This document shows, in pieces, positions 1-64,000 of a stretch of 64,000 nucleotides of DNA (the first letter of the stretch is position 1; the number at the start of each line of letters is the position of its first letter). The translations under genes were made by a program, and so were the position numbers. The notes under the pieces are model-generated. The model saw nothing but the letters and a program-made list of their open reading frames with translations, did not search any database and had not been told where the DNA came from. Source of the stretch: Stenotrophomonas oahuensis (GTDB lineage Bacteria; Pseudomonadota; Gammaproteobacteria; Xanthomonadales; Xanthomonadaceae); NCBI RefSeq assembly GCF_031834595.1, contig NZ_CP115541.1, positions 3,342,501 through 3,406,500 of the forward strand, read 5' to 3'.

Positions 1-79
1 CCACCACGTTGACCATGCCGGCCACGCACGACAACGCGATCGCGCCGATCCACACCCAGGCCGGCAGGCGGATGCTCAT
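1..79 (-). CDS. YoaK-like (DUF1275) membrane protein, N-terminal fragment
   Basis: The gene reads leftwards off the window edge, so only about the first 26 residues are present. They begin MSIRLPAWVWIGAIAL and continue into a hydrophobic segment with the pattern SCVAGMVNVV. A first membrane helix ending in a Gly-x-(V/L)-N-x-V-G-like turn is typical of the YoaK/DUF1275 family of small multi-pass membrane proteins of unknown function. The ATG at 79 has no strong ribosome site that I can see. Any other polytopic membrane protein with a similar first helix is possible, so the family call is tentative. Confidence 0.45.
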   Translation of the reverse strand, partial: MSIRLPAWVWIGAIALSCVAGMVNVV

Positions 80-109
80 GCTGCGGTAGCAGCGTGTTTC
101 ATGGCCGGA

Positions 110-607
110 TCAGCGTCCGCCCGGCGGGCCGTTGAACTGCACGTCCGAAAACTGGCCGCTGGCCGGGTCGAACACCGCGCCCCAGAACTGCGCGCCGCCG
201 TCGCAGACCCGGATCGCTTCACGCGACGGATCGATCTCGCTGTGGTCGGGCAGGTGGAAGGCGTTGAGGTAGATCAGCTGCCGGCCATCCACCTCGATGC
301 CCACGTACTGGCGGTCGAAATCGACCACCTTGGGAATCTGCGCTTCCAGCGTGGGCAGCCGTGCTTCCAGCTGCTCGATCTGCGCGCGGCTGGGAGCCCA
401 GTAACCACTCAGCCGCCCCGGGGGTTGGCCGGGGCTGGGGCGGGAGCAGGTGTCCAGCACCTGGGCGGCAATCACCGGACGGGTGACCACCCAGGACTGG
501 CCGGTTTTGACCGCGGTGGGGACCGTGGCCCCCGGGCGGGTGTTGGATGGCGTGCAGGCGGCCGCCAGCGCAGCGAGCGCCAGCGGCAGCAGGGCACGGA
601 GTGACAT
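110..607 (-). CDS. putative lipoprotein, function unknown
   Basis: A 165-residue protein with a lipoprotein signal peptide: MSLRALLPLALAALAAAC, where LAAAC is the lipobox, followed by a Pro/Thr-rich stretch. The mature part has two further cysteines (around VLDTC and IRVCDGG) that could form a disulfide, and a short helix (IEQLEARLPTLEAQI) likely to coil. I do not recognise a family. A GTG three codons upstream (616) overlaps the phoH stop codon as GTGA, so either start implies coupling to phoH as the last gene of the leftward set. It is probably anchored to the periplasmic face of the inner or outer membrane. Confidence 0.7.
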   Translation of the reverse strand: MSLRALLPLALAALAAACTPSNTRPGATVPTAVKTGQSWVVTRPVIAAQVLDTCSRPSPGQPPGRLSGYWAPSRAQIEQLEARLPTLEAQIPKVVDFDRQYVGIEVDGRQLIYLNAFHLPDHSEIDPSREAIRVCDGGAQFWGAVFDPASGQFSDVQFNGPPGGR

Positions 608-612
608 GCGGA

Positions 613-2010
613 TCACAACACCTCCGAAGCGTAATCGGCCAGGCGCGAACGCTCGCCCCGGCGCAGGGTGATATGCGCACTGTGCGGCCAGTTCTTGAAG
701 CGGTCCACCGCGTAGGTCAGGCCCGACGTGGTTTCGGTCAGGTAGGGCGTGTCGATCTGCTCCACGTTGCCCAGGCAGACGATCTTGGTGCCGGGGCCTG
801 CTCGGGTGATCAGGGTCTTCATCTGCTTGGGGGTGAGGTTCTGCGCCTCGTCCAGGATCAGATAGCGCGACAGGAAGGTGCGCCCGCGCATGAAGTTCAG
901 CGAGCGGATCTTGATCCGGCTGGCCAGCAGGTCATTGGTGGCCGCACGGCCCCAGGCTCCGCCTTCCTGCGGCTGGGTCAGCACTTCCAGGTTGTCGGTC
1001 AGCGCGCCCATCCACGGCGTCATCTTTTCTTCTTCGGTGCCGGGCAGGAAGCCGATGTCCTCGCCCACGCTGACCGTGGCGCGGGTCATGATGATTTCGC
1101 GGTAGCGCTGCTGGTCCATGGTCTGGGCCAGGCCGGCCGCCAGTGCCAACAGGGTCTTGCCGGTGCCGGCGGTGCCGAGCAGGGTGACGAAGTCGATCTC
1201 CGGGTCCATCAGGGCATTGAGCGCGAAATTCTGCTCGCGGTTGCGCGCGCTGATCCCCCACACCGCATGGCTGCCGTGGCGGTAGTCGTTGACCAGCGAC
1301 AGCGTGATCTTCTCGCCCTCGACCTTGGCCACCCGCATTTCCACTTCGTCGTCGCCGGGCAGGTAGACATACTGGTTGGGGTACCAGTCCTCGCTGTCGG
1401 TGGCGCGCACCTCGTAGGTGGTACGACCCTTGTCGCTCCAGCTGCGCAGGTCGTCGGTGTGATGCTTCCAGAAGTCTTCCGGCAGCTGGGTGGCACCGGT
1501 GTAGAGCAGGCTGAAGTCGTCCAGCGCGCGGTCGTTCTCGTAATCTTCCGAGACGATGCCGGCAATGGCGGCCTTGATCCGCAGGTTGATGTCCTTGGAC
1601 ACGAACACCACCGGAATTTCCGGGGTGAATTCCTTCAATGCCAGGATCGCGCCGAGGATCGCGTTGTCCGGAATCACCGCGCCGAAGCTCTTGCCGGCTT
1701 CGAAGTGGCTGGTCTGGAAGCGCAGCTTGCCGGCGCTCTGCTTGCCGCGCAGCTGCAGCCCGTTCGGGCGCTGCAGCGGAATGCCCTCGGCCAGGTTGTC
1801 CAGGCCCGAGGCTTCCACCAGTTCGTTGAGGAAACGACTGACCTGCCGCGCGTTGCGGCTGGCTTCGGAGGTGCCCTTCTTGCCGTTGTCCAGCTCTTCG
1901 ATCACCTGCATCGGCAGGTAGACATCATGCTCCTCGAATTTGAACAGCGCGGTTGGATCGTGCATCAGCACATTGGTATCCAGTACGTAGATGCGCTTGC
2001 CTCGGGTCAT
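613..2010 (-). CDS. PIN-PhoH family ATPase/ribonuclease
   Basis: A 465-residue two-domain protein. The N-terminal PIN-type domain opens with KRIYVLDTNVLMHD, carrying the first acidic metal-binding residue, with a second acidic cluster near VIEELDNGKKG. The C-terminal PhoH NTPase domain has a Walker A GTAGTGKTLLALAAG, then ILDEAQN as Walker B and the family-typical TRAGPGTKIVCLGN. PIN-PhoH (PhoH2-type) proteins are linked to RNA unwinding and cleavage; the cellular role here is inferred. The ATG at 2010 is preferred over the one at 2016 because AGGA lies 8 nt upstream of it. It follows bcp and is followed at once by a lipoprotein gene with a 4 bp GTG overlap. Confidence 0.85.
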   Translation of the reverse strand: MTRGKRIYVLDTNVLMHDPTALFKFEEHDVYLPMQVIEELDNGKKGTSEASRNARQVSRFLNELVEASGLDNLAEGIPLQRPNGLQLRGKQSAGKLRFQTSHFEAGKSFGAVIPDNAILGAILALKEFTPEIPVVFVSKDINLRIKAAIAGIVSEDYENDRALDDFSLLYTGATQLPEDFWKHHTDDLRSWSDKGRTTYEVRATDSEDWYPNQYVYLPGDDEVEMRVAKVEGEKITLSLVNDYRHGSHAVWGISARNREQNFALNALMDPEIDFVTLLGTAGTGKTLLALAAGLAQTMDQQRYREIIMTRATVSVGEDIGFLPGTEEEKMTPWMGALTDNLEVLTQPQEGGAWGRAATNDLLASRIKIRSLNFMRGRTFLSRYLILDEAQNLTPKQMKTLITRAGPGTKIVCLGNVEQIDTPYLTETTSGLTYAVDRFKNWPHSAHITLRRGERSRLADYASEVL

Positions 2011-2092
2011 CGTCATTTCCTGGTGGCAGAACAGGGACAAGCCATCACGGCCTGCGGGGCAGGGTGATGGCCATTGGGGGGTACCGGGTAGC

Positions 2093-2572
2093 TCACTGGG
2101 TTTTCGCGGCCTTCAGGGCTTCAAGGACGGATTCTGCGTGGCCGGCCACTTTGACCTTGCGCCACGATTCCACAATACGACTGTCGGGCGAAATGAGGAA
2201 GGTGCTGCGTTCAATGCCGCGCACCTGCTTGCCGTACATGTTCTTCAGCTTGATCACATCGAACGCGCTGCACAGCGCTTCATCGCTGTCGCTGATCAGC
2301 GGGAACTTGAAGCCCTGCTTGGCGCAGAAGTTGTCATGCGACTTCAGCGAATCGCGCGAGACGCCGAACACCTGCGCGCCGGCGCGCTTGAACTTCGGCA
2401 GCAGCGCGTTGAAATCGATACCTTCGGTGGTGCACCCGGGGGTGCTGTCTTTGGGGTAGAAGTACAGCACCAGCCACTGGCCGGCGAGTGCGCCGAGGGT
2501 GGTGTGTTCGCCGCCGGACAGTGCCAGCGGGAGCGAAAGGGTCGTGCTGTCCAGGGTGTCGCCGTTGTTCAT
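2093..2572 (-). CDS. bcp: thiol peroxidase of the Bcp/PrxQ family
   Basis: A 159-residue peroxiredoxin that reduces hydrogen and organic peroxides in the cytoplasm. The peroxidatic cysteine is Cys47 in FYPKDSTPGCTTEG, the standard Bcp active-site motif. The resolving cysteine that E. coli Bcp carries five residues later is absent here (GIDFNA follows). The remaining cysteines, in HDNFCAK and EALCSAF, could serve, so it is either an atypical 2-Cys or a 1-Cys enzyme. The gene sits directly downstream of gcvR, opposite dapA, the same arrangement as E. coli gcvR-bcp/dapA, which supports the call. Confidence 0.93.
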   Translation of the reverse strand: MNNGDTLDSTTLSLPLALSGGEHTTLGALAGQWLVLYFYPKDSTPGCTTEGIDFNALLPKFKRAGAQVFGVSRDSLKSHDNFCAKQGFKFPLISDSDEALCSAFDVIKLKNMYGKQVRGIERSTFLISPDSRIVESWRKVKVAGHAESVLEALKAAKTQ

Positions 2573-2651
2573 GAGGTCCTTGTTCCGGAGCCTGGGGTAC
2601 GTCTGCTACAACTGCATGAAACGCCGCGCGCCCGTGACGGACGCGCGAAAA

Positions 2652-3212
2652 TCAGAACTTCATCGGGTCCATGATCGCGTCCAGGTTCAGGTGGTCGCAG
2701 AATTCCAGGAAGTCGTCGCGCAATGCGGCGATGTGCATGTTGGCGGGCACGCCGATGGTGACCTGCGCGGAGAACATTTCCGCACCGGTCTGCATGGCGC
2801 GGTAACGCGTGCTCTGCAGGTTTTCGATGGTGATGCCCTGGCGGTCGAAGAAGTCGGCCAGCTGGAACAGGATGCCCGGCTTGTCAGCGGCGATCACTTC
2901 CACGATGTAGGGCAGCAGGTTGGACTGCGCCTGCTTGGCCCCGGTGCGGTACCACACCAGCTTCAGGCCTTCCTCGCGCTCCAGCCGGGTCAGCATCGCT
3001 TCCAGCTTGGCGACCGCGTCCCACGAACCGGTGGCCAGGGCCGTCACCGAGACATCACGGCCGACGGTGGCCAGGCGGGCATCGACCAGATTGCAGCCAC
3101 TGTCGGCAATGCGCCGGGTCACAGGCAGCAGGGGGGACTCCGGATGCGTCGTATAGGCGTTGATCAGGAGGTGGTTTTCGGTCGGCGCAGGCCGCGGCGT
3201 GGAGTCGGTCAA
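2652..3212 (-). CDS. gcvR: glycine cleavage system repressor, ACT-domain protein
   Basis: A 186-residue protein with two ACT-like regions: [21 protein letters not shown] at the N-terminus, and [20 protein letters not shown], a classic ligand-binding ACT motif, in the second half. In E. coli GcvR binds GcvA and prevents activation of the gcv operon when glycine is low. There is no ATG in the right place; TTG at 3212 preceded by GGAA fits both length and homology. Next to bcp and divergent from dapA, as in enterobacteria. A plausible sigma70 promoter lies at 3274-3303. Confidence 0.8.
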
Positions 3213-3273
3213 GGGGGTTCCGGTAATGCAGGGTGAGTCTGAACGGTGCCGAACGGCACGTTCGCCGGAGTCC

Positions 3274-3303
3274 AGCATACTTGCCCGCGCTTTCGGCCCG
3301 CAA
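3274..3303 (-). promoter_or_regulatory. candidate promoter for gcvR
   Basis: Read leftwards: TTGCGG (3303-3298), an 18 bp spacer, then TATGCT (3279-3274). This leaves a leader of about 55 nt before the TTG start of gcvR. Predicted by eye only. The 160 bp gcvR/dapA divergent region must also hold the dapA promoter, which I could not place. Confidence 0.4.
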
Positions 3304-3372
3304 GTAACATGCAGAAGGCATCCGGCCGGCACCTGCGCGGCCTGCCTTTCCCCTTCTTCCGAGCATTGTTCC

Positions 3373-4266
3373 TTGTCTCTTTCCGGTCTCATCACCGCGC
3401 TGGCCACGCCTTTCCAGGCCAATGGCGCATTGGATCCCGACGGTTGGCAGCGCCTGCTGCACCTGCAACTGGAGGGGGGCGTTCACGGGGTCGTGGTGGC
3501 CGGTTCCACCGGCGAAGCGGCCACCCTGTCCGACGACGAATATGACCAGCTGCTGCGCAGCGCCGTGAAAGCCGTGGCCGGCCGCGTACCGGTCATCGCC
3601 GGCACCGGCCTGTCGGGCACGGCCAAAACCATCGAGCAGACCCGCCGCGCGGCGGCCAATGGGGCCACCCATGCGCTGGTGGTGACGCCGCCGTACGTAC
3701 GCCCGACCCAGGCCGGGCTGATCGCGCATTACCGCGCGGTGGCTGACCAGGGCGGCCTGCCGGTCATTCTGTACAACGTGCCGGGCCGCACCGGGGTGGA
3801 CATGCTGCCGGAAACGGTCGCGGAACTGGCCAGCCATCCGAACATCGTCGGCATCAAGGAAGCGGTGGGCGACAACGGCCGCGTGCAGGCACTGCTGGCC
3901 CTGCGTTCGCCAGACTTCGCGATCCTCAGCGGCGACGACGGCACGGCGGCGCGCTCCATTCTGTCGGGCATCGACGGCCTGATCTCGGTGGGTTCCAACG
4001 CGCTGCCGGGTTCCTACCGGCGCATGTGTGACCTGGCCGCGGCCGGCGAGCGCGAGGCGACCGAGTCCTGGAACGCCCGTCTGGACCCGTTCCACGACTT
4101 CTGCGGGGTGGAGCCGAACCCGATTCCGGTGAAGGAACTGCTGTACCGGATCGGCATCGGCCATGGCCTGCGACTGCCGCTGCTGCGGCTGTCCGAGCCC
4201 CACCATGCTGCAGCCGAACATCTGGCGTCCGACATCGGGGCGCTTGAAGCACTTTCCAGCCACTGA
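3373..4266 (+). CDS. dapA: 4-hydroxy-tetrahydrodipicolinate synthase
   Basis: A 297-residue TIM-barrel aldolase that condenses pyruvate with aspartate semialdehyde at the branch to lysine and diaminopimelate. Key residues are visible: GSTGEA (Ser45-Thr46), Tyr134 in [10 protein letters not shown] with Arg139, and the Schiff-base Lys162 in VGIKEAVGD. No ATG fits. TTG at 3373 gives [14 protein letters not shown], matching the family start, although no clear Shine-Dalgarno precedes it. It is followed 29 bp later by bamC, the same pairing as in E. coli, and the two share a terminator at 4850-4878. Confidence 0.94.
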
Positions 4267-4295
4267 ACCGCAGTGGCCTGAACCTGGAGATTCAC

Positions 4296-4811
4296 ATGCG
4301 TCAATCTGTTTCCGCCACCCGCGTGCTGTCGTTCGCGCTGCTGGCCACGGCCACCCTGGTGGGCACCACCGGCTGCTTCAATCGTGGTGCGAAGGGCGAC
4401 TACGCGCTGGCCCCGGAAATGCGTCCGCTGGAAATTCCGCCGGACCTGAATGCCCCGGGCAACCCGGCCGCGCAGGTGCCGGTGCTGGCCTCGCAGGCCG
4501 CCCGTCCGGCCCCGGGCCCGGCCGCCGACCCGGCCGCAGCCGGCGCAGGCTTCAACGTGGCAGGCAGCAAGGAAGAGGTCTTCGCCAAGGTGGGCGAGGT
4601 GCTGGAGTCGATGGGCGGCGTGACCATCGCCAGCAAGGCCCAGCTGCTGGGTTCCTACGACGTGGCCTTTGAGGACAACAACTTCCTGGTCCGCGTGGTG
4701 GCCGTCGAAGCCGGTGCCTACGTCTCCACGGTCGACCCGCGCGGCCTGCCGGCCACCGGCCCGGCCCCGACCAAGCTGCTGGCCGAACTGAAGGCCAAGC
4801 TGGCTCCCTGA
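4296..4811 (+). CDS. bamC: BamC-like outer-membrane assembly lipoprotein (short form)
   Basis: A 171-residue lipoprotein with a signal ending in TLVGTTGC. The mature N-terminus contains YALAPEMRPLEIPPDL, resembling the unstructured N-terminal BamC segment that wraps onto BamD, followed by a Pro/Ala linker and one helix-grip-like domain (about residues 85-165). E. coli BamC is roughly twice as long with two such domains, so this version seems to keep only one. Position right after dapA supports the assignment; homology inferred from sequence alone is modest. A good Shine-Dalgarno (CCTGGAG) precedes the ATG. Confidence 0.7.
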   Translation: MRQSVSATRVLSFALLATATLVGTTGCFNRGAKGDYALAPEMRPLEIPPDLNAPGNPAAQVPVLASQAARPAPGPAADPAAAGAGFNVAGSKEEVFAKVGEVLESMGGVTIASKAQLLGSYDVAFEDNNFLVRVVAVEAGAYVSTVDPRGLPATGPAPTKLLAELKAKLAP

Positions 4812-4849
4812 TTTCTGCATCCGCTTTATCGGATTGCACGATCTACGTT

Positions 4850-4878
4850 GCGCCGGGCTCTGCCCGGCGCTTTTGTTT
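4850..4878 (+). terminator. intrinsic terminator of dapA-bamC
   Basis: Perfect 9 bp GC stem (GCGCCGGGC, 4850-4858, with GCCCGGCGC, 4862-4870) followed by TTTTGTTT. Confidence 0.75.
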
Positions 4879-4917
4879 CTGGGCGAATAGCCGGTGGTTC
4901 ATCGGTTCCCGTGTTTG

Positions 4918-5101
4918 GGCGTGCCGGGGTGGGTTTGCGGGACACGCCGTAAACCGCCCTCCGGGCCCCGGCCCAACCGCCAGCGGTTGGGCGTTCAGTC
5001 GCACGCGAGGCGGTGCCTCGCAAGCAGTGCGCCTTCACCCATGGGGGCTCGTAGAAAACATCCATGTTTTCTACGGTCCCGCAAACCCACCCCGGCACGC
5101 C
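4918..5101 (+). repeat. nested covarying hairpin element, copy 1
   Basis: Non-coding element in the bamC-fdxA gap. Outer arms 4919-4943 and 5076-5100 are perfectly complementary over 25 nt; the left arm ends GGGTTTGCGGGAC. Immediately inside the right arm is a 26 nt hairpin (5050-5075) with a 12 bp stem closing on a CC loop around AACATCCATGTT. The 106 nt between left arm and inner hairpin hold two more perfect stems: GCCCAACCGC with GCGGTTGGGC, and GCGAGGC with GCCTCGC. Copies 2 and 3 share the architecture with different arm sequences that remain paired. Orientation is sense to bamC. I do not recognise this family. Confidence 0.8.
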
Positions 5102-5105
5102 TCAG

Positions 5106-5220
5106 ACAGATGGCCGGTGGTCACGGGAAATGCCGAACCAACGGCAATGTCGATCTGGGGTCACTCGTTACCGGATGTTGAATGTTTCACGGCCGTCGTC
5201 TGTCGACCGACGCTACCGGC
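5106..5220 (+). repeat. dispersed intergenic module B, copy 1
   Basis: About 115 bp starting near the GGCCGGTGG motif and ending in a palindromic GTAG-type head (5191-5216, CGTCGTCTGTCGACCGACG). A clearly related segment occurs on the opposite strand at 11437-11550 (shared stretches include TTACCGGATGTTG and CACGGCCGTCGTCTGTCGAC). No reading frame here looks real. The rest of this 600 bp gene-free stretch holds only the hairpin element, a REP pair and terminators. Confidence 0.6.
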
Positions 5221-5317
5221 ATCGCGCGCGGTTTGGCTCTTGCTGGCCGCATCTCGCGATCCATCGGGGGAGGCCCCCAGGTAGCCCCCGGAGTGACACT
5301 CCACGGCATGGATGCCC

Positions 5318-5383
5318 GTAGTGACACGCCATGCGTGTCATGAACCGCCGGGGGCTCCGACGACACGCATGGCGTGTCCCTAC
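5318..5383. repeat. SMAG/REP-like inverted pair
   Basis: Two palindromic units in opposite orientation: GTAGTGACACGCCATGCGTG at 5318 onwards, and its inverse ending CCCTAC at 5383. Each folds into a GACACGC/GCGTGTC stem. The GTAG head is the hallmark of the S. maltophilia REP family. Confidence 0.8.
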
Positions 5384-5390
5384 GCCCAAC

Positions 5391-5417
5391 AAAAAAGGCA
5401 CCCGAAGGTGCCTTTTT
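5391..5417 (-). terminator. intrinsic terminator of fdxA
   Basis: Stem GGCACC/GGTGCC with a CGAA loop, flanked by an A-run and a T-run. Read leftwards it follows the fdxA stop codon by a few bases. It could act in both directions. Confidence 0.8.
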
Positions 5418-5420
5418 GCC

Positions 5421-5744
5421 TCAGCGCTCCAGCAACTCCAGTTTCCCGGGCTTGCCATCCCAATCACCCGCATCCGCCGGCGGGTCCTTGCGCACGGTCA
5501 GCACCGGCCAGGCCTTGGCCAGCTCGGCATTCAGGGCCACGAAGCCTTCCTGTCCGGCGGGCACGTCGTCCTCCGGGAAAATCGCGTTGACCGGGCACTC
5601 CGGTTCGCACAGGGTGCAGTCGATGCACTCGTCCGGGTCGATCACCAGGAAGTTCGGACCTTCGTGGAAACAGTCCACGGGGCACACTTCCACACAGTCG
5701 GTGTGCTTGCACTTGATGCAGTTTTCGGTGACGACAAAGGGCAT
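5421..5744 (-). CDS. fdxA: 7Fe ferredoxin FdxA
   Basis: A 107-residue soluble ferredoxin. N-terminal cysteines follow the FdxA pattern in [17 protein letters not shown] (C9, C12, C17, C21, C25), with a second set in [12 protein letters not shown], consistent with one [3Fe-4S] and one [4Fe-4S] cluster. The C-terminal extension of about 40 residues (ending GKLELLER) is typical of the Azotobacter FdI type. Start at 5744 gives [12 protein letters not shown], the family N-terminus. Encoded alone with its own terminator; the electron partner cannot be told from context. Confidence 0.95.
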
Positions 5745-5982
5745 GGCTGGATCAGAATCGGACGGTAAGCCTGACAATTCTAGAACAGTTGCGGCTTTGT
5801 CGCAGTGCACGATGCGCCGTCGTCGCCCCCCGGGTATAGATAGCCGTGCCCACCGGTAGACAGCCAGGGCCCGGGAAGTGGGGCTTCCCCAGGGCCGCCG
5901 GGCGCTGAACACCTGTGAGAACCCGCTTCAGCTGTACCTGCCGCGTTGACCGTCCGCTGTCTCCTTTCTGCCAGGGCCTTCC

Positions 5983-7404
5983 ATGTCGATACCCGCTGCT
6001 GCCACCGCCGCACCCGGCGAAAACACCTCCTTCATCGTCCTCATCAGCTGCGTGGCCACCCTGGGCGGCTTCCTGTTCGGCTTCGACAGCGGGGTCATCA
6101 ACGGCACCGTGGATGGCCTCAAGCAGACCTTCCAGTCCAGCCAGGCCGGGATCGGCTTTGAAGTGGCCTCGATGCTGCTGGGCTGCGCGATCGGTGCGTT
6201 CTTCGCCGGCCGCCTGGGCGACCGCCTGGGCCGGCGTGGCGTGCTGATCATCGCCGCGGTGCTGTTCCTGCTCTCCGCGCTGGGGGCAGGGGCCGCGCAC
6301 AGCTCGCTGGCGTTCGTGATCGCCCGCGTGGTCGGCGGCTTCGCGGTCGGCGCGGCCAGCGTCATGTCCCCGGCCTACATCGCCGAGGTGGCTTCGGCCC
6401 GCTATCGCGGGCGGCTGGCCACGGTGCAGCAGATTGCGATCATCAGTGGCCTTTTCTGCGCCTTCCTGAGCAACTACCTGCTGGCCCGTGCCGCCGGTGC
6501 CTCCACCGAGGCGCTGTGGCTGGGGCAGGCCGCGTGGCGCTGGATGTTCTGGATGCAGGCGATCCCGTCGGCCCTGTTCCTGGTGCTGCTGCTGGGTATC
6601 CCGGAAAGCCCGCGCTACCTGGTGGTGAAGGGCCGGCGTGAACAGGCGCTGGAGGTGATGACCCGCCTGTACGGTCCGGTCGAGGCCCAGGCCAAGCTGG
6701 GCGAGATCGATGCCTCGCTGTCCCAGGACCAGCACCGCCCGCGTCTGTCCGACCTGGTCGACAAGCACACCGGCAAGCTGCGCCGGATTGTCTGGGTCGG
6801 TATCGGTCTGGCCGTGTTCCAGCAGCTGGTCGGCATCAACGTGGTGTTCTACTACGGTGCCGTGCTGTGGCAGGCGGTGGGCTTCTCGGAAAGCGACGCG
6901 CTGCTGATCAACGTGCTGTCCGGTGCGCTCAGCATCGGGGCCTGCCTGCTCACCGTGGTGCTGATCGACCGGATCGGCCGCAAGCCGCTGCTGTGGGTGG
7001 GCTCGGCCGGCATGGCGGTGACCCTGGCGCTGGTGGTGGTGGCGTTCTCCAGCGGCTCGCTGGTGGACGGGAAGCTGCAGCTGTCCGACCAGATGGGCGT
7101 GCTGGCGCTGGTAGCGGCCAACGCCTACGTGGTGTTCTTCAACATGTCCTGGGGCCCGGTCATGTGGGTGATGCTGGGCGAGATGTTCCCCAACCAGATC
7201 CGCGGGTCCGGGCTGGCGGTGGCCGGCGCGGCGCAGTGGACGGCCAATTTCGCCATCACGGTCAGCTTCCCGGTGCTGCTGACCGGGATCGGCCTGGCCG
7301 GGGCCTACGGGCTGTATACGGCCGCGGCCGTGGCCTCGGTGTTCTTCGTGCTGCGCTATGTGCACGAGACCAAGGGCAAGGAGCTGGAGCAGATGGTCGG
7401 GTGA
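5983..7404 (+). CDS. sugar porter family MFS transporter
   Basis: A 473-residue, 12-helix inner-membrane proton/sugar symporter of the XylE/GLUT type. Family motifs: GFLFGFDSGVINGT in TM1, GRLGDRLGRRG in the loop between TM2 and TM3, PESPRYL after TM6, QQLVGINVVFYY in TM7, DRIGRKPLL, and the C-terminal ETKGKELE. Substrate is probably a hexose or pentose but cannot be fixed from sequence. It stands alone, 240 bp from divergent fdxA, ending in a strong terminator. No sugar-catabolic gene is directly beside it, although the Entner-Doudoroff operon lies 11 kb away. Confidence 0.9.
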   Translation: MSIPAAATAAPGENTSFIVLISCVATLGGFLFGFDSGVINGTVDGLKQTFQSSQAGIGFEVASMLLGCAIGAFFAGRLGDRLGRRGVLIIAAVLFLLSALGAGAAHSSLAFVIARVVGGFAVGAASVMSPAYIAEVASARYRGRLATVQQIAIISGLFCAFLSNYLLARAAGASTEALWLGQAAWRWMFWMQAIPSALFLVLLLGIPESPRYLVVKGRREQALEVMTRLYGPVEAQAKLGEIDASLSQDQHRPRLSDLVDKHTGKLRRIVWVGIGLAVFQQLVGINVVFYYGAVLWQAVGFSESDALLINVLSGALSIGACLLTVVLIDRIGRKPLLWVGSAGMAVTLALVVVAFSSGSLVDGKLQLSDQMGVLALVAANAYVVFFNMSWGPVMWVMLGEMFPNQIRGSGLAVAGAAQWTANFAITVSFPVLLTGIGLAGAYGLYTAAAVASVFFVLRYVHETKGKELEQMVG

Positions 7405-7407
7405 GCA

Positions 7408-7438
7408 ACAAAAAACCCCGCCTTGGCGGGGTTTTTTT
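7408..7438. terminator. bidirectional intrinsic terminator
   Basis: Stem CCCCGCC/GGCGGGG with a TT loop, an A-run on the left and a seven-T run on the right. It serves the MFS gene rightwards and probably the leftward tRNA-Glu transcript. Confidence 0.85.
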
Positions 7439-7456
7439 CGTCCTGCGTGCCGACAT

Positions 7457-7531
7457 TGGCGCTCCCTAGGGGACTCGAACCCCTGTTTTAGCCTTGAGAG
7501 GGCCACGTCCTAACCACTAGACGAAGGGAGC
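7457..7531 (-). tRNA. tRNA-Glu (CUC anticodon)
   Basis: A 75 nt cloverleaf on the minus strand. Acceptor GCTCCCT pairs with AGGGAGC; the D arm is GTCTAGTGGTTAGGAC; the anticodon loop CTCTCAA gives CUC; the T arm is GGGGTTCGAGTCCCC. The 3' CCA is encoded (comp 7459-7457). Overall pattern matches bacterial glutamate tRNAs. Confidence 0.95.
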
Positions 7532-7560
7532 GTGCTTTGTCGCGAGCGGCGCAGCGCGCT

Positions 7561-7589
7561 AGTATATTGGCGACGATGCCATTGGGCAA
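7561..7589 (-). promoter_or_regulatory. tRNA-Glu promoter, overlapping the pcnB start
   Basis: Leftward TTGCCC (7589-7584), exact 17 bp spacer, TATACT (7566-7561), then a GC-rich discriminator (AGCGCGC) of the kind seen in stringently controlled stable-RNA promoters. It lies across the first codons of the divergent pcnB gene. Confidence 0.65.
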
Positions 7590-8952
7590 TCCCGAAACTT
7601 CAACCGGAAGCGCCAACATCAATTCCTCTGCACCATCCTCGTTCGGTCTGCGCGTGATCCCCCGCGACCAGCACAACATCTCCCGCAAGGACATCAGCCC
7701 GAACGCGCTGCGCGTGTTGTACCGGCTGCGTGATTCCGGCTTTGGCGCTTACCTGGTCGGCGGGGCCGTGCGCGACCTGCTGGTCGGCGGGCACCCGAAA
7801 GACTTCGACGTGGCCACCGACGCCACCCCGGAGCAGGTCAAGGCGCTGTTCCGCAACTGCCGCCTGATCGGCCGCCGGTTCCGCCTGGCCCATGTGGTGT
7901 TCGGCCGCGAGATCATCGAAGTGGCCACCTTCCGTGCCAACAGCGACGACGGCAGCGGCGACCGCGAGATGGAAAACGGCATGCTGGTACGCGACAACGT
8001 GTACGGCACCATCGAAGACGATGCGGTGCGCCGCGACTTCAGCTGCAACGCGCTGTACTACGCCATCGAGGATTTCTCGGTGCGCGATTACACCGGTGGC
8101 TTCGAAGACGTGCAGGCGCGCCTGATGAAGCTGATCGGCGACCCCGAGCAGCGTTACCGCGAAGACCCGGTGCGCATGCTGCGCGCGGTGCGTCTGGCGG
8201 CCAAGCTCGGCTTCCAGATCGAGCAGGCCACCGCCGAGCCGCTGCCGCGCCTGGCCGGACTGCTGTCCGAAGCGGCCCCGGCGCGTCTGTTCGAAGAAGT
8301 ACTCAAGTTGTTCCTGTCCGGACACGGCGTGGCCAGCTTCGAAGGCCTGGAGCGTTACGGCCTGCTGGACGTGCTGTTCCCGGAAAGCGCCGCCGCGCTG
8401 CGCAGCAACCGCAGTGGCGCGCTGCGTCGCATGGTGATCGCAGGGCTGCACAGTACCGATCTGCGCGTGGCCAATGACGAGCCGGTGTCGCCGTCGTTCC
8501 TGTTCGCACTGCTGCTGTGGCCGGCGTTCTGCCGCGCCCTCGCCACCCTGCAGAAGCAGGGCGTGGCAGTGGAAGAGGCGCAGCGCCGAGCCGCTGACCG
8601 GGTCACTCTGCACCAGCTGACCACCATCGCGCTGCCGCGCCGCTTCTCGCTGCCGATGCAGGAAATCTGGCTGCTGCAGGGCCGCTTCAGCTCGCGCCAG
8701 CGCAAGCGCGTGTTCCGCACCCTCACGCATCCGCGCTTCCGCGCCGCCTTCGACTTCCTGGCGCTGCGCCAGGTCGCCTCCAGTGAGCACGAAGCCGATG
8801 TGCAGTTCTGGCGCGAGGCCCAGCAGCAGTCGGGTGCCGAGCTCGACTCCACCCTGGAAGCGGCACAGGCCGAGGTCGCGCTGGACGAAGAGGGGGCTCC
8901 GCGCAAGCGTCGCCGTCGTCGTCGGCGCACCGGTGGTCCGGCCGGCGAGTAA
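7576..8952 (+). CDS. pcnB: poly(A) polymerase I
   Basis: A 458-residue nucleotidyltransferase that adds poly(A) tails to RNA 3' ends and promotes decay. The N-terminal domain has GFGAYLVGGAVRDLLVG and the catalytic DFDVAT, followed by RLAHVVFG and EVATFR. RRDFSCNALYY and RYREDPVRMLRAVRLAAKLGF are the RNA-binding/head motifs that separate this family from CCA-adding enzymes, with which it is easily confused. The tail ends in an uninterrupted basic run (KRRRRRRRRTGG) likely to bind RNA. ATG at 7576 is the first reasonable start. It heads pcnB-folK-panB-panC, with 3 bp to folK. Confidence 0.9.
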   Translation: MPLGNPETSTGSANINSSAPSSFGLRVIPRDQHNISRKDISPNALRVLYRLRDSGFGAYLVGGAVRDLLVGGHPKDFDVATDATPEQVKALFRNCRLIGRRFRLAHVVFGREIIEVATFRANSDDGSGDREMENGMLVRDNVYGTIEDDAVRRDFSCNALYYAIEDFSVRDYTGGFEDVQARLMKLIGDPEQRYREDPVRMLRAVRLAAKLGFQIEQATAEPLPRLAGLLSEAAPARLFEEVLKLFLSGHGVASFEGLERYGLLDVLFPESAAALRSNRSGALRRMVIAGLHSTDLRVANDEPVSPSFLFALLLWPAFCRALATLQKQGVAVEEAQRRAADRVTLHQLTTIALPRRFSLPMQEIWLLQGRFSSRQRKRVFRTLTHPRFRAAFDFLALRQVASSEHEADVQFWREAQQQSGAELDSTLEAAQAEVALDEEGAPRKRRRRRRRTGGPAGE

Positions 8953-8955
8953 GAC

Positions 8956-9444
8956 ATGACCCTGGCCTGCATTGGCCTGGGTGGCAACCTGGGCGACGCC
9001 GCGCAGACCCTGCGCGGTGCCTTTGCCGCGCTGGCGGCGCTGCCGCAGACCACGCTGCTGGCGCACTCTCAGCTGTATTCCACCCCCGCCTGGGGCAATG
9101 AAGACCAGCCGCCCTTCGTCAATGCGGCCGCGCTGCTGGACACCGGGTTGTCCGCCTCGGCGCTACTGGATGCCTTGCTGGAGGTCGAACGGGCGTCCGG
9201 ACGGGTGCGTGACCCTGCCGTGCACTGGGGCCCGCGGACCCTGGACCTGGACCTGCTGCTGTATGGCGAGCAGGTGATCGACCTGCCGCAGCTGAAAGTG
9301 CCACACCCCTATCTGCACGAGCGCGCGTTCGTGCTGGTGCCCCTGGCCGAGATCGCCCCGGACGCGTTGATTCCGGGACAGGGCCGGGTACGGGATGCAG
9401 TGATGCGCATCGAGGCCAGCGGGATCGCGTCAATAGGAGGATAA
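8956..9444 (+). CDS. folK: 2-amino-4-hydroxy-6-hydroxymethyldihydropteridine diphosphokinase
   Basis: A 162-residue HPPK that transfers pyrophosphate from ATP to the pterin in folate synthesis. The family signature [13 protein letters not shown] supplies the magnesium-binding aspartates; IGLGGNLGD at the start, [11 protein letters not shown] and [21 protein letters not shown] are also diagnostic. It begins 3 bp after pcnB and precedes panB, as in many proteobacteria, so translation is probably coupled. Confidence 0.96.
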
Positions 9445-9475
9445 TGCGGGGCTTATCGCCACCGGTTATCAGTAC

Positions 9476-10291
9476 ATGAGTACCCACGCAGACAGCAAAC
9501 CCTGGACCGTTCCCGCCCTGGCCGAGGCCAAGCGCAACGGGCAGAAGCTGGTCATGTTGACCGCTTACGACGCAGGTTTTGCGCGCACCTTCGACGCCAA
9601 CGGCGTGGACCTGATCCTGATCGGCGACTCGCTGGGCATGGTGGTGCAGGGGCATGATTCGACCCTGCCGGTGACCGTGGCCGACATGGTCTACCACACC
9701 CGCGTGGTCGCCCGTGTACTGCAGCGGGCGCTGCTGGTAGCTGACCTGCCGTTCGGTGCCGATGCCACGCCCGAGCGCGCGCTGGAGGCCTCGCTGCAGC
9801 TGCTGCAGGCCGGCGCGGAGATGGTCAAGATCGAAGGGGCCGGCTTCAAGCTGGACATCATTCGTTACCTGGTCGAGCGTGAGATTCCGGTCTGCTCGCA
9901 CCTGGGTCTGACCCCGCAGTCGGTGCTGCGCCTGGGCGGCTACCGGGTACAGGGTCGTGGCGATGCGGCCGAGCAGCTGCGCGCCGACGCCAAGTCCGCC
10001 GTCGATGCCGGTGCCACCCTGGTGGTGCTGGAATGCGTGCCGACCCCGATTGCGACCCAGATCAGCGCCGAGATCAGCGCGCCCACCATCGGCATTGGTG
10101 CCGGCCCGGGCTGTGACGGTCAGGTGCTGGTGATGCACGATTTCCTTGGCCTGGACAGCGGCCATCGCCGACCCAAGTTCGTCAAGGATTTCCTTGCCGA
10201 AGGCGGTTCGGTGGCCGGTGCGGTCCGCGCCTACGCCGACGCCGTGCGCGACGGCTCCTTCCCCGACGCAGAACACGCCTACGCATCATGA
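9476..10291 (+). CDS. panB: 3-methyl-2-oxobutanoate hydroxymethyltransferase
   Basis: A 271-residue enzyme making ketopantoate from alpha-ketoisovalerate and methylene-THF. Signature stretches: [34 protein letters not shown] (the Asp ligands of Mg2+), [20 protein letters not shown] and [14 protein letters not shown]. Length matches the family. It overlaps panC by 4 bp (ATGA), so the two pantothenate genes are translationally coupled. Confidence 0.96.
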
Positions 10292-11130
10292 TCGAAACCG
10301 TCACCGAACTGTCCCGTCTGCGCGCCGTCGTCAACGGCTGGAAGCGCGAGGGCCTGCGCGTCGCGCTGGTCCCGACCATGGGCAACCTGCACGCCGGCCA
10401 CTACTCGCTGGTCACCCTGGCCCGCCAGTACGCCGACCGCGTGGTCTCCAGCGTGTTCGTCAATCCGACCCAGTTCGGCCCGAACGAGGACTTCACCCGC
10501 TACCCGCGCACGCCGGAAGCGGACACCTCGGGGTTGGAGCAGGCCGGCTGCGACGTGTTGTGGCTGCCGACGGTGGAATCGATGTACCCGTTCGGCGTGG
10601 AGCTGGCGGCCAACGTGCATGTGCCGGGCATCAGCAGTCTGCTCGAAGGCGCACATCGCCCGGGTCATTTCGATGGCGTGTGCACGGTGGTGAGCCGCCT
10701 GTTCAACCAGGTGCAGCCGGATGTGGCCGCCTTCGGCAAGAAGGACTACCAGCAGCTGGCGGTGATCCGTCAGCTGGTGGAAGACCTGGCCTTCCCGATC
10801 CAGATCGTCGGCGGCGACATCGTCCGCGAGGATGACGGCCTGGCGATGAGTTCGCGCAACCAGTACCTCAATGGCGAGCAGCGCCCCGTTTCGACCACCA
10901 TCCACCAGGTGCTGCTGGGCATGCGCGAAGGTTTCATCGCCGGCAAGGCACGCAGCCTGATCGAAGCCGAGGCCACCGCCGCCCTGCAGGCCGCCGGCTT
11001 CCAGGTCGACTACGCCGTGATCCGCCTGCCGGACCTGTCCGAGCCGGCCGACAGCGACGTCGGCAACCGCGTCGCCCTGATCGCCGCCCGCATCGGCTCC
11101 ACCCGCCTGATCGACAACCTCGAGTTCTGA
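10288..11130 (+). CDS. panC: pantothenate synthetase
   Basis: A 280-residue ligase joining pantoate and beta-alanine via a pantoyl-adenylate. The nucleotidyltransferase motifs are present: [15 protein letters not shown] (HxGH), [29 protein letters not shown] and [12 protein letters not shown]. Coupled to panB by an ATGA overlap. The third gene of the pathway, panD, which supplies beta-alanine, lies 715 bp downstream beyond a repeat-filled gap. Confidence 0.96.
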
Positions 11131-11139
11131 TTCGCCCGG

Positions 11140-11162
11140 GCATCCGGCCGTTGGCCGGATGC
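11140..11162 (+). terminator. hairpin after panC
   Basis: Perfect 10 bp stem GCATCCGGCC/GGCCGGATGC with a GTT loop, starting 9 bp after the panC stop. There is no T-run, so it may be a weak terminator, a 3'-end stabiliser, or a repeat unit. Confidence 0.4.
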
Positions 11163-11208
11163 TTCACGCATTCGTACGAACAGCCGATGGCCATCGGTTT
11201 CCGTGTTC

Positions 11209-11394
11209 GGGCCGGTCGGGGTGGGTTTGCGGGACACGCCGTGAATCCCCCTCCGGGGCCCGGCCCAACCGCCAGCGGTTGGGCGTTCAGTCGCACGCGA
11301 GGCAGTGCCTCGCAATCCGTGCGCCTTCACCCATGTAGGCTCGTCAAAAACATCCATGTTTTTGACGGTCCCGCAAACCCACCCCGACCGGCCC
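11209..11394 (+). repeat. nested covarying hairpin element, copy 2
   Basis: Same design and size as copy 1. Outer arms 11210-11235 and 11368-11393 are complementary over 26 nt without mismatch; their distal half differs from copy 1 on both sides. The inner hairpin 11342-11367 again has a 12 bp stem and CC loop, with GTC/GAC replacing the GTA/TAC of copy 1. The 106 nt internal domain keeps the GCCCAACCGC/GCGGTTGGGC and GCGAGGC/GCCTCGC stems. Sense to panC, in its 3' flank. Confidence 0.8.
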
Positions 11395-11436
11395 CTGACA
11401 GAAGGTCGGTGGCCAAGGAAGATCAAAAGCACGTAG

Positions 11437-11550
11437 CTCCGGTAGCGTCGGTCGACAGACGACGGCCGTGAAATCCCCAACATCCGGTAACGCATGACCC
11501 CGGATCAACGTTGCCGTTGATTCGGCACTTCCCATGGCCACCGACCCACT
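11437..11550 (-). repeat. dispersed intergenic module B, copy 2 (flipped)
   Basis: Read on the minus strand this matches 5106-5220 over about 115 bp, including TTACCGGATGTTG and the CACGGCCGTCGTCTGTCGAC palindrome (11441-11467). It is inverted relative to the neighbouring hairpin element, unlike copy 1. The remaining gene-free sequence to 11700 shows no convincing gene. Confidence 0.6.
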
Positions 11551-11707
11551 GTCGATGGCGGCTCGGGATGGGCTGGAGGGGGCGTGAGCCGCATGGATGC
11601 GGCGATCGAGCTTACAGGGACGTACTTGCAGCGTCCCCCGGAACGCCCGTCCTGAGCCGCCAAGCCAGAGGTGCCGTGAACCGAGGGCTGTTCGCCTGAA
11701 TCCAACA

Positions 11708-11731
11708 GCAGCCGGGCAAGCCCGGCTCTAC
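11708..11731 (-). repeat. SMAG/REP-like unit
   Basis: Inverse GTAGAGCCGGG-type palindrome (GCAGCCGGGCAAGCCCGGCT then CTAC). Single unit in the panC-panD gap. Confidence 0.75.
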
Positions 11732-11787
11732 GGAAATCGTGCGACCGCAGGAGCGACGGCGCTCACGTGCCTGAACCGGGCAGGCCC

Positions 11788-11815
11788 CTGTCGTATCCGC
11801 CCCGGGTGCTAGAAT
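11788..11815 (+). promoter_or_regulatory. candidate panD promoter
   Basis: CTGTCG (11788-11793), 16 bp spacer, TAGAAT (11810-11815), about 30 bp upstream of the panD ATG. It would give panD-pgi its own transcript, independent of panBC. Confidence 0.4.
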
Positions 11816-11845
11816 TCGGCTTTCCTTTTGCCGTTGTGTCGCCCC

Positions 11846-12226
11846 ATGCAACTCTCCCTGCTGAAGACCAAGATCCACCGCGCCACCGTCACGCATTCCG
11901 AGCTGAACTACGAAGGTTCCATCGCCATCGATGACAACCTGCTGCAGGCCACCGGCATCCGTGAATTCGAACAGGTGCACATCTGGGACGTCACCAACGG
12001 TGCGCGTTTCTCCACCTATGCGCTGCGCGCGGAAGCCGGCAGCGGCGTGATCTCGCTCAACGGCGGTGCTGCGCGTCACGTGCAGGTCGGCGACATCATC
12101 ATCATTGCCGCCTTCGCCAACATGAGCGAAGAAGAAGCTGACAGCTTCAAGCCGAAGTTGGTATATGTGGACGGCAAAAACCAGATCTCCCACACCAACG
12201 ACAGCATTCCGACCCAGGCCGCATGA
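11846..12226 (+). CDS. panD: aspartate 1-decarboxylase proenzyme
   Basis: A 126-residue pyruvoyl enzyme making beta-alanine from aspartate for pantothenate. The self-processing site Gly24-Ser25 is in [10 protein letters not shown]; cleavage creates the pyruvoyl cofactor on Ser25. [16 protein letters not shown] is the conserved N-terminus, fixing the start at 11846. Its stop overlaps the pgi start by 4 bp (ATGA). Confidence 0.96.
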
Positions 12227-13734
12227 CACAGCACAACGGATTCGACCCGCTTCACTCCCATGCCCAGCGCCTGCGTGGCGCAAGCATCCCCGCACTGATC
12301 GCCGCCGAACCCGGCCGCGCACAATCGCTGGGGCTGCGGGTCGGTCCGTTGTACGCCAACTTCGCGCGGCAGAAGTATGACCGCGCCGCGTTGGACGCCC
12401 TGCTGCAGCTGGCCGCCGAGCGTGATGTCGCCGGCGGCTTCCAGCGTCTGTTCCGGGGCGAAACGGTCAACGTCACCGAAGGCCGCGCCGCCCTGCACAC
12501 CGCCCTGCGCGGTGACCTCAGTGGCGCACCGGTTGCGGGCGAGGCCTACGCCACCGCCGCCCAGGTGCGCGCGCAGATGGGCGAGCTGATCGCCGCGCTG
12601 GAAAACAGCAACGTCACCGACATCGTCAGCGTGGGTATCGGCGGCTCCGACCTCGGCCCGCGCCTCGTCGCCGACGCCCTGCGCCCGGTCACCGGTGCAC
12701 GCTTCCGCGTGCATTTCGTGTCCAACGTCGATGGGGCCGCCATGCAGCGCACCCTGGCCACGCTGGACCCGGCCACCACTGCCGGCATTCTGATTTCCAA
12801 GACCTTCGGCACCCAGGAAACGCTGCTCAACGGGCAGATCCTGCACGAATGGCTGGGCGGCAGTGAACGCCTGTATGCGGTCAGCGCCAACCCCGAGCGC
12901 GCCGCCAAGGCCTTTGCCATCGCCGCCGGCCGCGTGCTGCCGATGTGGGACTGGGTCGGCGGGCGCTACTCGCTGTGGTCCGCGGTCGGTTTCCCGATTG
13001 CACTGGCGATCGGTTTCGAGCGCTTTGAACAGCTGCTCGCCGGTGCGGCCGAGATGGATGCACACGCGCTCAACGCACCGTTGGACCAGAACCTGCCGGT
13101 GCTGCATGCGCTCACCGATATCTGGAACCGCAACCTGCTCGGTCACGCCACCCACGCGGTGATGACCTACGACCAGCGCCTGGCACTGCTGCCGGCCTAC
13201 CTGCAGCAGCTGGTAATGGAAAGCCTCGGCAAGCGCGTGCAGCTGGACGGTCGTCCGGTCGACAGCGACACCGTGTCGGTGTGGTGGGGCGGCGCGGGTA
13301 CCGACGTGCAGCACAGCTTCTTCCAGGCCCTGCACCAGGGCACCAGTGTGATCCCGGCCGACTTCATCGGCTGCGTGCACAACGACGACCCGTACACGGT
13401 GAATCACCAGGCGCTGATGGCCAACCTGCTGGCGCAGACCGAGGCGCTGGCCAACGGGCAGGGCAGTGATGATCCGCACCGCGAATATCCGGGCGGTCGT
13501 CCGAGCACGTTGATCCTGCTGGATGCGCTGACCCCGCAGTCGCTGGGTGCGCTGATCGCGATGTACGAACACGCGGTATACGTGCAGTCGCTGGTGTGGA
13601 ACATCAACGCGTTCGACCAGTTTGGCGTCGAGCTGGGCAAACAGCTGGCCAGTCAGTTGCTGCCGGCGCTGCAGGGTGAAGCGCATGGCATCACCGATCC
13701 GGTGACGCTGGAGTTGTTGAACCGGTTGGTTTGA
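12223..13734 (+). CDS. pgi: glucose-6-phosphate isomerase
   Basis: A 503-residue cytoplasmic isomerase interconverting glucose-6-P and fructose-6-P. Signatures: [32 protein letters not shown], the PGI signature [18 protein letters not shown], and [17 protein letters not shown] near the end, with the catalytic Lys. Shorter than E. coli Pgi (549) but within the range of the family. Coupled to panD by a 4 bp overlap. It links functionally to the Entner-Doudoroff operon at 18.7-24.8 kb. Confidence 0.96.
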
Positions 13735-13740
13735 CGCGGT

Positions 13741-13792
13741 GTACCGACCAACGGTCGGTAACTACCGGTAGGCGACGACCGTTGGTCGTCGC
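13741..13792. repeat. SMAG/REP-like inverted pair
   Basis: An inverse unit (CCGACCAACGGTCGG, 13741-13762) followed by a direct GTAG unit with stem GCGACGACC/GGTCGTCGC (13768-13792). It lies between the convergent pgi and regA-like genes. Confidence 0.75.
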
Positions 13793-13796
13793 TGCC

Positions 13797-14372
13797 TTAC
13801 CGTGACGGATCTCTCTCCGGGCTGGGCCGCTTGGCCAGCTTGCGCTGCAACGAACGCCGGTGCATGCCCAGCAACCGCGCGGCGGCCGACACATTGCCAC
13901 CGGTTTCATGCATGGCCTGCTGGATGTGTTCCCACTGCAGGCGGCTGATCGGGGTCATCGCATCTGGCGGTTCCATCTCGCCGTCATCGGCCGGGCCGTC
14001 GTCTTCCTCGCCCAGGGCACGCAGGATCATCGGCACCGTTGCCGGCTTGGGCAGGTAGTCGTCCGCGCCCAGCTTGATCGCCTCCACCGCCGTGGCAATG
14101 CTGGCGTAGCCGGTCACCAGCAGAATGCGCATGTCGTCGCGCAGTGCACGCAGCGGCTGGATCAATGCCAGCCCGGATTCCGAACCCAGCTTCAGATCGA
14201 TCAGTGCGAACGCCGGCGGCTGCTGCCGGGCCAGCACCAGGGCCGAGGCGATGTCGCTGGCGATCATGGTTTCCAGGCCCTTGCGGGCGAGGCTGCGCTG
14301 CAGCGTGCGCAGGTACAGGTCATCGTCGTCGACCAGCAGGCCGTGGCTGGCAGAGGGGGGAGGGGTGATCAT
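13797..14372 (-). CDS. RegA/ActR-family response regulator
   Basis: A 191-residue regulator. The receiver domain has LLVDDDDLYL, the phospho-acceptor Asp in ALIDLKLGSESG, VTGYAS and the conserved Lys in DYLPKPATV. It is joined by a short acidic linker to a Fis-type helix-turn-helix ending NVSAAARLLGMHRRSLQRKL, which is the RegA/PrrA/ActR architecture (receiver plus Fis domain, no AAA+ domain). The start at 14372 overlaps the stop of the kinase gene by 4 bp. In alphaproteobacteria this pair controls respiration, carbon and nitrogen fixation in response to redox state; its regulon here is unknown. Confidence 0.88.
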   Translation of the reverse strand: MITPPPSASHGLLVDDDDLYLRTLQRSLARKGLETMIASDIASALVLARQQPPAFALIDLKLGSESGLALIQPLRALRDDMRILLVTGYASIATAVEAIKLGADDYLPKPATVPMILRALGEEDDGPADDGEMEPPDAMTPISRLQWEHIQQAMHETGGNVSAAARLLGMHRRSLQRKLAKRPSPERDPSR

Positions 14373-15598
14373 GCTGAAGTCTCCTGGGCGGCCAGGGGCA
14401 GGTGGAAGCCGACGCGGGTGCCGGCACCATTGGCCGGTCGCATCCACAGCTCGCCGTCCAGGCGCTCGATGGTGGCATGGGAAAGGGCCAGGCCCACGCC
14501 CATGCCCTGGGTTTTGCCGCTGTTGAACAAGGTGCCGGGCAACACGGCCTGGCGCGCGTCGAAGCCGCGCCCGTAGTCGCGCACCTCGCCAATCAGATCG
14601 TCGCCTTCGATGCGCAGGCTCAAGTCAACCTGCGGCCGTTGTGCCTGCTCGCCGGCATCGGCGGCATTGTTCAGCAGCACCATCAGCAGGTGGCCGATGC
14701 CCGGGTCCAGCGGCAGTTGCAGCGGCGCATCATCGTTGCGGACCAGGGTGATGGTCGGGCGCACCAGCCGCCACTGCTCGAGCACCTGTGGCAGGGTCAC
14801 GGTGTCACGGCCCGGGTGCTGCCCGGCGGCGGGGCGGGCCAGTGCCAGAACCCGCTCACGGCACTGCACCAGCAGCTCGCGCAGGGTGTCCACGTCCTCG
14901 CGGACTTCGGCGTTGTCGCTCTGCTCGGCGATGTCGTCAGCCAGCAGGGTCATGGTCGCCAGCGGCGTGTTCAATTCATGCGCGACTGAAGCCGCATGGG
15001 TGGCCAGCGCCACGATGCCCTCGTTGCGCACGAAGCGCTCGCGCAGCAGCGACAGTTCGTGTTCGCGCCGACGCAGCGCGATCGCCAGGCGGGTGGAGAA
15101 GGCCAGTACCACGGCGGCTGACAGCAGGAAGTTGGCCACCACGCCCCACTGATGCAGGTCCATTGCGCTGAAGTAGCCGTTCGGCAAGGGCAGCCCGAAC
15201 ACGCCGCTGACCGCGTAGCCGATCAGGCAGGTGGCCGCCACCGCCAGGGTCCAGCGGGCGGGCAGGGCCAGCGCGGCGAGTGCGATCAGGATCAGGAACA
15301 GCGAGCCGAACGGGTTGGCCACGCCGCCGCTCCAGCCCACCATCCAGGTCAGCACGGTCACGTCCACGAGGATGTGGCAGAACGCGGTCACCGGCGCGGT
15401 GTTGTCCTCGTCGCGGACCCGTAGCTGCGCATACACGTTGAACAGCGCCAGCGCGACCACGCCGGCCCACAGTGGCTTCTGCGGCAGTTCCAGCCCCAGC
15501 ACCCAGGTCGCGACCAGGATGGTGGCGGCCTGGCCGGCCACGGCCAGCCAGCGCAGGCTGCACAGGGTGCGTAGGAAGGGGGCGTCGGTACCGGTCAT
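14369..15598 (-). CDS. RegB/PrrB-like redox sensor histidine kinase
   Basis: A 409-residue kinase. Six hydrophobic segments fill the first 190 residues and include [14 protein letters not shown], a match to the GGxxNPF heptad that binds ubiquinone in RegB. The phospho-acceptor His is in [14 protein letters not shown], followed by the N box [10 protein letters not shown] and glycine boxes DYGRGFD and [12 protein letters not shown]. Start at 15598 (MTGTDAPF) gives the expected length. Its stop overlaps the response-regulator ATG (ATGA). It is divergent from ispG. The membrane quinone sensor role is by family analogy. Confidence 0.88.
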
Positions 15599-15722
15599 GG
15601 GTGTCCATCGTATGCGCTGGCGCGCCGCACCGCCTGCGACAATCGGCCGCATCGCGCCCGGATGCCCGCCAACGGATGAATGGGGGTGCGCCATTGCGCC
15701 GTGGCAGAGCGTAAAATGGGGC

Positions 15723-16988
15723 ATGCACGACGCCGTCTCCAAACCGACCGAACCCTCTGACTCCACCGTCTGGACCCGCCGCCAGACCCAGGCCGTGTCC
15801 ATCGGCGGGGTCGTCGTGGGCGGGGGACGCCCGGTGGTGGTGCAGTCGATGACCAACACCGACACCGCCGACGTCGCTTCCAGCGTGAAGCAGGTCGCCG
15901 AGTTGTGGCGGGCCGGTTCGGAAATGGTGCGGCTCACCGTCAACAATCCCGAATCGGCTGCCGCCATCCCGCGCATCGTGGAAAAGCTGCAGATGATGGG
16001 CATCGACGTCCCGCTGATCGGTGACTTCCATTACAACGGCCACCAACTGCTGACCCAGGAACCGGCCTGCGCCGAAGCCCTGGCCAAGTACCGCATCAAC
16101 CCGGGCAACGTCGGCTTCGGCAAGAAGAAGGACACCCAGTTCGCGCAGCTGATCGAGTTCGCCATCCGCTACAACAAGCCGGTGCGGATCGGGGCCAACT
16201 GGGGTTCGCTGGACCAGTCGCTGGCCGCGCGGTTGATGGACGAGAACAACCACCGCGAAAAGCCATGGGATGCCGGCCGCGTGCTGCGTGAGGCGCTGAT
16301 CCGTTCGGCGTTGGACTCGGCCCACACCGCCGTCGAACTCGGCCTGCCGCGCGACCGCATTGTGCTGTCGGCCAAGGTCAGTGGTGTGCAGGAACTGATC
16401 GCGGTGTACCGCGACCTGGCCCAGCGTTCGGATTTCGCCCTGCACCTCGGCCTGACCGAAGCCGGCATTGGCAGCAAGGGCATCGTCGCCTCGTCGGCGG
16501 CGCTGGCGGTGCTGCTGCAGGAAGGCATCGGTGACACCATCCGCATCTCGCTGACTCCCGAGCCCGGGCAGTCGCGCACCCAGGAAGTGATCGTCGCGCA
16601 GGAACTGCTGCAGACCACCGGGCAGCGCGCTTTCACGCCGCTGGTCACCGCATGCCCCGGCTGCGGTCGCACCACCTCCGAGTTCTTCCAGGAGCTGGCG
16701 AAAGTGGTACAGAACCACGTGCGCGAAAAGATGCCGCTGTGGAAGGTGCATCACCCGGGCGCGGAAAACATGACCCTGGCGGTGATGGGCTGCGTGGTGA
16801 ATGGTCCCGGCGAATCGCGGCATGCCAACATCGGCATCTCGCTGCCCGGCACCGGCGAAGCCCCGTCTGCGCCGGTGTTCGTCGATGGTGAGAAGTCGGT
16901 CACACTTCGCGGCGAGAACATCGCCCAGGACTTCGTGACCCTGATCGACGAATACGTCGAACGAAAGTATGTCCGAAGCGCAGGATAA
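15723..16988 (+). CDS. ispG: 4-hydroxy-3-methylbut-2-enyl diphosphate synthase
   Basis: A 421-residue [4Fe-4S] enzyme of the MEP isoprenoid pathway. The TIM-barrel part shows [23 protein letters not shown] and [11 protein letters not shown]. The cluster ligands are in [12 protein letters not shown] and [11 protein letters not shown], and the family ending is [12 protein letters not shown]. Start at 15723 gives [11 protein letters not shown]. The last 20 bp overlap the next gene, a PAP2 phosphatase, suggesting coupling. Confidence 0.96.
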
Positions 16989-17712
16989 GCCGCCCGCACT
17001 GGGTACGCCGGAAGCGGCGTCCGGTGTGCGTCACTGGCTGGCGCACAATGCGTGGCGGTTCGTACTGCTGTTCGTCGGCGTGCTGCTGCCGCTGGCGGCG
17101 TTCGTGGAACTGGCCGACGAAGTGCATGAATTCGAGGAATTCCACTTCGATGCGCCGTTGCTGTGGAAGATGCACGCGGTGTCCACTCCGTGGCTGGACA
17201 GCTTCTTCGTATTCATTTCGAAGATCGGCTATCAGTGGGGCGTGATTCCCGGCGACATCCTCATCGTGCTGGCACTGCTCGGCTTCCACCGCTGGCGCGA
17301 GGCGGCCTTCGCCGCCATCAGTTTCAGCGGCTCGGCCTTGCTCAACCTGGGCAGCAAGCAGTTCTTCCAGCGTGATCGCCCCAGTCTGTGGGAATCGATC
17401 GCCCCGGAAAGCACCTACAGCTTTCCCAGTGGCCACGCGATGGGCTCGGCCACCCTGGCTGCCGTCGTCATCCTGCTGGCCTGGAACACCCGCTGGCGTT
17501 GGCCGGTGCTGGCGGGCGGGCTGGTGTTTGCCGGCCTGGTCAGCCTCTCCCGGGTCTATCTCGGCGTGCATTACCCCTCTGACATTCTCGGCGGATGGTG
17601 TGCCGCACTGGTTTGGGTGGTAGGGTGCTTTCTTGTGATGTTCCGCCGCGGCCATCCGTGGCACCGGCGGCAAGGTCCCACCCGGGGAGCGGGTGGGCCG
17701 GAAACGGCATGA
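16969..17712 (+). CDS. membrane PAP2-family lipid phosphatase
   Basis: A 247-residue integral membrane phosphatase with about six helices. The three PAP2 catalytic motifs are complete: KQFFQRDRP (KX6RP), YSFPSGH and [12 protein letters not shown], with the nucleophilic His in the third. Such enzymes dephosphorylate phosphatidate, phosphatidylglycerol phosphate or undecaprenyl pyrophosphate. Overlap of 20 bp with ispG, an isoprenoid gene, makes undecaprenyl-PP a reasonable guess but not proven. A 23-codon ORF (17709-17780) starts in the stop codon; I do not claim it as a gene. Confidence 0.9.
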
Positions 17713-17845
17713 TCGAAGGGCTGATTTCACATGCTGTGATGGCCCTGGTTCAAGCGTGGCGCGCAGGCCGCAAGGCTTAGTGGCGCAGACGTTGCAAGGG
17801 GATGTGTGGTGAGCTCTGGCGGGTACGGGCGGGGAGCCTGTTTCC

Positions 17846-17874
17846 TTGTTATCGCAATATCGCGCGGCTAGGCT
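17846..17874 (+). promoter_or_regulatory. candidate promoter of the GacA-like gene
   Basis: TTGTTA (17846-17851), 17 bp spacer, TAGGCT (17869-17874), 35 bp before the ATG at 17910. By eye only. Confidence 0.4.
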
Positions 17875-17909
17875 TGCCCCGAACGCAGTAGATGAACAAG
17901 GGTGCGTAG

Positions 17910-18557
17910 ATGACGATTCGAGTGTATCTGGTGGACGATCACGCGCTGGTGCGAACCGGCATGAAGATGATTCTGTCCAATGAGACCGACATCGAAGTGG
18001 TCGGCGAAGCCGAGTCTGGTGAAGATGCACTGCCGGACATCCGCCAGCTGCGCCCCGACGTGGTGCTGTGCGACCTGCACCTGCCCGGTGTCAGCGGCAT
18101 GGAAGTCACCGAACGGGTGATCCGCGGCGACCATGGCACCCGCGTCGTCATCGTCTCCGTACTCGAAGACGGCCCCATGCCCAAGCGCCTGCTTGAAGCC
18201 GGTGCCTCCGGTTACATCGGCAAGGCCTGCGATGCCCAGGAACTGCTGCGCGCCGTGCGCGACGCCGCATTGGGCCGCCGTTACCTCGGCAGCAGCATTG
18301 CCCAGAACATCGCCCTGGCCAACGTTGAAGGCAGCCAGTCGCCGTTCGACACCCTGTCACCGCGCGAGTTGGAAGTCGCCCTGCTGCTCACCCAGGGCCT
18401 GCGCCAGGAAGACATCGCCAAGCGCCTCAGTCTCAGCGCCAAGACGGTCAACACCCACAAGGCCCGTCTGTTCGAGAAGATGGGCATCCAGGACAACATC
18501 GCCCTGGCTCGCATGGCGAGCCAGTACGGATTGGTCGACCCCGCGCAGACGTTGTGA
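17910..18557 (+). CDS. GacA/UvrY-type LuxR-family response regulator
   Basis: A 215-residue regulator with a receiver domain (VYLVDDHALVRTGMK, phospho-Asp55 in VVLCDLHLPG, Lys in GYIGKACDAQ) and a C-terminal LuxR helix-turn-helix (LSPRELEVALLLTQGLRQED, SLSAKTVNTHKARLFEKMGI). Length and N-terminus are close to GacA/UvrY, which in gammaproteobacteria drives small RNAs that titrate CsrA. The usual downstream neighbour uvrC is absent; a REP pair and the convergent eda gene follow. Other NarL-family regulators cannot be excluded. Confidence 0.8.
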   Translation: MTIRVYLVDDHALVRTGMKMILSNETDIEVVGEAESGEDALPDIRQLRPDVVLCDLHLPGVSGMEVTERVIRGDHGTRVVIVSVLEDGPMPKRLLEAGASGYIGKACDAQELLRAVRDAALGRRYLGSSIAQNIALANVEGSQSPFDTLSPRELEVALLLTQGLRQEDIAKRLSLSAKTVNTHKARLFEKMGIQDNIALARMASQYGLVDPAQTL

Positions 18558-18560
18558 TCC

Positions 18561-18725
18561 GTAGTGACACGCCATGCGTGTCTGCTTTTCGTTGCGGCGT
18601 CATGAACATCTGACGCCGGGTTTCGATCATCGCTAAGCGTTGGACGCATGTTCGCATCCGCCTGGACAAGCCTTCGGACACTTGTGCCGCGCTGCGCGCG
18701 GTTGACGCGCATGGCGCGTCACTAC
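18561..18725. repeat. SMAG/REP-like inverted pair, widely spaced
   Basis: Direct unit GTAGTGACACGCCATGCGTG (from 18561) and inverse unit GACGCGCATGGCGCGTCACT (18704-18723, then AC) about 115 bp apart, between convergent genes. Confidence 0.7.
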
Positions 18726-18756
18726 GAATTGCTACGTGCGCAGGACGATGGCGTTG

Positions 18757-19416
18757 TTAGCGTGTGCGAACGCGGCTGACGATCTGCGCGGCGGCCGCGG
18801 CGCTGGTCTTGACCTTTTCCCAGTCGCCGCTTTCGATCCAGTTGTTCGGCACCATCCACGAGCCGCCGATGCAGACCACGTTCTTCTGCTCCAGATACTC
18901 GGCCGCCGTCGTTTCAGTAATGCCGCCGGTCGGGCACAGCTTCAGATCCGGAATCGGCCCCGCCAGTCCCTTGATCATCGCCAGCCCGCCCACCGCCGAC
19001 GCCGGGAACAGCTTGCACACCCGGAAGCCGCGCGCGTAGAGCGCCAGCAGTTCCGTCGGCGACGCCGCACCCGGCACCACCGGCAGCGGGGCCGCCGCCA
19101 GCGCATCTGCCATGTGCGCCGGCGTACCCGGCGTCACCAGGAAATCCGCGCCGGCATCAATCGCCTGCTGCATCTGTTCCACCGTCAGCACCGTGCCCGC
19201 GCCCACCACCACATCCGGCAGTTCGCGCTTGAGCATCGCCAGCGCTTCCATCGCCACCGGCGTACGCAGGGTCAGTTCGATCGCCGGCAGACCACCTTCC
19301 AGCAGCGCCGCGCTGACCGCGCGCGCCTGTTCGAGGGTGTGCACGGTGACCACCGGCAGAATGCCGGCGGCGTGGAGCAGGGATTCAGCGCGTTGTTGAT
19401 GTGCGGCGATGGTCAT
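18757..19416 (-). CDS. eda: KDPG/KHG aldolase
   Basis: A 219-residue TIM-barrel aldolase that splits 2-keto-3-deoxy-6-phosphogluconate into pyruvate and glyceraldehyde-3-P. Motifs: GAGTVLT, DFLVTPGT, the Schiff-base Lys in RVCKLFPAS, and LCPTGGITETTAAEYL. ATG at 19416 (MTIAAHQQR) is chosen; an in-frame ATG at 19434 would add six residues. Last gene of the leftward zwf-glk-pgl-edd-eda set, but separated from edd by 250 bp that carry the covarying hairpin element, so its expression may be set separately. Confidence 0.94.
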   Translation of the reverse strand: MTIAAHQQRAESLLHAAGILPVVTVHTLEQARAVSAALLEGGLPAIELTLRTPVAMEALAMLKRELPDVVVGAGTVLTVEQMQQAIDAGADFLVTPGTPAHMADALAAAPLPVVPGAASPTELLALYARGFRVCKLFPASAVGGLAMIKGLAGPIPDLKLCPTGGITETTAAEYLEQKNVVCIGGSWMVPNNWIESGDWEKVKTSAAAAAQIVSRVRTR

Positions 19417-19474
19417 GGAGAAGTATTCCGTCATTGTGCGAGGCCGTATGCGGCCGAGCGTTGTGAGAATGCGT

Positions 19475-19498
19475 GGGCCGGCCAACGGCCGGCGCTAC
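19475..19498 (-). repeat. SMAG/REP-like unit
   Basis: GGGCCGGCCAACGGCCGGCG followed by CTAC, an inverse GTAG-headed palindrome in the edd-eda gap. Confidence 0.7.
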
Positions 19499-19524
19499 CG
19501 GGGAGGCGCAGCGATGTGTCGAGA

Positions 19525-19630
19525 GGTAGCGGCGGGGGCCCTTTCCGGGACCGTCCAAAACATGGATGTTTTGGACGAGCCCCCATGGATGGGTTCACGG
19601 CGTGTCCCGGAAAGGGCCCCCGCCGCTGCC
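19525..19630 (-). repeat. nested covarying hairpin element, copy 3 (short form)
   Basis: Outer arms 19525-19551 and 19604-19630 pair over 26 of 27 positions. Their sequence is unrelated to copies 1 and 2 except for the GGGAC/GTCCC base of the stem. The inner hairpin 19552-19577 has a 12 bp stem with GTCC/GGAC ends and the same AACATCCATGTT centre on the minus strand. The segment linking it to the other arm is only 26 nt (106 in copies 1 and 2) but keeps their two ends (ACGCCGTGAA, CCATGGGGGCT). On the minus strand it is sense to edd. Confidence 0.78.
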
Positions 19631-19668
19631 TCCACCGTGAAACCCACCGCCGCTCTTCGCGACAGAAA

Positions 19669-21585
19669 TCAGGCGTCCTTCGCCTCATGCGGTGCAGCCG
19701 CCGCCGAAGCGCCGCCGCCCAGTTCGTACTCGGCGTCGTAGTTCCAGATGTCGCCGTCTGCGGCTGCCGGGCCACACGAGATCGAGATCGCGCCCTGGTC
19801 CGCCGGACCCACCATGCGGCGGTTCAGCGCGAACAGATTGCGGCCCATGTCGTGACCTGCCGGTGCCGTGTTCGGCGCCAGCTCGCGTGCCGCGAATTCC
19901 GCCGCGTCCACCAGCACCTCCAGCGTGCCCGCTTCGCCGTCCAGACGGATCATGTCGCCCTCGCGCACCCGCGCGATGGCACCGCCACGCGATGCCTCCG
20001 GGGTCAGATGGATCGCCGCCGGGAACTTGCCCGACGCACCCGACAGACGGCCGTCCGTCACCAGCGCCACGCGTCGACCCTGGTTCTGCAGCAAGCCCAG
20101 CAGCGGGGCCAGCGAATGCAGCTCCGGCATCCCGTTCGAACGCGGCCCCTGGTAGCGCACCACCGCCACGAAATCGTGCGGCAGCACGCCCGCTGCATGC
20201 AGCTTGTTCAACACCTGCGGCGCATCCACCACCACCGCCGGCGCTTCGATCGTGCGGTACTGCGGCTTCACCGCCGACAGCTTGATCAGCGAACGCCCCA
20301 GGTTGCCGCGCAGCAGGCGCAGGCCACCCTGGGCCTCGAACGGCTCCGCCACCGGACGCACCACCTCCAGGTCTGCGCTTTCCGTGATGCCCTCGATCCA
20401 GGTCAGGGCACCGTCGCGCAGCGCCGGGTCCTGCGTGTACTGGTGCATCCCGGTTTCCGCCACCGTCACCAGGTCCGCATGCATCAGCCCCGCGTTGATC
20501 AGCTCCCGGAACACGAATGCCGTGCCGCCCGCCGCCGCAAAGCGGTTCACGTCCGCCTCGCCGTTCGGGTACACCCGCGCCAGCAGCGGAATCAGCTGCG
20601 ACAGCTCGTCCATGTCGTCCCAGGTCAGTACGATGCCCGCCGCCCGTGCCACCGCGATCCAGTGGATCGTATGGTTGGTCGAACCGCCCGTCGCCATCAG
20701 CGTGATCACCGCATTGATGATCGCCTTCTCATTGATCAGCCGGCCCAGCGGACGGAAATCGTCGCCCAGTGCCGTGATCTCCAGCGCGCGCTGTGCCGCA
20801 TGGCGGGTCAGTGCATCGCGCAGCGGTGTGCCCGGGTTTACGAACGATGCGCCCGGCAGCTGCACGCCCATCGCTTCCAGCAGCGTCTGGTTCGAGTTGG
20901 CCGTGCCGTAGAACGTGCACGTGCCCACCCCGTGGTACGACGCCGCTTCCACTTCCAGCAGCTCCTCGCGGGTTGCTTCACCGGCCGCGTAGCGCTCGCG
21001 CACCTCCGCCTTCTGCTTGTTCGGAATACCCGGGGTCATCGGGCCCGCCGGCAGGAACACCGCAGGCAGATGGCCGAACGCCAGCGCACCGATCAGCAGG
21101 CCCGGCACGATCTTGTCGCATACACCCAGATACACCGTGGTGTCGAACATGTCGTGGCTCAGCCCGATCGCCGTCGACTGCGCGATCACATCGCGCGAGA
21201 ACAGCGACAGCTCCATGCCCGCCCGGCCCTGGGTCACGCCGTCGCACATCGCCGGCACGCCGCCGGCCACCTGCGCGGTCGCACCCAGCGAGCGTGCGGT
21301 CTCGCGCAGGATCTCCGGGTAATGCTCGAATGGCTGGTGCGCCGACAGCATGTCGTTGTACGCAGTGATGATGCCCAGGTTGGGCGTCACGCCGCCGCGC
21401 AGGCGCGACTTGTCGGTCGGACCGCAGGCCGCGAAGCCGTGCGCCAGGTTGCCGCAGCTCAGGCGCGAACGGAACGGGCCGTCGCGCAGCGCGGCATCCA
21501 CGCCGGCCAGGTAGGCCGCGCGCGAGGCGGCGCTGCGCGCGATGATCCGCGCGGTGATGGCTTCAAGTTGGGGATGCAGGCTCAT
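19669..21585 (-). CDS. edd: 6-phosphogluconate dehydratase
   Basis: A 638-residue dehydratase, first committed enzyme of the Entner-Doudoroff branch, member of the IlvD/Edd family. Cluster-ligand regions are visible in [18 protein letters not shown] and [14 protein letters not shown], with [27 protein letters not shown] and [18 protein letters not shown] near the C-terminal half. Start at 21585 gives [14 protein letters not shown]. It lies 50 bp after pgl and 250 bp before eda. Confidence 0.95.
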
Positions 21586-21635
21586 TGGCTACCGGCTATG
21601 AGTGGGGAACGCAGTAAAGGAAGGTCGGTCACGGG

Positions 21636-22358
21636 TCAGTCGCACCAGTGGATGCGCAGCTTCGGGCCGTCCATGTCGATGGCGTTGAGGATGGGATAGA
21701 GCTGGGCATTGTTGCTTTCCAGTGCCTGCTTCAGCACTTCCAGCTTCTGCTTGCCGCGCAGCAGCAGCAGGCGCTGGCGGCACTTGCGCAGCCCATGCGG
21801 GGTCAGTGTGATGCGCAGCGGCCACTGGTTCGCGCCCGGGCAACCGGTGGCGTCCAGCGCGGCGTAGGGCAGGGTGCTTTCCAGCGCACGACCGAGGTCC
21901 TTCGAACCCGGGAACAGTGATGCGGTGTGGCCGTCATTGCCCATGCCCAGCACCGCCAGCGTCGGCGACTGCGAATGCTGGGCCTGCAGGTTGGCGGTGT
22001 ACACACACTCGGCAATCGGCTTGCCAACCCGCACCAGCGGATCGAAGTGCGCGCTCTCGGCGCGCTTGAGGAAGCTCTCGCGCACCAGCCAGGCATTGCT
22101 GTCGCGGTCGTTAGGCGACAGCCAGCGCTCGTCGACCAGGCTGACTTCAACCCGGTCCCAGTGCACGTCCAGTTCGGCCAGCGCCTGGTACACCGGGGCC
22201 GGCGTGGTGCCGCCGGACAGCAGCAGGCGCGCACGGCCGGTTTCGCGGATGTCCAGATTCAGGCTTTCCGCCATCTCGTTCGCAACCGCTTCAATCCAGG
22301 CATCGGCTTCGCCGTGACGGATCAGTTCGAAGCGTTCAGAAGTGTCGAGTCGGTTCAT
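21636..22358 (-). CDS. pgl: 6-phosphogluconolactonase
   Basis: A 240-residue DevB-type lactonase hydrolysing 6-phosphogluconolactone. Family stretches: LLLSGGTTPAPVYQAL, VEVSLVDERWLSPND with SNAWLVRE, and VLGMGNDGHTASLFPGS, which contains the catalytic His. Its ATG overlaps the glk stop by 4 bp. Placed between glk and edd, completing the route from glucose to 6-phosphogluconate. Confidence 0.93.
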   Translation of the reverse strand: MNRLDTSERFELIRHGEADAWIEAVANEMAESLNLDIRETGRARLLLSGGTTPAPVYQALAELDVHWDRVEVSLVDERWLSPNDRDSNAWLVRESFLKRAESAHFDPLVRVGKPIAECVYTANLQAQHSQSPTLAVLGMGNDGHTASLFPGSKDLGRALESTLPYAALDATGCPGANQWPLRITLTPHGLRKCRQRLLLLRGKQKLEVLKQALESNNAQLYPILNAIDMDGPKLRIHWCD

Positions 22359-23362
22359 GCAGTGCCTCCCGGCAGATCGCGTTCGATGTCGGCGGCATAC
22401 GCAGCCGCGCCCAGCAGGCCCGCATGGCGGTGCATCACCGCCAGCGACGGCACCCGCGACATGATCGAAGAGAAGCGGCCCTTGTGTTCGAAGCGCTGGC
22501 GGAAGCCGGAATGCTGCAGTGAATCGAGCATCTTCGGAACCAGGCCGCCGGTCAGGAACACGCCGTCCCAGGCACCCTGGATCAGCACCAGGTCGCCGGC
22601 AATGGCACCGAACACCGCGCAGAACACGTCCACCGAACGCATCGCCTGCGGATCGCCCTGCAGCGCACGCGCGGTGACATCGGCCGGCTGCAGCAGGCCC
22701 GGATCGAAACCGGCCATCTCGCACACCGCGCGGTGGATGTTGACCAGGCCGGGGCCGCAGATCAGACGTTCGTTGGAGACCCGGCCGAACTGCTCGGACA
22801 GGATTTCCAGAATGCGGATTTCCTCCGGCGTGCCCGGCGGGAAGCTGACGTGGCCGCCTTCGGTTTCCAGCGGATAGCAGCGGCCGTGGCGCAGAATCAG
22901 ACCGCCCACGCCCAGCCCGGTGCCCGGGCCGATCACCGCATAGTTGCGCGGCTGTCCCGGCTTGCCTGGCACCCACGCCGCGCCGCCCACCTGGACCACG
23001 TCGCTGGGCTGCAGCAGTGAGATCGCCATCGCCTGCGCGGCAAAGTCGTTGATCAGGTGCAGCTGGCCGAAGCCGAGCATGTGTGCGGTGCGCGCACGCG
23101 AGATCACCCACGGGTGATTGGTGATGCGCGCTTCGTCACCGTCAACGCGGCCGGCCACCGCGAACACGCCACGGTCGGCGTCGGCCCCGATCTGTTCCAG
23201 GTAATGCCGTGCGGCGTCACCCAGTGAAGGGAAGTCGGCCACCGCGAATTCGCGCACGGTGTCAGCCAGCAGCGGTGCCGCCTGCTGGGTGTCAGCCAGT
23301 GCGAAGCGGGCGTTGGTGCCGCCAATGTCGGCGACCAGCGCCGGAAGGCTGGCGACCGTCAT
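22355..23362 (-). CDS. glk: glucokinase
   Basis: A 335-residue ROK/Glk-type kinase phosphorylating intracellular glucose with ATP. ADIGGTNARFAL is the phosphate-1 motif; LINDFAAQAMAI contains the catalytic Asp; VIGPGTGLGVGGLI and ETEGGHVSF are the glucose-binding signatures. Start at 23362 overlaps the zwf stop, and its stop overlaps the pgl start (both ATGA), so zwf-glk-pgl are tightly coupled. Confidence 0.94.
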   Translation of the reverse strand: MTVASLPALVADIGGTNARFALADTQQAAPLLADTVREFAVADFPSLGDAARHYLEQIGADADRGVFAVAGRVDGDEARITNHPWVISRARTAHMLGFGQLHLINDFAAQAMAISLLQPSDVVQVGGAAWVPGKPGQPRNYAVIGPGTGLGVGGLILRHGRCYPLETEGGHVSFPPGTPEEIRILEILSEQFGRVSNERLICGPGLVNIHRAVCEMAGFDPGLLQPADVTARALQGDPQAMRSVDVFCAVFGAIAGDLVLIQGAWDGVFLTGGLVPKMLDSLQHSGFRQRFEHKGRFSSIMSRVPSLAVMHRHAGLLGAAAYAADIERDLPGGTA

Positions 23363-24798
23363 GCCGGATCCTTGCGGCCAGCATCCGCGTCCACGTCGGC
23401 CGGCAGGAAGCCGGCCGCTTCGGTCGGACCCCACTGGCCGGCGGGGTAGGGCTGCAGCGGCAGCGGCGCGGCCTTCCAGGCTTCGCTCACGCTGTCGATC
23501 CACGCCCATGCCGCGCGCACTTCGTCGTCGCGCACGAACAGCGCGTGGTTGCCGTTGAACGCATCCAGGAACAGGCGCTCATAGGCGATGCGGCGGTGCA
23601 GGCCGGTCGGGACGGACAGCTCCAGTTCCAGCGGGTGCAGTTCCAGTGCGCCCCATTCCGGGCCGGCCAGGCTGCTCATCAGGCCGAGCTCGATGTTTTC
23701 CTGCGGCTGCAGCTGGAAGGTGATGCGGTTGGGCGTGGCGTTGCCGCGATGCGGACGCTCGAACAGCCAGTGAGTGACCGGCTTGAGCGTGACCACCACG
23801 CGCGTGGTGCGCTCGGGCAGGCGCTTGCCGGTAACCAGATGGAACGGCACGCCCGACCAGCGCCAGTTGTCGATATGTGCGGTGACGCCAGCGAAGGTTT
23901 CCACGTCGCTGCCTTCCGGCGGCTGGTAGGCCTGCGCCGGCTGGCCATTGATGCTGCCGGCGGTGTAGCGGCCGCGCACGCTGTCGCGCGCGGCGTGCTT
24001 GGCATCCAGCGGACGCAGGGCACGCAGCACCTTGACCTTCTCGTCGCGCACGCGGTCGGCTTCCAGCGACGCAGGCGGTTCCATCGCAACCAGGCACAGC
24101 AGCTGCAGGATGTGGCTCTGGACCATGTCACGCAGCGCGCCGGAGCGCGCGTAATACGCATCGCGTCCATCCACGCCTTCGCTTTCGGCGACCAGGATGT
24201 GCACCGACTCGATGTAGTTGCGGTTCCACACAGCTTCCAGCAGCGTGTTGCCGAAGCGCAGCGCGATCAGGTTCTGCACCGCGGCCTTGCCCAGGTAGTG
24301 GTCGAGGCGGAACACACGGTCTTCGTCGATCCACTGGCCGATGGTGGTCAGGATGTGTTCGGCGCTGGCGCTGTCGCTGCCGATCGGCTTTTCCAGCATC
24401 AGGCGCGCCGGCGCGGCGAGCGCGCCGCCCAGGGCCAGGCCCTCGCAGGTGGAGATGTACAGGCCCGGCGGAATGGCCAGGTAGCTCACGCACTGGCGGT
24501 GCACCAGGTCGCGGACCGAGTCGGCCACCGACTGCGGATCGCGCAGGTCGACCGAACGGTAGTCAATGCGCTGCAGCAGCGACTGGATGTCATCCTGGCT
24601 GGCCTGCGGCATGGCCTGTTGCAGGCGCGGGCGCAGGATCTCACGGAAGGCCTCGGTGTCATGCGGCGACAGCGCCAGTGCGCGGACCTTGAAGTCTTCC
24701 GGCAGCAGGCCATCGCCGAGCAGGCGCAGCAGTGAGGGGAACAGGTAGCGTTGGGCAAGGTCGCCAGTGGCGCCAAACAGGAAGAGGGTGTCGTGCAT
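23359..24798 (-). CDS. zwf: glucose-6-phosphate 1-dehydrogenase
   Basis: A 479-residue NADP-linked dehydrogenase. LFLFGATGDLAQRYLFPSLL is the coenzyme-binding motif (the usual GASGDLAKR becomes GATGDLAQR), LEKPIG the proline-kinked loop, and RLDHYLGKAAVQNL holds the catalytic His; the conserved Glu after GK is Ala here. Start at 24798 (MHDTLFLFG) matches relatives; an in-frame ATG at 24825 would add nine residues. First gene of the operon. The divergent 354 bp to the ABC gene contain a LacI-type operator; I found no clean zwf promoter there. Confidence 0.94.
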   Translation of the reverse strand: MHDTLFLFGATGDLAQRYLFPSLLRLLGDGLLPEDFKVRALALSPHDTEAFREILRPRLQQAMPQASQDDIQSLLQRIDYRSVDLRDPQSVADSVRDLVHRQCVSYLAIPPGLYISTCEGLALGGALAAPARLMLEKPIGSDSASAEHILTTIGQWIDEDRVFRLDHYLGKAAVQNLIALRFGNTLLEAVWNRNYIESVHILVAESEGVDGRDAYYARSGALRDMVQSHILQLLCLVAMEPPASLEADRVRDEKVKVLRALRPLDAKHAARDSVRGRYTAGSINGQPAQAYQPPEGSDVETFAGVTAHIDNWRWSGVPFHLVTGKRLPERTTRVVVTLKPVTHWLFERPHRGNATPNRITFQLQPQENIELGLMSSLAGPEWGALELHPLELELSVPTGLHRRIAYERLFLDAFNGNHALFVRDDEVRAAWAWIDSVSEAWKAAPLPLQPYPAGQWGPTEAAGFLPADVDADAGRKDPA

Positions 24799-25005
24799 CG
24801 CTCGAGTTTCAGATCCGGGTGACATCGTTGTCAATCGCTTCTCGTCTATGTTCTCGGGGGTGTTGCTGGTGGCGCTGTCCGATTGCTGCAGGTGCAACAT
24901 GAACAGGCGCGTACCCGCCCATCATGGGCCAAACACCGCTGCAATCGGGAGACTGTCGTCTCATCCGCGCACACCGGTGAAGACCGAACCAAGGATACTG
25001 CCACG

Positions 25006-25019
25006 TGAAAACGTTTACA
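25006..25019. promoter_or_regulatory. LacI-family (cre-like) operator
   Basis: TGAAAACGTTTACA, a near-perfect palindrome around the central CG with the TGnAAACGnTnnCA consensus of LacI/CcpA-type operators. It overlaps the -35 hexamer of the ABC-ATPase promoter and lies in the 354 bp zwf/ABC divergent region, otherwise free of recognisable features. The cognate repressor is not encoded in this window. Confidence 0.65.
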
Positions 25020-25042
25020 TGGCAGAATGCGCAGACTGTATT
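25014..25042 (+). promoter_or_regulatory. candidate promoter of the sugar ABC ATPase
   Basis: TTTACA (25014-25019), exact 17 bp spacer, TGTATT (25037-25042), about 110 bp before the chosen start. Its -35 lies inside the operator, suiting simple repression. Confidence 0.5.
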
Positions 25043-25152
25043 CGATTGCAGTGGTCGCCGTCATGCGGCACCACGCCATCGACCTGCCATCGGGAGGGCC
25101 GAAGGCAGTTCCGCACAACAGCCCGGAGAACGGGCGGACTGGAATGGGTGAT

Positions 25153-26247
25153 ATGGCAAAAGTGCAGTTGCAGGGCGTGCGCAAGGTGTACGACAACGGC
25201 CAGGTGGCCGTGCAGGGAGCCACCTTCGAAGTGGCCGACGGCGAATTGATGGTGCTGGTGGGACCGTCCGGCTGCGGCAAGTCGACCCTGCTGCGCATGG
25301 TGGCGGGCCTGGAAGAGATCAGCGGAGGCACCCTGACCATTGGCGACAGGGTGGTCAACGACGTGGCCCCCAAGGACCGTGACATCGCCATGGTGTTCCA
25401 GAGCTATGCCCTGTACCCGCACATGACCGTGGCCGAGAACCTGGCCTTCGGGCTGAAGCTGCGTGGCCACGACAAGGCGACCATCGCCAAGCGGGTCAAC
25501 GAGGCGGCACAGACTCTGGGCCTGACCGAGATGCTGGACAAGCTGCCCAAGGCCATGTCCGGCGGCCAGCGCCAGCGCGTGGCGCTGGGGCGCGCACTGG
25601 TGCGCGAGCCGGCGGTGTTCCTGCTGGATGAGCCGCTGTCCAACCTGGACGCCAAGCTGCGCCACAGCGTGCGCACGGAAATCGCGCAGCTGCATCGCAA
25701 GCTCGGCACCACCATGATCTACGTGACCCACGATCAGGTTGAAGCGATGACCCTGGGGCAGCGCATCGTAGTGCTCAAGGACGGCATCATCCAGCAGATC
25801 GACACGCCGATGGCGCTGTACGACCGCCCGGCCAATCTGTTCGTGGCCGGCTTCCTTGGCAGTCCGGCGATGAACGTGCTGCGTGGCACGCTGGAACGCG
25901 GCAGCGAAGGGCTGGTGGTGGCACAGGCGTCGCTGCGTGCGCCGCTCGGCGATGCAACAGTGGATGCGGCGTGGGTTGGCAAGTCGATTGCCGTGGGCGT
26001 GCGCCCGGAGCATCTGCAGCCGGCAGTGGCCGGTAGTGCGCAAGGCTTCGATGCCGAGATTGAAGGCATTGAACCGGTCGGCAACGAGATCTTCGTCAAC
26101 ATGCGCCACGGCGATCAGGCGCTGGTGATGCGCGTGGCACCGCAGGTGCTGCCGGCGGTGGGGGAATCGATCCGGGTGGCGATCCAGCCACAGGGGCTGC
26201 ATTTCTTTGATGCCGAGTCTGGCGAGCGGTTGAATCACGACGCGTGA
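25153..26247 (+). CDS. UgpC/MalK/MsmX-type sugar ABC transporter ATPase
   Basis: A 364-residue ATPase of the carbohydrate-uptake-1 class. Walker A VGPSGCGKSTLLRM, Q-loop VFQSYALYPHMTV, signature AMSGGQRQRVALGRAL, Walker B AVFLLDEPLSNLD and switch His in VTHDQVEAMTLG. The C-terminal TOBE/regulatory extension (about residues 235-364) includes VGVRPEHLQ. ATG at 25153 follows GGAATGGGTGAT. No permease or binding-protein genes adjoin it, so it probably energises sugar permeases encoded elsewhere, as MsmX does. The LacI-type operator fits sugar control. Confidence 0.92.
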   Translation: MAKVQLQGVRKVYDNGQVAVQGATFEVADGELMVLVGPSGCGKSTLLRMVAGLEEISGGTLTIGDRVVNDVAPKDRDIAMVFQSYALYPHMTVAENLAFGLKLRGHDKATIAKRVNEAAQTLGLTEMLDKLPKAMSGGQRQRVALGRALVREPAVFLLDEPLSNLDAKLRHSVRTEIAQLHRKLGTTMIYVTHDQVEAMTLGQRIVVLKDGIIQQIDTPMALYDRPANLFVAGFLGSPAMNVLRGTLERGSEGLVVAQASLRAPLGDATVDAAWVGKSIAVGVRPEHLQPAVAGSAQGFDAEIEGIEPVGNEIFVNMRHGDQALVMRVAPQVLPAVGESIRVAIQPQGLHFFDAESGERLNHDA

Positions 26248-26253
26248 TCGCGC

Positions 26254-26324
26254 AGGTCACGACCAACGGTCGTGACCTACCGGGGCTGCCTCATGGGTGG
26301 GTCACGACCGTTGGTCGTGACGCC
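26254..26324. repeat. SMAG/REP-like inverted pair
   Basis: Inverse unit GGTCACGACCAACGGTCGTG (ending CTAC at 26280) and direct-type unit GGTCACGACCGTTGGTCGTG (about 26300-26319), between convergent genes. Confidence 0.75.
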
Positions 26325-26327
26325 GGT

Positions 26328-27200
26328 TCAGCGCGCCAACCCGTCCAACAACGGCACGGAATGCGCCTCCATACCGCCCACACTCAACGCGCCCTCGGCC
26401 AGCTCCAACGGCAACACCGCCAGCACCAGATCACCGGCCACGCTGGCCACGGTCCCGATCGCGGCATCGTTCTGTTCCACTGACGCCCCACTGGCCGCGC
26501 CGTCGCCCACGCGCAGCAACTGCAGCGCACGCTTGGCCTTGCCCAGGAAGTGCGTGCGCGCCACGATCTCCTGGCCCGGGTAGCAGCCCTTTTTCACGCT
26601 GTAGCCGTTCAACCGGTCCAGGCCCAGCTGCTGCGGCGTCCAGGCTTCCAGTTGATCAGCCTCCAGGCGGGGCAGCCCGTAGCGCAGGTCGGACTGACGC
26701 CAGGCCAGTGCAAAGCTCGCGTCTTCAGCCAGCGTCGCCTCGGCGGGGCCGATCCACAGCGAGCGCGGCAACGCGTCGCTGCCGACATCCAGCTCCAGGA
26801 TCTGGTCATTCTGCGCAAATGCGGCCCCGCTGGCCGTCTCCGGCGCAGTGAAGCTGCCGGCAACGCTCAGGTCATCGCGCAGTTCCACTTTCAACTTGCG
26901 GCGGAACACGAAGCGCTGCAACTGCGACGCAATCGCATCCACATCGCCATCCGCCAGCACCAGCATTACGTGATCGTCCTCGACCCGCAGCAGCTGGAAC
27001 ACCGCCAGCGTGCGGCCTTTCGGGCTCAGCCAGGCGCTCCACTGCCAGTGCCGTAGGGGCAGGGCGGTGACGTCGTTGGCGAACTGGGCCTGGGCAAACA
27101 CCACGGCATCGGGGCCGCGCAGGCTGAGCAGACGGTGACCGGGAAGACGCGTAAACGCGCCGGTAAGACCATTGGATGGCAGGGGCAGGTTGTCAGGCAC
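26328..27200 (-). CDS. ygfZ: YgfZ/GcvT-fold folate-binding iron-sulfur protein
   Basis: A 290-residue protein with the YgfZ signature KKGCYPGQEIVARTHFLGK (catalytic-type Cys in KGCYPGQE) and the upstream WLSPKGRTLAVFQLLR motif. YgfZ helps maintain certain [4Fe-4S] enzymes in a tetrahydrofolate-dependent way. No ATG fits; GTG at 27200 gives VPDNLPLPSNGL and a normal family length, but has no clear ribosome site, so the start is uncertain. It is divergent from the succinate dehydrogenase locus, whose promoter overlaps this start. Confidence 0.88.
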   Translation of the reverse strand: MPDNLPLPSNGLTGAFTRLPGHRLLSLRGPDAVVFAQAQFANDVTALPLRHWQWSAWLSPKGRTLAVFQLLRVEDDHVMLVLADGDVDAIASQLQRFVFRRKLKVELRDDLSVAGSFTAPETASGAAFAQNDQILELDVGSDALPRSLWIGPAEATLAEDASFALAWRQSDLRYGLPRLEADQLEAWTPQQLGLDRLNGYSVKKGCYPGQEIVARTHFLGKAKRALQLLRVGDGAASGASVEQNDAAIGTVASVAGDLVLAVLPLELAEGALSVGGMEAHSVPLLDGLAR

Positions 27201-27218
27201 GTGAACGGGGTCTAAAAT
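27190..27218 (+). promoter_or_regulatory. candidate promoter of the sdh locus
   Basis: TTGTCA (27190-27195), exact 17 bp spacer, TAAAAT (27213-27218), about 22 bp before the sdhAF4 ATG. Good agreement with sigma70. Confidence 0.6.
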
Positions 27219-27239
27219 TTGTGCGTTGCGAGACCACCC

Positions 27240-27413
27240 ATGATAGGCCAAACAACCCCCACTCCCGACGTCGAACCTGAAGCCCCGCTGGTACCGGAGG
27301 AGCATGCGCTCGTCCCGACCCCGGCACCGGCTCCGGAATTTGGCGGCCGCGGCGGACTCGATCCGGTGCGGTATGGCGATTGGGAGAAAAACGGACGCTG
27401 CATCGATTTCTGA
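27240..27413 (+). CDS. succinate dehydrogenase assembly factor 4 (DUF1674)
   Basis: A 57-residue protein. The disordered Pro/Glu-rich N-terminus is followed by the SDHAF4 hallmark GGRGGLDPVRYGDWEKNGRC ending in IDF. In mitochondria SDHAF4/Sdh8 binds flavinated SdhA and protects it until it joins SdhB. Starting 22 bp after the sdh promoter and 57 bp ahead of sdhC, it is the first gene of the locus. Easily missed by annotation because of its size, but the C-terminal signature is specific. Confidence 0.88.
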   Translation: MIGQTTPTPDVEPEAPLVPEEHALVPTPAPAPEFGGRGGLDPVRYGDWEKNGRCIDF

Positions 27414-27469
27414 TCAGCATTGAGCCAACGCGGCATTGCGCCGCCCAGCCGAGACAACGAGCCCAGCGA

Positions 27470-27862
27470 ATGGCCGCCAGAGAACGTCCCCTTTCCCCGC
27501 ACCTTCAGGTGTATCGCTGGCAGATCCAGATGGCCACCTCGATTCTTCATCGAGCGACCGGCATCTTTCTGTCTGTTGGAGCCCTGATCATCGCCGGCGG
27601 CCTGCTCGCCCTGATGATGGGTCCTGAATCCTGGAACTGCTTCACCGGTCACGCCGGTGCTTGGTATGGAAAGCTGTTCCTGTTCGCATGGACGTGGTCG
27701 TTTGCCTATCACTTCTGCAATGGCATCCGCCATATCGTGCAGGACTTCGCCATTGGCTTCAGCATCCCGGCCTTCGTGCGCAGCAGCTGGATCTCGGTGT
27801 TTGCCTCGCTGGTGATCACCGCGCTGGTCTGGGCCTATGTGTTCGTCGGAGGTGCCGCATGA
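27470..27862 (+). CDS. sdhC: succinate dehydrogenase cytochrome b556 subunit
   Basis: A 130-residue membrane anchor with three helices. RPLSPHLQVYRWQIQMATSI and SILHRATGIFLS carry the quinone-site Ser/Arg; the haem-ligand His is in FAYHFCNGIRHIVQD. Start at 27470 gives MAARERPLSPHLQVY, the family N-terminus. Overlaps sdhD by 4 bp (ATGA). Confidence 0.95.
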   Translation: MAARERPLSPHLQVYRWQIQMATSILHRATGIFLSVGALIIAGGLLALMMGPESWNCFTGHAGAWYGKLFLFAWTWSFAYHFCNGIRHIVQDFAIGFSIPAFVRSSWISVFASLVITALVWAYVFVGGAA

Positions 27863-28245
27863 GCAAGTTCCGTACTCCGCTGAAGAACGTGCGTGGCCTG
27901 GGTGCCGCCAAGACCGGCACCGAGCACTTCGTGCACCAGCGCCTGACTGCCACTGCGCTGATTCCGCTGACCCTGTGGTTCCTGGTGTTCGTGCTGAGCC
28001 TGGTCGGTTCGGACTACGCGGCCGCCACCGAAGCGGTGTCCAAGCCTTGGAATGCAGTGCTGCTGGTCGGCTTCCTGATCGCCATGTTCTGGCATGCGCA
28101 GCTCGGCCTGCAGGTCGTGCTGGAAGACTACATCCACAACTCGCTGCTGGCCCTGGCGCTGCAGACCACGGTGAAGTTCATCGCCGTGCTCGGCGCGATC
28201 GTCAGTGTTTTTGCGGTCGCCCGCATTGCGCTCGGCGTTGCCTGA
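27859..28245 (+). CDS. sdhD: succinate dehydrogenase hydrophobic membrane anchor
   Basis: A 128-residue three-helix subunit. The N-terminus KNVRGLGAAKTGTEHFVHQR leads into TATALIPLTLW; the haem/quinone region is in FWHAQLGLQVVLEDYIH, where the His and the Asp-Tyr pair are conserved. Coupled to sdhC by a 4 bp overlap and followed 31 bp later by sdhA. Confidence 0.94.
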   Translation: MSKFRTPLKNVRGLGAAKTGTEHFVHQRLTATALIPLTLWFLVFVLSLVGSDYAAATEAVSKPWNAVLLVGFLIAMFWHAQLGLQVVLEDYIHNSLLALALQTTVKFIAVLGAIVSVFAVARIALGVA

Positions 28246-28276
28246 GTCCAGGCACCAAGACAGGAATCCAGATTAG

Positions 28277-30067
28277 ATGTCCGCTTACAAGATTACTGAA
28301 CACAAGTACGACATGGTCGTGGTCGGTGCCGGCGGTGCCGGTCTGCGCGCCACGTTCGGGCTTGCCGCCAAGGGCCTGCAGACGGTCTGCCTGACCAAAG
28401 TCTTCCCGACCCGCTCGCACACCGTGGCCGCGCAGGGCGGTATCTCCGCCGCGCTGGGCAACATGGGCGAAGACGACTGGCGCTACCACTTCTACGACAC
28501 CATCAAGGGCTCGGACTGGCTGGGCGACCAGGACGCCATCGAGTACATGTGCCGTGAGGCCATTCCGGCCATCATCGAGCTGGAACACTACGGCGTGCCG
28601 TTCAGCCGTACCGAAGAGGGCAAGATCTACCAGCGCCCGTTCGGTGGCATGACCACCAAGTACGGCGAAGGCCCGGCGGCGCAGCGTACCTGCGCGGCGG
28701 CTGACCGTACCGGCCACGCCATGCTGCACACGCTGTACCAGCAGTCGCTGAAGCACGACGCGCGCTTCATGATCGAGTACTTCGCGCTGGACCTGATCTT
28801 CGATGAAGAAGGTGCCTGCCGCGGCGTGCTGGCGCTGGACATGGCCGATGGTTCGCTGCACCTGTTCCGCGCCCAGGGCGTGGTGCTGGCCACCGGCGGT
28901 TACGGCCGCGCCTACTTCAGCGCCACCTCGGCGCACACCTGCACCGGCGACGGTGGCGGCCTGGCCATGCGTGCCGGCATCGCCATGCAGGACATGGAGT
29001 TCGTGCAGTTCCACCCGACCGGCATCTACGGTGCCGGCTGCCTGATCACCGAGGGTGTCCGCGGTGAAGGCGGCATTCTGCGCAACAGCAACGGCGAGCG
29101 CTTCATGGAGCGCTATGCACCGCACTACAAGGATCTGGCGTCGCGCGACGTGGTCGCCCGTTCCATGACCATCGAAATCCGCGAAGGCCGCGGCGTTGGC
29201 GAGCACAAGGATCACATCCTGCTCGACCTGACCCACCTCGGCCCGGGCGTGATCGACGAAAAGCTGCCCGGTATCGCCGAAAGCGCCCGCATCTTCGCCG
29301 GCGTCGACGTGCACAAGCAGCCGATCCCGGTCATCCCGACCGTGCACTACAACATGGGCGGCATTCCGACCAACTTCCACGGTGAAGTGGTGCGCAAGGT
29401 CGGCGACAACAACGATGCCGTGGTGCCGGGCCTGTACGCGATCGGCGAAGCCGCCTGCGTGTCGGTGCATGGTGCCAACCGCCTCGGTTCGAACTCGCTG
29501 CTCGACCTGGTGGTGTTCGGTCGTGCGGTGGCCAACCGCTGCGCGGAAACCATCAAGCCGGGTGCGGCGCACAAGCCGCTCGCTTCGGACGCCTGCGACA
29601 AGGCGCTGGGCCTGCTCGACAAGCTGCGTTACGCCAACGGCGACACCCCGACCTCGGTGATCCGCGACAACATGCAGCGCACCATGCAGGCGGACGCGGC
29701 CGTGTTCCGCACCAGCCAGACGCTGAAGGAAGGCTGCGAGAAGATGGCCACCGTGTTCGATTCGTTCCAGGACGTGAAGGTCAGCGATCGCTCGCTGGTC
29801 TGGAACTCCGATCTGATCGAGACCTACGAGCTGAACAACCTGCTGCTCAACGCAGTGGCAACGATCAACTCGGCCGAACAGCGCAAGGAAAGCCGCGGCG
29901 CACACGCGCACGAGGACTTCCCGGACCGCGACGACGTCAACTGGCACAAGCACACGCTGGTGCACGTGGACGACAAGGGCAAGTGCAGCTTCGACTACCG
30001 TCCGGTGCACATGTACACGCTGACCGATGAGGTTGCCGTGGTGCCGCCGAAGCCGCGCGTGTACTGA
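28277..30067 (+). CDS. sdhA: succinate dehydrogenase flavoprotein subunit
   Basis: A 596-residue FAD-containing subunit oxidising succinate to fumarate. The dinucleotide fold is [17 protein letters not shown]; the covalent FAD His is in [17 protein letters not shown]; substrate/catalytic regions are [15 protein letters not shown] and [18 protein letters not shown]; the C-terminal RDD...WHKHTL segment is typical. Both of its known assembly helpers, SdhAF4 (upstream) and SdhE (downstream), are encoded in the same locus. Confidence 0.98.
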
Positions 30068-30133
30068 TCGCGATCCCGACTACCGAGCATCCGCGCCTTC
30101 GGGAGCGGGCCGCCTGAGCCAACGAGAACAGCC

Positions 30134-30919
30134 ATGGCCGAGTTTTCCCTGCCAAAGAATTCCAAGATCACGAAGGGCAAGCACTTCCCCGCCAAGACCG
30201 GCGGCAAGAACCTGCGCACCTTCAAGGTCTACCGCTGGAGTCCTGATGACGACAGCAATCCGCGCACCGACACCTACGAGATCGATCTGGACGCTTGCGG
30301 CCCGATGGTTCTGGACGCGCTGATCAAGATCAAGAATGAAATTGATCCGACCCTGACCTTCCGTCGTTCGTGCCGCGAGGGCATCTGCGGTTCGTGCGCG
30401 ATGAACATCGACGGCACCAACACGCTGGCCTGCACCCGCGCCATTGCCGACTGCGGCAAGGCCGAAGTGCCGATCTACCCGCTGCCGCACATGAGCGTGG
30501 TCAAGGACCTGGTGCCGGACCTGACCCACTTCTACGCGCAGTACGCCTCGATCAAGCCGTGGATCCGCACCCAGACCCCGGCTCCGCCGGACCGTGAGCG
30601 CCTGCAGTCGCCGGACGACCGCAAGAAGCTGGACGGCCTGTACGAGTGCATCCTGTGCGCCTGCTGCTCGACCAGCTGCCCGAGCTACTGGTGGAATGGC
30701 GAGCGTTACCTGGGCCCGGCGATCCTGCTGCAGGCCTACCGCTGGATCATCGACTCGCGCGATGAAGACACCGGTGCGCGCTTGGACGATCTGGAAGATC
30801 CGTTCAAGCTGTACCGCTGCCACACCATCATGAACTGCGCCCGGACCTGCCCGAAGGGCCTGAACCCGGCGCTGGCCATTGCCGAGATCAAGAAGCTGAT
30901 GATGGCGCGCCGCGCCTGA
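30134..30919 (+). CDS. sdhB: succinate dehydrogenase iron-sulfur subunit
   Basis: A 261-residue subunit carrying electrons from FAD to quinone. The [2Fe-2S] ligands are in [18 protein letters not shown] plus the following LAC; the [4Fe-4S] and [3Fe-4S] ligands are in [17 protein letters not shown] and [17 protein letters not shown]. Slightly longer than E. coli SdhB because of an N-terminal extension ([15 protein letters not shown]). Last core subunit; a REP pair separates it from sdhE. Confidence 0.98.
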
Positions 30920-30944
30920 TGATGGCCGGGTTGTCCGGCACCGC

Positions 30945-31005
30945 GGTGACACGCACGGCGTGTCACTACGGGGCGCAACCGTGTAGGGACACGCCATGCG
31001 TGTCC
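30945..31005. repeat. SMAG/REP-like inverted pair
   Basis: Inverse unit GGTGACACGCACGGCGTGTC (ending CACTAC at 30969) and direct unit GTAGGGACACGCCATGCGTG (from 30983), between sdhB and sdhE. A palindrome here could stabilise the upstream sdhCDAB message relative to sdhE. Confidence 0.78.
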
Positions 31006-31030
31006 TCGCTGCAATGATCGAAACCGGCAA

Positions 31031-31279
31031 ATGGACGAACAGACCCTCCTGAAAAAACTCCGCTGGCGCTGCCGCCGCGGCATGCGCGAACTGGACCAGC
31101 TGTTCGAGCGTTACCTCGACCGCGAATGGGGTACTGCGCCCACAGAAGAACGCGAGGTTTTCCTGTTCCTGCTCGACTGCGAGGACGATAAGTTGTGGCG
31201 CTGGTTCATGGGATACGAACAGTGCCCGCATGCCCATGCCGTCCCGCTCATGGAAAAGATCCGCGCCCTGCCGGCTTGA
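31031..31279 (+). CDS. sdhE: FAD assembly factor SdhE
   Basis: An 82-residue helical protein that promotes covalent flavinylation of SdhA. The diagnostic RGxxE motif is in [16 protein letters not shown], and [20 protein letters not shown] matches the second helical pair. Placement just downstream of sdhCDAB supports the call. It overlaps the next gene (YgfX-like) by about 44 bp, the same neighbour as in E. coli. Confidence 0.94.
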
Positions 31280-31679
31280 TTGGCGTCCTTCGCGCTGGCA
31301 GTGCGCCGCGCATGCGCTGCTGGCGCTGCTGATGCCGCTGGCTGTGCTGGGCAGCGGCCTCCCCGAACCTTGGCGCTGGCCGGCCGCGCTGCTGGCCACT
31401 GCCTGGGCGGCAGGGCAGGGCTGGCACCATGCCCGACGTCCTGCCTGCCGCATCGTCATCTGCGCCGGCGATGCCCCGGTGACCGTCAACGGCGAGCCGG
31501 TGGATGACGTGTCCCTGCAGGACCGGGGCTGGCTGCTGCAACTGCGCTGGCGCACGGGTGGGCACCGCCATGCCCGCCTGTTCTGGCCCGACACCCTGCC
31601 ACCGGCCGCGCGACGTGAACTGCGACTGGCCGTGCGGGCCCACTGCATTTCCCGTTCACGCCCGGCAGTGGCACCATAG
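31236..31679 (+). CDS. YgfX-like small membrane protein
   Basis: About 147 residues with two hydrophobic helices (about [14 protein letters not shown] and [13 protein letters not shown]), then a soluble domain whose GWLLQLRW...[24 protein letters not shown] pattern resembles the YgfX C-terminus. In E. coli ygfX follows sdhE; its proposed roles are disputed. The start is uncertain: ATG at 31236 (or 31230) lies inside sdhE, and no later in-frame start exists before the conserved region. Assignment rests mostly on gene order and overall pattern. Confidence 0.65.
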
Positions 31680-31702
31680 TGTGAATTGTCCGGCGTACCT
31701 GC

Positions 31703-32944
31703 ATGTTCAAACCCATTCCTGTAGCCATCGGCCTGCGTTACCTGCGGGCCAAACGCCGCAACGGCTTCATCTCCTTCATTTCGATGGCCTCGATCCTGGG
31801 TATTGCCCTGGGCGTGACCGTGCTGATCACCACGCTGGCGGTGATGAGTGGGTTCCAGAAGGAAATCCGCGACCGCCTGCTGCAGATGACCGCGCACACC
31901 ACGGTCACCACCGACGGTGCGCCGATGTCTGACTGGCAGCATGCGGTGGAGGTGGCGCGCAAGGACCCGCGGGTCGCCGGTGCCGCGCCGTATATCGAAA
32001 TCCAGGCCATGCTCAGTGGCCCGCGCGTGCAGGGAGCGATCGTGCAGGGCATTGACCCGGCACAGGAACCGGCCGTGTCGGTGATCAACCAGAAGGTCAA
32101 GAAAGGCAGCTACGACAGCCTGACCCCCGGCAGCTACAACCTGCTGGTCGGCAAGGAGCTGGCGCTGTGGCTGGGCGTGGATGTCGGCGACACCGTGCTG
32201 GTGACCCTGGCCGAAGTGCAGGGCACTCCCGTCGGTGCGATGCCCCGGCTGAAGCGCTTCACCGTCAGCGGCATCTTCGAGGCCGGTTACAACGAAATCG
32301 ACCGTGGCGTGGCCTACGCCAACATGGACGACCTGGAACGCGTGCTGCGCATCGACGGCGTCACCGGCGTGCGCCTGAAGCTGCACGACATGGACAAGGC
32401 CTTCGACGTCGGTTACGACCTGGCGCGAGGGCTGGGCGGTGCCTACCGGGTCAGCGATTGGACCCAGCAGAATGCCAACCTGTATCACTCGCTGCGCATG
32501 GAAAAGGTGGTGATGGGCATCCTGCTCTCGCTGATCATCGCCATGGGCGCGTTCAACCTGGTGTCGTCGCAGGTGATGCTGGTCACCGACAAGCAGGCGG
32601 ACATCGCGATTCTGCGCACGCTCGGCCTGACCCCCGGCGGGGTGATGCAGGTGTTCATGGTGCAGGGCTCGTTGATCGGCATCATCGGCACCGTGCTCGG
32701 CGTGGTCGGCGGCATCACTCTTACGTTGAACCTGGAGCGCATCCTGGAGCTGATCGAGTCGGTGTTCCAGGTCAAGCTGCTGCCGGAAGACGTCTACTAC
32801 ATCACCGGGCTGCCGACTGATATGCAGACCCCGGACATCGTCATCATCACCGTGGTTGCGCTGGCCATGAGCTTCCTCGCCACCCTGTACCCCGCGTGGC
32901 GCGCTGCCCGCACCCAGCCGGCCGAGGCCCTGCGTTATGAATGA
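31703..32944 (+). CDS. lolC: lipoprotein-releasing ABC transporter permease (LolC/E/F)
   Basis: A 413-residue inner-membrane permease of the FtsX/MacB-like class: first helix [20 protein letters not shown], a large periplasmic domain (about residues 50-270), and three C-terminal helices ([20 protein letters not shown] and following). The N-terminus [20 protein letters not shown] is typical of Lol permeases. It overlaps lolD by 8 bp. No second permease gene follows lolD, so the complex may be a homodimer (LolF type) unless lolE lies elsewhere. Confidence 0.92.
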
Positions 32945-33650
32945 GCCGATCAACCGCGGCGACGAAGTGATCCGGGCCCAGGGCCTGGCCAAAACCTATG
33001 CCGAAGGGCGCATGCAGACCCCGGTGTTCAAAGGCCTGGACCTGACCGTCACCGCTGGCGAAACCGTGGCGATCATCGGTGCCTCCGGTGCCGGCAAAAG
33101 CACGCTGCTGCACCTGCTGGGTGGGCTGGACACCCCGACTGCCGGCGAAGTGTTCGTGACCGGGCAGCAGATGTCGGCGCTGTCGGACGGCCAGCGTGGC
33201 CGCCTCCGCAACGCCGCGCTGGGCTTCGTATACCAGTTCCACCACCTGCTGCCGGAATTCACCGCGCTGGAAAACGTGATGATGCCGGTGCTGTTGAATG
33301 GTCGCGAGGTCGCCGATGCCAAGGCGCGTGCCGAAGCACTGCTGGAGTCGGTCGGGCTGGGACACCGCCTCACCCACAAGCCCGGTGAGCTGTCCGGCGG
33401 CGAGCGTCAGCGCGCTGCCGTGGCCCGCGCGCTGGTCAACCGCCCCGCCTGCGTGCTGGGTGACGAGCCCACCGGCAACCTGGATGACAAGACCGCCGGC
33501 ACCGTGTTCGAGCTGATGCTGGAGCTCAATCGCGCCCACCACACCAGCCTGGTCCTGGTCACCCACGACCGCAGCCTGGCTCGCCGTCTGGATCGCGTGC
33601 TGGAACTGCGCGAAGGCCGTCTGCACGCGCTGGCGCACAGCGAGGTCTGA
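32937..33650 (+). CDS. lolD: lipoprotein-releasing ABC transporter ATPase
   Basis: A 237-residue ATPase that powers extraction of outer-membrane lipoproteins. Walker [18 protein letters not shown]-loop [12 protein letters not shown] (characteristic of LolD), signature [16 protein letters not shown], Walker [13 protein letters not shown] and His switch VTHDRSLA. Coupled to the permease gene by an 8 bp overlap. Confidence 0.95.
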
Positions 33651-33739
33651 TCTGGAAGCTGAATGACCGGTTCATGACAGCGCCGGGTGGCGGTTTTCCG
33701 GTGCATGATCCGTCTATTCATCACAAACGGAGGTGTGCC

Positions 33740-34186
33740 ATGAAGTCGCTGATCGCAGTTGCTGCCCTGAGCCTGACCCTTGCCGCCTGTTCCAGCACCG
33801 GTCGCCTGAGCACCGCGGACAAGCTGGAGCTGTACCGTGCCCACGCGGGTGCGCCGCAGCCGGACCTGCAGTACTTCGGTTCACTCAACGGTTGGACCGA
33901 ACTGGGCGACAGTGCGCTGGCGGTGTGGACCCGCCCCAGCGAGGCCTATCTGCTCGAACTGCGTGGCCCCTGTGATGGCCTGAGCTACGCGCCGGCGATC
34001 GGGTTGACCAGCCAGATGGGCCGGGTGTCCTCGCGCTTCGACAAGGTGCTGGTGCGCGACACCACCGGCGGCCCGCGCGTGCCGTGCTTCATCAGCAGCA
34101 TCCGCAAACTCGACGTGCCCGCGCTGCGGGCGTCGGAGAAGGAGCGTCGCAAGGCCGACATAGCCGAGCGCGAAGCCACGACGTGA
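33740..34186 (+). CDS. DUF6491-like lipoprotein
   Basis: A 148-residue lipoprotein with signal MKSLIAVAALSLTLAAC (lipobox LAAC) and an excellent ribosome site (GGAGG 7 nt upstream). The mature part runs KLELYRAHAGAPQPDLQYF, LNGWTELGDSALAVWTRPSE and two cysteines (GPCDGLSY, VPCFISS) probably forming a disulfide, a layout I associate with DUF6491 lipoproteins common in Xanthomonadaceae. The basic tail is rich in Lys/Arg/Glu. Function unknown. Confidence 0.75.
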   Translation: MKSLIAVAALSLTLAACSSTGRLSTADKLELYRAHAGAPQPDLQYFGSLNGWTELGDSALAVWTRPSEAYLLELRGPCDGLSYAPAIGLTSQMGRVSSRFDKVLVRDTTGGPRVPCFISSIRKLDVPALRASEKERRKADIAEREATT

Positions 34187-34190
34187 GGTT

Positions 34191-34249
34191 GCCGCACGAC
34201 CAACGGTCGTGCGCTACCGCGGTAGGTGACGACCGTTGGTCGTCACGCC
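34191..34249. repeat. SMAG/REP-like inverted pair
   Basis: Inverse unit GCACGACCAACGGTCGTGCG followed by CTACC, then direct unit GGTAGGTGACGACCGTTGGT with its return arm, between convergent genes. Confidence 0.78.
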
Positions 34250-34251
34250 GA

Positions 34252-34521
34252 TCAACCTTCGGGGGTAAACCCGGCCGGCTTTTCCGCGCCACCCGCAAAC
34301 AGGAACTTCTCCAGTTCCTTCTCCAGAAACGCGCGATGCTCCGGATTGCGCGGCGACAGCCGGTTCTCATTGATCAACATGGTCTGATGCGCCAGCCATG
34401 CGGCCCAGGCGCTATTGCCGATGCCGTTGAAGATGCGCTGGCCCAGTTCGCCCGGGTAGGGCACGAAGTCCAGGCCTTCGGTGTCGCGTTGTTCTTTCTG
34501 GCAGAAAACGGTGCGGGACAT
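34252..34521 (-). CDS. yggX: probable Fe(2+)-trafficking protein
   Basis: An 89-residue protein of the YggX family, linked to iron trafficking and protection of Fe-S clusters from oxidation. [19 protein letters not shown] contains the conserved Cys7; [19 protein letters not shown] and [18 protein letters not shown] are the family core. Start at 34521, 4 bp after the mutY stop; mutY-yggX is also adjacent in E. coli, fitting a shared role with the Fe-S enzyme MutY. Confidence 0.95.
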
Positions 34522-34525
34522 GGGA

Positions 34526-35614
34526 TTACTCAAGAGAAAGCAGAAGTTTGCGGATCGGGGCCGGCAGGCCCAGTGAACCCAACGCGGTGGGAGCGACCCA
34601 GCGCAGGCGCTCATTGTCGCCCAGCCCGTCGCGCAGGGCGACCGGGCCCAGCTGCAGCACCTGCAGGTGCAGCCGGTAGTGGCTGAAGGTGTGTTGCAGC
34701 ACCGGCAGCGGCTCGGCCAGTTCCAGCGCGCCCTCTACATGGGCGTCAAACCAGTCCTGCAGCGCCGGGCCGCTGTCGGCCTGCGGCAGCGTCCATAACT
34801 GCGCCCAGATGCCGGTATCCGGGCGCTTGCCGAGCAGGATGTGGCCGCGCGCATCGCGCAGCAGCAGGGCGGTGGCCTCGCGTTCGGGCAGGGTCTTGCC
34901 CGGCTTCGGCGTCGGCAGCTGTTCCACCCGGCCGTCGCGACGCGCCACGCAGTCGTCGGTGAGCGGGCAGATCACGCAGGCGGGCCTGGCGCGGGTGCAG
35001 ACCGTTGCGCCCAGGTCCATCTGCGCCTGGGTGTAGTCGGCCAATCGGCCGTCGGGAACCTGGGAGACATGTTCGTTGGCCAGCGCCCACAGCACTTTCT
35101 CCACGGCCGGCAGGCCGGGGAAGCCCTCGATGCCATGGAAGCGGCTCATCACCCGCTTCACGTTGCCATCGAGGATGGCGAAACGGTCATTCCAGGCCTG
35201 GCTGAGAATCGCGCCAGCGGTACTGCGGCCGATGCCGGGCAGCGCCAGCAGCGCGTCGAAATCGCGGGGCAGGTCACCGCCATGCAGTTCCACGCAGCGC
35301 TGTGCGGCAGCATGCAGATTGCGCGCGCGTGCGTAGTAGCCCAGCCCCGCCCATTGCGCCATCACGTCGTCATTGCTGGCGGCGGCGAGGTCGGGCAGGG
35401 TGGGGAAGTGCTCCAGAAAGCGCAGGAAGTACGGAATGACCGTGGCCACCTGGGTCTGCTGCAGCATGATCTCCGACAGCCACACCCGGTAAGGCGTGCG
35501 CGGATGCTGCCAGGGCAGGTCATGCCGCCCATGGTCGTCAAACCAGGGCAGCAACCGCCCAACGAAGACATCGCCCCCCGTAGAGCCACGCCCTGCGTGG
35601 CTGACCGCGCGCAT
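34526..35614 (-). CDS. mutY: A/G-specific adenine DNA glycosylase
   Basis: A 362-residue base-excision enzyme removing A opposite 8-oxoG. Catalytic Glu48 is in [12 protein letters not shown]; the HhH motif is [14 protein letters not shown]; catalytic Asp149 is in ILDGNVKRV; the [4Fe-4S] ligands are Cys206, 213, 216 and 222 (C-X6-C-X2-C-X5-C). A C-terminal NUDIX-like 8-oxoG sensor domain follows (about 235-355). ATG at 35614 overlaps the ftsY stop as TGATG. Codons 4-12 are made of a REP palindrome, giving an odd N-terminus ([14 protein letters not shown]) not typical of the family; a TTG at codon 21 is an alternative start. Confidence 0.94.
35580..35603 (+). repeat. SMAG/REP-like unit inside the mutY 5' coding region
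   Basis: GTAGAGCCACGCCCTGCGTG GCTG, the same unit as at 44160-44184 and 53487-53511 in inverse. Here it lies between the mutY ATG (35614) and the first conserved mutY residues. Confidence 0.75.
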
Positions 35615-36822
35615 CAACCACTCAACGCTTCGGGCAACAACGCATCCACGAACGCTTCCGGATCAAACACACGCAGATCTTCCGGGCGCTCGCCAATGCC
35701 GGCAAACCGGATCGGAATCCCGAACTCACGCGCCAGCGCGAACACCACGCCGCCCTTGGCGGTGCCGTCCAGCTTGGTCACCACCAGGCCGGTCACGGTG
35801 ACCACGGCATGGAACTGGCGCAGCTGCGACAGCGCGTTCTGGCCGGTGGTGCCATCAATCACCATCAGCACTTCATGCGGTGCGGCGGGGTCGATCTTGC
35901 CCAGCACGCGGCGGATCTTGCCCAGTTCGTTCATCAGCCCGCCCTGGGTATGCAGGCGGCCGGCGGTATCGGCAATCAGCACACTGGTGCCCCGCGCCTT
36001 GCCGGCCTGCAGTGCGTCGAACGCCACCGACGCGGCGTCAGCGTTTTGGCCCTGGGCGACTACGGCCACGCCGTTGCGTTCGCCCCAGGCCTGCAACTGG
36101 GCCACGGCGGCCGCGCGGAAGGTATCACCCGCAGCCAGCATCAGGCTGTGGCCCTCATCCTTGAAGCGCTTGGCCAGCTTGCCGATGGTGGTGGTCTTGC
36201 CGACGCCATTGACGCCGACGGTCAGCACCACGAACGGCTTGGCGTTGCGGTCGATGACCAGCGGCTGGGACACCGGCTGCAGGATGGCGATCAGTTCGGC
36301 GCGCAGCGCGGCCTGCAGGGCGCGCGCGTCGGCGAACTCACGTGCCTTCATGCGCTTGCGCAGGCCTTCCACCAGTGCGGTGGTGGCGGTAACGCCGACG
36401 TCGGCGGTGATCAGCGCGGTTTCGATCTCATCCAGCAGGTCGTCGTCGAGCTTGGGATTGCGCGAGAACAGGCTGCCCACGCTACGTGCGAACACGCTGT
36501 TGCGCAGGCGGTCACGCCAGCCGGATTTGCCAGGGGCGGCCGGGGCGACCTCGTCGGTGACCTCCGGGGTGGCCAGCGGCTGGGCGGCTTCCTGGACGAT
36601 TTCGGTGGCAACCACGACCGGGGCGGTGGTCTGCACGGCCGGTTCGAGGGCGGGGGCGGCTTCGACCGGGGGGTGTTCCGGGATGGGGTCCGGCGTCACG
36701 TCCTCCGTCTGCGGGGCCGCGCCGGGAAACGCGGCCGCCAGCTCTTCGGCCGAATAATGCTGGGTCTTGGGCGCGTCCTGCGGCGCGTCCTGGGGCTTCT
36801 TGCGGCGGAAAAAACTGAGCAT
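35614..36822 (-). CDS. ftsY: signal recognition particle receptor FtsY
   Basis: A 402-residue GTPase that receives SRP-ribosome complexes at the inner membrane. The N-terminal acidic, Pro/Ala-rich A domain (MLSFFRRKKPQDAP to about 105) is followed by the N domain and the G domain with GVNGVGKTTTIGKLA, AAGDTFRAAAVAQL, ADTAGRLHTQ, VTKLDGTAKGG and FAGIGERPEDLRVF. Start at 36822 is set by the usual amphipathic MxxFF(R/K)(R/K)KK beginning. Its stop overlaps the mutY start. Confidence 0.97.
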   Translation of the reverse strand: MLSFFRRKKPQDAPQDAPKTQHYSAEELAAAFPGAAPQTEDVTPDPIPEHPPVEAAPALEPAVQTTAPVVVATEIVQEAAQPLATPEVTDEVAPAAPGKSGWRDRLRNSVFARSVGSLFSRNPKLDDDLLDEIETALITADVGVTATTALVEGLRKRMKAREFADARALQAALRAELIAILQPVSQPLVIDRNAKPFVVLTVGVNGVGKTTTIGKLAKRFKDEGHSLMLAAGDTFRAAAVAQLQAWGERNGVAVVAQGQNADAASVAFDALQAGKARGTSVLIADTAGRLHTQGGLMNELGKIRRVLGKIDPAAPHEVLMVIDGTTGQNALSQLRQFHAVVTVTGLVVTKLDGTAKGGVVFALAREFGIPIRFAGIGERPEDLRVFDPEAFVDALLPEALSG

Positions 36823-36955
36823 GGGCAAAAGGTGCTGATATTCAGAGGGATATGCTACCACCCGGGCCTGTCCGGCCCGCGTGCATTCAAGTTCCGTGGC
36901 CGGGTGCCGTTAACAGCCACGGAGGACCGCATCGTGCCGGTCCAGGGGGCATCGC

Positions 36956-37255
36956 ATGAGCAGCATCATGGCCATTGCCGGCAGTGGCATGCGCGCCGCC
37001 CAGCAGGGTGTGCAGGTCGCCGCGCACAACGTGGCCAATCTGCCAACCCCCGATGCCCAGCGGCTGCAGCTGCAGCGCAGTACCGCCGCCGAGGGTGGGG
37101 TGCAGACGTCGGTCGGCACCACCGTCGAAGACCCCGCCGCGCCTGTGGCCGACCTGCTCGCCGCGCGCACCGAGGTGCTGGCGTTCAAGGCCAACGCGAT
37201 GGTGCTGCGGCGTGCTGATGAGATGCTGGGAAGTCTGTTCGACCAGCGCGCCTGA
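36956..37255 (+). CDS. miniature flagellar rod/hook-like protein
   Basis: A 99-residue protein made of the two ends of a flagellar rod/hook protein with no middle. The N-terminal helix IAGSGMRAAQQGVQVAAHNV followed by ANLPT corresponds to the rod signature (S-x-M-x-x-x-x-x-x-x-x-x-x-N-[IV]-A-N), and the C-terminal helix VLAFKANAMVLRRADEMLGS matches the rod-protein C-terminus. FlgB/C/F/G/E are longer and sit in flagellar clusters; no flagellar gene is nearby. It may be a degenerate or specialised rod-like protein. Whether it is expressed is unknown; the start at 36956 has no strong ribosome site. Confidence 0.7.
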   Translation: MSSIMAIAGSGMRAAQQGVQVAAHNVANLPTPDAQRLQLQRSTAAEGGVQTSVGTTVEDPAAPVADLLAARTEVLAFKANAMVLRRADEMLGSLFDQRA

Positions 37256-37259
37256 CGGC

Positions 37260-37346
37260 GACGCACGACCAACGGTCGTGCGCTACCGGTTCCACCCCGA
37301 TATTGGTCGGTGTAACCCGGTAGGTACCGACCGTTGGTCGGTACGC
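37260..37346. repeat. SMAG/REP-like inverted pair
   Basis: Inverse unit GCACGACCAACGGTCGTGCG followed by CTACC (37260-37288), and direct unit GGTAGGTACCGACCGTTGGT with return arm (37319-37346), between convergent genes. Confidence 0.78.
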
Positions 37347-37347
37347 C

Positions 37348-39246
37348 TTACGCCGACAATTCCAACAACAGCTTGTTCAACCGCCGCACATACGCAGCCG
37401 GGTCCTTCAGCGAATCGCCCGCGGCCAGCGCCGCCTGATCGAAAAGCACGCGGCTGAGGTCGTCAAACCGGCCACTGTCGGTTTCCTGGTCCAGCTTGCC
37501 GATCAGCGGGTGGCCCGGGTTGAACTCGAACACCGGCTTGCTGTCCGGCACCTTCTGCCCGCTGGCTTCCAGGATCTGGCGCATCTGCAGGCCAAGATCC
37601 TGCTCGCCAATCGCCAGAATGGCCGGCGAATCGGTCAGGCGGTGCGACACACGTACATCAGCAACTTCGCCGCCCAGTGCGGTCTTCAGTCGTTCCACCA
37701 GCGCCTGCTTGTCCTTGGCGGCTTCTTCCTGGGCCTGCTTGTCCTCGGCGCTTTCCAGTGCGCCCAGATCCAGGTCGCCACGGGCGACGTCGACGAACGA
37801 CTTGCCGTCGAACTCGGTCAGGTAGCCCATCAGCCACTCGTCGATGCGGTCGGTGAGCAGCAGCACTTCGATGCCCTTCTTGCGGAACACTTCCAGGTGC
37901 GGGCTGTCCTTGACCTGGGTATGGCTCTCGCCGGTGAGGTAATAGATCTTGTCCTGGCCCTCGACCATGCGCCCGATGTAATCGGCCAGCGACACGCTCT
38001 GCTCGCCGCTGGCGTCATGGGTGGAGGCGAAGCGCAGCAGGCCGGCGACCTTTTCGCGGTTGCCGTAGTCCTCGGCCGGACCTTCCTTCAGCACCTGACC
38101 GAACTGCTTCCAGAACCCGGCATAGACCTCGGGCTTGTCGCTGGCCAGCTTTTCCAGCATGTCCAGCGAGCGTTTGGTCAGCGCGGACTTCATCGAGTCG
38201 ATGACCGGGCCGCTCTGCAGGATCTCGCGCGAGACATTCAGCGACAGGTCGTTGGAATCGACCACGCCCTTGATGAAGCGCAGGTACAGCGGCAGGAACT
38301 GCTCGGCCTGGTCCATCACGAACACGCGCTGCACGTACAGCTTCAGGCCCTTGGGCGCGTCGCGGTGATACAGATCAAACGGGGCGTGGCCGGGCACGTA
38401 CAGCAGCGAGGTGTACTCGAGCTTGCCTTCAACCTTGTTGTGGCTCCAGGCCAGCGGATCCTGATGGTCGTGGGCGGCGTGCTTGTAGAACTCCTGGTAC
38501 TCGGCGTCGCTGATCTCGGTGCGCGGACGGGTCCACAGCGCGCTGGCGCGGTTGACGGTTTCCCATTCAACTTCGGCCGGGGCGTCTTCGCCGTGGTGTT
38601 CCTTGACCATCTGGATCGGCAGGCCGATGTGGTCGGAATACTTTTTGATGATGCCGCGCAGACGCCAGCCATCGGCAAAGTCCTGCTGGTCGTCCTTCAG
38701 ATGCAGGACGATGCGGGTGCCGCGGTCGGCCTTGTCGATGGTCTCGACCTCGAAGTCGCCTTCGCCGCGCGAGGACCAGTGCACGCCTTCGCTGGCGGGC
38801 AGGCCGGCGCGACGGGAATACACGTCCACCTGGTCGGCGACGATGAAGGCGCTGTAGAAGCCGACGCCGAACTGGCCGATCAGCTGCGAGTCCTTCTTCT
38901 GGTCGCCGGAGAGCTGACGCAGGAAGTCACCGGTGCCGGACTTGGCGATGGTGCCGAGGTGGGCAATGGCGTCGTCACGGCTCATGCCGATGCCGTTGTC
39001 GTCGATGGTCAGGGTGTGCGCGACGGGGTCGAAGCTGACCTGGATGCGCAGCTCGCCACCGTTTTCCAGCAATGCGGGCTGGGTGAGCGCTTCAAAGCGC
39101 AGCTTGTCGGCGGCGTCGGCGGCGTTGGAGATCAGCTCGCGAAGGAAGATTTCCTTGTTGGAGTACAGCGAGTGGATCATCAGCTGCAGCAGCTGCTTCA
39201 CTTCGGTCTGGAAGCCCAGGGTCTGTTTCTGGCTTGGCTCGGTCAT
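37348..39246 (-). CDS. htpG: chaperone HtpG (Hsp90)
   Basis: A 632-residue cytoplasmic Hsp90. The GHKL ATP site is intact: [40 protein letters not shown] and [11 protein letters not shown], with the middle-domain catalytic Arg region [17 protein letters not shown] and a C-terminal dimerisation end. ATG at 39246 follows AAGGAG at good spacing. Divergent from rsmD; I looked for a sigma32 promoter and found only a -35-like CTTGAAAA. Confidence 0.97.
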
Positions 39247-39355
39247 GGGGCGATGCTCCTTGAGGTCGATGGCGCGCAACGCGCGGCGGCTGGCTCAAGG
39301 GGTAGGGATGGATTGTCCCGTTTTCAAGCGGGCGCGGCACGGTATCCTCCCCGCC

Positions 39356-40479
<1,124 letters not shown>

Positions 40480-40482
40480 CAT

Positions 40483-40499
40483 CTGTCACACCCTGTCAT
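40483..40499 (+). promoter_or_regulatory. PHO-box-like direct repeat
   Basis: CTGTCAC (40483-40489) and CTGTCAT (40493-40499), the two half-sites of a PhoB box, but spaced 10 rather than the canonical 11 bp. It lies 34 bp upstream of the lipoprotein gene at 40534. Confidence 0.3.
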
Positions 40500-40533
40500 T
40501 CACATTCCAAGCATTACCAGAGGGAGGAAACCC

Positions 40534-41025
40534 ATGAACAACACCATGCGTGCCATGCTGATCGCGTCGTTCGCGCTGGCCTTCACCGCCTGCAAGAAGG
40601 AAGAAGCCGCACCGGTCGCCGAAGCCCAGCAGGCGCTGGTCGCCCCGGCCAAGGACGACGATGCAGGCTGGAAGAAGTACCTGCAGGCCGTGGCCATCCA
40701 GAACATGGGCAACATTTCCAACAGCCCGTTCCTGTACTACCTCTCGCCGGAATCGGATCCGGAGTTCCAGGCCAAGTACGACCGTCAGGTGGAAAGCGCC
40801 ACCGCCGCTGTCGCCCGTGGCGTGCAGCCGGGCAACATGCTGGCCTTCGGTTCGTCGGCTTCCTCGAAGATGGCCGACATGATCCAGGCCGTGTTCAAGG
40901 ACGTCGGCGCGGACTCGATGAAGGGTGTCCGCGTGGTGTTCATCGGCCAGGCCGCTGACAACGCCCGCGTGCAGTCGATCGTGCAGCCGACCGGTGCCGA
41001 GTACATTTTCGTCGAAGCCAAGTAA
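40534..41025 (+). CDS. putative lipoprotein, function unknown
   Basis: A 163-residue protein with signal MNNTMRAMLIASFALAFTAC (lipobox FTAC), then KKEEAAPVAEAQ and a compact domain. Notable stretches are YLQAVAIQNMGNISNSPFLY, GNMLAFGSSASSKMADMI and MKGVRVVFIGQAADNARVQS, ending in EYIFVEAK. A strong ribosome site (GAGGAAACCC) precedes it. I do not recognise the family. It stands between coaD and the ferredoxin gene with a PHO-box-like repeat upstream. Confidence 0.75.
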   Translation: MNNTMRAMLIASFALAFTACKKEEAAPVAEAQQALVAPAKDDDAGWKKYLQAVAIQNMGNISNSPFLYYLSPESDPEFQAKYDRQVESATAAVARGVQPGNMLAFGSSASSKMADMIQAVFKDVGADSMKGVRVVFIGQAADNARVQSIVQPTGAEYIFVEAK

Positions 41026-41151
41026 GCCGTGCCCTGGCGGCCACGCTTTCGGGCGTGGCCCGGGCGGTTTCCCTGCGGGAGCCGCCGATGACCGGCCAGC
41101 GCCACGGCGTTGGCCGGCTTTCCTCTGCCGGCACTGGCGTGGAGTAACGCC

Positions 41152-41433
41152 ATGTCGCTGAAAATCAACGAGCTCTGCGTCAACTGTGACGTATGCGAGC
41201 CGGCCTGTCCCAACCAGGCCATTTCGATGGGTGAAACCATCTACGTGATCGACCCTGCACGCTGCACGGAATGCGTGGGGCACTTCGACGAACCGCAGTG
41301 CGTGGTCGTCTGCCCGGTGGAATGCATCGATCCCGATCCGGACATTCCGGAAACCCAGGAACAATTGCTGGCCAAGCTGTTTGGGCTGCAGCGTGATCAT
41401 CCCGAACTCTATGTGGAGTCTCCGTCCGAATGA
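41152..41433 (+). CDS. YfhL-type 2[4Fe-4S] ferredoxin
   Basis: A 93-residue ferredoxin. The first cluster motif is CVNCDVCEPACPNQAI; the second is CTECVGHFDEPQCVVVCPVEC, with the enlarged spacing between second and third Cys typical of the YfhL/Allochromatium type and associated with a low-potential cluster. Start at 41152, nine bases after a GGAG. The stop overlaps ggt by 4 bp. Confidence 0.94.
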   Translation: MSLKINELCVNCDVCEPACPNQAISMGETIYVIDPARCTECVGHFDEPQCVVVCPVECIDPDPDIPETQEQLLAKLFGLQRDHPELYVESPSE

Positions 41434-43166
41434 AAACCCCGTCGCGTCGCTGGTTGTTGCTGGTCCTGCTGTGGACCCCGTTTGCCTGGGCGGCACAGCC
41501 GGCCGCCACCACGCTGGCGAAGCACCCTGACGGTGCTGCCATCGCCAGTGGTCACCACCTGGCCACGGAAGCGGGCATGGAGATCCTGGCCAAGGGCGGC
41601 AATGCGTTCGATGCAGCGGTGGCGGTGTCTTCGACCCTGGCGGTGGTGGAGCCGATCAGCTCCGGCTTGGGCGGCGGTGGCTTCTTCCTGCTGCACGACG
41701 CGAGCACCGGCAAGGACGTGATGCTGGACGCGCGCGAGACCGCGCCGGCGGCGGCAACGCCTGCAGCCTTCCTGGACAAGAACGGCAACCTGGACCGAGA
41801 CCGCTCGGTCAACGGTGCGTGGTCGGCGGGGATTCCCGGTCTGCCGGCGGCGCTGGTGGAACTGTCGGCCAAGCACGGCAAACTGCCGCTGCAGACCTCG
41901 CTGGCCCCGGCGATCCGGATCGCGCGTGACGGCTTCCCGGTCTATGCGCGCATGGCCAAGGGCTATGCGTCACGCCGCGAGGTAATGGAGCGTTACCCCG
42001 GAACGCGCGAGGTGTACCTGCGCAACGGCAAGCCGATTGCCGAAGGCGACGTGTTCAAGCAGCCGGAGCTTGCGCAGACGCTGGAGCGCCTCGCGGCCGG
42101 TGGTTTTGACGGCTTCTATAAGGGTCAGACCGGCAAGCTGCTGCTGGCCGGGGTAAAGCAGGCGGGCGGGCGCTGGACGGCGGAAGAGCTGGCCGGCTAC
42201 CGCGTGAAGCAGCGCGAACCGATCGTGTTCAACTACCGCGACTGGAAGATCACCACGGCGTCGCCGCCGTCGTCCGGTGGCATCGCGCTGGCGTCGATGC
42301 TGCAGATTCTGGAAGGCTGGGACATCAAGCAGATGGATGCGGCGCACCGTACGCATCTGGTGGTGGAAGCGATGCGCCGTGCGTTCCGTGACCGCACCTT
42401 CTTCCTGGGCGATCCGGACTTCGTGCAGATTCCGCAGAAGGTGCTGACCAGCAAGGATTACGCGCAGGGCCTGCGCGCGACCATCCATCCGGAGAAGGCG
42501 ACCCCGAGCGACCTGCTGTCGGGCAACCCGACGCCGCTGGAAGACGACGAAACCACGCACTTCTCGATCATTGACGGGCAGGGCAACCGCGTGGGCGCGA
42601 CCCAGACGGTGAACCTGCTGTACGGCTCGGGCCTGATTCCGTCGGGAACGGGCGTGCTGCTGAATAATGAGATGGACGACTTCGCGCTGAAGCCGGGCAC
42701 GCCGAACGCGTTCGGGGTGATGGGTTACGAGGCGAATGCACCGAAGCCGGGCAAGCGCATGCTGAGCTCGATGACGCCGACCTTCATGGAGTCGTCGGAC
42801 AAGGTGGTGGTGCTGGGCACGCCGGGCGGCAGCCGGATCATCACCATGGTGCTGCTGGGGGTGCTGGGCTACGACGATGGCCTGGACGCACAGCAGGTGG
42901 CGGCGTTGCCGCGCTTCCATCACCAGTGGCTGCCGGATGTGATCGAGGCGGAGAGCAATACGTTCGACGAGGCGACGATCAAGCAGCTGCAGGCAATGGG
43001 CCACAAGATCGACCTGCCGGGCAACAGCGCGGCGGGAGGCCGCGGTTCCAGCCACGTCTGGGGCAACCTGCAGACGGTGGAATGGAACCGCGCCAGCAAC
43101 CAGCTCAGCGTAGGCAGCGACCCGCGCAACCCGGTGGGTTCCGGCGCGGTCTCGAACTCCCCCTGA
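41430..43166 (+). CDS. ggt: periplasmic gamma-glutamyltranspeptidase
   Basis: A 578-residue Ntn-hydrolase hydrolysing or transferring gamma-glutamyl groups of glutathione. The signal peptide is RRWLLLVLLWTPFAWAA. The autocleavage nucleophile Thr is the second Thr of DDETTHFSIIDGQGN; GLGGGGFFLLHD, ETAP (substrate Arg/Glu region), SSMTPTF and GTPGGSRIITMV are also diagnostic. Translationally coupled to the ferredoxin gene. Cleavage should give a large and a small chain of about 380 and 200 residues. Confidence 0.95.
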   Translation: MKTPSRRWLLLVLLWTPFAWAAQPAATTLAKHPDGAAIASGHHLATEAGMEILAKGGNAFDAAVAVSSTLAVVEPISSGLGGGGFFLLHDASTGKDVMLDARETAPAAATPAAFLDKNGNLDRDRSVNGAWSAGIPGLPAALVELSAKHGKLPLQTSLAPAIRIARDGFPVYARMAKGYASRREVMERYPGTREVYLRNGKPIAEGDVFKQPELAQTLERLAAGGFDGFYKGQTGKLLLAGVKQAGGRWTAEELAGYRVKQREPIVFNYRDWKITTASPPSSGGIALASMLQILEGWDIKQMDAAHRTHLVVEAMRRAFRDRTFFLGDPDFVQIPQKVLTSKDYAQGLRATIHPEKATPSDLLSGNPTPLEDDETTHFSIIDGQGNRVGATQTVNLLYGSGLIPSGTGVLLNNEMDDFALKPGTPNAFGVMGYEANAPKPGKRMLSSMTPTFMESSDKVVVLGTPGGSRIITMVLLGVLGYDDGLDAQQVAALPRFHHQWLPDVIEAESNTFDEATIKQLQAMGHKIDLPGNSAAGGRGSSHVWGNLQTVEWNRASNQLSVGSDPRNPVGSGAVSNSP

Positions 43167-43172
43167 TTGGGT

Positions 43173-43207
43173 GGGATGGGCGTCCCGCTTCGTGGACGCT
43201 CCATCCC
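43173..43207. terminator. hairpin after ggt
   Basis: GGGATGGGCGTCC pairs with GGACGCTCCATCCC with one mismatch, just after the ggt stop. No clear T-run, so termination is uncertain. Confidence 0.45.
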
Positions 43208-43253
43208 GTCACGCCTATCGAATTATTAACGCGCGCCGCCGGATAATTTACCC

Positions 43254-44141
43254 ATGAAACTATGGTCGATCCGCGGTAACTCACAAAAGCTCGATGGCGG
43301 CGCGATGTTCGGCAATGCGCCGCGCGCGGTGTGGGAGAAATGGGCTGCACCGGACGATCTCAACCGGATCGAACTGGCCTGCCGCGCGCTGCTGGCCAGT
43401 CCGCTGGCGGGCAAGACGGTGTTGTTCGAAACCGGCATCGGCGCGTTTTTCGAACCAAAGCTGCGCGACCGTTACGGCGTGCAGGAATCGCGGCATGTGC
43501 TGATCGAATCGCTGCGCGAAGCGGGCTTCGAGCACGAAGACATCGACGTGGTGGTGCTCAGCCATCTGCACTTCGACCATGCGGGCGGTCTGCTGGCTCC
43601 GTGGAGTGAAGGGCGTGAGCCGGAACTGCTGTTCCCGAATGCGACCTTCCTGGTCGGTGCTGAGCACTGGGCGCGTGCGCTGCAGCCGCATCCGCGTGAT
43701 CGCGCGAGTTTCATTCCGGAGCTGCCGCAGCTGCTGCGTGACAGCGGGCGGCTGGAGATTGTCGAGGGGCCTTACTCGAAGGCGCTGGGGCAGAGTGTGC
43801 GTTTCAGTTTCAGCGACGGGCACACGCCGGGCCTGATGCTGGCCGAGATTGTCGGGCCGGAGCAGGTAGATGGTCAGCCGCGGGGTGGGGTGGTGTTCTG
43901 TGCCGATCTGATTCCGGGCCGGTCATGGGTGCATGTACCGATCACGATGGGCTACGACCGCAATGCGGAGTTGCTGATTGACGAGAAGCGCAGCTTCCTG
44001 GAAGACAAACTGGCGCGCAACGTGCACCTGTTCTTTACCCACGACCCGCAGGTGGCGCTGGCGCAGGTGGTGCGTGATGACAAGGGGCGGTTTGGTACCG
44101 CGCACGAGCTGGGCGAGTTGAAGGCGCGCGCGTTGGCGTGA
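43254..44141 (+). CDS. metallo-beta-lactamase-fold hydrolase
   Basis: A 295-residue MBL-superfamily protein. The dinuclear metal motif is [13 protein letters not shown] (HxHxDH); further ligands are probably His in FSDGHTPG, Asp in [12 protein letters not shown] and a C-terminal His in LFFTHDP. This arrangement resembles quinolone/lactone and acyl-homoserine-lactone-type hydrolases, but no substrate can be assigned. Stands alone between ggt and the convergent upp; no signal peptide, so cytoplasmic. Confidence 0.85.
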
Positions 44142-44159
44142 CCGGTGCAGGCACATTCC

Positions 44160-44184
44160 GCAGCCACGCAGGGCGTGGCTCTAC
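44160..44184 (-). repeat. SMAG/REP-like unit
   Basis: GCAGCCACGCAGGGCGTGGC then TCTAC, inverse of the unit at 35580-35603, between convergent MBL and upp genes. Confidence 0.75.
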
Positions 44185-44202
44185 GGCTCTCTCACATCGC
44201 GG

Positions 44203-44838
44203 TTACCCCGCCACGCGCGTCCCGAAAATGCGATCACCCGCATCGCCCAGGCCGGGCAGGATGTAACCCTTGTCGTTCAACTGCGCATCAATGGCCGCGG
44301 TATAGATCTCCACATCCGGGTGCGCGGCCTGCACGGCGGCAATGCCCTCCGGTGCGGCGACCAGGAAAATACCCTTGATCCGGCGTGCACCGGCGCGCTT
44401 GAGCATGTCGATGGTGGCGATCAGGGTGCCGCCGGTGGCCAGCATGGGGTCCAGAATCAGCGCGTCGCGCTCTTCCAGGCGGCCGGTCAGGCGCTCGAAG
44501 TAGGGCACCGGCTGCAGGGTCTCTTCGTCGCGCTGCAGGCCGACCACGCTGACGCGGGCGGCGGGGATCAGCGACAGCACGCCGCCCAGCATGCCCAGAC
44601 CGGCGCGCAGGATCGGCACCAGGGTGATCTTGGCCCCGGCAATGCGCTGCACGGTTACCGGGCCGGCCCAGCCCGCCATCGTGTGGGCCTCGGTCTCGAG
44701 GTCGGCGGTGGCCTCGTAGGCCAGCAGTTCACCCAGTTCGTTGGCCAGTTCGCGGAAGTCCTTGGTGCTCAGGGACGCGTCGCGCATCAGGCCGATCTTG
44801 TGCTGCACCAGCGGGTGGCGGACTTCAACGATTTTCAT
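44203..44838 (-). CDS. upp: uracil phosphoribosyltransferase
   Basis: A 211-residue salvage enzyme converting uracil and PRPP to [23 protein letters not shown] is the typical N-terminus; [10 protein letters not shown] and the PRPP loop [18 protein letters not shown] are diagnostic, as is the C-terminal [17 protein letters not shown] that closes over uracil. Start at 44838. Divergent from the TonB receptor gene. Confidence 0.96.
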
Positions 44839-44980
44839 GACAGGGGCAACCAAGGGCGGGGAAGGGGCCATTTTAGCGAACCGGCGTCGCAATCCTCCAA
44901 ACCTTGCGACTGAATGTCACGTTCATGAAACCTGGCGGACATACCGTGCTGACCCAATCTTTACACCGTTGGGACTTCCC

Positions 44981-47524
44981 GTGCAGAACAAATCGCCGTT
45001 GGGGCTGGCCATCAGCCTGTCGTTGCTGGTCATGTCCACCCCCCCTGCGCTGGCTGCCGGCGACGTTGCCGCCAGCGGCAATGCCACCGACCTGGACCGC
45101 ATCGAGGTGCGTCCGCAGCTGGAGTCGCAGACCCGCGCGGTGGACCTCAAGCGTAGCAGCGACGCGATTGAAGACGCGGTGTCGTCCGACTCGCTGGGCG
45201 TGTACCCGGACAAGAACGTGGCCGAGTCGCTGCAGCGCCTGCCCGGCGTCAGCGTTACCCGTGACCAGGGCGAAGGCCGCTTCGTGGTCGTGCGTGGCCT
45301 GGATGCCAACCTCAACAGCGTCAGTGTCGACGGCATTGCCATCGGTACCCCGGAAGATTCCAGCCGCGCCGCACCGCTGGACGTGATCCCGTCCGATTCC
45401 ACCGAGCGCCTGCGCGTGGTCAAGTCGCCGACCCCGGACATGCCGGGTGACGCCATTGGCGGTGCGATCCTGGTGGAGTCCGCCTCGGCATTCGACCGTG
45501 ACGGTCGCAGCCTGCGCGGCAAGGTCGAAGGCAGCCACCAGCAGCTGTCCGGCCACACCAGCCCGAAGGCCGCGTTCAACTACAGCGAAGTGTTCGCCGA
45601 CACCTTCGGCGTGGCGCTGGGCGTGAACTACCAGAACCGCAAGTTCGAGTCGGACAACACCGAGGTGGAGTACGACGAGGTTGACGGTGCTGCGGAAGGC
45701 GAGCTGTTCCCAATCAGCCTGCAGCACCGCAAGTACGAGATTGAACGCAAGCGCGTCGGGGCCAATCTCAACTTCGACTGGCGTCCCAGCGAGGGCAACA
45801 GCTACTACCTGCGCACGCTGTACAGCCAGTTTGATGACGCTGAAACCCGCCAGCGCACCATCTTCAACTTCGGCGACGGTGAGGTCACCGCACTGGGCGG
45901 CAACCAGTACCGCGTGGACGAGCTGCCGGCCGATGCCATCCAGAAGCGCATGCGTTACCGCACCAAGAAGGAAAACACCTTCGCTGCCAGCCTGGGCGGT
46001 GAAAACCGCCTGACCAATGCCGTGGTCGACTACAAGGTCGGCTACACCCGCACCGAAGAACGCGTCAACGACGAAATGGAAGCGCGCTTCGCGTACAACG
46101 GTGACGACCTGGGTGCCACGGTTGACCAGAACTCCGGCATTCCGCGCTACACGCTGACCGATGCCAGCTGGATGGACAACGGCAACTACGACTTCGACCG
46201 CGTGGTGCTCTCGCCCAAGCGCGTGGACGACGAAGAACGCAGTGCGCAGATCAATGTGCGCTTTGATGGTGACCATTCGAGCTACAAGTTCGGCCTGCTC
46301 GGCCGCTGGCGCGACCGTGATGTCAACATCGACGAGAACGAGCTGCGCGTCGGCCCGGATATCGCGCTGTCCGACTGGACCACCTCCACCCCGGATCATC
46401 GCGGTGGCAGCCTGGGGCAGGGCATGAGCTCGGACGCGATGCGCCGTTACTGGTCGCAGTTCGGCAGCCAGTACAGCGCCCGTCCGCAGGACGTCGGTGC
46501 CAATGCAATGACCTCGCTGGAAGAAGACTACACCGCCAGCGAAGACATCTTCGCCAGCTATGCCATGGGCACCTGGGACATCGGCTCGCTGCGCGTGATC
46601 GGCGGCGTGCGCGTCGAGAACACCCAGGTCAAGTCCACCGGCAACAGCATCGACGTGGCCAGCAACGGCCGCAGCTACACGGTCACCCCGATCAGCGCCG
46701 ACAAGAGCTACACCAACGTGCTGCCGGGCCTGCACCTGCGCTACGACGCCGGCAGTGACTGGGTGCTGCGCGCGGCCTCCAACAAGACCGTGTCGCGCCC
46801 GTCGTTCGGCGACGCCGCTCCGCGCATCGGCTACAACCGCGGTGACGAGGAAGTCCGCCTGGGCAACCCGGATCTCGATCCGTACGAATCGAAGAACCTC
46901 GACCTGTCGATGGAACGCTACATCGGCAGCACCGGCATCGTCTCCCTGGGCCTGTTCCACAAGTCGATCGACGGGTATATCGTCAACACGGTCAGCAACG
47001 ACGATCCGGCGTATCCGGACTTCGAGGTCACCCGCGTGATCAATGGCGACAAGGCCAAGGTGTTCGGTGCCGAGTTCAACTGGCAGCAGCAACTGAGCTT
47101 CCTGCCGGCTGGCTGGGATGGCCTGCTGGTCGGGGCCAGCGGCACCTGGCTGGACACCGACTTCAACCCTGGCCTGGAGGATCGCGAAGGCGACGACTTC
47201 ACCCTGCCGCGTGCCTCCAAGCACGTGTACAGCGCGCATGTCGGCTATGAAAAGGCCGGTTTCAGCACCCGTCTTGCTGCCGTGTACCGCAGCGAATACC
47301 TCGACACCCTCGGCGACAGCCGCGCGTTTGACATCTACGTGGCACCTAACACCCAGCTCGACTTCAGCCTGGACTACAAGATCGCCTCCAACGTGAGCGT
47401 GTACTTCGAAGCGCAGAACCTGCTGGACAAGCCGTTGGAGCTGTACCAGGGCGTGCGCTCGCGCACGCTGCAGAACGAAGAGTATGGCCGCACCTATGCG
47501 CTCGGCCTGAAGGTGCAGCTGTGA
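44981..47524 (+). CDS. TonB-dependent receptor (Caulobacter/Xanthomonas type)
   Basis: An 847-residue outer-membrane receptor. Signal peptide to about PPALAAG, then a plug domain (VAESLQRLPGVSVTRDQGEG, VVVRGLDANLNSVSVDG, ERLRVVKSPTPDMPGDAIGG) of the TIGR01782-like type, a 22-strand barrel, and a C-terminal FEAQNLLDKPLELYQG ending in Leu (LGLKVQL). GTG at 44981 with GGGA upstream gives a proper signal peptide. Overlaps the phytase-like gene and is followed by two phosphate-releasing enzymes, so the ligand may be a phosphate ester such as phytate; this is inference from context. Confidence 0.9.
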   Translation: MQNKSPLGLAISLSLLVMSTPPALAAGDVAASGNATDLDRIEVRPQLESQTRAVDLKRSSDAIEDAVSSDSLGVYPDKNVAESLQRLPGVSVTRDQGEGRFVVVRGLDANLNSVSVDGIAIGTPEDSSRAAPLDVIPSDSTERLRVVKSPTPDMPGDAIGGAILVESASAFDRDGRSLRGKVEGSHQQLSGHTSPKAAFNYSEVFADTFGVALGVNYQNRKFESDNTEVEYDEVDGAAEGELFPISLQHRKYEIERKRVGANLNFDWRPSEGNSYYLRTLYSQFDDAETRQRTIFNFGDGEVTALGGNQYRVDELPADAIQKRMRYRTKKENTFAASLGGENRLTNAVVDYKVGYTRTEERVNDEMEARFAYNGDDLGATVDQNSGIPRYTLTDASWMDNGNYDFDRVVLSPKRVDDEERSAQINVRFDGDHSSYKFGLLGRWRDRDVNIDENELRVGPDIALSDWTTSTPDHRGGSLGQGMSSDAMRRYWSQFGSQYSARPQDVGANAMTSLEEDYTASEDIFASYAMGTWDIGSLRVIGGVRVENTQVKSTGNSIDVASNGRSYTVTPISADKSYTNVLPGLHLRYDAGSDWVLRAASNKTVSRPSFGDAAPRIGYNRGDEEVRLGNPDLDPYESKNLDLSMERYIGSTGIVSLGLFHKSIDGYIVNTVSNDDPAYPDFEVTRVINGDKAKVFGAEFNWQQQLSFLPAGWDGLLVGASGTWLDTDFNPGLEDREGDDFTLPRASKHVYSAHVGYEKAGFSTRLAAVYRSEYLDTLGDSRAFDIYVAPNTQLDFSLDYKIASNVSVYFEAQNLLDKPLELYQGVRSRTLQNEEYGRTYALGLKVQL

Positions 47525-48627
47525 TGCGCGCGCTGCCCGTGCTGAGCCTGTTGACGGTTGCGTTGCTGGCGGGCTGCAAGCCTGCCGCCGCGCCGGCACC
47601 TGCCGCTGACGCCGCTGCGGCCACCACCGGTCGCAGCATCGCCACCGTGGCCGAGGCCTTCCAGACCCCGATGACCCCGGCCGACAACATCGACTCGCCG
47701 GCCAGCTGGACCACGCCGGAAGGGCAGGTGTGGCTGATCGCCACCGCCAAGGCCACCGACAAGCTTGTGGTCTACGACGGGCAGACCGGCGCGCACCTGC
47801 GTGACGTCGGCAGCCTGGGCACCGCGCCGGGTCAGTTTGACCGCCCCAATGGCATCGCCGTGGTCGATGACCTGGTGCTGATCGTGGAACGCGACAACCA
47901 TCGCGTACAGGTGCTGCAGCTGCCGGACTTCACCCCGCTGGGCATCTTCGCCGCTGACGACCTGCGCAAGCCCTATGGCCTGTGGGTCAACAAGCAGGCC
48001 GAGGGCTACGACGTGTACATCACCGATTCCTACGATGCCGGTGAGGACGCGCAGGGCAACGACATCCTGCCGCCGCTGGCCGAGCTGGACAAGCGCGTGC
48101 GCCGTTATGCGATGAAGGTCGCTGATGGCAAGGCACAGGCCACCCTGGTGTCGAGCATCGGTGACACCGGCGAAACCGGTGCACTGCGCGTGGTCGAGTC
48201 GATCTGGGGCGACCCGGCCAACGACCGCCTGCTGATCGCCGAAGAAGACGAAACCTACGCCAGTGAGTTCAAGGTCTACACGCTGGAAGGGAAATTCACC
48301 GGAACTACCTTCGGCCGTGATGCGTTCAAGGCCCAGGCCGAAGGCGTGATGCTGCGCACCTGCGGCAAGGATGGCTGGTGGATCACCACCGAGCAGGGCA
48401 AGCAGCGCAGCGTGTTCCACCTGTTCGATCGCCACACGCTCAAGCATGTCGGTGCATTCCAAGGCAACACGGTGGCAAACACCGATGGCATCTGGATGGA
48501 CCAGAGCGCCTCGCCGCGCTTCCCGCACGGCGCGCTGTATGCCGTGCATGACGACCAGGGCGTGGTCGCGTTCGATTGGGCCAGTGTGGCCAAGCAACTG
48601 TCTCTGCCGTTGGAGTGTGCGAAGTGA
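47524..48627 (+). CDS. phytase-like beta-propeller lipoprotein
   Basis: A 367-residue lipoprotein with signal MRALPVLSLLTVALLAGC. The body is a propeller with NHL-like blades (GTAPGQFDRPNGIAVVDD, LIVERDNHRVQVLQLPDF) and an ending FPHGALYAVHDDQGVVAFDW that resembles beta-propeller phytases, which release phosphate from inositol hexaphosphate. ATG at 47524 overlaps the receptor stop (TGATG; a GTG at 47521 is also possible) and the stop overlaps the next gene, so three genes are coupled. If not a phytase it is some other NHL-type secreted protein. Confidence 0.6.
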   Translation: MRALPVLSLLTVALLAGCKPAAAPAPAADAAAATTGRSIATVAEAFQTPMTPADNIDSPASWTTPEGQVWLIATAKATDKLVVYDGQTGAHLRDVGSLGTAPGQFDRPNGIAVVDDLVLIVERDNHRVQVLQLPDFTPLGIFAADDLRKPYGLWVNKQAEGYDVYITDSYDAGEDAQGNDILPPLAELDKRVRRYAMKVADGKAQATLVSSIGDTGETGALRVVESIWGDPANDRLLIAEEDETYASEFKVYTLEGKFTGTTFGRDAFKAQAEGVMLRTCGKDGWWITTEQGKQRSVFHLFDRHTLKHVGAFQGNTVANTDGIWMDQSASPRFPHGALYAVHDDQGVVAFDWASVAKQLSLPLECAK

Positions 48628-50003
48628 CGGGCATGCGTGATTGTCTGAAGGCGCTGACCCTGGCGCTGGTGGTGTGCAGTGGTGCCGTGTGTGCGAAGAC
48701 CGCTACTCAAGTGGAACCCAACACCCAGGTGCCGGCAGGCAACCGCCATTACGCCGCCACCGGCTTCCCGGACCGCATCGTCGCTTCGCCAGCGCAGGAC
48801 GCTGCGCACGGCTTTGGTGTGGCGTGGCGTACGGATGTCACGGTCAGCGCCCCGGTGCTGGAATGGGTGGTGGCGGGTGACTCGCCCGATGTCGGCAATG
48901 TCACCCGGGTGACCGCCACCACGGCGGCACTGCAGACCGAGAACGGTGGTTCGCATCACCACCGGGTCGACGTCACCGGTCTGGCCCCGGACACGCTGTA
49001 CCTCTGGCGCGTGCAGGGCAAGGACACCTGGAGTGCCTGGAATCAGCTGCGTACGGCTGGCAGCGCCGAGCAGCCGCTGACCGTGCTGTACTTCGGTGAC
49101 ACCCAGAACAAGAACCTCAGCCACGTCTCGCGCGTGCTGCGTGCTGGACTCAAAGCGGCACCGGATGCGCGTCTGACTCTGTTCGCCGGCGACCTGGTCA
49201 GTGGTGGTGATGGCCAGGACGACAGCGAGTGGGGCGAGTGGTTTGCCGCTGCCGGCTGGTTGCCGCAGGAGACTGCGGTGGCACCGGCGATCGGCAACCA
49301 CGAGTATTTCGAGGAGTTCGAGGACACCCCGCAGGAGCGTCGTGTGTTGGGCAGGCACTGGCCGGTGACCTTCGCGCTGCCGCGCAACGGCACCACTGCC
49401 GCCGACACCAGCACCTACTGGTTCGACTACCAGGGCGCGCGCTTCGTGGTGCTCGACGGCACCTCGGCGTTGGACCTGGGCACCGCCCGGGCGCAAGCAG
49501 CGTGGCTGGACAAGGTGCTGACCAGCAATACCCAGCGCTGGACCATCGTGCTGCTGCACCAGCCGTTCTACTCACCGCGCGAAGGGCGTGAGAACACCGC
49601 GCTTCGTGAGCACATCCTGCCGGTGGTGCTGAAGCACAAGGTGGATCTGGTGCTGCAGGGGCATGACCACACCTATGGTCGTCGTGGCGAAGGCCAGCAG
49701 GCCACCCCGCAGTACGTGGTCACCGTGGCCGGGCCGAAGCAGTACCGGCTGTCTGACGAGGCGAGGGCGACCATGGCTCCGGTGGGCGAGGACACCCAGC
49801 TGTATCAGGTGCTCACGATTGATCCACAGCGCCTGCGGTACGAAGCACGTACCGTCACCGGCCGGCTGTACGACGGTTTCACCCTGGACCGCCAGGCCGA
49901 TGGCAGCAAGCGCAAGACCGAACTCACCGAAGGCCGCATCGCCCCCCGCGACTGCGCGCGCAGCCAGACCCTCAAGGGCCGCGCCGACCGTTGCTGGGAG
50001 TGA
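48624..50003 (+). CDS. purple-acid-phosphatase-like metallophosphoesterase
   Basis: A 459-residue secreted protein. After a signal peptide (about ALTLALVVCSGAVCA) comes a fibronectin-III-like N-terminal domain (to about residue 135) ending GLAPDTLYLWRVQG, as in purple acid phosphatases. The metallophosphatase domain has LYFGDTQNK, LTLFAGDLVSGG, PAIGNHEYF, IVLLHQPFYS and VLQGHDHTYGR, supplying the metal ligands. GTG at 48624 overlaps the previous stop (GTGA) and has GGAG 8 nt upstream; ATG at 48633 is less well placed. Probably a periplasmic phosphomonoesterase. Confidence 0.85.
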   Translation: MTGMRDCLKALTLALVVCSGAVCAKTATQVEPNTQVPAGNRHYAATGFPDRIVASPAQDAAHGFGVAWRTDVTVSAPVLEWVVAGDSPDVGNVTRVTATTAALQTENGGSHHHRVDVTGLAPDTLYLWRVQGKDTWSAWNQLRTAGSAEQPLTVLYFGDTQNKNLSHVSRVLRAGLKAAPDARLTLFAGDLVSGGDGQDDSEWGEWFAAAGWLPQETAVAPAIGNHEYFEEFEDTPQERRVLGRHWPVTFALPRNGTTAADTSTYWFDYQGARFVVLDGTSALDLGTARAQAAWLDKVLTSNTQRWTIVLLHQPFYSPREGRENTALREHILPVVLKHKVDLVLQGHDHTYGRRGEGQQATPQYVVTVAGPKQYRLSDEARATMAPVGEDTQLYQVLTIDPQRLRYEARTVTGRLYDGFTLDRQADGSKRKTELTEGRIAPRDCARSQTLKGRADRCWE

Positions 50004-50033
50004 CACGCGCCGGGTCAATCCGGCATTACGTTT

Positions 50034-50111
50034 GCCGGGCATGGCCCGGCACTACATCCGCCGCCGGTCCGCGTCCGGCCTCATGACGTAGAGCCGGGCT
50101 TGCCCGGCTGC
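50034..50111. repeat. SMAG/REP-like inverted pair
   Basis: Inverse unit GCCGGGCATGGCCCGGCACT then AC (50034-50055), and direct unit GTAGAGCCGGGCTTGCCCGG CTGC (50088-50111), with a further GC-rich palindrome between. Confidence 0.78.
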
Positions 50112-50126
50112 CTTTCGGAGCCAACC

Positions 50127-50744
50127 ATGCCCAACCGCCTCCTCCCCCTGGCCGCCATCGCCACCACCCTGCTTCTCCTCACCGGAGCAAGCTTCGCCGC
50201 CCCCACGGTCCTGCACCCGTTCCTCGCCGCACAACCAAAGAACGCGCCGGAATCCGCCAATCTCGCCGTCGAAATCCCCGCCGGCAGCTTCACCAAGTAC
50301 GAAATCAAGGAAGACGGCCTGGTCCACGTCGACCGCTTCCAGTCCATGCCGATGACATACCCCGCCAACTACGGCTCGATGCCGCGCACCCTGGCCGGCG
50401 ACAACGACCCGCTGGACGCGCTGGTGCTCACCCGCGAGCCGCTGCATCCCGGCGTGATCATCAGCTTCCGCCCGATCGGCTATCTGAAGATGATCGACAA
50501 GGGCGAGCACGATGAAAAGGTCATCGGCGTGCCGACCGACAAGGTGGACCCCACTTACGCCAACATCCGCGATCTGAACGATCTGCCGGAGATCGAGCGC
50601 CAGCGCATCGAAGCTTTCTTCCGCGTCTACAAGGACCTGCCGGAAGGCCGCAACCCGGTGCAGCTCAACGGCTGGGGCAATGCGGCCGAGGCCAAGGGGC
50701 TGATCACCGAATCCATGAAGCGGTTTGAGGCGTCGCCGCGTTGA
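50127..50744 (+). CDS. ppa: secreted family I inorganic pyrophosphatase
   Basis: A 205-residue PPase. The active-site signature D-x-D-P-x-D is in LAGDNDPLDALVL, after MTYPANYGSMPRT; GVPTDKVDPTYANIRDLNDL and FFRVYKDLPEG are the other conserved blocks. Unlike the usual cytoplasmic enzyme, the start at 50127 adds a clear signal peptide (LLPLAAIATTLLLLTGASFAA), so it should act in the periplasm. It follows the phosphatase gene after a REP pair, fitting extracytoplasmic phosphate recovery. Confidence 0.9.
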   Translation: MPNRLLPLAAIATTLLLLTGASFAAPTVLHPFLAAQPKNAPESANLAVEIPAGSFTKYEIKEDGLVHVDRFQSMPMTYPANYGSMPRTLAGDNDPLDALVLTREPLHPGVIISFRPIGYLKMIDKGEHDEKVIGVPTDKVDPTYANIRDLNDLPEIERQRIEAFFRVYKDLPEGRNPVQLNGWGNAAEAKGLITESMKRFEASPR

Positions 50745-50750
50745 TCGTTG

Positions 50751-50778
50751 ATCGGGAATCGGGAATCGGGAATCGGGA
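50751..50778. repeat. tandem 7-bp repeat
   Basis: Four perfect copies of ATCGGGA directly after ppa. Such arrays can vary in copy number. Confidence 0.85.
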
Positions 50779-50838
50779 CCGGTAGGGCCGCACGCCAGTC
50801 GACCGCCGATAACGGTGCAACGTCCGGGAAGGCATGAC
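50778..50838 (+). repeat. 61-bp direct repeat, copy 1
   Basis: Begins ACCGGTAGGGCCGCACG and ends GGGAAGGCATGAC; about 90% identical by eye to 50957-51017. The 355 bp ppa-phrB gap holds only these repeats and a GTAG-type palindrome. Confidence 0.8.
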
Positions 50839-50898
50839 ATGGATCGAAGCAGTACCTTCGGCCAGCTTCATGCGTCACCGCGCCGATGGGCGCTGTCG

Positions 50899-50923
50899 GC
50901 CGTCGTCTGTCGACCGACGCTAC
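50899..50923 (-). repeat. GTAG-type palindrome shared with module B
   Basis: GCCGTCGTCTGTCGACCGAC then GCTAC, the same unit as at 5191-5216 and (inverse) 11441-11467. Confidence 0.7.
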
Positions 50924-50956
50924 CAAAGCAGATCGATCGCAGCATCCCCATCGGGC

Positions 50957-51017
50957 ACCGGTAGGGTCGCACGACAGTCGACCGCCGATAGCGGTGCAAC
51001 GCCCGGGAAGGCATGAC
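50957..51017 (+). repeat. 61-bp direct repeat, copy 2
   Basis: Second copy of the 50778-50838 repeat, ending just where an apparent but spurious upstream ATG for phrB (51013) begins. Confidence 0.8.
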
Positions 51018-51099
51018 CGTTGATCGGAACGCGACACCCACGCACGCCTCACACCACCGCCCCGTATCATCAGCACTCTTTCCGCTGTGGTCTTCGCCC

Positions 51100-52515
51100 G
51101 TGTCGTCAGCCCTGGTCTGGTTCCGTCGTGATCTGCGCCTGCAGGACAATCCCGCTTTGCACGCCGCCCTTGAGGCCGGGCATACGCCCGTTCCGGTCTA
51201 CATCCATGCCCCGCATGAAGAGGGCAGCTGGGCACCGGGCGAAGCCTCCAACACCTGGCTGCATCGCTCGTTGGCCGCGCTCGATGCCGACCTGCAGGCC
51301 CGCGGCTCGTCGCTGGTCCTGCGCCAGGGCGACAGCCAGGCCGAACTGCAGGCTCTCATCGACGAAACCGGCGCGGAAGCGGTGTACTGGAACCGCAAGT
51401 ACGAACCGGCTACCCAGCCGCGCGATGCCACCATCAAGCGTGAGCTGCGCGAGCAGGGCATCGACGCGCAAAGCTGCAACGGCAGCCTGATGTTCGAACC
51501 GTGGGACCTGGCCACCCAGCAGGGCGGGCCGTACAAGGTATTCACCCCGTACTGGCGCAATGCGCTGACCCGGCTGCATATCCCCGCGCCGCTGAAGCTG
51601 CCGGACACACTTCCCGCCCACGACGCCCGCAGCGTGTCGCTGGCAGAGCTGAAGCTGACTCCCACACTCAACTGGGACCAGCAGTTCTGGGAACACTGGC
51701 AACCCGGCGAGGCTGGCGCGCAGGAAGCGCTCACCGTGTTCATCGACGGTGCCCTCAACGGCTACCGCCAGCAACGCGACCTGCCCGACCGCGTCGGCAC
51801 CTCGCTGCTGTCCCCGCATCTGCATTTCGGCGAAATCTCGCCTTGGCAGATCGTGCGCCGGCTCGAGGCTGAGCGCAGTGCCGGCCGCGATGCCGACATC
51901 GATGGCTACATCCGCGAACTGGGCTGGCGTGAGTTCTCCTACCACCTGCTGCATCACTTCCCGAAAACCCCGGAGCACAACCTCAACCCGCGCTTCGACA
52001 GCTTCCAGTGGGCTCGGGACAATCCCTCCCAGCTGGCGGCCTGGCAGCAGGGCCGCACCGGCATTCCCATCGTCGACGCCGGCCTGCGCGAACTGTGGGC
52101 TACCGGCTACATGCATAACCGCGTGCGCATGCTGGTCGCCAGCTTCCTGTGCAAGCACATGCGCCAGCACTGGCTGCACGGCGCACGCTGGTTCTGGGAC
52201 ACCCTGGTCGACGCCGACCTGGCCAACAACACCATGGGCTGGCAGTGGGTCGCCGGCACCGGGGCCGACGCCGCGCCGTATTTCCGCATCTTCAACCCGG
52301 TGACCCAGGCGCAGAAGTTCGATCCCAACGCCCGTTACATCACCCGTTGGGTGCCGGAGCTGGCGACGCTGCCGGTGAAGGCACGCTTCGCGCCCTGGCA
52401 GACCCCGGACCTGCTGGCCCAGCACGCGCCCTCCTATCCGGCACTGCCCATCGTCGACCTGGCGGCCGGCCGGGACGCTGCGCTGACGGCCTACCGGCGT
52501 ACAGGCGGCGAGTAA
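51100..52515 (+). CDS. phrB: deoxyribodipyrimidine photo-lyase
   Basis: A 471-residue photolyase using FADH- and light to split pyrimidine dimers. The N-terminal antenna domain starts SSALVWFRRDLRLQDNPALH; the FAD domain has TSLLSPHLHFGEISPWQI, GWREFSYHLLHHFP, TGIPIVDAGLRELWATGYMH and NRVRMLVASF; the tryptophan chain lies in NNTMGWQWVAGTGADAAPYF. GTG at 51100 gives the family N-terminus; the longer frame from 51013 starts inside a 61 bp repeat and is rejected. Confidence 0.95.
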   Translation: MSSALVWFRRDLRLQDNPALHAALEAGHTPVPVYIHAPHEEGSWAPGEASNTWLHRSLAALDADLQARGSSLVLRQGDSQAELQALIDETGAEAVYWNRKYEPATQPRDATIKRELREQGIDAQSCNGSLMFEPWDLATQQGGPYKVFTPYWRNALTRLHIPAPLKLPDTLPAHDARSVSLAELKLTPTLNWDQQFWEHWQPGEAGAQEALTVFIDGALNGYRQQRDLPDRVGTSLLSPHLHFGEISPWQIVRRLEAERSAGRDADIDGYIRELGWREFSYHLLHHFPKTPEHNLNPRFDSFQWARDNPSQLAAWQQGRTGIPIVDAGLRELWATGYMHNRVRMLVASFLCKHMRQHWLHGARWFWDTLVDADLANNTMGWQWVAGTGADAAPYFRIFNPVTQAQKFDPNARYITRWVPELATLPVKARFAPWQTPDLLAQHAPSYPALPIVDLAAGRDAALTAYRRTGGE

Positions 52516-52650
52516 AGCAGGGGTTCGGGCCGCCAGACAGCAACCTGAACAAAACACCCCCTCGTGCCCGATTCATCATCCCGGCATCGCGCGCGCGTGT
52601 TTATCCTTCAGGCCGTTCGCACGCCGCGCAGCGGCACCAAGGAGAAACCC

Positions 52651-53346
52651 ATGAAGCTTTCCGCACCCCGCAATGTGGCCCTGGCCCTGATGACCGCCGC
52701 TGCCCTGACGGCCTGCGCCACGGGCGGCTCCTACGTGCAGAGTGACCAGTACGGCAACCCGACCGAACAGCAGAGCCGCACCGGCCGTAACGCGCTGATC
52801 GGCACTGCCATCGGCGTGGCCGCCGGCCTGCTCACCGGCGACAGCGCCACCGAGCGCCGCCAGCACGCCATGGTCGGCGCAGGTATTGGCGCACTGGCCG
52901 GTGCCGGCGTCGGTGCCTATCAGAACCGCCAGGAGCGCGCGCTGCGTGAGCGCACCGCCAACACCGGTATCGACGTGCAGCGCCAGGGCGACAACATCGT
53001 GCTGAATCTGCCGGACGGCATCACCTTCGACTTCGGCAAGTCGGCGCTGAAGCCGCAGTTCTACGGCGCGCTCAATGGTGTGGCCAGCACCTTGAACGAG
53101 TACAACCAGACCATGATTGAAGTGGTCGGCCACACCGACAGCATCGGCAGCGATGCGGTCAACAACAAGCTGTCCAAGGAACGTGCTGATTCGGTGGCTG
53201 CGTATCTGACTGCGCAGGGTGTGCAGCCGGTACGTATTGAAACGCTGGGTGCTGGCAAGGCGTATCCGATTGCAGATAACAGCACCGATGCCGGTCGTGC
53301 CAAGAATCGTCGTGTTGAGATTCGTGTGATTCCGTTGCAGCAATAA
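52651..53346 (+). CDS. OmpA-family lipoprotein (YiaD-like)
   Basis: A 231-residue outer-membrane lipoprotein. The signal ends ALTAC; next comes a glycine-zipper region (NALIGTAIGVAAGLLTG, GAGIGALAGAGVGAYQ) that probably embeds in the membrane, then a C-terminal OmpA peptidoglycan-binding domain with ITFDFGKSALKPQFY, EVVGHTDSIGSDAVNNKLS and AKNRRVEIRVIP. Strong AAGGAG upstream of the ATG. Own terminator downstream. Confidence 0.92.
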   Translation: MKLSAPRNVALALMTAAALTACATGGSYVQSDQYGNPTEQQSRTGRNALIGTAIGVAAGLLTGDSATERRQHAMVGAGIGALAGAGVGAYQNRQERALRERTANTGIDVQRQGDNIVLNLPDGITFDFGKSALKPQFYGALNGVASTLNEYNQTMIEVVGHTDSIGSDAVNNKLSKERADSVAAYLTAQGVQPVRIETLGAGKAYPIADNSTDAGRAKNRRVEIRVIPLQQ

Positions 53347-53368
53347 AACGCTCACGCGTTTTATTGCG

Positions 53369-53399
53369 AAAATGCCGCCCATCAGGGCGGCATTTTTTT
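53369..53399 (+). terminator. intrinsic terminator of the OmpA-like gene
   Basis: ATGCCGCCC/GGGCGGCAT stem with a seven-T run. A second, AT-rich palindrome (AATAAAACGC/GCGTTTTATT, 53342-53366) sits over the stop codon. Confidence 0.85.
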
Positions 53400-53467
53400 G
53401 TAGAGCGGGCTTGCCCGGCTGCTGTTGGGGTCTCGCGAAAAGCCAGCCGGGCAAGCCCGGCTCTACG
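53400..53467. repeat. SMAG/REP-like inverted pair
   Basis: GTAGAGCGGGCTTGCCCGGC TGC unit and its inverse (GCCGGGCAAGCCCGGCTCTA, ending at 53466) facing each other. Confidence 0.8.
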
Positions 53468-53486
53468 GAGTGATCCGACATCAAGC

Positions 53487-53511
53487 GCAGCCACGCAGGG
53501 CGTGGCTCTAC
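53487..53511 (-). repeat. SMAG/REP-like unit
   Basis: GCAGCCACGCAGGGCGTGGC then TCTAC, just downstream of the stop of the leftward LysR gene. Confidence 0.78.
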
Positions 53512-53516
53512 GGGCA

Positions 53517-54539
53517 TTACCCAGCGGTCACCGTCTCCAGAATCCGCTTGCCGGTCTCCTGCAGCTCCGCTTCCGCCTGCGTCTGCTGCTGCTTGGCCAG
53601 CTTCGCCGCCGGGCACTGTGCCAGCATGTAGTTGGCGTCGAAGTTCAGCTTTTCCACCAGGAAATCAACGAACACGCGCACCTTCGGCGAGACCAGTCGA
53701 CCGCCCGCGAACACCGCGTTGAAGTCTACTTCCGGCCCGGTCCAACCGGCCAGCACGCGCCGCACCATGCCCGATTCGATGAACGGCTTGGCCATCACGT
53801 CGCCGGTCAGCAGCAGGCCTTCACCGCACACCAGTGCGCCATTCAATGCCGACGGATCGTTCGCCACCAGCAGCGGATTCACCGGGAAATCGCGCAGATC
53901 CCCGCCGTTCTCACCCAACTGCCAGAAGAACCGGTTGTTGTTGAGGTTGCGCGCCTTGCGCATCGCCAGAATGCGGTGGAACTGCAGTTCGTCCGGATGC
54001 AGCGGTTCGCCATAACGCTCGATGTAGGCCGGGCTGGCAAACACCTGCGTGCGCAGACTGCCCAGCTTGCGTGCCACCAGGTTCGAATCCGGCAACGCAC
54101 CCACCCGCAGCGCCAGGTCCGCTTCGCCCGCAATCAGGTCCAGCTTTTCATTGCCCAGGTGCATGTCCAGCTGGATCTCCGGGTACTGGGCATGGAACTG
54201 CCCCAGCAGCGGCGCGATCCAGGTGATGCCGATGGAGTAGGGCACCGTGAAGCGCAGCCAGCCGCGCGGGCCCGACTGCAGCTGGCTCACCGCGCCTTCG
54301 GCTTCTTCCAGTTCGCGCGCGATGCGCTGGCAGTGCTCGTGGTACACCGAACCCGCCTCGGTCAGGCCCAGCCGCCGCGTGGTCCGGTGCAGCAGGCGTG
54401 CGCCCAGCCGCGTTTCCAGTTCCTGCACCTTGCGGCTGACCGTGGTCTTGGGCAGGCCGAGCGCGTTGGCAGCTGCAATGAAGCTGCCTTGCTCGACCAC
54501 TTTGACGAAGATCAGCGTGTCGTTGAGATCGTGGGCCAT
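53517..54539 (-). CDS. smeRv: LysR-family regulator of the SmeVWX-type pump
   Basis: A 340-residue LysR regulator. The N-terminal winged HTH is FVKVVEQGSFIAAANALGLP followed by KTTVSRKVQELETRLGARLL; the effector-binding domain begins near GWLRFTVPYSIG. It carries an unusually long C-terminal tail (KLAKQQQTQAEAELQETGKR...). Divergent from the smeU1VWU2X-like operon, exactly where SmeRv is found in S. maltophilia; SmeRv activates or represses that operon depending on its state. The name rests on synteny. Confidence 0.85.
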   Translation of the reverse strand: MAHDLNDTLIFVKVVEQGSFIAAANALGLPKTTVSRKVQELETRLGARLLHRTTRRLGLTEAGSVYHEHCQRIARELEEAEGAVSQLQSGPRGWLRFTVPYSIGITWIAPLLGQFHAQYPEIQLDMHLGNEKLDLIAGEADLALRVGALPDSNLVARKLGSLRTQVFASPAYIERYGEPLHPDELQFHRILAMRKARNLNNNRFFWQLGENGGDLRDFPVNPLLVANDPSALNGALVCGEGLLLTGDVMAKPFIESGMVRRVLAGWTGPEVDFNAVFAGGRLVSPKVRVFVDFLVEKLNFDANYMLAQCPAAKLAKQQQTQAEAELQETGKRILETVTAG

Positions 54540-54607
54540 GACGGAGTCCAGGTCAGAGGATGGAGATAGAGTGCCCGAAAGATTGTGCCGGGTACGGGAC
54601 GATTATT

Positions 54608-54650
54608 CCCCTTAATCCGGACTAATCAAGGGGGAGTTTGAGGACTAATC
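54608..54650. promoter_or_regulatory. candidate LysR-type operator in the smeRv/smeU1 region
   Basis: A dyad CCCCTT (54608-54613) / AAGGGG (54628-54633) overlaps a direct repeat GGACTAATC at 54619-54627 and 54642-54650 (23 bp apart). Its place between divergent regulator and target is typical for LysR sites. Confidence 0.45.
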
Positions 54651-54682
54651 TGCCCCCATTCCCGAATTGAAGGACCCTGGCC

Positions 54683-54910
54683 ATGCGCCTGCGGAACATT
54701 CTCGGCCACATGTTTGGTGGCCACAACACCTCGCTGGACCTGGCCATGACCGTCGAGAAGCGCCCGGGTCCGTTCTCCGACAAGGCTTTCCGCGAATTCA
54801 CCCCGGCTCCCCGGGCCCAGCGTGGCGGCACCGTCCGTCTCGCCCCCCGTCAGCCCGGCCGACTGGCCGGAATTGGGATTATCCCGGTTGCGGGAGTGAA
54901 AGTCCCATGA
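54683..54910 (+). CDS. small basic protein upstream of smeU1
   Basis: A 75-residue reading frame starting MRLRNILGHMFGGHNTSLDL and ending GIIPVAGVKVP. It has an AAGGA ribosome site 8 nt upstream and overlaps smeU1 by 4 bp (ATGA), so it looks like the first gene of the efflux operon. I see no signal peptide, membrane helix or known domain. It could be a real small protein, or a leader whose translation sets smeU1 expression. Not part of the operon as usually described. Confidence 0.5.
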   Translation: MRLRNILGHMFGGHNTSLDLAMTVEKRPGPFSDKAFREFTPAPRAQRGGTVRLAPRQPGRLAGIGIIPVAGVKVP

Positions 54911-55677
54911 GCGGGACGCTGGCCCCCGAAGTGCTGGTGCTGGGCGGCACCGGCAACGTGGGGCAGGGTATTGTCGCCGCGCTGCTGGAGGCCGGCAGCC
55001 CGGTGCTGGTGGTCGGCCGTGACCCCGGCCGGCTGGCCGCATTGCGCGAGCAGTTCGCTGACGAACCCGGTCTGGAAACCCTGCTGGGCTCGGTAGCCGA
55101 CGATGGCTCGGCGCGCGCGCTGGCCGAACGCGTCGCCCAGCGTCCGCGTGCGCTTGCAGCTGTGATCGCCAGTCTCGGCGCACCGCTGCGCTCGGCGCGG
55201 CTGCTGGACAAGTCCGCCGACTGGCTGCAGCAGCGCCTGCACACCGACCTGATGCCGCACGTCAACGCCGCCCATCACCTGCTGCCGTTGCTGCAGCCGC
55301 GCGCCGGCGGTGCCCACTACGTGGTCATCGGCAGTCCGTGCGGCATGCGCCCCTGGGCCGGCCACGGCGACACCTCGGTGGCTTCGGCCGCGCTGCGCAT
55401 GTTCGTGCAGGTGCTGCACGAAGAAGCGCAGGGTGTCGGCGTGCGTGCGCAGATGCTGGAAGTGGCGCACCCGGTCTGTACCCCGGTCAACGCCGCCAAT
55501 GCCTGCGCCGAATGGCCCAGCGCGCTGGCAGTCGGCCGTCGCGTGGTGTCCGTGCTGGATGACTGCCGCGACACCCGCCCGTTCCTGCGCTGTGACACGC
55601 GCGACAGCGTTCTGCCCAAGGGCCTGCTGAAGATGAGCGGCCCGGCACCCTGGAAAAACTCGCTCGACATGGCTTGA
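54907..55677 (+). CDS. smeU1: SDR-fold protein SmeU1, probably not catalytic
   Basis: A 256-residue Rossmann protein. The nucleotide-binding glycine motif is present (VLVLGGTGNVGQGIVAALLE), and Ser143 in VVIGSPCG matches the SDR catalytic Ser. The catalytic Tyr-x-x-x-Lys, however, is replaced: the aligned segment is DTSVASAALRMF, with Thr156 and Ser160. It may bind NAD(P) without catalysing. Gene order (small ORF, SDR, adaptor, RND pump, SDR, outer-membrane factor) identifies it as smeU1. Confidence 0.82.
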   Translation: MSGTLAPEVLVLGGTGNVGQGIVAALLEAGSPVLVVGRDPGRLAALREQFADEPGLETLLGSVADDGSARALAERVAQRPRALAAVIASLGAPLRSARLLDKSADWLQQRLHTDLMPHVNAAHHLLPLLQPRAGGAHYVVIGSPCGMRPWAGHGDTSVASAALRMFVQVLHEEAQGVGVRAQMLEVAHPVCTPVNAANACAEWPSALAVGRRVVSVLDDCRDTRPFLRCDTRDSVLPKGLLKMSGPAPWKNSLDMA

Positions 55678-55756
55678 CCTCAACCATTGTTGAGGTCCGA
55701 ACATGCGCCCCCTGTTGCAATTGCTTCCCCGTTACCACCCCCTACGGATGATTCCC

Positions 55757-56956
55757 ATGAACCTTTCTTCCTCTACTCCGATTGTCCGGCGCGTTGCGCT
55801 GGGTACCGTGACCGCCCTGGCCCTGGCGGTGATGGTCGGCTGCAGCGGCAGCCACGCTGAAACCGCCGCACCGCCGCCGCCGCAGGTCACCGCTGCGCCG
55901 GTGCTGATCAAGCCGGTCAGCCAGTGGGACGACTTCAGTGGCCGCGTTGAAGCCGTGCAGAGCGTCGAGCTGCGTCCGCGCGTCAGCGGCTACATCGACA
56001 AGGTCAACTACACCGAAGGCGAAGAGGTGAAGAAGGGGGACGTGCTGTTCACCATCGACGCCCGCAGCTACCAGGCCGAGTATGACCGTGCCCGTGCCGA
56101 GCTGACCCGTGCCCGCACCCAGGCCAGCCTGGCCCGCAGCGAATCGGACCGCGCCAAGAAGCTGTCCGACCAGCAGGCCATCTCCACCGAAACCTGGGAA
56201 CAGCGCCGCGCCGCCGCCGACCAGTCCGGTGCCGCCGTGCAGGCTGCACAAGCTGCACTCGACGCCGCCGCGCTGAACCTGGAGTTCACCAAGGTGCGCG
56301 CGCCAATCAACGGTCGTGCTGGTCGTGCGATGGTGACGGCCGGCAACCTGGTGACCGCCGGCGACAGCGCCAGCGTGCTGACCACGCTGGTCTCGCTGGA
56401 CACCGTGCACGTGTACTTCGACGCCGACGAAGGCACCTTCCTGCGCTATTCCCAGATGGCCCGCAAGGGCGAGCGCCCGAGCGAGCGTGACAGCGAACTG
56501 CCGGTGAAGGTCGGCCTGTCCGGTGAAGAAGGCTACCCGCACACCGGCAAGGTCGACTTCCTCGACAACCAGGTCACCCGCAGCACCGGCACGATCCGCG
56601 TGCGTGCGCTGCTGGACAATGCCGACCGCGCCTTCACTCCGGGCCTGTTCGCCCGCGTGCAGTTGCTCGGTAGTGGCCAGTTCGAGGCCATGCTGATCGA
56701 CGAGAAGGCCGTGCTCACCGACCAGGACCGCAAGTACGTGTACGTGGTGGACGACAAGAACACCGCGCAGCGTCGTGACATCGTGCTCGGTCGCGGTGCC
56801 GAAGGTCTGCGCATCGTGCAGCAGGGTCTGAAGGCCGGCGACCGCGTGATCATCGACGGCGTGCAGAAGGTGTTCATGCCGGGCATGCCGGTGCAGGCCA
56901 AGGCCGTGGCGATGCAGGCCGAAGCCAAGCCGGCAGCTGCGGTTGCTTTGAAATAA
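55757..56956 (+). CDS. smeV: RND efflux periplasmic adaptor SmeV
   Basis: A 399-residue membrane-fusion lipoprotein: signal ending ALAVMVGC, then the lipoyl half VELRPRVSGYIDKVNYTEGE, a long coiled-coil hairpin (about YDRARAELTRARTQASLARS through LDAAALNLEFTKV), KVRAPINGRAGRAMVTAGNL, and the beta-barrel and membrane-proximal domains. Closest in style to MexE. ATG at 55757 has GGA 8 nt upstream; an in-frame ATG lies at 55748. Confidence 0.92.
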   Translation: MNLSSSTPIVRRVALGTVTALALAVMVGCSGSHAETAAPPPPQVTAAPVLIKPVSQWDDFSGRVEAVQSVELRPRVSGYIDKVNYTEGEEVKKGDVLFTIDARSYQAEYDRARAELTRARTQASLARSESDRAKKLSDQQAISTETWEQRRAAADQSGAAVQAAQAALDAAALNLEFTKVRAPINGRAGRAMVTAGNLVTAGDSASVLTTLVSLDTVHVYFDADEGTFLRYSQMARKGERPSERDSELPVKVGLSGEEGYPHTGKVDFLDNQVTRSTGTIRVRALLDNADRAFTPGLFARVQLLGSGQFEAMLIDEKAVLTDQDRKYVYVVDDKNTAQRRDIVLGRGAEGLRIVQQGLKAGDRVIIDGVQKVFMPGMPVQAKAVAMQAEAKPAAAVALK

Positions 56957-56959
56957 CGT

Positions 56960-56984
56960 GCAGCCGGGCATGGCCCGGCTCTAC
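56960..56984 (-). repeat. SMAG/REP-like unit within the efflux operon
   Basis: GCAGCCGGGCATGGCCCGGC then TCTAC, 4 bp after the smeV stop and 100 bp before smeW. Confidence 0.78.
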
Positions 56985-57085
56985 ATCTGTCGCGCCCCAT
57001 GCAGGGGAGCTCGTTTCCACGGTCGCCAGCGGCCGTGGCGGGGACCTGCATGCCGGCGTTGGCGAAAACCTCCAGGAATCCCCTC

Positions 57086-60000
57086 ATGGACTTTTCCCGT
57101 TTCTTCATCGACAGGCCGATTTTTGCGGCGGTGCTGTCGATTGTGATCTTCGCCGCTGGCCTGATCTCCATACCGATCCTGCCGATCGGCGAGTACCCCG
57201 AAGTGGTGCCGCCGTCGGTGGTGGTGCGTACCGTCTACCCGGGCGCCAACCCCAAGGTGATTGCTGAAACCGTGGCCACGCCACTGGAAGAGGCGATCAA
57301 CGGCGTGGAAGGCATGATGTACATCAAGTCCGTGGCCGGTTCGGACGGCGTGCTGCAGATGACCGTCACCTTCCGCCCGGGCACCGACCCGGACGATGCC
57401 GCGGTGAAGGTGCAAAACCGCGTCGCCCAGGCGCAGGCGCGTCTGCCCGAAGACGTGCGCCGCCAGGGTGTGACCACCCAGAAGCAGTCGCCGACCTTCC
57501 TGATGGTGGTGCACCTGACCTCGCCGAATGGCAAGTACGACACCCTGTACCTGCGCAACTACGCCCGCCTGCACGTCAAGGACGCGCTGGCCCGTATTCC
57601 GGGCGTGGGTGATGCGCAGATCTTCGGCGGTGGTGACTACGCCATGCGCGCCTGGCTCGACCCGGACAAGGTGGCGGCGCGTGGCCTGACCGCCAGCGAC
57701 GTGGTCCGCGCCATGCGCGAGCAGAACGTGCAGGTCTCGGCCGGTCAGCTCGGTGCCGAGCCGATGCCCAACAGCCAGTTCCTGACCCTGATCAACGCCC
57801 AGGGCCGCCTGCGCAGCGAGCAGGAGTTCGGCGACATCGTGCTCAAGGCCGGTGAAGACGGCGAAGTGGTGCGTCTGTCCGACGTTGCCCGCGTCGAGCT
57901 GGGTGCCGGCGACTACACCCTGCGCTCGCAGCTGGATGGCAAGAACGCGGTGGGTATCGGCATCTTCCAGGCCCCGGGGGCCAACGCGCTGGAGATCCGC
58001 GATGCGGTGATCGGCACCATGGATGAGATGCAGAAGACCTTCCCGGCCGACGTCAAATACGAAGCGGTGTACGACACCACCATCTTCGTGCGTGATTCGA
58101 TCAAGGCCGTGGTCTCCACCCTGCTGGAAGCCATCGCCCTGGTGGTGCTGGTGGTGATCCTGTTCCTGCAGACCTGGCGCGCCTCGATCATTCCGTTGAT
58201 CGCCGTGCCGGTGTCGGTGGTGGGTACGTTCGCCGCGCTGTACGTGCTGGGCTTCTCGATCAACACGCTGAGCCTGTTCGGCCTGGTGCTGGCGATCGGC
58301 ATCGTGGTCGACGACGCCATCGTGGTGGTGGAGAACGTCGAGCGCAACATTGAAGAGGGGCTGTCGCCCACCGCGGCCGCGCACCAGGCCATGAAGGAAG
58401 TGTCCGGGCCGATCATCGCGATCGCGCTGGTACTGTGCGCGGTATTCGTGCCGATGGCGTTCCTCTCCGGTGTCACCGGTCAGTTCTACAAGCAGTTCGC
58501 GGTCACCATCGCCATTTCCACGGTGATCTCGGCGATCAACTCGCTGACCCTGTCGCCGGCCCTTGCTGCGCGCCTGCTCAAGCCGCACGGTGCGCCCAAG
58601 GATGCCCCGAGCCGCCTGATCGACCGTCTGTTCGGCTGGGTGTTCCGTCCGTTCAACCGCTTCTTCAAGTCCAGCTCGGAGAAGTACGAGCGCGGCGTGG
58701 CCAAGATCCTCGGCCGTCGCGGTGCGGTGTTCGTGGTGTATGCGGTGCTGCTGGTCGGTACCGGCTTCATCTTCAAGATCGTGCCGCCGGGCTTCATTCC
58801 GACCCAGGACAAGCTGTACCTGATCGCCGGTGTGAAGCTGCCGGAAGGCTCGTCCATTGCCCGCACCGACGAAATGCTGCGCAAGGTGGCCAAGATCGCC
58901 CAGGAAACCGACGGCGTGGCCCATACCATTTCGTTCCCGGGTCTGAACGCGCTGCAGTTCACCAACACGCCGAACACCGGTGTCGCCTTCATTCCCCTCA
59001 AGCCCTTCAACGAGCGTAACGGCCGTACCGCAGCGGAGATCAATGCCGAGATCAATCAGAAGATTGCCGGGCTGGGCGAGGGCTTCGCGTTTGCGATGAT
59101 GCCGCCGCCGATCCTCGGCCTGGGTAACGGCAACGGCTACCAGATGTTCATCGAGGACCGTGGCAACCTGGGTTACGGTGCGCTGCAGAATGCCGTGCAG
59201 GCGATGCAGGGCACCGTCGCGCAGACCCCCGGCATGGCCTTTCCGATCACCAGCTACCAGGCCAACGTGCCGCAGCTGGATGCGGAAGTGGACCGCGTCA
59301 AGGCCAAGGCCCAGGGCGTGGAGCTGACCGAGCTGTTCGACACCCTGCAGACCTACCTGGGTTCGTCGTACGTCAACGACTTCAACCAGTTCGGTCGTAC
59401 CTGGCAGGTGATCGCCCAGGCCGACGGCCAGTTCCGTGACAAGGTCGAGGACATCGGCAAGCTGCGTACCCGCAACAATCGGGGCGAGATGGTGCCGATC
59501 GGCTCGATGGTGACCGTGAAGGAAACCTACGGCCCCGACCCGGTGCTGCGCTTCAACGGCTACCCGGCCGCTGACCTGGCCGGCGAAGCCGACCCGCGCC
59601 TGCTGTCCTCGGCCGAGGCCATGAACAAGCTGACCGAAATCGCCGGCCAGGTGCTGCCGGCCGGCATGACCACCGAGTGGACCGACCTGAGCTACCAGCA
59701 GGCCACCCAGGGCAATGCCGCGTTCATCGTGTTCCCGGTCGCCATCCTGCTCGCCTTCCTGGTGCTGGCGGCGCTGTATGAAAGCTGGTCGCTGCCGCTG
59801 GCGGTGATCCTGATCGTGCCGATGACGCTGCTTTCCGCCCTGTTCGGCGTATGGTTGACCGGCGGTGACAACAACGTGTTCGTGCAGGTTGGCCTGGTGG
59901 TGCTGATGGGCCTGGCGTGCAAGAACGCGATCCTGATCGTCGAGTTCGCCCGCGAACTGGAAATGGGCGGCAAGGGCATTGTCGAAGCCGCGCTGGAAGC

Positions 60001-60259
60001 CTGCCGTCTGCGTCTGCGTCCCATCGTGATGACCTCCATCGCCTTCATCGCCGGCACCGTGCCGCTGGTGCTGTCGCATGGCGCCGGTGCCGAGGTGCGC
60101 TCGGTCACGGGTATCACGGTGTTTGCCGGCATGCTGGGCGTCACCCTGTTCGGCCTGTTCCTGACCCCGGTGTTCTACGTGGCGCTGCGCAAGCTGGTCA
60201 CCCGCAAGGGCGGCGGCCAGCTGGTCAGCCACGGCGCACCCACCGTTCACCACCACTGA
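57086..60259 (+). CDS. smeW: RND multidrug efflux pump SmeW
   Basis: A 1057-residue HAE1-family inner-membrane antiporter with 12 helices and two large periplasmic loops. MDFSRFFIDRPIFAAVLSIV is the family start; PGANPKVIAETVATPLEEAI, the proton-relay Asp pair in GIVVDDAIVVVENVERN and the TM10 Lys in GLACKNAILIVEFARE are intact. ATG at 57086 has AGGA at good spacing. Related pumps (MexF, SmeW) export quinolones, chloramphenicol and tetracyclines; the substrate range here is inferred. Confidence 0.95.
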   Translation: MDFSRFFIDRPIFAAVLSIVIFAAGLISIPILPIGEYPEVVPPSVVVRTVYPGANPKVIAETVATPLEEAINGVEGMMYIKSVAGSDGVLQMTVTFRPGTDPDDAAVKVQNRVAQAQARLPEDVRRQGVTTQKQSPTFLMVVHLTSPNGKYDTLYLRNYARLHVKDALARIPGVGDAQIFGGGDYAMRAWLDPDKVAARGLTASDVVRAMREQNVQVSAGQLGAEPMPNSQFLTLINAQGRLRSEQEFGDIVLKAGEDGEVVRLSDVARVELGAGDYTLRSQLDGKNAVGIGIFQAPGANALEIRDAVIGTMDEMQKTFPADVKYEAVYDTTIFVRDSIKAVVSTLLEAIALVVLVVILFLQTWRASIIPLIAVPVSVVGTFAALYVLGFSINTLSLFGLVLAIGIVVDDAIVVVENVERNIEEGLSPTAAAHQAMKEVSGPIIAIALVLCAVFVPMAFLSGVTGQFYKQFAVTIAISTVISAINSLTLSPALAARLLKPHGAPKDAPSRLIDRLFGWVFRPFNRFFKSSSEKYERGVAKILGRRGAVFVVYAVLLVGTGFIFKIVPPGFIPTQDKLYLIAGVKLPEGSSIARTDEMLRKVAKIAQETDGVAHTISFPGLNALQFTNTPNTGVAFIPLKPFNERNGRTAAEINAEINQKIAGLGEGFAFAMMPPPILGLGNGNGYQMFIEDRGNLGYGALQNAVQAMQGTVAQTPGMAFPITSYQANVPQLDAEVDRVKAKAQGVELTELFDTLQTYLGSSYVNDFNQFGRTWQVIAQADGQFRDKVEDIGKLRTRNNRGEMVPIGSMVTVKETYGPDPVLRFNGYPAADLAGEADPRLLSSAEAMNKLTEIAGQVLPAGMTTEWTDLSYQQATQGNAAFIVFPVAILLAFLVLAALYESWSLPLAVILIVPMTLLSALFGVWLTGGDNNVFVQVGLVVLMGLACKNAILIVEFARELEMGGKGIVEAALEACRLRLRPIVMTSIAFIAGTVPLVLSHGAGAEVRSVTGITVFAGMLGVTLFGLFLTPVFYVALRKLVTRKGGGQLVSHGAPTVHHH

Positions 60260-60284
60260 TTCCATTCCCCACGAGGTTATTGAA

Positions 60285-61022
60285 ATGACGACTGAAACCC
60301 AGAAGATCGCCCTCGTCACCGGTGCCACCCGTGGCATCGGCCTGGAAACCGTGCGCCAGCTGGCCCAGGCCGGCGTGCACACGCTGCTGGCCGGCCGCAA
60401 CCGCGACACCGCCGTCGCTGCCGCCCTCAAGCTGCAGTCCGAAGGCCTGCCGGTGGAAGCCATCCAGCTCGACGTCAACGACAGCGCCAGCATCGAGGCC
60501 GCCGTAAAGACCGTGGCCGAGCGCTACGGCCATCTGGACATCCTGGTCAACAACGCCGGCATCCTGGTCGACGACACGTCGCTGGCCCCGTCGCAGCAGA
60601 GTCTGGACACCTGGCGCACCACGTTTGAAACCAACGTGTTCGCGGTGGTCGCGGTGACCAACGCGTTCCTGCCGCTGGTGAAGGCTTCACCGGCCGGCCG
60701 CATCGTCAACGTATCCAGCATCCTCGGCTCGCTGACCCTGCACAGCCAGCCGGGCTCGCCGATCTACGGCTTCGCGGTGCCGGCCTACAACGCTTCCAAG
60801 AGCGCGGTGAATGCCTGGACCGTGCAGCTGGCCTATGAGCTGCGCGACAGCACCACCAAGGTCAACACCGTGCACCCCGGTTACGTGAAAACCGACATGA
60901 ACGGCGGTGAGGGCGAGATCGAAATCAGCGAAGGCGCGCGTTCCAGCGTCGGCATGGCGCTGATCGGTGCCGACGGCCCGAACGGCAGCTTCACTTACCT
61001 CGGTGAGGTGCTGCCATGGTGA
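60285..61022 (+). CDS. smeU2: SDR-family oxidoreductase SmeU2
   Basis: A 245-residue classical short-chain dehydrogenase with all key residues: TGATRGIG (cofactor), NNAG (90-92), Ser145 in VNVSSILG, and Tyr168/Lys172 in YNASK. The Arg in TGATRG and AGRNRD favours NADPH. Unlike SmeU1 it should be active; its substrate is unknown. It overlaps smeX by 7 bp. Confidence 0.9.
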   Translation: MTTETQKIALVTGATRGIGLETVRQLAQAGVHTLLAGRNRDTAVAAALKLQSEGLPVEAIQLDVNDSASIEAAVKTVAERYGHLDILVNNAGILVDDTSLAPSQQSLDTWRTTFETNVFAVVAVTNAFLPLVKASPAGRIVNVSSILGSLTLHSQPGSPIYGFAVPAYNASKSAVNAWTVQLAYELRDSTTKVNTVHPGYVKTDMNGGEGEIEISEGARSSVGMALIGADGPNGSFTYLGEVLPW

Positions 61023-62446
61023 TCCGTGTGTTGACCGTGGCCGTGACCAGCGCCCTGCTGGCCGGCTGCGTCAGCGTTGGCCCCAACTACCAGGCACCGC
61101 CGGCACAGCCGGTGGTGCTGCAGGGAGCGACAGCTGAGGTGTTCACCAGCGCATCGCCGGTGGCCAGCTGGTGGGCCCAGTTCGATGATCCAGTGCTGGA
61201 AGGGCTGGTGCATGATGCGCTCGGAGCCAACCTGGACCTGCGCATCGCCATGGCCCGGGTGCGTGAAGCGCGCGCGGTGTTCGTCGAGCAGCGCCTGGAC
61301 CAGCTGCCGCACGTCACCGCCGGTGGCAGTTACGACCGCCGCAAGCAGCCGGACGCAACGGCCGGTGGCGAGCGCATCTTCAGCGAAACCTATCAGCTTG
61401 GCTTCGACGCCGGCTGGGAACTGGATCTGTTCGGTCGCCAGCGCCGTGCCGCCGAAGCGGCGCGTGCCGATCTCGGTGCCGAGCAGGACAACCTCGCTGA
61501 CGCCCAGGTGACGGTCGCTGCTGAAGTGGCACGCAACTACTTCGAGCTGCGTGGCAGCCAGAAGCGGATCGACGTCGCCCAACGTACCCTGGTCAACCTG
61601 CGCGAGACCCAGCGCCTGACTGAAGCGCGCTGGGAACTGGGTGCTGGCAGCGAACTGGATGTGCAGAGCAGTCGTGCGCGGTTGAAGGCGATCGAAGCCG
61701 ACATTCCGCTGCTGGAAGTGGCCGAAGTGCAATCGCGGCATCGCCTGGCCGTGTTGCTGGGCCAGCGTCCGGATGCACTGGATGCGCGTCTGCAGCCGCA
61801 GGAAGTGCCGGCGTATGCGAAAGCATTGCCGCTCGGTGATACCACCGACCTGCTGCGCCAGCGTGCCGACGTGCGCAGTGCCGAACGTCGCCTCGCCGCC
61901 GCCACCGCGCGGGTCGGCGTGGCGACCGCCGACCTGTTCCCGCGAATCAGCCTGAGCGGCTTTGTCGGCTTCCTGTCCGGCGACGCCAGTGGCCTGGTCA
62001 ACGGCAACAACAAGGCCTGGTCGGTGACCCCGTCGATCAGCTGGGCCGCATTCGACTTCGGCACCGTGAAGGCACGCCTGCGCGCAAGCAAGGCGCAGGC
62101 CGACGGCGCGGCCGCCGAGTATGAAAAGGCGGTGCTGCTGGCACTGGAAGACACCGAGAACGCACTCACGCGTTACGCCAAGCAGCAGGCGCGGCTGGGC
62201 ATCGTGGTCGAACAGGCGCAGGCCGCACGACGTGCCGAGCAGCTGGCGCAGATCCGCTATCGCGAAGGGTCGGAAGATTTCCTGACCCTGCTTGATGCGC
62301 AGCGCACCCAGCTGGCGGCCGACGATGCGCTGGCCGCTGCCGAGTCGACGGTGAACGTCAGCGTGGTCGGCGTGTACAAGGCACTCGGCGGCTGGGGCCA
62401 GCAGCGTGATGCCACGCCGCCGGCTATCGCCGGCACGATGCGCTGA
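61016..62446 (+). CDS. smeX: outer-membrane efflux lipoprotein SmeX
   Basis: A 476-residue TolC-like channel of the NodT/OprN family. Signal TVAVTSALLAGC, then GPNYQAPP; the two OEP repeats are at about 50-250 and 270-465 (WWAQFDDPVLEGLVHDALGA, AGWELDLFGRQRRAAEAARA; WAAFDFGTVKARLRASKAQA, RYREGSEDFLTLLDAQRTQL). Last gene of the operon. Confidence 0.93.
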   Translation: MVIRVLTVAVTSALLAGCVSVGPNYQAPPAQPVVLQGATAEVFTSASPVASWWAQFDDPVLEGLVHDALGANLDLRIAMARVREARAVFVEQRLDQLPHVTAGGSYDRRKQPDATAGGERIFSETYQLGFDAGWELDLFGRQRRAAEAARADLGAEQDNLADAQVTVAAEVARNYFELRGSQKRIDVAQRTLVNLRETQRLTEARWELGAGSELDVQSSRARLKAIEADIPLLEVAEVQSRHRLAVLLGQRPDALDARLQPQEVPAYAKALPLGDTTDLLRQRADVRSAERRLAAATARVGVATADLFPRISLSGFVGFLSGDASGLVNGNNKAWSVTPSISWAAFDFGTVKARLRASKAQADGAAAEYEKAVLLALEDTENALTRYAKQQARLGIVVEQAQAARRAEQLAQIRYREGSEDFLTLLDAQRTQLAADDALAAAESTVNVSVVGVYKALGGWGQQRDATPPAIAGTMR

Positions 62447-62451
62447 GGTGG

Positions 62452-62481
62452 TGGGGAAGGGCGGAGAGCGCCGTCCTTCCC
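62452..62481 (+). terminator. possible terminator of the efflux operon
   Basis: GGGGAAGGGCGG pairs with CCGTCCTTCCCC with one mismatch, 5 bp after smeX. Only a short TTC follows, so it may be weak. Confidence 0.45.
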
Positions 62482-62598
62482 CTTCGTGTAGGTGTTTCCC
62501 GCGACCGCGTGCAGGGCGACGCCGCATTGACGGCATTGCCTCTCACGCGCTGCGCAGTCACAAGGCTAAATAGGCACCCCACCACAGGAAGTGTGCCG

Positions 62599-62853
62599 AT
62601 GCATCCGCAATACCAGGACGACAATCGCATGGGCGCGGCGAGCCTTTCAGCAGGCGTCGTGCTGCTGTTGATCCTGGCCGTGCTGGCCGTCACGTTGGGG
62701 TTCGCGCGTCTGCCTGACGCCTTGCTGGAACTCGGCGTCGTGGCGATCGGCCTGTTCCTTGCCGTCAGCGCACGCATCTACCAGGCACGCGAACAGCACC
62801 TCGCACTGTGTCGCGCACTGGAGCGCCTGCGCAGTCCGCCGCGATCGCCATGA
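62599..62853 (+). CDS. small two-helix membrane protein
   Basis: 84 residues with two membrane helices (SLSAGVVLLLILAVLAVTLG and LELGVVAIGLFLAVSARIYQ) and a basic C-terminus (RALERLRSPPRSP). A good AGGAA lies 9 nt before the ATG. No family recognised; function unknown. Confidence 0.6.
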   Translation: MHPQYQDDNRMGAASLSAGVVLLLILAVLAVTLGFARLPDALLELGVVAIGLFLAVSARIYQAREQHLALCRALERLRSPPRSP

Positions 62854-62912
62854 TCCCTGATCGTGGCCTGCCGCAATGCCCTTGACTGCCAAATCGGCCT
62901 GCCGCGATGCCC

Positions 62913-62977
62913 GTAGAGCCGGGCTTGCCCGGCTGCTTTTGCATCGGTCGCGGCCAGCCGGGCAAGCCCGGCTCTAC
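62913..62977. repeat. SMAG/REP-like inverted pair
   Basis: GTAGAGCCGGGCTTGCCCGG CTGC and its inverse (ending CTCTAC at 62977) facing each other between convergent genes. Confidence 0.8.
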
Positions 62978-62993
62978 GACGCTTCGCGGCCAA

Positions 62994-63866
62994 TCAACGC
63001 CCCGCGGGCAACACCACCTCCGCCATCACCGGGAAGTGATCCGAAGGCAACACCCCGCCGGGTTTGTCATCCAGCGTCACAAACTTCAGCACCTTCACCC
63101 CGCGCACCAGAATCCAGTCCAGCTCCGTGGTAGGCGTACCACTGAAATCATGGAAGGTCAGCCGCGGCCCCTCCACCTTCGCCGCCACCTTGCGCGCATC
63201 CTCCAGCGACGCAGTGAACGTCGCATAGGTCTCGCTGCCCGGCTCGCTGTTGAAATCCCCGGTCACCAGCACCGGCACTCCGGCATGCAGCTGCTGCAGG
63301 CGCGCCACGATTGCCTTTGCACCCTTCACCCGGCGCGGCTCATCTTCATCCCGATAAGGCAGGTGAGTGTTGAGCAGGTAAAAGCGCTGCCCATCGGCCG
63401 CGCGCTCGAACAGCGCCCAGGTCACCATGCGCGGGAACAGATTGCCCCACGTGATGCTGCCGGCTACCTCCGGCGTATCGGACAACCAGAAGTCGCCCGA
63501 TTCCACCACCTTCAGCTGTGCGCTGTCATAGAACACGCCCATGTGTTCGTCGCCGTCACCACCACGCCGCCCCTGGCCGAACCAGCGGTAGCCGGGCAGG
63601 TGCGCAGTCAGGTACTCGGCCTGCTTCTGCACCAGCTCCTGGGTGCCGAATACGGCGGGCTTCTCTTCCTTCAGCAGGGAAACCATCGCATCGCGACGGT
63701 CATCCCAGCGCCGCCCTGGCTCGGTATCCACCGGGGTGCGTACATTGAACGACATCACCCGCAGCGGCTCGGCTGCGGGTGCGGGTGAACGGGCCTGCAC
63801 GCTGCCCAGGGGCAGCGCCAGGGCAAACGCAAGCCACAGGGCGTGGCGCTTTCGAATCGACCGCAT
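62994..63866 (-). CDS. secreted endonuclease/exonuclease/phosphatase-family protein
   Basis: A 290-residue EEP-fold hydrolase. Signal peptide ALWLAFALALPLGSVQA; catalytic motifs MSFNVRTP, GTQELVQKQ, LLNTHLPYRDED, VLVTGDFNSEPGS, ELDWILVRG and LPSDHFPVMAEV, giving the metal Asp/Glu and the His pair. Such secreted members cleave phosphodiesters (nucleic acid, sphingomyelin or inositol phosphates); the substrate is not evident. Near-perfect ribosome site (GGAGGG, 7 nt). A LacI-type operator lies 19 bp upstream of the start. Confidence 0.85.
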   Translation of the reverse strand: MRSIRKRHALWLAFALALPLGSVQARSPAPAAEPLRVMSFNVRTPVDTEPGRRWDDRRDAMVSLLKEEKPAVFGTQELVQKQAEYLTAHLPGYRWFGQGRRGGDGDEHMGVFYDSAQLKVVESGDFWLSDTPEVAGSITWGNLFPRMVTWALFERAADGQRFYLLNTHLPYRDEDEPRRVKGAKAIVARLQQLHAGVPVLVTGDFNSEPGSETYATFTASLEDARKVAAKVEGPRLTFHDFSGTPTTELDWILVRGVKVLKFVTLDDKPGGVLPSDHFPVMAEVVLPAGR

Positions 63867-63884
63867 TGGAATCCCTCCATTCCA

Positions 63885-63898
63885 TGAAAACGATTCCA
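63885..63898. promoter_or_regulatory. LacI-family (cre-like) operator
   Basis: TGAAAACGATTCCA fits TGnAAACGnTnnCA and is an imperfect palindrome around CG. It sits just upstream of the ribosome site of the EEP-family gene. The same left half as the 25006 operator. Confidence 0.5.
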
Positions 63899-64000
63899 AG
63901 CGTCGCACGGTTGCGCGCCGGCGACTATGCGCGGGTTGGCGAAATGTCGATTTTTCTCATTTCTCATACTCGAGCAGATACCGGACCGAAGCCTTCGGCT

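Follow-up and report, generated by a model that had tools for sequence, protein, structure and literature searches.

The genome of Stenotrophomonas oahuensis carries at least 105 dispersed, intergenic units of approximately 102-108 nt whose conserved structure lies on one strand, the GGA strand. On this strand the unit is a three-way junction in which a hypervariable outer stem meets two hairpins, P2 and P3, the loops of both hairpins read A-N-GGA-N at a near-fixed distance from one another, and units that lie close together in this genome are inverted. We interpret the units as a mobile, dispersed and bivalent RNA module that binds CsrA/RsmA and is expressed by read-through, and with ligand, transcription and mobility all putative we give this interpretation an even chance of being correct.

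Three copies are found in the window, the 64,000 nt stretch of the genome that was analyzed. The original prediction had described them as an outer stem with an inner hairpin, and all three were confirmed at their positions, with outer stems of 26 bp, 27 bp and, including one mismatch, 27 bp; the ends of the inner hairpin do change jointly between copies. The strand of the described design did not hold, however, as the conserved pairing is that of the opposite strand. The window copies comprise the following features:

4918..5101, - strand (GGA strand): copy 1 unit, with perfect outer arms of 26 bp at 4918-4943 and 5076-5101
4956..5036 (approximate limits), no strand: insert replacing P2 in the P2 arm of copy 1, roughly 80 bp long
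5050..5075, - strand: P3 hairpin of copy 1, with the loop AUGGAU on the - strand
5266..5316, + strand: truncated partner of copy 1, consisting of the 5' arm and P3 half, read by eye
11209..11394, - strand (GGA strand): copy 2 unit, its outer arms of 27 bp perfect; left-hand member of a head-to-head dimer
11342..11367, - strand: P3 hairpin of copy 2
11395..11557, no strand: dimer spacer, its core found in either orientation between dimers
11558..11660, + strand: partner unit of copy 2, type II, with GCCGCAUGGAUGCGGC as its P3 stem-loop; right-hand member of the dimer 11209-11660
19525..19630, + strand (GGA strand): copy 3 unit, with arms of 27 bp and one mismatch, an intact three-way junction
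19552-19577, + strand: P3 of copy 3, reading AACATGGATGTT on the + strand
19582-19593, + strand: P2 of copy 3

Copies 1 and 2 are atypical in having lost the GGA loop of P2. In copy 2, P2 is replaced by the same insert of about 80 bp that is present in copy 1, and part of this insert also occurs in the partner unit in locus L023. In copy 3 the GGA trinucleotides are located at 19564-19566 and 19587-19589, with 20 nt between them. Folded as RNA, the GGA strands of the window copies yielded z-scores of -9.15, -10.93 and -11.84. By eye, a REP-like palindrome comes after the truncated partner of copy 1. The second hairpin P2, the inserts that replace it, the dimers, the A-N-GGA-N loops, the number of units and their spread over the class all go beyond what had originally been predicted.

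Covariation was seen on three sets of units. In set A2, 84 units from other genomes, standard pairs occupy 98.0% of the pair cells and both sides change at 35 of 40 pairs, with a covariation score of 0.743 versus 0.171 when shuffled and no more than 0.129 when slid; in the outer stem, pairing reaches 99.2% and two-sided change occurs at all 23 pairs. The corresponding values for set A4, 45 distinct units taken from further families within the order, are 94.1% standard pairs and a score of 0.900 versus 0.225 when shuffled. These scores support the earlier claim that the covariation arises from selected structure, and in further copies checked for unpaired substitutions in the arms, pairing was kept with few unpaired changes. 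The bases of the junction are conserved in A2 as well, GAGCC at 0.92-1.0 and ACGGCGUGU at 0.87-1.0. Their conservation comes close to that of the loops, and a pure CsrA model gives them no function.

The mismatches that do occur in the outer stem are distributed asymmetrically. Read on the GGA strand, the 84 units of A2 contain 65 G-T versus 3 A-C mismatches, counted over 24 pairs (23 outer and the first of P3) with gapped cells dropped. The same bias was found in a set of 36 units (41 versus 3; 10 of 46 units with a length other than 102 were left out) and in 47 units of the S. oahuensis genome (52 versus 9), where a first count made without the model had given 54 versus 11. In the inner stems of A2 the bias is weak, with 11 G-T, 6 A-C and 45 other mismatches. 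The excess of G-T over A-C identifies the GGA strand as the selected strand and argues against palindrome repair.

The count of 105 units in the S. oahuensis genome is the sum of 102 distinct model matches, the two insert-bearing window copies and one unfetched model match. It is a lower bound, because 150 of 1742 first-look candidates were scored and the insert-bearing partner in L023 was left out. The 134 model rows obtained for this genome include reverse-strand self-matches of palindromic units, and the reverse reading of the palindrome in L035 was left out. The motif AACATCCATGTT was found at 54 places in the genome and its backwards-read control not once, far in excess of chance. Within the class Gammaproteobacteria the element is patchy and was detected in 44 of 276 sampled genomes, within the family in 32 of 119, with at least 33 model matches in genome G082, 31 in G106 and 11 in G031. 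A search of viral contigs for the exact core pattern gave no match. In Rfam 15, searched with positions 1-22000 of the window and eight other loci, only tRNA scored above the cut-off; at a relaxed E-value the sole row across any unit was a miRNA family with 30 of 73 bits, and none came near the cut-off. Literature searches with the core sequence strings returned, by title, no matching paper on bacterial repeats, topic searches no paper on such an element, and the element is not described in the available parts of PMC3733652, PMC7694677, PMC7652899, PMC6006769, PMC3686654, PMC9788540, PMC5864184, PMC9927453, PMC12306157 and PMC6028588. As far as compared, the earlier statement that the design matches no described family stands, there being neither an Rfam match at cut-off nor a flanking transposase. 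Even if the ligand is not CsrA, the units appear to represent a structured RNA family that has had no name so far and is distributed across many gammaproteobacterial genera.

The two loops raise the question of that ligand. Among the 129 distinct units of A2 and A4, GGA is kept in both loops in 126 and a strict ANGGAN in both loops in 113. In A2 the loop A is present in all 84 units in both hairpins, and GGA in 84 of 84 units for P3 and 83 of 84 for P2. The bases on both sides of GGA in P2 are variable (5' T62 G12 C6 A4, 3' T43 C39 G2), and the P2 loop A is retained although the closing pair of P2 is broken in 41 of 84 units. Of the 316 units measured, 290 have their GGA sites 20 nt apart, a count from which 28 of 344 rows without both motifs were dropped and in which two units have an impossible spacing of -3. 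Note that GGA-loop matches are favored, as units carrying GGA in the P3 loop were the source of both the first copies and the model, that the A5 loci are uninformative on P2 because they were picked by a pattern containing the P2 GGA, and that the CsrA motif was recognized only after the alignment had been seen.

For CsrA, the available text of PMC7652899 gives the SELEX site RUACARGGAUGU, ANGGAN hexaloops in RsmE structures, and dual-site bridging over 10-63 nt with an optimum above 18 nt. The loops of the unit match the published CsrA/RsmA site in sequence, loop size and dual-site spacing. The P3 stem of about 11 pairs is longer than in typical CsrA ligands, the SELEX hairpins having mostly at most 4 contiguous pairs (PMC7652899, same parts). 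A CsrA gene was found in 43 of 44 element-bearing genomes versus 32 of 36 (p = 0.17), a comparison that is uninformative because CsrA is nearly universal in the class. One element-bearing genome, G492, is 98% complete and gave no CsrA match.

With respect to gene context, all 38 pairs of units less than 450 bp apart in the S. oahuensis genome are inverted, in the order -+. Single units between tandem genes show no orientation bias (22 GGA-sense, 20 antisense), which rules out an mRNA-sense cis element as a general rule. Divergent intergenic regions are avoided, with 3 of 104 unit groups versus 7 of 22 gaps (p = 1.7e-4); the reference is the 22 gaps of more than 60 bp among 40 window genes, and 31 of 135 groups were left out where a neighboring gene was not called. 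No gene was called within any of the 135 groups, and of 30 loci of the same genus with a gap between a panC-like and a panD-like gene, only 3 hold a unit there. A search with the sigma-70 consensus found no promoter at the three window loci, and only one of 185 units is followed, on either strand, by a T run of at least four (185 of 187 counted, short flanks left out). Taken together, the missing promoter match and T run give no sign of a free-standing sRNA gene.

In the mechanism that we propose, the GGA strand would encode a compact structured RNA whose long outer stem of free sequence presents the two A-N-GGA-N hairpins, and the near-fixed 20-nt spacing would allow one dimer of CsrA/RsmA, the putative ligand, to bridge both loops. 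A transposition-like process would spread the units, which in S. oahuensis are often placed as head-to-head dimers 3' of genes, a layout in which a read-through transcript would include one GGA unit whichever side it came from. Transcripts that end within a unit or run past it could then titrate RsmA as a distributed sponge, or RsmA could act on a cis tag and hold, protect or terminate the transcripts that bear it. More tentatively, it is possible that the family as a whole is a mobile, class-wide set of bivalent modules forming a distributed RsmA sponge and tagging system, with up to about 100 docking sites per genome at gene ends, often in inverted pairs that expose one site on read-through from either side, and with copy number setting the buffering of Csr/Rsm.

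CsrB/CsrC and RsmX/Y/Z, which antagonize CsrA, are one or few sRNA genes with their own promoters and many sites. The units resemble them in their hairpins with A(N)GGA loops and in a spacing that allows dual-site binding, but differ in being scattered over at least 105 places with only two sites per unit and no promoter or terminator seen. The available parts of PMC7694677 describe RsmU of Xanthomonas as a 3'-UTR-derived RsmA-binding sRNA with GGA motifs; unlike the unit it derives from one gene, and those parts describe no tie to a repeat family.

The main rival to a CsrA-binding RNA holds that the units are ssDNA hairpins of a non-autonomous REPIN-like or TIR-like element, contacted at their loops by a HUH-type tyrosine transposase and devoid of RNA function. 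This is unlikely in our estimate, although much of the genomic distribution fits it: the copy number, the single order of the inverted close pairs, the patchy spread both through the family and over the panC-panD-like loci, and the GTAG REPs adjoining many copies, while a single ssDNA strand would likewise fit the G-T tolerance. The units share with GTAG REPs and REPINs a palindromic, intergenic position 3' of genes, inverted doublets and a high copy number. They are set apart by the three-way junction, a length of more than 100 nt versus a palindrome of 20-40 bp, hypervariable arms, and a variable outer foot without the GTAG or GTGG 5' foot. That the design is unlike GTAG REP units, as had been noted originally, hence holds for the unit itself, although GTAG-type REPs flank many copies in the S. 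oahuensis genome by eye.

Nor was the enzyme of the ssDNA rival found in the vicinity of the units. No RAYT was found adjoining a unit among 32 Y1_Tnp loci (30 of 37 Y1_Tnp matches of the relatives and the two of S. oahuensis), where one locus, L095, matched weakly at E up to 0.1, at another palindrome; G082, G106 and G031 carry model matches but no Y1_Tnp, and a Y1_Tnp match is missing in 5 of 24 carrier genomes. Of the two Y1_Tnp genes of S. oahuensis, one has GTAG-type REPs on its flanks (L094) and the second has that other palindrome (L095). Pairs of units about 1 kb apart were considered as transposase ends, but those in L074 and L075 enclose no transposase by eye, and the pair in L293, 1.6 kb apart, encloses ordinary SDR-like and DsbA-like genes, also by eye. 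A-N-GGA-N loops at a spacing of 20 nt are, in our judgement, unexpected for ssDNA elements. Closest in organism are the TIR repeats of the TIRYT genes of S. maltophilia, which according to the available parts of PMC3733652 (De Gregorio/Di Nocera 2013) are high-copy and flank a tyrosine transposase gene; strain K279a has such families, one of them self-complementary and closely paired, a point in favor of the rival. The units resemble these TIRs in copy number, close self-complementary pairs and organism group, but no flanking tyrosine transposase was found for them at the 32 Y1_Tnp loci; in sequence they may correspond to one of the published TIRs, such as the K279a 1152 or 4509 TIRs. The observations that bear on a MITE, a possible class for the units, are the inverted dimer, the groups free of genes and the sparse occupancy of the panC-panD-like loci. 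ERIC elements are intergenic palindromic repeats of about 100-130 bp. Kinship with them was not supported, as the R1 model found nothing at E up to 10 in the single E. coli ERIC copy compared.

A structured RNA of the GGA strand with a ligand other than CsrA, be it a different protein or a junction that folds to serve a function of its own, would fit the conserved junction bases and the strand-specific pairing; as the loops already match the CsrA site in sequence, size and spacing, a second, coincidental ligand must then be assumed, and we regard this as quite unlikely. It is highly improbable that the units lack a specific ligand and act like REPs at 3' ends, halting transcription or shielding the mRNA, for although the very stable folds and the avoidance of divergent regions are in line with this, T runs are virtually missing and loops and junction, but not the stem, are conserved far beyond need. 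Template switching or gene conversion between the arms, with no selection on structure, could explain near-perfect arms that are often wholly different between copies, but such a process is blind to strand, so that with a 65:3 asymmetry, and with conserved loops between the arms, it is already disfavored and carries the faintest likelihood of all.

Networks of Csr/Rsm are usually drawn with one to few antagonist sRNAs. If the reading as a CsrA-binding module is true, CsrA would be buffered or wired in a different way, by up to about 100 bivalent sites in a genome, and a mobile element would carry a regulator-binding RNA. It would also make it possible to test why certain long intergenic repeats are kept, through a conserved structured strand whose ligand can be named. 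The units may represent a sponge or tag of the global regulator CsrA that has had no name so far.

The three copies of the nested hairpin element described in the original prediction were confirmed in the window, where they are accompanied by several associated features:

4850-4870, terminator-like site from a scan, just before copy 1
4918-5101, minus strand (carrying GGA), copy 1
4956-5036, insert in copy 1
5266-5316, truncated partner of copy 1
11209-11394, minus strand, copy 2, with an insert in the part matching that of copy 1
11558-11660, partner unit of copy 2, forming a dimer with it
11802-11819, terminator-like site from a scan, before a panD-like gene
19525-19630, plus strand, copy 3

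In the S. oahuensis genome (4.68 Mb) there are 54 occurrences of the motif AACATCCATGTT and none of the motif read backwards, and the 51 occurrences outside the window were fetched with their flanks. We aligned 51 of the 54 copies on the opposite strand, leaving out copies 1 and 2 with their inserts and a short copy in locus L035. The alignment gives a three-way junction as its consensus fold, consisting of an outer stem, the hairpin P3, whose loop on the GGA strand reads AUGGAU, and a small hairpin, P2. The outer stem and the inner hairpin (P3) had been described in the original prediction, but P2 had been missed. Note that the L035 unit (466-541) has lost P2 and the junction, and its outer stem and P3 remain as a near-perfect palindrome. 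With R1, a covariance model built from the 51 aligned copies, at least 105 units were found in the genome, and among 102 that were scored, P3 was of type AACATGGATGTT in 52, CGCATGGATGCG in 34 and others in 16. No match to the element was found in Rfam 15 at the loci tested, nor any description in the open-access literature searched.

The covariation of the stems is borne out in other genomes. In A2, an alignment of 84 such units, the outer helix is 99.2% paired with two-sided changes at all 23 outer pairs. The whole structure yields a covariation score of 0.743, compared to 0.171 in shuffles (0 of 500 as high) and at most 0.129 in slid versions, and 45 distinct units from the order outside Xanthomonadaceae score 0.900 versus 0.225, both alignments having been fitted to the model and therefore leaning towards structure. 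Arm pairing is also visible by eye in the printed alignment rows, and within one genome the arms can differ completely yet stay complementary, even at 34% G+C in a unit of L240. Outer-stem mismatches on the GGA strand comprise 65 G-T, 3 A-C and 14 others in A2, where 42 rows hold a G-T and 3 an A-C; 41, 3 and 36 in A4, the units from outside the family; and 52, 9 and 18 in type I units, a P3 variant, of S. oahuensis, although p-values for this bias are overstated because the unit sequences are related. A first count in the same genome, made without the model and with some rows out of register, gave 54, 11 and 46, and the inner stems of A2 showed a weak bias (11, 6 and 45). Strand-biased mismatches are expected from selection for pairing of one strand, unlike palindrome-restoring mutation. 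They support the proposed selected structure, but place the selected pairing on the strand opposite to the one originally described.

R1 has matches in 32 of 119 genomes and 16 of 54 genera of the family; at order level it matches 55 of 200 genomes, and at class level 44 of 276 genomes and 40 of 215 genera, S. oahuensis being included in each case. The core pattern was found in at least 120 stretches of named genomes. Among the 80 loci listed all were from Gammaproteobacteria except one labelled just Pseudomonadota, and the genera include Stenotrophomonas, Xanthomonas, Microbulbifer, Marinobacter, Alcanivorax, Cellvibrio, Pseudomonas and others; the exact core pattern was absent from viral contigs. 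Even within one genus the distribution is uneven: of 30 loci with a panC-panD-like gap, whose genes were identified by eye, 3 hold the element there, and its outer arms differ among the three species. Relative to copy 2, whose perfect arms serve as reference, L172 shows two paired changes, one unpaired change and one that makes a G-U on the GGA strand; L173 has G-U at two positions on that strand. The element is genuine, with a conserved structure specific to one strand, and its occurrence across Gammaproteobacteria is dispersed and patchy.

All 38 neighbouring pairs less than 450 bp apart in S. oahuensis are head-to-head, with GGA on the minus and then on the plus strand, as are two further pairs 0.5-1.2 kb apart and 15 groups in a first set from other genomes. 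Among the named loci, the order differs in L254 (a +- pair), L268 (--) and L277 (++) and, in contrast to the inverted dimers of S. oahuensis, in L240 (3109-3748), where four direct copies lie about 180 bp apart in AT-rich sequence of an uncultured Saccharophagus. Many of 21 S. oahuensis dimers inspected by eye are flanked at both ends by a GTAG-type REP. The spacer core (GTTACCGG...GTCGACCGATCCCACC; 11395-11557 in the window and in other dimers) occurs about half each in either orientation with inverted inner flanks around it; among 38 spacers, pairs of two like units counted in, 15 have one orientation, 12 the other and 11 are without the marker, as if the core were invertible or rearranged. 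In copies 1 and 2, 6 kb apart, an insert of roughly 80 bp with its own hairpins takes the place of P2, so that the P2 GGA loop is absent from both. Its last part matched only these copies in the genome (40 of 63 candidates scored). A 19-base piece recurs inside a 183-nt partner unit in L023 (736-918), and among the fetched loci a 38-base piece recurs only in L166, which holds copy 2 itself. Longer units elsewhere, as in L227, also have extra sequence in P2.

The dimeric form of the units, and a site that is occupied in some genomes and empty in others, suggest that they spread by a transposition-like process. Genes with Y1_Tnp, the tyrosine transposase domain of RAYT/TIRYT genes, are present in 19 of 24 carrier genomes (37 matches, 30 with loci). 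A link to them is unsupported, as R1 gave one weak match, at a different palindrome, in 30 such loci from relatives and two from S. oahuensis, and the carriers G082 (at least 33 R1 matches), G106 (31) and G031 (11) were without a Y1_Tnp match; the available text of PMC3733652 does report TIR families in S. maltophilia, to one of which the units may correspond. In L095 (1340-2060), long self-complementary repeats of the GGACACGCCATGCGTGTCC type flank a Y1_Tnp gene, an arrangement that may be one of the published TIRYT elements; the truncated copy 1 partner is itself followed by a similar palindrome (about 5317-5390).

Neighbouring genes were called with a simple codon-based caller, giving both neighbours for 104 of 135 groups. 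Three of the 104 lie between divergent genes, compared to 7 of 22 gaps longer than 60 bp in a window set of 40 genes out of the 57 called (p = 1.7e-4), and between same-direction genes single units are GGA-sense in 22 cases and antisense in 20. At the three window loci, neither a sigma-70-like promoter nor a terminator-like site at a unit was found, and a run of at least four T within 15 nt after the unit on either strand occurs in 1 of 185 cases (6 of 185 at random places). In these respects the unit looks unlike both an intrinsic terminator and a self-standing sRNA gene.

The loops resemble binding sites of the global regulator CsrA/RsmA, a likeness noticed after alignment. In A2, the P3 sequence is C-A-N-G-G-A-N-G, every position other than N being invariant in 84 of 84 units, the training units of R1 having been picked for a GGA loop in P3. 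P2 follows the same pattern with one GGA loss and one C change in 84 (N before GGA: T62 G12 C6 A4; after: T43 C39 G2), and the loop A is kept although its closing pair is broken in 41 of 84. Both loops carry GGA in 126 of 129 distinct A2 and A4 units; strict ANGGAN occurs twice in 113, and 8 have a 5-nt AGGAN loop in P3. In A5, a further set from loci chosen by a pattern containing the P2 GGA, 92 of 113 rows carry the strict motif twice and 21 carry it once. The GGA-to-GGA distance in 316 measured rows is 20 nt in 290, 21 in 17 and 19 in 7. The available text of the review PMC7652899 gives RUACARGGAUGU as the SELEX site for CsrA, describes ANGGAN hexaloops for RsmE complexes, and puts dual-site bridging at separations of 10-63 nt, best above 18; that of PMC6028588 and PMC5864184 likewise gives A(N)GGA. 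Of the 12 positions of the SELEX site, P2 loops such as CUACAGGGAUGU match 11, but the P3 stem, at about 11 bp, exceeds most SELEX hairpins in length. CsrA genes occur in 43 of 44 element-bearing genomes versus 32 of 36 others in the same draw (p = 0.17), which fits CsrA as ligand without discriminating; the element-bearing G492 (98% complete, 270 contigs) gave no CsrA match. The 2.1 Mb genome G578 has 8 CsrA and 10 R1 matches. As judged from sequence, the best mechanism is a putative bivalent CsrA/RsmA-binding RNA module acting as a distributed sponge or tag, to which we assign about an even chance. Whichever side a transcript comes from, a dimer would present it with one GGA unit, and this may remove the need for orientation.
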